The position numbers and the translations under genes are program-made. Source: a bacterium HR39 (GTDB lineage: Bacteria; Pseudomonadota; Alphaproteobacteria; Geminicoccales; Geminicoccaceae). From it: 23,613 nucleotides of DNA. The number at the start of each line of letters is the position of its first letter. Position 1 is the first letter of the stretch. Shown here one piece after another: positions 1-23,613 of the stretch. A model generated the notes under the pieces. That model was not told the DNA's origin. It did not search any database and saw nothing but the letters and a program-made list of their open reading frames with translations. The stretch covers positions 1-23,613 of the forward strand of contig BEIP01000001.1 of the NCBI GenBank assembly GCA_002898955.1, read 5' to 3'.

Positions 1-213
1 GAGGATGCGGCGGACCTCCGCCTTCGGAAGGCCTGTCTGTTGCGCCACGGTCCGCACGATGGAAGCCAGGGTCCCTTTCTTCAGCTCCTGGTGACGCGGG
101 ACCGTCACCGCCGCTCCGTCGTCCCGCTCGTAGCGGGCGTGAGAGCCCCTCACCCGCACCAACCGATAGCCCAATCGGCGGAGCTGTTGATCGATGTCCC
201 GTGTAGTACTCAC
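1..213 (-). CDS. hicA: HicA-family toxin (mRNA interferase), cut by left window edge
   Basis: Seen: 71 codons read leftwards from a GTG at 213 and continue off the window. The product has the HicA core: a short alpha/beta start, a G-S-H segment (residues 23-25) carrying the presumed catalytic His, then TVPRH and KKGTL segments and a C-terminal helix. Known: HicA is a small dsRBD-fold ribonuclease that cleaves mRNA and is neutralised by HicB, often encoded next to it. Start choice: GTG at 213 has a GGAG about eight bases upstream. An in-frame ATG at 249 would add 12 residues but has no visible ribosome binding site. No antitoxin gene lies upstream within the window, so hicB, if present, should follow to the left of position 1. 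The third positions are less GC-biased than in neighbouring genes, which fits an acquired module. Confidence 0.82.
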   Translation of the reverse strand, partial: MSTTRDIDQQLRRLGYRLVRVRGSHARYERDDGAAVTVPRHQELKKGTLASIVRTVAQQTGLPKAEVRRIL

Positions 214-255
214 GGTGGAACTCCGAGAAGAAGAGTATGGTCCGCGCATTAGGTA

Positions 256-304
256 GGTCCAGACGACCGCCGTGTCAACAGGGCTGGACCACAATGTCAA
301 CAGG
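256..304 (-). promoter_or_regulatory. Putative hicA promoter/operator with inverted and direct repeats
   Basis: Seen: a 7-bp inverted repeat GGTCCAG (256-262) / CTGGACC (284-290) brackets a perfect TTGACA on the minus strand (278-273). A 10-bp direct repeat TGTCAACAGG occurs at 273-282 and again at 295-304, offset by 22 bp, about two helical turns. A weak -10 candidate (CCTAAT, 4/6) lies 19 bp downstream of the -35. Inference: this is the autoregulatory operator and promoter of the hicA module. The -10 match is poor, so the promoter call is tentative; the repeats are exact. Confidence 0.45.
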
Positions 305-367
305 AACGACCGATGTCACATCATGATCGAACGGATTTCGATGAATCCTGCACCCTCTTGCCCAACG

Positions 368-1141
368 TCAGGGCGCGTCCGCGATCCACCCCCGCCAGTG
401 GTACCACAGCAGCCCCAGCCACTCGTGGGCGGCGCGGTCCAGCGTCCGCCAGTTGCGCGGCATGTCGATCACGTCCAGCCCCGGCCACGGATCGCGTGCG
501 GCGAAGTCCACCGGCCAGGGGACGACCTCGAAGCCCACGGCGCGGAAGGCCGCCACGGCGCGCGGCATGTGCATGGCCGAGGTCACCAGCAGCCACACCT
601 GGCCGGGGCGCGGATCGGCGATCTCGCGGGAGAACGACGCGTTCTCGCGGGTGTTGCGCGAGCGGGTCTCGAGCAGCAGGCGGGAGGTGTCGAAGCCGTA
701 GCGCTCCAGGAAGCGGCGGGTGAGCTCCGCCTCGCTGCACTCGCCCGGATCCGGCTCCCAGCCGCCGCCGCTCACCAGCAGCTTCGCATCCACATGACGC
801 CGCGCCAGCGCCAGCGCCTCCAGCAGCCGCTCGGCGGCGTCGTTCAGGGGCAGATCCGGTGCATCGCACGGTGCTCCGGCGCTGGTGTAGCCCCCCAGCA
901 CGACGATGCCGTCCACCCGCGCGGGTGGCGGATCGGGACGGGGATGGCGGGCCTCCAGCGGCGCGGCGAGCCACGCTCCCACCGGCAGCAGGCCGCAGGC
1001 CAGCAGCAGCGAGAGCGCCCCGGCGGTGATGCCACGGCCGAGGCGGGGAAGGCGGAGACCGAGCAGCAGACCGGCCAGCGCCAGCACCAGCAGGGCGTGC
1101 GAGGGATAGAGGAGGGCGCGCAGCAGGGCGTGCAGGCTCAC
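368..1141 (-). CDS. YdcF/ElyC-family (DUF218) envelope protein
   Basis: 257 residues starting at a GTG with GGGAG upstream. Seen: two hydrophobic helices near the N-terminus (about 13-29 and 37-56), then a DUF218 domain with VVLGG (80-84), an SGGG turn (124-127), SRNTREN (161-167) and TSAMHMPRA (187-195). These are the conserved motifs of the YdcF/SanA/ElyC group. Known: E. coli ElyC is an inner-membrane protein of similar length linked to lipid-carrier and peptidoglycan homeostasis. The precise biochemical activity of DUF218 proteins is unclear. Context: it starts 13 nt after the stop of a truncated ABC-2 permease on the same strand, so it was probably the distal gene of an older operon. It differs from short YdcF proteins by the two N-terminal membrane segments, which favour the ElyC subtype. 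Confidence 0.85.
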   Translation of the reverse strand: MSLHALLRALLYPSHALLVLALAGLLLGLRLPRLGRGITAGALSLLLACGLLPVGAWLAAPLEARHPRPDPPPARVDGIVVLGGYTSAGAPCDAPDLPLNDAAERLLEALALARRHVDAKLLVSGGGWEPDPGECSEAELTRRFLERYGFDTSRLLLETRSRNTRENASFSREIADPRPGQVWLLVTSAMHMPRAVAAFRAVGFEVVPWPVDFAARDPWPGLDVIDMPRNWRTLDRAAHEWLGLLWYHWRGWIADAP

Positions 1142-1154
1142 GATGGTACTCCCA

Positions 1155-1520
1155 TCACCCCAACCGGCGGCGGTAGACCAGAGCGGCGAGCGTCAGGCTC
1201 ACCGCCGCGATCACCGCCATGGGCCAGATCTGTCCCCACAGTTCCGCGGACCCCAGCCCGCGCAGGAACACCCCGCGGATCACCACCAGCGCGTAGCGCA
1301 GCGGATTGGCCCAGGTGAGCCACTGGAGGAGGTCGGGCATGTTCCCGATGGGCACGGCGAAGCCGGAGAGGATGGAGGCGGGTGCGACGAACAGGAAGAC
1401 CCCGACGATGGCCTGCTGCTGGGTGTGGGCGACGGCCGAGATGGCCAGCCCCCAGCCGGCGACCGACAGGGCGAAGACGAGGAGCGCCCCGTAGAGCGGC
1501 GCCACATCGCCGCGCAGCGC
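1155..1520 (-). pseudogene. Remnant of an ABC-2 type transporter permease (C-terminal part only)
   Basis: Seen: about 116-120 codons encode the C-terminal end of an ABC-2 permease of the YhhJ/YbhR type. This includes the segment GLAISAVAHTQQQA, a following helix with LSGFAVPIGNMP, the WANPLRYALVVIRGVFL motif and a last helix ending in YRRRLG. Full-length family members are about 370 residues. The N-terminal large extracytoplasmic domain and first helices are missing. The open frame continues to 1802, but that part is low-complexity, unlike the family, and antisense to the thioesterase gene. No ATP-binding subunit is nearby. A GTG at 1505 could start a 116-residue product, but function as an exporter is not credible. 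Inference: a deletion relic, with the 5' breakpoint near 1520. Confidence 0.72.
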
Positions 1521-1561
1521 GGCACGCGCCGCCGGATGCGACCGCGTCTGCGGGTACCCGA

Positions 1562-1575
1562 TCCCGGCGCCGGGA
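1562..1575. repeat. 14-bp perfect palindrome beside the permease breakpoint
   Basis: TCCCGGCGCCGGGA is self-complementary over all 14 bases. It lies about 40 bp outside the end of recognisable permease homology, in the roughly 200-nt stretch (1521-1719) that holds no gene I can support. It may be a deletion-associated hairpin or chance in GC-rich DNA. Confidence 0.4.
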
Positions 1576-1719
1576 CGGAGAATCGCAGCGACCGTCCGGA
1601 CGCGGATGCGGCGTTGCGCGGGTCGCGAGGCCCGGTCCGTCGCCGGCGGACGCTTCCCGGAGGCGGCCACCCCCTCGACGGCGGGCGCCGGTCGTGGTCT
1701 CTCCCGCGGGCGGTGGCGG

Positions 1720-2139
1720 ATGGAGGAACGGGACTTGAGCGCGAAGGACGCCGGAGTGCCGCGGCTCGGGCCGGAGCTGGACGCCGCCTCCTTCGAGCGC
1801 ATCGCGCGCGAGGAGGTGCCCTATGCGGCGCTGCTCGACTTCACCGTCCCCACCTTCTCGCGCGAACGGGTGCGGGTGCGCTTTCCGGTCGGACCGCTGC
1901 TGCTGCGCCCGGGCGGCAGCGTGTGCGGCCCGGCGCTGTTCGCGGCGGCCGACATCGCCCTGTGGGGACTGGTGATGGCCTGGGTGGGACGGGCGGATCT
2001 CGCCGTGACGGTGGATCTCGATGTGCGCTTCCTCGCCAAGGCGCGCGGCAAGGTGCTGGTCGCCGAGGCGCGGCCGGTGCGGGCCGGGCGCACGCTGATC
2101 ACCGGCGAGGTGCGGATCTGCGCGGAAGAGGAGCCTTAG
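1720..2139 (+). CDS. PaaI-family hotdog thioesterase
   Basis: 139 residues from the ATG at 1720 to a TAG stop. Seen: the hotdog-fold pattern of the PaaI/YbgC group. A helix and strand precede a GGSVCGPALFAAADIA segment (about residues 66-81), which is the central hotdog helix and acyl-CoA thioesterase signature. It is followed by VTVDLDVRFLAKARG and a final strand with RTLITGEVRI. Known: these enzymes hydrolyse acyl- or aryl-CoA thioesters as homotetramers in the cytoplasm; the substrate cannot be told from sequence. Start: upstream in-frame codons to 1606 are arginine-rich and unlike the family, so the ATG beginning MEERDLS is preferred, although its ribosome binding site is weak. It is transcribed alone, opposite to its neighbours. 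It ends before a strong hairpin that also follows the convergent small gene. Confidence 0.8.
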   Translation: MEERDLSAKDAGVPRLGPELDAASFERIAREEVPYAALLDFTVPTFSRERVRVRFPVGPLLLRPGGSVCGPALFAAADIALWGLVMAWVGRADLAVTVDLDVRFLAKARGKVLVAEARPVRAGRTLITGEVRICAEEEP

Positions 2140-2208
2140 CGCCCCCTCGTCTTCGCCCTGGGTAGCTACATCCTGCCGCGCGCCTGAGCGCGCCCCCCCG
2201 AAGGCAGC

Positions 2209-2262
2209 GCGCCCCGCGCGGCACGGGATGACGGTGCGTCCGTCCCGGACCCCGCGGGGCGC
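2209..2262. terminator. Nested hairpin between convergent genes, probable bidirectional terminator
   Basis: GCGCCCCGCG (2209-2218) pairs perfectly with CGCGGGGCGC (2253-2262). Inside the loop a second stem forms from CGGGA/CGG and CCG/TCCCG. It lies between the stop of the plus-strand thioesterase and the stop of the minus-strand small gene. There is no T-tract, so termination is inferred from position and stem strength only. Confidence 0.45.
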
Positions 2263-2276
2263 GGTGGGGCGGGGAC

Positions 2277-2438
2277 TTACGCCCCCGCGCGGGCCTCGCG
2301 GCCGCGGCCGATGTGCAGCGCCCGCTCCAGCTTCTCGACGAGCTCGCGGAGCTTGCGGGCGAGCCACTCGGCGCGCAGCCGGCGGGCCCGGTGCATGATC
2401 TCGGCGATCTCGCGCCGCTCGAGTTCCTTGCGCTCCAT
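2277..2438 (-). CDS. Small charged helical protein, 53 residues, unknown function
   Basis: Seen: 53 residues from an ATG at 2438 with GGAGGA nine bases upstream, ending in TAA. Residues 1-40 form one continuous amphipathic, highly charged helix pattern (ERKELERREIAEIMHRARR, then LRAEWLARKLRELVEKLERAL). The tail is basic and glycine-rich. It resembles in style the short proteins of the RSP_7527 kind found in alphaproteobacteria, which share an I-x-x-A-R/H-x-M/L-R-A-E/D-x-x-x-x-L pattern, but I cannot assign it firmly. An in-frame ATG at 2471 would add 11 residues and lacks a ribosome binding site. It stands alone on its strand, downstream of a palindromic region (2504-2528) that could hold its promoter. 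No function is proposed. Confidence 0.6.
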   Translation of the reverse strand: MERKELERREIAEIMHRARRLRAEWLARKLRELVEKLERALHIGRGREARAGA

Positions 2439-2503
2439 GATCGCGTCCTCCGGCTTGTTGCGCTGCACCATAGATACGCGATGCACGCGGTCGGAGAACG
2501 CAC

Positions 2504-2528
2504 GTGGGCTCATGGGGCCATGGCCCAC
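2504..2528. repeat. Palindromic element GGGCCATGGCCC with outer inverted repeat
   Basis: A 12-bp perfect palindrome (2515-2526) overlaps an inverted repeat GTGGGC (2504-2509) / GCCCAC (2523-2528). It lies upstream of the 53-residue gene, so it could be an operator. There is no independent support. Confidence 0.3.
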
Positions 2529-2559
2529 ACGCAGACGTCACGAGCAGGCGCATGGATGG

Positions 2560-2575
2560 CATGCATTCCTGCATG
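2560..2575. terminator. Small hairpin after the G1P dehydrogenase gene
   Basis: CATGCA (2560-2565) and TGCATG (2570-2575) form a six-pair stem with a four-base loop, eight bases beyond the stop of the minus-strand G1P dehydrogenase gene. It is short and without a T-tract; it may be a weak terminator or chance. Confidence 0.3.
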
Positions 2576-2583
2576 ACAGGTCG

Positions 2584-3867
2584 TCACGAGCCGGCGACCG
2601 GAAGGCGCGCCAGCACAGCGAGGTCGAGCAGCCCGAAACGCGGCCGCAGGGCGAACGACCACTGCAGCGCACGTGCCCAGAGATCTTCGGCTATGCCGAG
2701 CTCGACCGGTGAACGTGGGAGTCCCGCGACGTCGAGCAGCTCCTCCGCCCGGCCGGGCGCGAGGCAGGTCGTGCGCCACAGGTGACGCAGATCCGCCCAT
2801 CTCGCCGCGAGTGTTTTTTGCAGCGCGGCAACCCGCGCCGCATCATCCAGACCCTTGGCGCGGATGAAGGCGCGCGCCGCGCCGGCATGGGGGCCGAAGA
2901 CCCGCGCGAGGCTTGCCTCGTCCATCCGCAGCGGCGCGAGCGCCGGCGGCTCGTCGCGCGCCAGCAGGCGGGCGGCGAGGCGCAGCATGTGGCGGGTGGC
3001 GAGGGCCACCTGCTCGCCGTGCAGCGAGCCGGGGTGCGGATCGGCGAAGACGTCGACGAAATGGGAGAGGGCATGCTCGCCCTGCGAGGCCGGAGCCGAG
3101 CCCTCCTCCATCAGCATGGCGAAGCTGCCGGCGAGCAGCCACACGACGAGCGCGCGCACCGCTTCGGCCTCGCCCGCCACCATGCCGGGGAGATGCGCGA
3201 GCGCCCGGGCTTCCGCCTCGCGCTGGAGCGCCATGGCCCGGGCCGGAAAGCGCGCGCCGAGCAGCACATGCTGCAGCCACAGGTCGAGCTCGACGCTGCT
3301 GCGGCAGAGGGCGTCACCGATGCCGGCGCGGCGCAGGCGTACGGGCGCCCGGGCCAGCACGTCGAGATCGAAGAAGGCGGCACGCGGCGGCGGCACGGGA
3401 AGCGAGCCCTTGAGTCCGGCCCGCGCGAGCGAGGCGGTGGCGGTCACCCAGCCGTTCATGCTGGGCGCGGTGGCGAAGATGCAGGATTGCACCCCGATGC
3501 GCCATGCCGCGTATTTGGCGAGATCGTTCAGGGTACCGGAGCCCGCCGCCACCACGGTGCGCGCACCGGCGAGCTCCGCGAGGACCGCTTCGGCCGTCTC
3601 CACCGCCGCCTTCGGGCGCAGAAGACGCACGAGGCGCGCGCCCAGCGCATCCGCCACCGCCTCGCCCATGACCGGGGCGGTGTTCTCGTCGGCCAGCACC
3701 GCGAAGGGCCCGGAAAGCCCGGCCTCCTCCACCAGCGCACGGGCGCGGGCGGTGAGGCCCCGGCCGATCACCACGGAACGCACCGGGCGGGTGCGCGGCC
3801 GGCCGTCCGGACCGGGCCAGCCGCAGCGCAGCAGATGGTCGAGGGCGGGAAGGCCGGTCACCTTCAT
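2584..3867 (-). CDS. sn-Glycerol-1-phosphate dehydrogenase-like protein (AraM/EgsA-type, iron-containing ADH superfamily)
   Basis: 427 residues from an ATG at 3867. Seen: a Rossmann-like N-terminal domain with the nucleotide-binding segment GSGTLNDLAKYAA (109-121), followed by ATAPSMNGW (132-140). Both are diagnostic of G1P dehydrogenase rather than glycerol dehydrogenase. The metal ligands expected for the fold are present: Asp in GIGD (185), His in GEHALSHF (265), His in LHGEQ (283). Known: this family reduces dihydroxyacetone phosphate to sn-glycerol 1-phosphate with NAD(P)H and a divalent metal. It makes the archaeal lipid backbone stereoisomer; bacterial AraM homologues exist. Context: its ATG overlaps the TGA of the upstream dehydrogenase gene by 4 nt (ATGA), so the two are translationally coupled. 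The true substrate in this organism is not known from sequence. No prenyl-ether lipid genes are visible nearby. Confidence 0.8.
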   Translation of the reverse strand: MKVTGLPALDHLLRCGWPGPDGRPRTRPVRSVVIGRGLTARARALVEEAGLSGPFAVLADENTAPVMGEAVADALGARLVRLLRPKAAVETAEAVLAELAGARTVVAAGSGTLNDLAKYAAWRIGVQSCIFATAPSMNGWVTATASLARAGLKGSLPVPPPRAAFFDLDVLARAPVRLRRAGIGDALCRSSVELDLWLQHVLLGARFPARAMALQREAEARALAHLPGMVAGEAEAVRALVVWLLAGSFAMLMEEGSAPASQGEHALSHFVDVFADPHPGSLHGEQVALATRHMLRLAARLLARDEPPALAPLRMDEASLARVFGPHAGAARAFIRAKGLDDAARVAALQKTLAARWADLRHLWRTTCLAPGRAEELLDVAGLPRSPVELGIAEDLWARALQWSFALRPRFGLLDLAVLARLPVAGS

Positions 3868-4820
3868 CGCAGGTGGACCAGCACGCCGAGGGCGGAGGGG
3901 GGCTCCTCGCGCAGGCGCCGCAGGAAGCCGGGGGCGGCCTCGGGCGAGGTGCGATGGCTCACGAGCGGCGTCGGATCGACGCGTCCGCCGGCGACCAGCC
4001 GCGCCGCATCCAGGAGATCGGCGCAGGTCGGAGCGGTGATGCGCGCGAGCGTCACCTCCTGCGCGGGCAGCGGCAGCAGCGCCTCCGCGGCCGGCTGGAT
4101 CAGGGCGCAGCGTCCGCCCGCCGCGGCGAGGGTGGCCGCTCGCAGCGCGGCCGGGCCGGCCTCGGGGCTTGCCACCACCACATCCGTTCCGCCGCCCGCC
4201 GCCTCGCGGACGATCTCCGGATCGACCGCGGCCAGATCGGCACCGAACGCCAGGGCGAGTTCGCCGCGCTCGCCGACCGGATCCGCGGCGAAGAGCGGCT
4301 GCAGGCCGCAGGCGCGGGCGAGCTGCAGCACGGTGAGCCCGACCGGCCCCAGGCCCACCACCGTGCAGCCCTCGCCGGGAGCGGGTGCGAGCCGGCGCAG
4401 CGCCGCCAGCGCCAGGGCCACGGGATGGGCGAGGGCGGCGCCTTCGGCGTCGAGCCCCTCGGGCAGCGGCAGCAGTTTCGTCGCCGGCCAGGCGAGCACC
4501 TCGAGGGCACCCGCCGCCGCGGGCAGCGGCGCGGCGCAGCGCTGCGGCCGTCCCGCCCGGCACGCCACGCACCGTCCGCAGGCCGGCGTGGGGTCGACGA
4601 TCACCCGTGCGCCGGCGGCGAGCCCGAGCTCGGGCACGGCGGTGCGCACGCGCCCGGTGATGCCGCGGCCGACGGGCCCCGGCGGCGTGCCGGGGGCGAG
4701 ATCCAGGGGACCGACGAAGACCAGGTCCACGTCGACGGCCACCGAGCCGGGCGGCGGCTCGTGCTCTCCGGCCTCGACGAGCCGCGGCGTGCCGTCGGGA
4801 TCGAGCTCGAGGGCGTGCAT
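3864..4820 (-). CDS. Medium-chain dehydrogenase (zinc-ADH superfamily) lacking catalytic zinc motifs
   Basis: 318 residues from the ATG at 4820. Seen: an N-terminal GroES-like domain, a complete structural-zinc lobe (Cys 81, 84, 87 and 95, spacing C-x2-C-x2-C-x7-C), and a Rossmann NAD(P) site GLGPVG (155-160). The usual catalytic segments are changed. The GxCGxD-like region reads FVGPLDL (35-41), without the Cys, and the GHE region reads VGRGITG (50-56), without the His. Known: those residues bind the catalytic zinc in classical members, so direct zinc-dependent alcohol oxidation is doubtful. Context: it overlaps the downstream G1P dehydrogenase gene by 4 nt and starts 54 nt after cobN, so the three probably form one transcript. 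An upstream TTG at 4874 could extend it, but homology begins at MHALEL. Confidence 0.75.
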   Translation of the reverse strand: MHALELDPDGTPRLVEAGEHEPPPGSVAVDVDLVFVGPLDLAPGTPPGPVGRGITGRVRTAVPELGLAAGARVIVDPTPACGRCVACRAGRPQRCAAPLPAAAGALEVLAWPATKLLPLPEGLDAEGAALAHPVALALAALRRLAPAPGEGCTVVGLGPVGLTVLQLARACGLQPLFAADPVGERGELALAFGADLAAVDPEIVREAAGGGTDVVVASPEAGPAALRAATLAAAGGRCALIQPAAEALLPLPAQEVTLARITAPTCADLLDAARLVAGGRVDPTPLVSHRTSPEAAPGFLRRLREEPPSALGVLVHLR

Positions 4821-4874
4821 GGTGTCGCGGATCTCCCGAGCGAGCGATGGTAGGCGGGATGCGGGCGCGAGCAA

Positions 4875-7800
4875 TCAGGAGCGGAGGGAGGCAGGGTGTC
4901 CGGGTCTTCCCTCGCGCGCCTCCGCCAGCGCCGCGTGGACGGCGTTGCGCTTCGGATGCCACAGGCCGCGGCGGATGGCCTCGGCGAAGCGCTCCAGCAT
5001 CTCGGCGAGCGCCGCGGGATTGCTGCGCTCCATGAACGCCCGCACCTCCGGGTCCTCCACGTAGGCCCGGAACAGGGCGTCGAAGTGGTGGTCCTCCACC
5101 TCGCGGGTGGTGGCGGCGAAGGCGAAGAGATAGTCGACGGTGGCGGCGATCTCGAAGGCGCCCTTGTAGCCGTGGCGCATCATGCCGCGGATCCACTTCG
5201 GATTGGTGGCGCGCGCCCGCACCACCCGCCCGATCTCCTCCCTGAGACTGCGCACGCGCGGGCGGCCGGGGATCGCGTGGTCGCCGAACAGCACGAGCGG
5301 CTCGCGGCCGGAGGCTTCCGCCACCGCGGCCGTGAGGCCGCCGAGGAACTGATAGTAGTCGTCCGAATCGAGAATGTCGTGCTCGCGGTTGTCCTGGTTC
5401 TGCACCACCGCCTCCACGCCGGCGAGCCGCCGCTCGAACAGCTCGCGCGATTTTTCGCCGTGGGTGCCGCGACCGTAGGCGAAGGCGCTCCAGCGCACAT
5501 AAGTCCCGGCCAGATCGCGCCGGCTCTCCCACGAGCCCGTGTCGATGGGCACCTGCAGCCCCGCCCCGTAGGCACCGGGCTGCGAACCGAAGATGCGCAG
5601 CGTCGCAAGCCGGCGGGCCTCGCGCGGGTCGAGCCCGCGGGCCTCGAACAGCGCCCGCTCCTCGCGTGCGGCTTCGGCCAGCGGATTGAGCTCGGGCGGC
5701 TCGTCCAGATCCGCCACCGCCCGCACCGCATCGTCCAAAAGCTCGATCTGGGCGGGGAAGGCGTCGCGGAAGAAGCCGGAGACGCGGAAGAGCACGTCCA
5801 CCCGCGGCCGCCCCAGCACCGAGGCCGGCAGCACTTCCACCCCGGTGACCCGCCCCGTAGCCTCCTCCCATACCGGCCGGCAGCCGAGCAGGGCGAGTGC
5901 CTGGGCCACGTCCTCGCCGCCGGTCCGCATGTTGGCGGTGCCCCAGGCGGAGAGCGCCACCCGCCGCGGCCATTCGCCGGTGCGCTGGAAGTGCCAGGTC
6001 ACCAGCTCCTCCGCCGCCCGCCGGCCCATCTCGAAGGCCGTCGGCGTGGGGACGGCACGCGGGTCCACCGAGAAGAAGTTGCGCCCGGTGGGCAGCACCT
6101 CGATGCGCCCGCGGGTGGGCGCCCCGCCCGGCCCGGGCGGCACGAAGCGCCCGTCCAGCCCGCGCAGCAGCGCCGCCCGCTCCCGCATCCCGCAACAGTC
6201 CAGCCGCGGGATCACGGCGGTGCGCAGATGCTCCAGCACCGCGCGGGTGCGCGCCCAGCCGGGATCGGACTCGCGGCGTCCGGCGATCAGCTCCAGCGCC
6301 AGCGCCTCGAGGCGGGCGGTGGTGTGCGCGACGGTACGCCACGGGCCTTCGGCCATCTCCACGAGAGCCGGCGGCTTCGGCCCGCGCCAGGGCCCGGCCG
6401 GCTCGGCCGCGAGTGGGTCGAAGCCGAGGCCGAGATCGAGGGCGAGGGCACGCAGGATCGACTCCCGCCCTTCCCCGCCTCCGCGCGGGATGCGGGCGAT
6501 GCACAGCAGGAGCTCCTCGCGCGCCGCTCCCGCGGGAGAATCGCCGAAGACGTGCAGGCCGGTGCGGATCTGCAGCTCGGCGAGCTCGCACAGGTGGCTG
6601 TCGACGGCATGGAGCCGCTCGCTCTCCGGTGCGTCCTCGACGCCGAGATCACGGGTGAGGCCCAGCCGCTCGGCCCGCTCCAGGATCTCGCCGCGCAGCG
6701 GCTCGGCCCGCTTCGGATCGAGCTCCTGCGCGTGCCGGTATTCCTCCACCAGCCGCTCGAGGGCGGCGAGCTCACCGTGCAGCCCGGCCCGACCCAGCGG
6801 CGGGGTGAGATGGTCGAGGATCACGGCGGCGGTGCGGCGCTTCGCCTGACTGCCCTCGCCCGGATCGTTGACGACGAAGGGATAGAGGTGCGGCAGCGGC
6901 GGCAGCACGGCGGCGGGAAAGCAGGCGGGCGAGAGGGCGTTGGCCTTGCCCGGCAGCCACTCGAGATTGCCGTGCTTGCCGAAGTGGACCACCGCCTGCG
7001 CGCCGAAGACGTGCGAAAGCCAGAGGTAGAAGGCCAGATAGCCGTGCGGCGGCACCAGTGCCGGATCGTGGTAGGTGACGGCCGGATCGAGGTCGTAGCC
7101 GCGCGAGGGCTGGATGGCGACGACCACGTGCCCGAGCGGCAGCACCGGCAGGGCGAAGCATCCGCCGCGCACGAAGGGATCGTCCTCCGGCCGGCCCCAG
7201 CGGGCGCACACCGCTTCGCGCACCTCTGCGGGCAGGCGGGCGAAGAGCGCGCGGTAGTCCTCGAGCGGCAGTGATGCACGCACCACGCCGTCCCGCGGCC
7301 GGGCATTGGTGGGGCCGGCCTGCAGCTCGCGGATCAGGGCATCCCCGTCCTCCGGCACCCGCTCGACGCCGTAGCCGGCCTCGCCAAGCCACCGCAGGGC
7401 GGCGACGACGCTGTTCGGGGTGTCGAGCCCGACGCCGTTGGCGATGCGCCCGTCGCGGCTGGGGTAGTTGGCGAGCACGAGCGCGATGCGGCGCTCCCCG
7501 GGCGGCGTGCGGGAAAGGCGCACCCAGTTCGCGGCGAGCTCCGCGGCGGCTCCGGCGCCAACCCTGTCCGCCACGTAGCGGGCGAAGACGAGCCCCGTCT
7601 CGGGATCGTGCCCGGCGCTCTCCTTGAAGGCCACGGGGCGGGTGGCGATGCGCCCGTCGACTTCCGGCAGCACCACCTGCATGGCGAGATCGCGCGGGCC
7701 GAGGCCGCGCACATCCCCCTCCCACGCGGCGCGGGGACTGCGCGGCATCACGAGCTGCAGGACCGGCACGTCCGCCACCGCCAGCACGCCGAGGCCGGTG

Positions 7801-8621
7801 GCGTCGAAATCGCCGGTGGCGAAGCCGGTGGCGTTGAGGATCACCGCGGGCGGGCGGCGCCAGAAGAGCCCGGCCAGTCCCGTCGCCACCTCCGGATCGC
7901 GCAGGCTGGTTGCGAAGACGGCGAGCGCCGCGAGGCCGCGCGCATCGAGCGCCCGGCACAGGGCTTCGGCCGGCTCCAGCTCGCCGCTCTGGTAGAGCGC
8001 CCGGTAGAACACGACCGGCGCGAAGGGGCGCTCCGCCGCGAGCCGCTCCGCCGCATCCGGCTCCAGCGCCCCGTGATCGGGATGCCAGAAGAGCAGATGC
8101 GCGAGCGGGCGCACCGGCGGCACCTCCACCTCCCTGCCGAGGTGGCGCGCGCACAGCCGCAGCACCGCGCGCATGTTGTCCACTCCGCCCTCGGCGAAGG
8201 CGGAGAGCAGCTCGCGCCTCAGATCCGGCGGCACGGTGGAGAGCGCGGCGAGATCGGGGTCGTCGCGCGCGTCGCCGGGCAGCAGCACCAGGTCCACGGC
8301 CCCGCTGCCGGCGAGCTCCACCAGCCGGTCCACCCCGTAGCTCCAGTAGGAGCGCCCGCCCAGAAGGCGCACCACCACGAGCCGCGAGGCCGCGAGCGTA
8401 CGCCCCACCAGGAGATCGACGGAATAGGGATGCACGAGCCGCGTCCAGTTGGCGAGGCGCAGCGTCCAGCAGCGCGCGGGATCCGCGGCGTGGGCGGCGG
8501 CGAGGGCGGCGAGCTCGGTGTCGGCGGCGGAGAGGACGACGATGTCGGCCGGATCCAGGCCGGGATCGACCGCCTCCTCCACGTCCGCGGCGCCGGCTTC
8601 GAGAGTGGAGAGCAGGTGCAT
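4875..8621 (-). CDS. cobN: Cobaltochelatase subunit CobN
   Basis: 1248 residues, close to the normal CobN length of about 1270. Known: CobN is the large subunit of the ATP-dependent aerobic cobaltochelatase. With CobS and CobT it inserts cobalt into hydrogenobyrinic acid a,c-diamide during adenosylcobalamin synthesis. Seen: family motifs along the whole length, including HFGKHGNLEWLPGKANALS (near residue 545), a tract with QDNREHDILDSDDYYQFLGG, and near the C-terminus NPKWIRGMMRHGYKGAFEIA. Start: ATG at 8621 (MHLLSTLEAG) matches the family N-terminus; longer in-frame extensions to 8819 overlap the divergent NAD(P)HX repair gene and are unlike CobN. No cobS, cobT, cobW or other cobalamin gene is visible in the window, so its partners are elsewhere. 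Magnesium chelatase BchH/ChlH is related, but this protein's motifs and length fit CobN better. Confidence 0.93.
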   Translation of the reverse strand: MHLLSTLEAGAADVEEAVDPGLDPADIVVLSAADTELAALAAAHAADPARCWTLRLANWTRLVHPYSVDLLVGRTLAASRLVVVRLLGGRSYWSYGVDRLVELAGSGAVDLVLLPGDARDDPDLAALSTVPPDLRRELLSAFAEGGVDNMRAVLRLCARHLGREVEVPPVRPLAHLLFWHPDHGALEPDAAERLAAERPFAPVVFYRALYQSGELEPAEALCRALDARGLAALAVFATSLRDPEVATGLAGLFWRRPPAVILNATGFATGDFDATGLGVLAVADVPVLQLVMPRSPRAAWEGDVRGLGPRDLAMQVVLPEVDGRIATRPVAFKESAGHDPETGLVFARYVADRVGAGAAAELAANWVRLSRTPPGERRIALVLANYPSRDGRIANGVGLDTPNSVVAALRWLGEAGYGVERVPEDGDALIRELQAGPTNARPRDGVVRASLPLEDYRALFARLPAEVREAVCARWGRPEDDPFVRGGCFALPVLPLGHVVVAIQPSRGYDLDPAVTYHDPALVPPHGYLAFYLWLSHVFGAQAVVHFGKHGNLEWLPGKANALSPACFPAAVLPPLPHLYPFVVNDPGEGSQAKRRTAAVILDHLTPPLGRAGLHGELAALERLVEEYRHAQELDPKRAEPLRGEILERAERLGLTRDLGVEDAPESERLHAVDSHLCELAELQIRTGLHVFGDSPAGAAREELLLCIARIPRGGGEGRESILRALALDLGLGFDPLAAEPAGPWRGPKPPALVEMAEGPWRTVAHTTARLEALALELIAGRRESDPGWARTRAVLEHLRTAVIPRLDCCGMRERAALLRGLDGRFVPPGPGGAPTRGRIEVLPTGRNFFSVDPRAVPTPTAFEMGRRAAEELVTWHFQRTGEWPRRVALSAWGTANMRTGGEDVAQALALLGCRPVWEEATGRVTGVEVLPASVLGRPRVDVLFRVSGFFRDAFPAQIELLDDAVRAVADLDEPPELNPLAEAAREERALFEARGLDPREARRLATLRIFGSQPGAYGAGLQVPIDTGSWESRRDLAGTYVRWSAFAYGRGTHGEKSRELFERRLAGVEAVVQNQDNREHDILDSDDYYQFLGGLTAAVAEASGREPLVLFGDHAIPGRPRVRSLREEIGRVVRARATNPKWIRGMMRHGYKGAFEIAATVDYLFAFAATTREVEDHHFDALFRAYVEDPEVRAFMERSNPAALAEMLERFAEAIRRGLWHPKRNAVHAALAEAREGRPGHPASLRS

Positions 8622-8657
8622 GGGTCGGGATCGGGGATGTCCGGTGCGTGGGGCTAG

Positions 8658-8687
8658 CGGCGCCCGGGCCCCTTGTGAAGGGCGCCG
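8658..8687. promoter_or_regulatory. Hairpin in the divergent cobN / NAD(P)HX-repair intergenic region
   Basis: CGGCGCCC (8658-8665) and GGGCGCCG (8680-8687) form an eight-pair stem with a 14-nt loop. It lies in the 108-nt gap between the divergent starts of cobN (8621) and the NAD(P)HX repair gene (8730). It could be an operator or a 5'-leader structure. I looked for a cobalamin riboswitch and saw no B12-box, so that is not claimed. Confidence 0.35.
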
Positions 8688-8729
8688 GCGTGCGCCATCC
8701 CGCCCGTGAACCGGCGAAGACGCGCGGCC

Positions 8730-10274
8730 ATGGGCTGGATCGAACGCCACATCCTGCTGACCCCGGCGGCCATGGGCCGGGTGGACCGCACCGCCATGGA
8801 AGACGGCGTGGCCGGCCACGCCCTGATGGAGAACGCCGGCCGGGCGGTCTACCGCGCCATCGTCGAGCGCTTCTCACCCCGTCCGGTCGCCGTTCTGTGC
8901 GGGCCCGGCAACAACGGCGGGGACGGCTGGGTGGTGGCGCGGCGCCTGCGGCAGGCGGGCTGGCCGGTGCGCGTGCTCTCCATGGTGCCGCGCGGGAAGC
9001 TGAAGGGCGATGCGGCGCGCGCCGCCGCGCTGTGGGAGGGCGAGGTGGAGCCGCTCGAGCCGGCGCGCCTCGCGGGGGCGGCGCTCTTCGTCGACGCGCT
9101 GTTCGGCGCGGGGCTCTCGCGCGATCTCGAGGGGGCGGCGCGGGCGTGCGTGGAGGCGCTGGACGGTTCCGGCCTGCCGGTGGTGGCCGTCGACATCCCC
9201 TCGGGCGTGGACGGGACGGACGGCAGCATCCGCGGCGCCGCGGCGCGGGCGGTGCTCACCGTCACCTTCGCCTGCGCCAAGCCCGGCCATCTGCTGCTGC
9301 CCGGCCGCACCCGGGTGGGCGAGCTGGTGATCGCCGACATCGGCATCTGCGATCACCACATCGCCGCCCACGACGAGGGCATCCGGCGGCTCCATCCCGA
9401 CCTCTTCGCGCACCTGCTGCGCGGGCGCCGGCCGGAGGACCACAAGTACCGCTTCGGCCACGCCGTGGTGGTGGGCGGCCCGCCGCGGACCACCGGCGCC
9501 ACCCGCATGGCGGCCGAAGCGGCGCTGCGGGCGGGCGCGGGGCTCGTGAGCGTCGCCTGCACGCCGGAGTCGCTTCCCGTCTACGCCGCCCACCTCACCG
9601 CGGTGATGACCAAGGTGTGGGAGAGCGCGGAGGAGCTGGATGCGCTGCTCGCCGATCCGCGCACCACGGCCGTGCTGTTCGGCCCCGGCGCCGGCGTGAA
9701 CGGGCGCACCCGCGAGCTCGTCCTGCGCATCCTCGCCCACGGTCGGCCGACGGTGCTGGATGCCGATGCGCTCACCGTCTTCCGCGACGATCCGCTCGCG
9801 CTGTTCTCCCGCCTCGGGCCGCAGTGCGTGCTCACCCCGCACGACGGCGAGTACGCCCGGCTGTTCGCGCACAGGGGTGATCGCCTCGCCCGCGCCCGGC
9901 TCGCCGCCCACGAGTGCGGCGCGGTGGTGCTGCTGAAGGGGGGTGATACGGTGGTGGCGGCACCCGACGGCCGCGCCGCCATCTGCGATCACGCCCCGCC
10001 GGCACTGGCGACGGCGGGCTCCGGCGACGTGCTGGCCGGCATCCTCACCGGCCTGCTCGCCCAGGGGATTCCGGCCTTCGAGGCGGCCTGCGCGGCGGTG
10101 TGGATCCACGCCGAGGCGGCGCGGCTCGTGGGCGGACCGCTGATCGCCGAGGACCTGATCCCGCGCATTCCGCGGGCATGGCTGCGGGCGCGGGAGGAGG
10201 CGGCGCCGCGTGCGGGCCGACGGTCCGACGACAGGACCATTTCACCGCTTTACGCGGATACCCTTTCGCCGTAG
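8730..10274 (+). CDS. nnr: Bifunctional NAD(P)H-hydrate epimerase / ADP-dependent NAD(P)H-hydrate dehydratase
   Basis: 514 residues, the usual size of the fused YjeF enzyme. Seen: an N-terminal epimerase domain (about 8-215) with GPGNNGGDG (58-66) and VDIPSGVDG (154-162), then a C-terminal ribokinase-like dehydratase domain with FGPGAG (317-322), LDADALT (343-349), LTPHDGE and TAGSGDVLAG (428-437, Asp433 as probable catalytic base). Known: the first domain epimerises R- and S-NADHX or NADPHX, and the second dehydrates the S form using ADP, so the enzyme repairs damaged nicotinamide cofactors in the cytoplasm. Start: ATG at 8730 fits the family; a GTG at 8706 adds eight residues and has no better ribosome binding site. 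It is divergent from cobN and probably first in the plus-strand run. It ends in TAG, showing that amber is used as a normal stop in this genome. Confidence 0.92.
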   Translation: MGWIERHILLTPAAMGRVDRTAMEDGVAGHALMENAGRAVYRAIVERFSPRPVAVLCGPGNNGGDGWVVARRLRQAGWPVRVLSMVPRGKLKGDAARAAALWEGEVEPLEPARLAGAALFVDALFGAGLSRDLEGAARACVEALDGSGLPVVAVDIPSGVDGTDGSIRGAAARAVLTVTFACAKPGHLLLPGRTRVGELVIADIGICDHHIAAHDEGIRRLHPDLFAHLLRGRRPEDHKYRFGHAVVVGGPPRTTGATRMAAEAALRAGAGLVSVACTPESLPVYAAHLTAVMTKVWESAEELDALLADPRTTAVLFGPGAGVNGRTRELVLRILAHGRPTVLDADALTVFRDDPLALFSRLGPQCVLTPHDGEYARLFAHRGDRLARARLAAHECGAVVLLKGGDTVVAAPDGRAAICDHAPPALATAGSGDVLAGILTGLLAQGIPAFEAACAAVWIHAEAARLVGGPLIAEDLIPRIPRAWLRAREEAAPRAGRRSDDRTISPLYADTLSP

Positions 10275-10277
10275 ATG
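10249..10277 (+). promoter_or_regulatory. Candidate sigma-70-like promoter for the bactofilin gene
   Basis: TTTACG (10249-10254, 4/6 to the -35 consensus), a 17-bp spacer and TAGATG (10272-10277, 3/6 to the -10) overlap the stop of the preceding gene. They sit in a locally less GC-rich stretch about 70 bp before the bactofilin ATG. Modest matches, so tentative. Confidence 0.3.
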
Positions 10278-10344
10278 TGCAGCGAGCCTCGCCGTCTTGC
10301 TGCCCCGAGGCGTTCCACTTCGGCCGCGTGGAGGAGAGCATTCC

Positions 10345-10908
10345 ATGTTCCGCAAGCAGAAGCCCGAAGAGACCCGTCGCCCGCGCGAGGAGCAGCCCCG
10401 TCCCGCCGCCACGCCGGAGGCGTCGGCTCCGGTGGACCTGCCCCGCCGCCCCGAGCCCGTGCGCCCGCCCGAGCGGGTCGCCCCGATCGTCGGCGAGGGC
10501 AAGCGGCTGATCGTCGGTCGCGGCATCAGCCTCTCGGGCGAGATCACCGCCTGCGACCGGCTGGTGGTGGAGGGCAGCGTCCAGGTCACCCTCAACCAGA
10601 CCCGCGCCATCGAGATCACCGAGACCGGCGAGTTCCGCAACGGCAAGGCCGAGGTGGAGGAAGCCGAGATCAGCGGCGTCTACGAGGGCGAGCTCACCGT
10701 GCGCAACCGCCTGCTCATCCGCTCCACCGGGCGGGTGACGGGCAGGATCCGCTACGGCGAGATCGAGATCGAGCGCGGCGGCCGCATCTCCGGCGAGGTG
10801 CAGGTGCTGGAGCCGCACGAGCGCCGCGCCGGGCCGACGGCCGGCACCGCTCCCGCTTCCGGCACACAGCCGGCGGAGGGCGCCCCCGCCGCGGCGAAGG
10901 CGTCCTGA
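10345..10908 (+). CDS. Bactofilin (polymer-forming cytoskeletal protein)
   Basis: 187 residues. Seen: a Pro- and charge-rich disordered N-terminal tail (1-50), a bactofilin (DUF583) beta-helix core (about 53-156) of repeating short strands with regularly spaced Gly and hydrophobic residues (VVEGSV, ISGVYEGELTV, STGRVTGRIRYGEIEIERGGRISGEV), and an Ala/Pro-rich C-terminal tail. Known: bactofilins self-assemble without nucleotide into filaments and scaffold cell-wall enzymes or stalk and shape determinants at the membrane. Start: ATG at 10345 has GAGGAG about nine bases upstream; longer in-frame extensions are not like the family. Context: it is followed by a small lipoprotein, TimA and the lytic transglycosylase MltA, so a role in local peptidoglycan remodelling is plausible, but this is inference. 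Confidence 0.88.
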   Translation: MFRKQKPEETRRPREEQPRPAATPEASAPVDLPRRPEPVRPPERVAPIVGEGKRLIVGRGISLSGEITACDRLVVEGSVQVTLNQTRAIEITETGEFRNGKAEVEEAEISGVYEGELTVRNRLLIRSTGRVTGRIRYGEIEIERGGRISGEVQVLEPHERRAGPTAGTAPASGTQPAEGAPAAAKAS

Positions 10909-10962
10909 GGCGGGGCGGAGGCGCGCGGTGCGCGGGGTGGAGGAGCAGCGGAGCGGACCGTC

Positions 10963-11415
10963 ATGTCGGCGTCGGGAGCCGGCGTCTGCCGTCTTCCTCT
11001 CATGCTGATCGCGGCGGTCGCGGGCCTGGTCGCCTGCGCCCGCGCGCCCCAGCCCCTCGTGGAGCGGGTGGAGCCCCGACGCGTGGACGCCGGGCCGGTG
11101 GTGCCGGCGCCGCGCCATCTGCCGCCGCGGGTGCGGATCGTCGGGGCGCCCGCCCCCTTCGTGCTGGGCCTGCTCGGCGAGCCGTCGCTGCGCCGCCGTG
11201 ATCCGCCGGCCGAGTACTGGCGCTACACCTTCCCCAACTGCACCCTCGACCTGTTCCTCTTCGCCGACGGCCCCTTCGCCGAGCCGCGGGTGGTGTACTA
11301 CGAGTTCCGCAGCACGGTGCCGGTGGCCGGCGCGGGCCTGAACGGCTGCCACGACATGCGCGCGCGCTTCGACACCCGGCAGGCGCCGGAGCCGGACGAG
11401 GGTCCGAGCATCTGA
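10963..11415 (+). CDS. Small predicted lipoprotein, conserved hypothetical
   Basis: 150 residues. Seen: a signal peptide whose hydrophobic stretch (11-24) ends in a lipobox LVAC with Cys25 as the expected lipidation site; a Pro-rich linker; then a compact domain (about 52-135) with VGAPAPFVLGLLGEPSLRRRDPPAEYWRYTFPNCTLDLFLFADG. The pattern L-G-x-P...R...P-A-x-x-W-x-Y...C-x-L-D-L-x-L resembles the BamE/SmpA-like fold found in short outer-membrane lipoproteins. I cannot assign it to a named family. Cys112 and Cys139 could form a disulphide in the periplasm (numbers approximate). Start: ATG at 10963, 54 nt after bactofilin; a purine-rich GGAGGAG stretch lies further upstream, at 10940-10946. It probably shares the bactofilin transcript; a separate promoter for timA follows. 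Confidence 0.65.
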   Translation: MSASGAGVCRLPLMLIAAVAGLVACARAPQPLVERVEPRRVDAGPVVPAPRHLPPRVRIVGAPAPFVLGLLGEPSLRRRDPPAEYWRYTFPNCTLDLFLFADGPFAEPRVVYYEFRSTVPVAGAGLNGCHDMRARFDTRQAPEPDEGPSI

Positions 11416-11435
11416 GCGGCGGTCGCAGCGCGCGT

Positions 11436-11464
11436 TTGTCAGCCCCCGCACGGCGCCCTATGTT
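11436..11464 (+). promoter_or_regulatory. Sigma-70-type promoter for timA-mltA-pepN
   Basis: TTGTCA (11436-11441, 5/6 to the -35 consensus), exactly 17 bp, then TATGTT (11459-11464, 4/6 to the -10). It lies in the 91-nt gap before timA. It is the best promoter match seen in the window and stands out against the GC-rich background. Confidence 0.6.
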
Positions 11465-11506
11465 GGGCCCCGGAGCCCGGCTCACCAGCGAAACAGGCCG
11501 AGGGGC

Positions 11507-12181
11507 ATGTCCGAAGGGCTGGCGTACATCGACATCCTCTTCTTCGCCATGGTGGCGGGTTTCATTCTCTACCGGCTGCACGGCGTGCTGGGCCGGCGCA
11601 CCGGCAACGAGAAGCGGCGCATCACCCCCATCGACCGCGCCGCCGAGGCCGGCAAGGCGGCACCGGCGCCGGAAGAGCAGCCGGCCGCGGCACAGCCGCT
11701 CCCCGATCTCTCCGCCTCCCTGCCGCGTCCGGTGGAGACCGGTCTCGCGGCCATCCGCCTCGCCGATCCCTCCTTCGACCTCGCCCACTTCCTCGACGGC
11801 GCCCGCAAGGCCTTCGAGATGATCCTCAAGGCCTACGCCGAGGGCGATCGCGAGACCCTGCAGTTCCTCTGCGCGCCGGACGTCTACGCCGCCTTCGAGC
11901 GGGCCATCGCCGGGCGCGAGCGGCTCGGTCACACCATGGAGGTGGAGGTGGTGGCCATCCGCCGCGCCGACGTGGTGGAGGCCCGCATGGAGGGGAGCCG
12001 GGCCCGCATCACCGTCCACTTCGTGAGCGAGCAGACCCGGGTCGAGCGCGACGCCGGGGGACGGGTGGTGGACGGCCATCCCACCGAGGTGATCGAGGTG
12101 GAGGACATCTGGACCTTCGAGCGCGACGTGCGCTCCGAGGATCCCAACTGGAAGCTGGTCGAAACGCGCGTGCCGGCATGA
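11507..12181 (+). CDS. timA: Tim44-like adaptor protein TimA
   Basis: 224 residues. Seen: one N-terminal membrane helix (about 7-24, IDILFFAMVAGFILYRL), a Pro/Ala-rich linker (about 40-75), and a C-terminal Tim44-like domain (about 85-224) containing FLDGARKAFEMILKAYAEGDRETLQFLCAPDVYAAF and a closing ...WTFERD-...-DPNWKLVETR. Known: alphaproteobacterial TimA resembles the mitochondrial import motor subunit Tim44 and is a membrane-anchored protein of uncertain function, commonly encoded next to mltA. Start: ATG at 11507 preceded by a close AGGGG. Its TGA overlaps the mltA start (ATGA, 12178-12181), so the two are translationally coupled. The promoter at 11436-11464 probably drives the run. Confidence 0.9.
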   Translation: MSEGLAYIDILFFAMVAGFILYRLHGVLGRRTGNEKRRITPIDRAAEAGKAAPAPEEQPAAAQPLPDLSASLPRPVETGLAAIRLADPSFDLAHFLDGARKAFEMILKAYAEGDRETLQFLCAPDVYAAFERAIAGRERLGHTMEVEVVAIRRADVVEARMEGSRARITVHFVSEQTRVERDAGGRVVDGHPTEVIEVEDIWTFERDVRSEDPNWKLVETRVPA

Positions 12182-13472
12182 GGCCGCCGCTGCCGCGCGC
12201 CGCTCCGCCGCGCCTCGTCCTCCTGGCCCTCCTCCTGCTGCCGCTGCTCCTCGCTTCGTGCGGCCGCGGACCGGGCCGTCATCTCGACCCCGCCGACTTC
12301 TCGGAACTTCCCGGCTTCGCGCAGGACGACCCGCGTCCGGCCCTGCGCGCCTTCCTGCGCGGCTGTCCCGCCTTCGCCCGCATGGATGGGGACGCACCGG
12401 TGGATCCCCTGGGCGATCCGCGCCTCGGCACCGCCGGCGACTGGCGGCGGATCTGCGAGCGCGCGGCGGCGGTGGACCCGGAGGATCCCGGGGCCGTGCG
12501 CCGCTTCTTCACCGCGCACTTCCGCCCGCTCGCCGTGGACGACGGCGAGGACGGCCGCGGGCTCTTCACCGGCTACTACGAACCGGAGCTCTCGGGCTCG
12601 CCCGTGCCCGACGCCCGCTTCGCCCATCCCCTCTACGCCCGCCCGCCGGATCTGGTGGACGTGGACCTCGGCCTGTTCGACCCCGAGCTGCGCGGCCGGC
12701 GCATCGCCGGGCGGGTCGAGGGCACGCGGCTCGTTCCCTACTTCGACCGCGCCGCCATCGACGCCGGCGCGCTCGCCGGGCGCGGGCTGGAACTGCTGTG
12801 GGTGGACGATCCCGTCGACGCCTTCTTCCTCCACATCCAGGGATCGGGCCGGGTGCGCCTTCCCGACGGACGGGTGCTGCGGGTGGGCTACGCCGGACAG
12901 AACGGCCGTCCCTACCGCGCCATCGGCCGCGATCTCGTGGAGATGGGCGAGCTCTCGCGCGAGGAGGTCTCGCTGTTCTCCATCCGCGCCTGGCTCACGG
13001 CCCATCCCGACCGCGCCCGCGGGCTGCTGCACCGCAACCCCTCCTACGTCTTCTTCCGCATCCTCGGCGAGGTGCGTGGGGACGAGGGTCCGCCCGGAGC
13101 GATGGATGTGCCGCTCACGCCGGAACGTTCCATCGCCGTCGACCGCCGCTACTGGCCGCTCGGCGTGCCCTTCTTCGTCGATGTTCCGGTCCCCTTCCCC
13201 GAGGGCGAACGGCCGTGGCGCCGGCTGGTGGTGGCGCAGGACACCGGCGGCGCCATCCGCGGGCCCCTCCGCGCCGACGTCTTCTGGGGCTGGGGCAAGC
13301 GGGCCGAATTCACGGCCGGCCACATGAAGCACGAGGGGCGGATGTGGGTGCTGGTGCCGCGCGCGGTGATGGCCACCGTCGCGGCCCGCGGGGAACGACG
13401 GCCTCTGGCGGGGGCGCGCCGCTGCTCCTACCATGCGCCGCGGCCGTCCGGACGGGAGAGGGGATGCCGTGA
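12178..13472 (+). CDS. mltA: Membrane-bound lytic murein transglycosylase A, with a missing stop at its end
   Basis: Seen: a lipoprotein signal peptide (lipobox LASC, Cys28), an MltA domain with GLFTGYYEPELSGS and FFLHIQGSGRVRLPDG, and the 3D domain with VAQDTGGAIRGPLRADVFWGWG, whose Asp residues include the expected catalytic acid, ending in TAGHMKHEGRMWVLVPR (to about 13365). Known: MltA cleaves the MurNAc-GlcNAc bond with 1,6-anhydro formation at the outer membrane. Odd: beyond this the frame has no stop until 16353, because it runs as an alternative frame through pepN. A -1 shift anywhere between about 13370 and 13469 reaches a TGA at 13470-13472 that overlaps the pepN GTG (GTGA). G runs at 13390-13393 and 13410-13414 are likely indel sites. 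The end given here assumes that shift; the N-terminal 395 or so residues are certain. Confidence 0.8.
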
Positions 13473-16075
13473 GCGACGTCGCCCCGCGCGAGATCCGCCT
13501 CGAGGACTATCGCCCGCCCGCCTTCACCACCCGCGAGGCGCGCCTGCGCTTCGAGCTCGATCCCGCCGCCACCGTCGTGGAGGCGGAGCTCCTCGTGGAG
13601 CGCATCGGCGAGGGGCCGCTCGAGCTCTACGGCGAGGACCTCGAGACCCTGGCCTTCACCGTCGACGGCCGCGCCCTCGATCCGGACGCGCTGCCCGTCG
13701 AGGGCGGGGTGCTGCGCCTTCGCGCCGTGCCCGATCGCGCCCGCATCGTCACCCGCGTGCGCATCTTCCCGGCCGAGAACCACGCGCTCTCCGGGCTGTA
13801 CGAGAGCGGCGGGCTGCTGGTCACCCAGTGCGAGGCCGAGGGCTTCCGCCGCATCACCTGGTACCAGGACCGTCCCGACGTTCTGGCGCGCTTTTCCGTG
13901 CGCCTCGAGGCCGACCGCAGCCGCTATCCCGTCCTGCTCGCGAACGGCAATCCGGGCGCGCGCGGCGAGCTTCCGGGCGGCCGCCACTTCGCCGAATGGC
14001 ACGACCCCTTCCCCAAGCCCGGCTATCTCTTCGCGCTGGTGGCGGGCGATCTCGCCCGCATCGAGGGCACCCACACCACCCGCTCGGGCCGCGAGGTGGC
14101 GCTCCACCTCTACGCCCGGCCCGGCGAGGTGGAGCGCTGCCGCTACGCGCTGCGGGCGCTGTCCACCGCCATGCGCTGGGACGAGGACGTCTACGGTCTC
14201 GAGTGCGACCTCGACCTGTTCCAGATCGTGGCGGTGCCGGCTTTCAACTTCGGGGCCATGGAGAACAAGGGCCTCAACATCTTCAACGCCGCGGCCCTCC
14301 TCGCCGATCCCGAGATCGCCACCGACCGCGACCACCTGCGGGTCGCCCGCGTGGTGGCGCACGAGTACTTCCACAACTGGACCGGCAACCGCGTCACCCT
14401 GCGCGACTGGTTCCAGCTCACCCTCAAGGAGGGGCTCACCGTCCTGCGCGACCAGTAGTTCATGGCCGACTGGCACTCGCCGGGAGTGACGCGCATCGAG
14501 GACGTGCAGCTGCTGCGCGAGGTGCAGTTCCCCGAGGACGCCGGTCCGCTGCGCCATCCGGTGCGGCCGCGGCGTTTCGTCACCATCGACAACTTCTACA
14601 CCGCCACCGTCTACTACAAGGGCGCCGAAGTCCTGCGCATGCTGGAGGCGATGTACGGCCGCTCCGGCTTCGTGCGCGGCGTGCGCCACTATCTGGAAAA
14701 GATGGACGGGCGGGCCGCCACGGTGGAGGACTTCCTCGCCTGCATGGAGGAGGCGCTCGGCGTGGACCTCTCCGCCTTCGCCCGCTGGTACGACGAGGCG
14801 GGGACGCCGCGCCTGTCCGCCCGCTGGCGGCACGAGGACGGTGCCTTCGTGCTCGACCTCGCCCAGGAGCGCCCCGACGGCGTGGACGAACCCCTGGTGA
14901 TCCCGGTGCGGCTTTCGCTGCTGGACCGCGAGGCCGGCGCGCCCGTCCCGTCCGTCGGCCCCGACGGTCGCGAGGCGGTGGAGCACGTGGTGGTGCTCGA
15001 TGCCTTCACCGCGAGCTTCCGCTTCGGCGTGGCGTCGTCCGGCGGGCTCGTGCCCTCGCTGCTGCGCGGCTTCTCGGCGCCGGTGCTGCTGGATGCGCCC
15101 CATACCCCCGAAGACCTCGCCTTCCTCCTCGCCCGCGACGACGACCCCTTCGCCCGCTTCGACGCCGGCCAGAGCCTCGCGCTGATGGCGCTGGAAGCGC
15201 GCTATCGCGGCGGCGACGGCGAGGCCGAGCGGGTGCTGTCCGGGGCGTTCGCGCGGGTGCTGGCGGAGCTTCCCGAAGACCGGGCGCTCGCGGCCGAACT
15301 CTTGGCCCTGCCCACCCGCAATCGGCTTGCGGAGAAGGTGGCGCCCTTCGATCCGCTGCGGGTGGACTCGAGCTGGCGGGGGCTGCGGCGCGATCTCGCC
15401 GGACCGCTCGCGGCCGACCTCTGCGCGGCGCTGGACGGCATCGAGGTCCCCGGCCCGTGGCGCCCCGAGATTCCGGACATGGGCGCACGCGCCCTGCGGG
15501 CGCGGCTCCTGCAGTGGCTCGCTGCGGCATCGCCCGAGGAGGCCACGGCCCGCATCCTCCACCTCTACACCCGCGCCGACAACCTCACCGACCGGCTGGC
15601 GGCGCTGGAGCCGGCCGCCTTCGAGGGGCTGGAGCCGGCGGAGGAGCTGCTCGAGGACTTCCGCCGCCGCTTCGGCCACGAGCCGCTGCTGCTGGACAAG
15701 TGGTACGCCCTGCAGGCGCGGCGCGAGGACGCGACGGCGGTGGAGCGGGTGGAGGCGCTCTCCCGCGCGCCGGACTTCCTCTGGCGCAACCCCAACCGGG
15801 TGCGGGCGCTGTTCGTCACCTTCGCCCAGGCCAATCTGCGCGGCTTCCACCGGCCCGACGGCGCCGGCTACCGGCTGCTCGCCGGGGCGGTGGCGCGCAT
15901 CGACCGGGACAATCCGCAGCTCGCCGCCCAGCTTGCCCGCCCGCTCACGCGCTTTTCCCGGCTCGTGGAGCCGTGGTGCACGGCCATGCGGGCGGCGCTG
16001 GAGGACCTCGCCCTGCGGCCGGGGCTCTCGAAGGACCTCGCCGAGATCCTCGCCCGCGCGCTCGGGCGGACTTGA
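13469..16075 (+). pseudogene. pepN: Aminopeptidase N (M1 family) interrupted by one in-frame amber codon
   Basis: Seen: 869 codons from a GTG at 13469 (GGGAGAGGGG five bases upstream) to TGA, matching the 870 residues of E. coli PepN, with one TAG at codon 330. The first part (329 residues) holds the substrate-binding GAMEN (262-266), HEYFH (His298, Glu299, His302) and Glu321, the third zinc ligand. The second part (537 residues from an ATG at 14462) starts within the same domain and holds the catalytic Tyr equivalent (position 382, TVYYKGAE) and the whole C-terminal region. Family members read DQEF where this reads DQ-stop-F, so GAG to TAG is the simplest explanation. Known: PepN removes N-terminal amino acids from peptides in the cytoplasm using zinc. 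Both halves are otherwise intact, so this is either recent inactivation, a sequence error, readthrough, or reinitiation at the ATG three bases after the stop. Confidence 0.85.
14456..14458 (+). other. In-frame amber codon within pepN
   Basis: TAG in the pepN frame, preceded by GACCAG (Asp-Gln) and followed by TTC ATG. The conserved family residue here is Glu (GAG), one base different. Amber also ends the thioesterase (2137-2139) and NAD(P)HX repair (10272-10274) genes, so it is not reassigned. No Shine-Dalgarno stands at a normal distance from the ATG at 14462. Confidence 0.9.
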
Positions 16076-16131
16076 CGTTCCGGCGCCGGAAGCGTCCAGC
16101 TAACGGCCGGATCCGCGGAGGAGAGAAGGCG

Positions 16132-16353
16132 GTGGAGAAGGTGGTCCTGCACGTCGAGGGGATGAGCTGCCAGCACTGCGTGAAGGCGGTGCGCGAGGCG
16201 GTGCACGCGGTCCATCCGCAGGCGAAGGTGGAGGTGGAGCTGGAGAGCGGCACCGTGACCATCGAGACGGCGGAGCGGTTCGACCGGCCGGCGGTGGAGC
16301 GGGCCATCCACGCGGCCGGCTACGAGGTCCGGCCAAAGCCGCGGGGCAACTGA
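16132..16353 (+). CDS. Heavy-metal-associated (HMA) domain protein, CopZ-like metallochaperone
   Basis: 73 residues from a GTG at 16132, with a GGAGGAGAGAAGG purine tract upstream. Seen: a complete ferredoxin-like HMA domain with the metal site MSCQHC (11-16) and the usual pattern VxVEGMSCxHCVKAVxxAV...VEVELESGTVTI...AIHAAGYEV. Known: such proteins bind Cu(I) or related soft metals and pass them to P-type ATPases or regulators. Here no ATPase or copper regulator lies nearby. It starts 56 nt after pepN on the same strand and is probably cotranscribed with it. It happens to lie in the same reading frame as mltA, which is why that frame stays open through to this stop; a true fusion is not supported. 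Confidence 0.85.
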   Translation: MEKVVLHVEGMSCQHCVKAVREAVHAVHPQAKVEVELESGTVTIETAERFDRPAVERAIHAAGYEVRPKPRGN

Positions 16354-16650
16354 GTCGCCGCGGCTGCACGTCGACCACGACGTGATCGTCGTCCGCTGCC
16401 CGCGGCCGCTGCCGCCGATCGGAGACGAGCGCAGGGATGGATGCCCGGATCCGGCCCTGCCGTGTCGCTCCCGTCGGCTCCGAGCGCGATGTGCGGGCCC
16501 TGTCCGTGGCCGCTCGCGGACGGGAACGATGTGGCGCGACGGCCGGTCCGATCCGCCCGCCTCGCGCCGCGGGGCGGATGCGACAGCCGGGGAGATTGCG
16601 GTGCCCGGAGGGGGCGGCTAAGCGGGGCGCGGCCGCGGACGGAGGGTGCG
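16354..16650 (+). other. 297-nt stretch with no supported gene
   Basis: Short open frames here are arginine- and proline-rich on both strands and resemble no family. The only clear structure is an inverted repeat ACGACG (16377-16382) / CGTCGT (16387-16392) with a four-base loop, 24 nt after the metallochaperone stop, which could be a weak terminator. A promoter for the following methyltransferase may lie here, but I see no good match. Confidence 0.4.
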
Positions 16651-17301
16651 ATGGACTTCGATCGGGCGCGCCGCAACATGGTGGAGAACCAGCTCCGCCC
16701 CAACCGCATCGAGGACCCGCGGGTGCTGGCGGCCATGGGGTCGGTGCCGCGCGAGGTCTTCGTGCCGGCCTCCCTCAAGGGCGTCGCCTATTCCGACGAG
16801 GACCTCGATCTCGGTGACGGCCGCCGGCTGATCGAACCCCTGGCTCTCGCCCGCATGCTGCAGGCGGCCGAGACGCGGCCCGGGGACACGGCGCTCGTGA
16901 TCGGCTGCGAGACCGGCTATGTGGCGGCGGTGCTGGGGAAGCTGGTCACCACCGTCTTCATGCTCACCGAACGGCCCGGCGAGGGGGAGGCCGTGGAGCG
17001 GCTGCTGGCCGGGCTGGGCTGCGAGAACGTGGTGATCCAGCCGGGCGATCCCCGCGTGGGGTTGCCCGAGCTCGCCCCCTTCGACGTCATCCTGCTGGCC
17101 GGCTCGGTGGTGGAGGCGCCCCACCATCTGCTGGAGCAGCTCGCCGAGGGCGGGCGGCTGGTGGCGGTGACGAGCCACGGTCAGTGCGGTCACGTGACCG
17201 TCTGGCGCCGGTCGGGCGATTCCTTCGGGGCGACCCGCCCCTACGACGCCTGGATCCCGCCGCTGGAAGCGCTGTTGCCGCAGCCGGGCTTCGTGTTCTG
17301 A
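16651..17301 (+). CDS. Protein-L-isoaspartate O-methyltransferase family protein (divergent)
   Basis: 216 residues, ATG at 16651 with GGAGGG six bases upstream. Seen: N-terminal ENQLRPNRIEDPRVLAAMGSVPREVFVP (12-39), the typical PIMT opening, then AYSDEDLDLGDGRRLIEPLALARML (46-70), and a Rossmann-like SAM site ALVIGCETGYVAAVLGKLV (81-99) followed by PFDVILLAGSVVEAPHHLLEQLAEGGRLVAV. Known: true Pcm repairs isoaspartyl residues using SAM. Odd: the segment usually reading TIS-Q/A-P before the SAM domain reads LIEP here, and the motif I glycines G-T-G-S-G appear as G-C-E-T-G. This is the divergent alphaproteobacterial branch often found next to tolC; no tolC is present here. The enzyme class is well supported; isoaspartate repair activity is not. 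Confidence 0.8.
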   Translation: MDFDRARRNMVENQLRPNRIEDPRVLAAMGSVPREVFVPASLKGVAYSDEDLDLGDGRRLIEPLALARMLQAAETRPGDTALVIGCETGYVAAVLGKLVTTVFMLTERPGEGEAVERLLAGLGCENVVIQPGDPRVGLPELAPFDVILLAGSVVEAPHHLLEQLAEGGRLVAVTSHGQCGHVTVWRRSGDSFGATRPYDAWIPPLEALLPQPGFVF

Positions 17302-17328
17302 GCGGCACGCATCCGCTGCGTAGGCGAA

Positions 17329-17349
17329 GGGGCCGCACGACGCGGCCCC
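17329..17349. terminator. Hairpin between convergent genes, probable bidirectional terminator
   Basis: GGGGCCGC (17329-17336) and GCGGCCCC (17342-17349) form a perfect eight-pair stem with a five-base loop. It is extended by AAG/CTT around one unpaired C. It sits between the stops of the methyltransferase (17301) and the YeeE-like gene (17387). There is no long T-tract. Confidence 0.6.
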
Positions 17350-17386
17350 CTTCCGTCGCAAGCGGGCTCCCGGTGTGCCGGAGGCG

Positions 17387-18556
17387 TCAGACCCGCGACA
17401 GGCCGCACAGCGGGCGCAGCCGCGTGCCCACCCAGGACCCGGCCAGCGCCGCCACCATCCACAGCCAGCCGTGCAGGCTGCCCGAGGCAGCCCCGGAGAA
17501 GAAGGCGCCGATGTTGCAGCCGAAGGCGAGACGCGCGCCGTAGCCGAGCAGGATGCCGGCCAGCGCCGCCGCCAGCAGCTCGCGGAGCGACAGCCGCTGC
17601 AGCGGCCGGAAGGTCCCGGCGAGGGCCGCGGCGACCAGCGCGCCGACGACGATGCCGACGTTCATGACCGAGGTGACGTCGGCGAAGAAGGGCATGTCGA
17701 AGGCGGGACCGTAGGCCCGGAAATAGGGCCATTCGCGCACCGCGACGCCCAGCGCGTCCAGCACCCACGCACCCCACAGGGCGAAGGCGCCGGTGATCCC
17801 CCAGGGCCGATGCGCGAGCCACAGGGTAGCGAAGTTGAGGAAAGCCAGCGCCAGCGCACCCGCCCACAGCGGCCAGGGGCCGCGGAGCGTTCGCCACGCG
17901 CGCGGGCCCGGCTCCGGCACGAAACCTTTGCGGCGCTCCCACCACAGGCTGGCGAGCGCGATGGCCCCGAGCACGGCGAGCTGCAGCGCGAGGGCGGGCC
18001 AGAGTCCGAGGCGGTGGGGGAGCGAGATCACGCCGAGGTGCGGCAGGCTCCACCACCAGGGGGCATGGGCGGCACCCAGCACCGAGCCGGCCACGAAGAA
18101 CACCAGCACCACCACCATGCGGGTGCTGCCGCCGCCCAGCGCGAAGAGGCAGCCCGAGGCGCAGCCGTTCGCGAGCTGCATGCCGATGCCGAAGACGAAC
18201 GCCCCGACCAGCACGCTCGTGCCGACGGGGGCATGGGCGCCGTAGACCCGCTCGCCGCCGATGCCGTACAGCACGGCGGGGAAGAACAGCACGCTCGCCA
18301 CCGCCAGCATCAGCATCTGGGCGCGCAGGCCGCGCCCGTCGCCCAGCACCAGCAGCCGCCGCCAGGCGGAGGTGAAGCCGAAGTCGGCATGCTTGAGGAC
18401 GAAGCCGAGCAGCACGCCCACCAGCGCGAGCGCCGCCTGCCGCCATCCGGCGGTGACGTAGGCACCCCAGGCGAGCAGGGCCGCCGCGAGGGCACCCAGC
18501 AGAGCGGTGCGGGTCTGCGGTGCGGCCGTCGCGGTCAGGGGCAGGGTCGCGGCCAT
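17387..18556 (-). CDS. YeeE/YedE-family membrane protein (probable thiosulfate/sulfur-compound transporter)
   Basis: 389 residues with about nine to ten hydrophobic helices. Seen: the two family signatures, NGCASGCLFALGGGS (130-144, Cys132 and Cys136) and near the C-terminus GYGARLAFGCNIGAFFSG, followed by SLHGW. Known: in the YeeE (TsuA) structures, conserved cysteines line the path and relay thiosulfate through hydrogen bonds; other family members serve sulfur or selenium metabolism. The length and two-repeat layout match the full-length YeeE form rather than split half-size pairs. No tusA-like partner is adjacent, which is common for other members, so the substrate remains open. It converges with the methyltransferase gene and has its own upstream region (18557-18793) shared with the divergent M23 gene. 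Confidence 0.87.
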   Translation of the reverse strand: MAATLPLTATAAPQTRTALLGALAAALLAWGAYVTAGWRQAALALVGVLLGFVLKHADFGFTSAWRRLLVLGDGRGLRAQMLMLAVASVLFFPAVLYGIGGERVYGAHAPVGTSVLVGAFVFGIGMQLANGCASGCLFALGGGSTRMVVVLVFFVAGSVLGAAHAPWWWSLPHLGVISLPHRLGLWPALALQLAVLGAIALASLWWERRKGFVPEPGPRAWRTLRGPWPLWAGALALAFLNFATLWLAHRPWGITGAFALWGAWVLDALGVAVREWPYFRAYGPAFDMPFFADVTSVMNVGIVVGALVAAALAGTFRPLQRLSLRELLAAALAGILLGYGARLAFGCNIGAFFSGAASGSLHGWLWMVAALAGSWVGTRLRPLCGLSRV

Positions 18557-18571
18557 TTCACATTCCCGTGA

Positions 18572-18586
18572 TCGGATTTCTTCCGA
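18572..18586. promoter_or_regulatory. Small inverted repeat in front of the YeeE-like gene
   Basis: TCGGA (18572-18576) and TCCGA (18582-18586) flank TTTCT, about 16 bp upstream of the transporter ATG, in a less GC-rich patch. It could be an operator overlapping the leader. Short, so weak support. Confidence 0.3.
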
Positions 18587-18691
18587 ACCACATCGTGATG
18601 CTGCAGGTCGCGCCGGTCAACCCGTCGGGCCCCGACCCGGGCGCCCGTGCAGCCGCCCGGCCACGCGGCGGGATCCGTGCTGCGGCGCGCG

Positions 18692-18716
18692 GGCGGAATG
18701 GATTGACCGTTCCGCC
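18692..18716. repeat. Inverted repeat upstream of the M23 peptidase gene
   Basis: GGCGGAA (18692-18698) and TTCCGCC (18710-18716), separated by 11 bp that contain most of a TTGACC hexamer. It lies 78 bp before the M23 ATG, so it could be an operator over a -35 element. No convincing -10 follows at normal spacing. Confidence 0.35.
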
Positions 18717-18793
18717 GTCTTTACGACAGGGTCGGCGCGGCGCGGGCCTGCGGGCGCCTGCTCTGAGCCGGACATCTCGAGGAGGTGCACGCG

Positions 18794-20146
18794 ATGTCGC
18801 GGGATGCGTCCCGTCCGCGTTCCACGTTCACGGGGTGGCGGCGCGCCGCGCTCGCCGCCGCACTGCTGCTGGCTGGGGGGGCCGCTCTCGCCCTCCTGCG
18901 ACCCTTCGACGCATCCGGCCCGGGGTGGCCGGTGTCTCCGGCCCTGCCGGAGCCCGTGGTGGCGCCGCCGGCGGATCTGCCCGCCGCCATGGTCCCGCCC
19001 GCGCGGCTGCCGCCCCGGCACCTGCCGGCGCGCATCCACCGGGTGGTGGAGGTCGCCCGCGGCGACACCCTGGTCACCGTGCTGCAGCGGGTGGGAGTCG
19101 GCCGTGCCGAGGCGCACGAGGTGGCGACCCGGCTGGTGCGCGGCCCCTTCGATCCGCGCGTGCTGCGCCCCGGTCAGGCGCTCGAGCTCGAGCTCGAGCC
19201 GGTGCGCGAGGGCGTACGCCTCGCCGGCCTGTCGATCGCCGTCGACTTCGCCCGGGAGCTGCGACTGGTGCGGGACGGTGACGACTACGCCCTCGAGCAG
19301 GTGGAGCTGCCGGTGGTGCGCCGGCCGCAGCTCGCCACCGGCACCGTCGAGGACAGCCTCTTCCTCGCGGCGACGGCGCAGGGCGTGCCCGCGGCGCTGG
19401 TGATGGAACTCGTGCGGCTCTTGAGCTGGGACGTGGACTTCCAGCGCGATCTGCAGCCCGGCGACCGCTTCGTCATCCTCTACGAGGAGGAGGAGCAGCC
19501 CGACCGCGGCGACCGCCGGCCGGGCGGCATCCTGTACGCCGCCCTCGGGCTATCGGGGCAGACCCTCGCCTTCTACCGCTTCGAACACGCCGACGGCCGG
19601 GTCGATTACTACGACCCGCAGGGCCGCTCGCTCCGCAAGTCGCTGCTGCGCACGCCGGTGGACGGCGCCCGCATCAGCTCACGCTTCGGCCTGCGTCACC
19701 ATCCGATCCTCGGTTATACTAAGATGCACAAGGGGATCGACTTCGCCGCGCCGACCGGGACGCCCGTCTACGCCGCGGGCGACGGTGTTGTGGAATTCGC
19801 CGGCCGCAACGGCAGTTACGGCAACTACGTCCGCATCCGCCACAACGGTGAGTACAAAACCGCCTACGCCCACCTCTCGCGCTTCGCCAAAGGCATCCGC
19901 CGGGGCGTGCGGGTGCGGCAGGGCCAGGTGATCGGCTATGTGGGCAGCACCGGCCGTTCCACGGGTCCCCACCTCCACTACGAGATCCTCGTGGGCGACC
20001 GTCAGGTGAACCCGCTCTCGGTGCGCCAGCCCTCCTCCGAGAAGCTCGCCGGCGCCGAGCTCGAACGCTTCCGCCGGACGGTGGCGGCGATCGACGCCCT
20101 GGGCGAACGCCTCGCCCGCAGCTCGCTGGTGGCGAGCCGCGAGTGA
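18794..20146 (+). CDS. M23 family metallopeptidase (murein DD-endopeptidase MepM-like)
   Basis: 450 residues, ATG at 18794 with GAGGAGG eight bases upstream. Seen: an N-terminal membrane anchor or uncleaved signal (about 17-35), a Pro-rich linker, a LysM/OapA-like region (about 80-135, starting VVEVARGDTLVTVLQRVG), a middle domain, and a C-terminal M23 (LytM) domain (about 290-410). All zinc and catalytic residues are present: HxxxD (His312, Asp316), His360, and HLH (His393, His395). Known: such enzymes cleave meso-DAP to D-Ala cross-links in the periplasm and allow wall growth. The domain order matches MepM (YebA). Inside the gene is a CTCGAG triplet repeat (19181-19198) encoding LELELE. It converges on the EamA gene with only nine bases between the stops. 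Confidence 0.9.
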   Translation: MSRDASRPRSTFTGWRRAALAAALLLAGGAALALLRPFDASGPGWPVSPALPEPVVAPPADLPAAMVPPARLPPRHLPARIHRVVEVARGDTLVTVLQRVGVGRAEAHEVATRLVRGPFDPRVLRPGQALELELEPVREGVRLAGLSIAVDFARELRLVRDGDDYALEQVELPVVRRPQLATGTVEDSLFLAATAQGVPAALVMELVRLLSWDVDFQRDLQPGDRFVILYEEEEQPDRGDRRPGGILYAALGLSGQTLAFYRFEHADGRVDYYDPQGRSLRKSLLRTPVDGARISSRFGLRHHPILGYTKMHKGIDFAAPTGTPVYAAGDGVVEFAGRNGSYGNYVRIRHNGEYKTAYAHLSRFAKGIRRGVRVRQGQVIGYVGSTGRSTGPHLHYEILVGDRQVNPLSVRQPSSEKLAGAELERFRRTVAAIDALGERLARSSLVASRE

Positions 20147-20155
20147 GGGGGCCGT

Positions 20156-21052
20156 TCAGCGGCGCAGCAGCACCAGCGCGATGGCCGGCAGCACCAGCGC
20201 CAGCGCCGCGAGCTCCCGCCAGCCGGCCGGCTCGCCCAGCAGCAGGGCCGAGCTGTAGAGCCCCACCACCGGTGTGGCGAGGATGGAGATGCCGACGATC
20301 GTCGGCGGCAGCAGCGTCACCATCTTGATGAAGGCGGCATAGCACAGCACCAAGGCGATGGTGGAGGCGTAGAGGGTCCCGACCACGCCGCGCCAGGTGA
20401 GGTGCGCGAGGTCCGGGACCGGATCGGCGAGCAGCCACGCGGCCACCACCACCGTGCCGCCCAGCACGAGCTGCCAGCCGGTGAGCGCCAGCACGTCCAG
20501 CGACCAGCGGCCGGCCTTGAGCATCACCGAGCCCAAGCCCCAGGAGATGGCGGCGGCGAGGATCAGGGCCGCACCGAGCGGCCGGTCGCCCAGCCGGCCG
20601 AGATCGGGCCACACCAGCACCAGGACGCCGCACAGGCCCAGCAGCAGCGCCACCGCCACCCGCCAGCCGAGCCGCTCGCCCAGCACGAAGCGCCCGGCGA
20701 TGGCCGCCCACACCGGCATGGTGTAGGCGACGATGGCCGCGCGCCCGCCCTCGATGAGGGTGAGGCCGAGGCCGGTGAACAGGTGCCAGCCGCCGACGAT
20801 CACCAGCGCGACGGGGAACAGCCGGCGCAGCTCGCCCGGCTGCGGGCGCAGGCGCTCGCCGCTCAGCCGGACCAGCAGGAACAGGCCGCAGGCGGCCACG
20901 TAGATGTTGACGGTGCGGAAGAACAGCGGCCCGAGCTCGGCCACCGCCACCTTCATGGCGGGCCAGTTGAGACCCCAGAAGACGGTGATGAAGGCGGTGA
21001 GCAGCAGAACGAGACGACGGTCGCCGACCGCCGGAACGGCCCGGGCATCCAT
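20156..21052 (-). CDS. DMT-superfamily transporter, EamA family
   Basis: 298 residues, ATG at 21052 with GGGAGG eight bases upstream. Seen: ten hydrophobic segments in two EamA repeats. The first repeat opens with FITVFWGLNWPAMKVAV and contains VAYTMPVWAAIAGRFVLGERLG. The second opens with ALILAAAISWGLGSVMLK and contains PVVGLYSSALLLGEP. Both carry the family's L-G-E motif after the fourth helix. Known: EamA proteins are inner-membrane exporters of amino acids or other metabolites (RhaT/YdcZ superfamily); the substrate cannot be read from sequence. Context: it starts 27 nt after the SdhAF4-type gene on the same strand and is the last gene of that trio. Confidence 0.88.
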   Translation of the reverse strand: MDARAVPAVGDRRLVLLLTAFITVFWGLNWPAMKVAVAELGPLFFRTVNIYVAACGLFLLVRLSGERLRPQPGELRRLFPVALVIVGGWHLFTGLGLTLIEGGRAAIVAYTMPVWAAIAGRFVLGERLGWRVAVALLLGLCGVLVLVWPDLGRLGDRPLGAALILAAAISWGLGSVMLKAGRWSLDVLALTGWQLVLGGTVVVAAWLLADPVPDLAHLTWRGVVGTLYASTIALVLCYAAFIKMVTLLPPTIVGISILATPVVGLYSSALLLGEPAGWRELAALALVLPAIALVLLRR

Positions 21053-21079
21053 GCCATCTGCCTCCCCGTGCGCGGACGC

Positions 21080-21307
21080 TCAGAAGTCGATGCAGCGACC
21101 GCCGCGTTCCCAGTCGCCGTAGCGCGTGGGCTCGGGTCCCTTCGGCCCGCCGATCTCCGGAACCTTATCCGCCGGCGCGGTGGCCGACCCGCCCGCACCC
21201 GGCGCCGGGGCTGCGGCCCCGTCGGGGCGCCGCTCCTCCACCGGCCCGGAAGACGCTCCGGTCTGCGGCTCCGGCCCCCCGCGCCCGACCTCGCCTTCGG
21301 CGCTCAT
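21080..21307 (-). CDS. Succinate dehydrogenase assembly factor 4 family protein (DUF1674)
   Basis: 75 residues. Seen: a low-complexity Gly/Pro/Ala-rich N-terminal part (1-48) and the diagnostic C-terminal motif EIGGPKGPEPTRYGDWERGG ending in CIDF (51-75). Known: SDHAF4 homologues in mitochondria and alphaproteobacteria bind the flavinylated SdhA subunit and help assemble complex II. The start ATG (21307-21305) overlaps the TGA of the upstream DUF1476 gene (ATGA), which fixes the start and implies translational coupling. sdh genes themselves are not in the window. Confidence 0.88.
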   Translation of the reverse strand: MSAEGEVGRGGPEPQTGASSGPVEERRPDGAAAPAPGAGGSATAPADKVPEIGGPKGPEPTRYGDWERGGRCIDF

Positions 21308-21627
21308 TCGTTCATCACCTGCTGGCGGGCGACCTCCTCGAACTCCTCGAGGCGCCGGCGCAGGCGGTGCTCGCTGATCTCGACGCCCTTCTCCTCCAGG
21401 TCCTTCAGGACCTTCCGCATGACGTCGTCGTCGCCCGGCCCCTCGAAATCCGCCATCACCACGTCCTTGGCGTAGGCGAGGGCGTCATCCCCCTTCAGGC
21501 CGAGGAGTTCCTCCGCGATCCACAGGCCGAAGAGCTTGTTGCGGCGGTTGCGGATCTTGAAGGCGAGCTCCATCTGGTGCCTGAACTTCGCCTCTTCTTC
21601 CCGCTCCCGCTCCTCGAATCCGCCCAT
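21304..21627 (-). CDS. DUF1476 protein, F1-ATPase zeta-type inhibitor subunit
   Basis: 107 residues, ATG at 21627 with GGAGG about six bases upstream. Seen: the DUF1476 pattern from the first residue, GGFEEREREEEAKFRHQMELAFKIRNRRNKLFGLWIAEELLGL, followed by a four-helix-type region with DDALAYAKDVVMADFEGPGDDDVMRKVLKDL and a charged C-terminal helix. Known: in Paracoccus denitrificans the zeta subunit of this family inhibits ATP hydrolysis by the F1-ATPase through its N-terminal segment. The family is essentially restricted to alphaproteobacteria, which makes this gene the best taxonomic marker here. In-frame sequence upstream to 21744 is unlike the family and would overlap the divergent NRDE gene. 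It heads the trio with the SdhAF4-type gene and the EamA transporter. Confidence 0.92.
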   Translation of the reverse strand: MGGFEEREREEEAKFRHQMELAFKIRNRRNKLFGLWIAEELLGLKGDDALAYAKDVVMADFEGPGDDDVMRKVLKDLEEKGVEISEHRLRRRLEEFEEVARQQVMNE

Positions 21628-21661
21628 ATCTTCCTCCACTGCGCCGGTCGCGCCCTGCGGC

Positions 21662-21669
21662 CTATATAG
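21662..21669. promoter_or_regulatory. CTATATAG palindrome, candidate shared -10 region of divergent genes
   Basis: The only run of six A/T bases in this intergenic region, lying between the DUF1476 (minus, start 21627) and NRDE (plus, start 21711) genes about 35-40 bp from each start. Being palindromic, it can serve as a -10 on both strands. No good -35 is seen for either. Confidence 0.4.
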
Positions 21670-21710
21670 CGGTGCGGCTGCGCTGCCGCCAGCGCGACGG
21701 AGGACCGCCC

Positions 21711-22469
21711 GTGTGCTCGCTCGTGGTGCGTTTCGCCCCCGCATCGGAAGTGCCGCTCCTGCTCGCCGCCAACCGCGACGAGCGCGAGGAGCGGCCGTGG
21801 GATCCGCCCGCCCGCCACTGGCCCGACCGGCCCGAGGTGGTGGCCGGACGCGACCGCGAGGCCGGCGGCAGCTGGCTCGGCGTCAGCGACTTCGGCCTGG
21901 TGGCGGCGGTCCTCAACCGTGCCGGCTCCCTCGGACCGGCACCGGATCGCCGCTCCCGCGGCGAGCTGGTGCTGGAGGCCCTCGATCATGTCGAGGCCGC
22001 CGCGGCGGCCCGGGCACTGGCCTGCATCGAGCCCACCTCCTACCGCCCCTTCAACCTGTTCGTGGCCGATGTGCACAGTGCCTTCTGGATCCGCAGCGAC
22101 GGCCACCGGGTGACGGTGCGCGCGCTCGATGCCGGCGTCCACATGCTGACCTCGCGCGAGCTGGACGATCCCGAATGCCCGCGGATCCGCGCCTTCCTGC
22201 CGCGCTTCCGCGAAACCGCCGCGGGCGATCCGCTGGAGGATCCCGCCCATCCCTGGCGGCGGCTGCTCGCCGAGCACACGAGCCCGACGGGCGATCCCGT
22301 CCACGCCATGTGCATCCACACCGACTTCGGCTACGGCTCCGTCTCCGCGAGCCTGATCGCCCTGCCGGCCGATCCCCTCGCCCCGCCGCGCTGGCTCTTC
22401 GCACCCGGTAAGCCCTGCCGCGGCGCCTTCGCGCCCGTCGACACGGCGCCGGGGGCCGGGAGGGCCTGA
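21711..22469 (+). CDS. NRDE family protein (TANGO2-like)
   Basis: 252 residues from a GTG at 21711 with GGAGG seven bases upstream. Seen: Cys directly after the initiator (VCSLVVRF), the namesake segment AANRDER (19-25), the WDPPARHWPDRPEVVAGRD segment, GGSWLGVSDFGLVAAVLNR (about 49-67), and later a SRGELV motif. Known: TANGO2/NRDE proteins have an Ntn-hydrolase-like fold in which Cys2 would be the nucleophile once Met is removed. The cellular role is unclear; eukaryotic members are linked to lipid, coenzyme A or haem handling. The start is fixed by the requirement for Cys at position 2; longer in-frame extension to 21672 lacks this feature. It is directly followed, TGA then GTG with no gap, by a YdbH-like gene. 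Confidence 0.87.
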   Translation: MCSLVVRFAPASEVPLLLAANRDEREERPWDPPARHWPDRPEVVAGRDREAGGSWLGVSDFGLVAAVLNRAGSLGPAPDRRSRGELVLEALDHVEAAAAARALACIEPTSYRPFNLFVADVHSAFWIRSDGHRVTVRALDAGVHMLTSRELDDPECPRIRAFLPRFRETAAGDPLEDPAHPWRRLLAEHTSPTGDPVHAMCIHTDFGYGSVSASLIALPADPLAPPRWLFAPGKPCRGAFAPVDTAPGAGRA

Positions 22470-23613
22470 GTGCGCAGGATGGCGGCCGTCCTCTCCCTCT
22501 TCCTCGCCCTCGCCCTCGGCGCGGGCTCCGGCTTTTCCCTCGCCCTTCCGCCCGCGCCGCGGCACGTCCAGATCGGCCGCATCGGCCTCGAGGCCGCGGG
22601 CCTGCGCATCGAGGCGGGGGACGTGAGGCTGGAGCGCTCCGGCGCGGGCTTCCGCTTCGCCGCCGGCGGCCTGCGAATGCTGGGCGGCGGCGGACGCCCC
22701 CTCGCCGGGCCGCTCGGCCTGTCGGGCGAGCTGGATGCGCGCGGCGGCCGCGCCGCCCTCGCCGCGAACGGCACCGCGCTGCTGCGCCTCGACCTGCTGC
22801 GCACGGCCGACGGCTTCCAGCTCTTCTTCGACACCGGGCGGCTGCGCCTCGGTCCGGACGGACTGCGGGCGGAGGGCCTCGTGCCGGCCCTCGTCCGCAC
22901 CGGCATCGGATTGCGCGGCGAGGTGGAGCTCTACGGCCAGATCGCCCGGCTCGGCGACCGGCGGGTGGAGGTGGCGGAGCTGGTGCTGGAGGGCGTGGAC
23001 CTCGCCGTCGGCCCCCTCACCGTGACGGGCCTCGCCGGCGTGATCGACTTCGACCGGCTGCTGCCGCCCGCCACCCTGCCGCGCCAGGAGCTGCGCGCGG
23101 CGCGGCTGGATGTGGGTCTGCCGCTCGAATCGGCCCGGCTGCGGTTCACCCTCGACCCCGATGCGCGGCTGCGGCTGCACGGCGGCGAGGCGCGGCTCGC
23201 CGGCGGCCGGCTCGTGCTGGCGCCGGCGGAGCTCGCGGGGCTGCCGCCCTCCGGCACCCTGGGCCTCGGGGTCGCGGACGTGGATCTCGCCCCGCTCGTG
23301 GCCCTGCTCGGCGGGCCGGAGGTGGAGGCGACGGGACGGATCGCCGGAGAGGGGCGGCTGCGGCTGGAGGCCAGTGTCCCGGTGCACCTGGAAGCCCGCC
23401 TCGTGGGGACCGGGCCGGGCGTGCTGCGCTGGCACGGCGCCCTGCCGGAGGAGACGGCCCCCGATCTGCGCCTCGCGCTCTCGGTGCTGCGCGACTTCCG
23501 CTACGACGCGCTCGAGGCTACACTCCGGGGCGATCCGGCCGGCGAGCTGGAACTCGCCGTCCACCTGCGCGGCACCAGCCCGGAAGTCTACGGTGAACGC
23601 CCCATCGAGCTGC
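22470..23613 (+). CDS. YdbH-like (AsmA-type) envelope protein, cut by right window edge
   Basis: At least 381 residues, open to the window end. Seen: a signal sequence (about 5-25), then a long series of short beta-strand repeats rich in alternating Leu/Arg/Gly (for example LRLGPDGLRAEGLV, RVEVAELVLEGVDLAVGPLTVTG). This is typical of AsmA-like bridge proteins and of YdbH. The last part, LSVLRDFRYDALEATLRGDPAGELELAVHLRGTSPEVYGERPIEL, matches the opening of the C-terminal 'dicarboxylate transport' domain of the YdbH family. Known: E. coli YdbH with TamB and YhdP bridges the periplasm for phospholipid transport to the outer membrane. Start: GTG at 22470, immediately after the NRDE stop with GGAGGG five bases upstream; an in-frame ATG at 22479 is the alternative. 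Confidence 0.72.
   Translation, partial: MRRMAAVLSLFLALALGAGSGFSLALPPAPRHVQIGRIGLEAAGLRIEAGDVRLERSGAGFRFAAGGLRMLGGGGRPLAGPLGLSGELDARGGRAALAANGTALLRLDLLRTADGFQLFFDTGRLRLGPDGLRAEGLVPALVRTGIGLRGEVELYGQIARLGDRRVEVAELVLEGVDLAVGPLTVTGLAGVIDFDRLLPPATLPRQELRAARLDVGLPLESARLRFTLDPDARLRLHGGEARLAGGRLVLAPAELAGLPPSGTLGLGVADVDLAPLVALLGGPEVEATGRIAGEGRLRLEASVPVHLEARLVGTGPGVLRWHGALPEETAPDLRLALSVLRDFRYDALEATLRGDPAGELELAVHLRGTSPEVYGERPIEL

Follow-up and report, generated by a model that had tools for sequence, protein, structure and literature searches.

An in-frame amber codon in pepN of a Geminicoccaceae draft genome, probably a consensus error and one of several in the same assembly

Introduction

The pepN gene for an M1 aminopeptidase in a draft genome of the Geminicoccaceae is full length apart from a single in-frame TAG. 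This raises the question of whether the organism carries a split or disabled gene, reads the codon through, or has a whole gene that the draft misrepresents. Stray in-frame stops of this sort are already known. The available excerpts of Belinky et al. 2021 (PMC7918605) include a TAG/CAG example in a conserved bacterial gene and list sequencing error, pseudogenes, annotation artefacts and readthrough as sources of such stops. A literature search on error-born stops in metagenome-assembled genomes (MAGs) gave nothing directly matching and led mainly to that article, in the same excerpts. A preliminary description of the locus named nonsense mutation, readthrough, coupled reinitiation and base-calling error, and this list of options was the right one.

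Materials and methods

The window is the whole stretch of 23,613 nucleotides that was analysed and corresponds to contig C1 of the MAG G000 (1.99 Mb in 396 contigs, estimated 74% complete). Its GC content is 70-78% in 1 kb steps. A long intact CobN/magnesium-chelatase-type gene (PF02514) lies at 4875-8621 on the minus strand, near alcohol-dehydrogenase-like genes. In-frame stops were sought in 121 contigs of G000 (960,375 bases) with our own coding-potential scan, which was retuned twice and required the stop to be flanked on either side by coding sequence in its own frame. TAG candidates were placed in genes using Pfam, solved structures or relatives, and some families were assigned from the best matches to the joined query rather than from trees. 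For comparison, 306 kb of the 2.7 Mb sister MAG G003 were sampled. The ORFs compared numbered 671 and 183, of which 66 and 60, respectively, aligned at ≥50% identity. Table 1 lists the features.

Table 1. Pieces of pepN in the window and in-frame TAG codons placed within genes of the MAG
Feature	Location	Strand	Evidence
pepN first piece: N-terminal M1 domain and zinc-binding half of the catalytic domain	13433..14458	+	ORF; Pfam PF17900 and PF01433 positions 1-101/218
Alternative pepN start, GTG	13469	+	ORF listing
In-frame amber codon; residue variable in relatives, Gln in the closest	14456..14458	+	Sequence, alignments
pepN second piece: remaining catalytic domain, Ig-like domain, C-terminal ARM-like domain	14462..16075	+	ORF; Pfam PF01433 positions 128-216, PF11940, PF17432
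In-frame TAG, pepN	C1, 14456-14458	+	Homology
In-frame TAG, murG	C9 (L117)		Homology
In-frame TAG, HTH regulator	C14 (L122)		Homology
In-frame TAGs, aminotransferase, sigma-32 gene and moaE	C16 (L124)		Homology
In-frame TAG, CoxL/xanthine-dehydrogenase-like gene	C45 (L173)		Homology
In-frame TAG, phoD	C47 (L175)		Homology
In-frame TAG, 3-hydroxyisobutyrate-dehydrogenase-like gene	C59 (L187)		Homology
In-frame TAGs, surA and ksgA	C80 (L208)		Homology
In-frame TAG, PilS/RegB-like sensor gene	C116 (L244)		Homology

Results

The pepN frame spans 13433-16075 (+) and holds the lone TAG and no second stop. The TAG stands between residues RDQ and FMADW and is followed by TTC ATG, with 341 codons upstream when counted from the first ATG (329 from the GTG) and 537 downstream from the ATG at 14462. 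With the two pieces scored separately, all four PepN domains (N-terminal M1, Peptidase_M1, DUF3458 and DUF3458_C) were found in order, and the Peptidase_M1 domain itself is interrupted by the TAG. Of the two pieces, the first holds the zinc-site residues (H310, E311, H314 and E333) and the second holds the YxKG tyrosine, Y394, which we take to be the catalytic Tyr. The roles given here to HEXXH with its downstream Glu, to GAMEN and to YxKG are likewise assumed. Invariant columns among 14 aligned sequences (H310, E311, H314, E333, G274-N278, Y394, K396 and G397) fall on both sides of the TAG. The frame matches intact relatives end to end at 86, 72 and 71% identity, so the split gene is more than chance. 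In domains, zinc-site residues and length the copy is like the PepN M1 family (PF17900, PF01433, PF11940, PF17432), but it is not a single continuous PepN reading frame, being cut by one TAG (translation table 11), whereas pepN runs as a single open frame in its two carriers within the genus. These results bear out the preliminary description as to the split of an otherwise full-length gene, the separation of the zinc-binding residues from the Tyr with motifs intact, the ATG after one codon, and the use of amber at the end of two other ORFs of the window, since coding-like ORFs stop with TAG at 2137 and 10272.

That description had also taken the TAG to replace a conserved Glu of a DQEF motif; this did not hold. 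The residue at the site in 57 relatives was E in 25, Q in 7, S in 7, C in 6, G in 4, L in 3, R in 2, and K, N and T in one each (scored by a motif pattern over 83 loci, one being the window's own and 25 being missed by the pattern and uncounted). Among 13 full-length close relatives it was Q in 9, L in 2, and E and K in one each. The four nearest relatives (P0001, P0002, P0003 and P0005) all have Gln, as do both genus members possessing pepN, by their codons. Loss of a conserved Glu was rejected, and the alignments indicate that the TAG occupies a tolerant, variable position, one base from the codon of its nearest kin. The Met two codons past the TAG is an ordinary residue in 11 of the 13 close relatives, so the ATG is an ancestral Met codon that is older than the stop and no adaptation to it.

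A pepN match was present in 29 of 31 family genomes (several matches being contig-edge pieces), and the TAG occurred only in G000. G004 and G008 each have one TGA somewhere in the stretch matching pepN. No M1 aminopeptidase match was found in G002 of the same genus (listed as 99% complete, 440 contigs), by gene loss or an assembly gap. The nearest intact protein among the best 120 matches was P0001 at 86% identity. With P0002 and P0003 as outgroups, lineage-specific changes numbered 7 in the window copy and 5 in P0001 before the TAG, and 14 and 12 after it. Identity to P0001 is 90.0% upstream of the TAG and 84.0% downstream, and in other sequence pairs the second half of PepN is likewise less conserved than the first. 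Because the change counts are near equal and the other pairs follow the same pattern, the second half is not decaying faster. Decay of that half in relatives had been proposed as the mark of a plain pseudogene. Decay of the second half was discarded; what was found is one stop, without several lesions or relaxed constraint past it. An intact copy from the same species was sought for pepN and for murG. Among the best 120 matches in each case, the contig's own truncated product was followed by a relative at 86% and 63% identity, respectively. When the first pepN piece was the query, the window's own first piece was absent among the best 120 matches.

The first scan of G000 gave 34 candidate in-frame stops (15 TAG, 19 TGA, no TAA) and a relaxed scan gave 43 (17 TAG, 26 TGA, no TAA). 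Pooling of both resulted in 18 distinct TAG candidates, of which 12 lie inside genes by homology, three at gene junctions by Pfam (C5, C78 and C79) and three are unassigned (C8, C73 and C118). On C78 (L206 near 676) argF and hslO share a frame in which the TAG is the sole stop separating them, and the same holds on C79 (L207 near 4335) for an rsmB-like and a purH-like gene. The TGA candidates were taken for gene junctions by eye rather than typed singly; a start codon lies at most nine codons away in 22 of 26, the other four being on C15, C74, C114 and C119. The stops established within genes of the G000 sample are therefore 12 TAG and no TGA or TAA. They are clustered by contig, with three on C16 and two on C80 (P = 0.006). 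A second sigma-32-like match, at 48% identity, was seen on C44 and has no stop. Comparison of 60 alignable G003 ORFs (20,754 codons) with G000 gave four stop rows, two of which are TAGs already counted and two (C42 and C4) of which were taken by eye for misread frames; a frameshift-like break was looked for in the 60 aligned genes and none was found. Scanning of the sampled part of G003 yielded no TAG candidate. One TGA lies within an asparagine synthase gene (L155 near 5740) and another probably within a beta-propeller gene (L163 near 4216). A 16S rRNA gene, sought as an error yardstick, had no match in any of the four genus genomes.

Given the codon usage, TAG is expected to make up about 70% of random nonsense changes. 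The probability of 12 out of 12 is 0.013 under uniform and 0.012 under transition-biased substitution and, for single-type spectra, 0.010 (C>T), 0.005 (C>A), 0.04 (T>A) and 0.64 (C>G); the TAG-only set is improbable under most random-substitution models. The stop types differ between G000 (12 TAG to none) and G003 (none to two TGA) with Fisher P = 0.011, a post hoc test on small numbers.

The residues that relatives carry at the TAGs were compared for 11 of the 12 genes, with the aminotransferase site left out. They are Gln for pepN and the sigma-32 gene; Glu for murG, the regulator, moaE and the CoxL-like gene; Ala, Lys/Arg and Pro/Arg/Leu at three further sites (genus comparison); and Trp for phoD (solved structures) and the sensor gene (G003). 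On these alignments, TAG has no single amino-acid meaning, and the residues are such as scattered one-base changes would give. Reassignment of TAG to one amino acid was rejected on the same spread. An amber suppressor tRNA had been suggested as a check; no tRNA with a CUA anticodon was found among the 22 tRNA loci detected throughout the MAG (74% complete), in 120 further contigs or in the window. No tRNA-Gln, tRNA-Tyr or tRNA-Lys is among the 22. Release factor RF1 (prfA) was above the cut-off in all four genus genomes, and the copy in G000 (L251) has no internal stop. The RF1 tripeptide that presumably reads the stop codon is PIT in G000 (L251) and PVT in G001. A PylS profile search gave nothing above the cut-off, and pyrrolysine decoding was dropped on that result. 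TAG ends 64 of 651 coding-like frames in G000 and 15 of 194 in G003 and is not depleted at termini.

Discussion

We consider it probable (about 0.6) that the pepN gene of the organism is whole and that the TAG arose as one among many single-base substitutions scattered through the draft, most likely as an error of the consensus. Since conserved genes of the same MAG contain at least 11 more in-frame TAGs, a mechanism specific to pepN is unlikely, and of the listed options base-calling or assembly error moves to the top. Scattered single-base consensus errors in a fragmented metagenome draft would create in-frame TAGs in one gene after another, and the pepN TAG would need no mechanism of its own. 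Relatives have a sense codon at this site, where the residue varies and is tolerated, and the next ATG is an ordinary Met codon. The differing residues at the TAGs (Q, E, A, K/R, P/R/L and W) fit scattered one-base changes, the clustering by contig fits uneven draft quality, and the lack of frameshift-like breaks is expected of substitution-type errors. The murG gene is essential, and a cell could hardly be expected to live with a product lacking the C-terminal quarter. In-frame stops also occur in the sister MAG G003, which counts for error; those stops are TGA, whereas all 12 in G000 are TAG, which counts against it, as does the failure to find an intact same-species copy of pepN or murG among the best 120 matches. 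That the base at 14456 is wrong and absent from the cell is what we infer as most likely.

It is unlikely, though the next best reading, that the sampled population truly carries these amber mutations, either as fixed losses or as strain variants chosen by the assembler. A single lesion with an undecayed second half is how a fresh mutation would look. The gene may be dispensable, given G002, which is listed as 99% complete in 440 contigs and has no M1 match. The stop-free match on C44 (48% identity) could buffer the sigma-32 lesion and softens the argument from that gene. However, such mutations would have to number at least 12, all amber and one of them in murG, in under half a genome.

Less probable again is tolerance of amber codons throughout the organism, with a suppressor tRNA or a weak RF1 by which TAG is read often enough for amber mutations to be kept. 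An equally doubtful version in detail is that of a hot-spring-type alphaproteobacterium in which a suppressor tRNA outside the assembly, or a weakened RF1, has TAG read for several residues. In its favour, every one of the 12 in-frame stops placed by homology is TAG, for which most spectra give a P of about 0.01, and two of these fall in genes likely to be important, murG and the sigma-32 gene. In addition, 6 of 9 sites have Glu or Gln in all genus relatives compared, which a Gln-inserting suppressor could serve. The suppressor could sit in the missing part of the genome, given the 22 tRNAs found and no tRNA-Gln, Tyr or Lys among them. PMC7918605, as excerpted, also argues that bacteria commonly have in-frame stops with no further sign of decay and that such stops are frequently read through.

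Against amber tolerance stand the search for a CUA tRNA, which was negative in all loci and contigs covered, the open RF1 in all four genus genomes, the lack of a PylS match above the cut-off, and the undiminished use of TAG at termini, about a tenth of frames. Efficient readthrough would fuse the argF-hslO products on C78 and the rsmB-like/purH-like products on C79. One inserted residue would poorly serve the Trp sites and the Glu of MurG, which we assume to contact the substrate, and clustering of TAGs on contigs is not expected. The case thus resembles pyrrolysine or suppressor-tRNA decoding in having TAG inside conserved reading frames but departs from it in the absence of PylS over the cut-off and of a CUA tRNA among those found, in the presence of RF1 and in the inconsistent residues. 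It is like the cases of PMC7918605, as excerpted, in its single in-frame stop and its flanks without visible decay, whereas the emphasis there is on stops found in at least two species and the pepN TAG occurs in one MAG, beside others in the same draft.

Termination-reinitiation, in which two polypeptides of one mRNA would assemble as a two-piece PepN, was put forward in the preliminary description and is very improbable: an ATG lies three bases past the TAG and both pieces carry recognisable domains, but the Met is ancestral, no purine run resembling a ribosome-binding site was seen by eye at the usual distance before the ATG at 14462, the cut falls inside the Peptidase_M1 domain, no relative among the family genomes searched shares the TAG, and the other 11 TAG genes would be left unexplained. 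It was rejected on the ancestral Met and the unshared TAG. The ranking is consensus error first, real nonsense variants second, amber tolerance third and reinitiation last.

On its own, pepN matters little beyond the warning that a lone in-frame stop in a draft should not be taken for a split or lost gene. What deserves a check is the restriction of the MAG's established in-frame stops to TAG. If the TAGs are errors, the MAG is unsuitable for inferring gene loss. If they are real, a free-living bacterium would maintain a standing tolerance of amber codons alongside RF1, and if that tolerance is true, amber mutations, and only amber mutations, would survive even in genes of the grade of murG.
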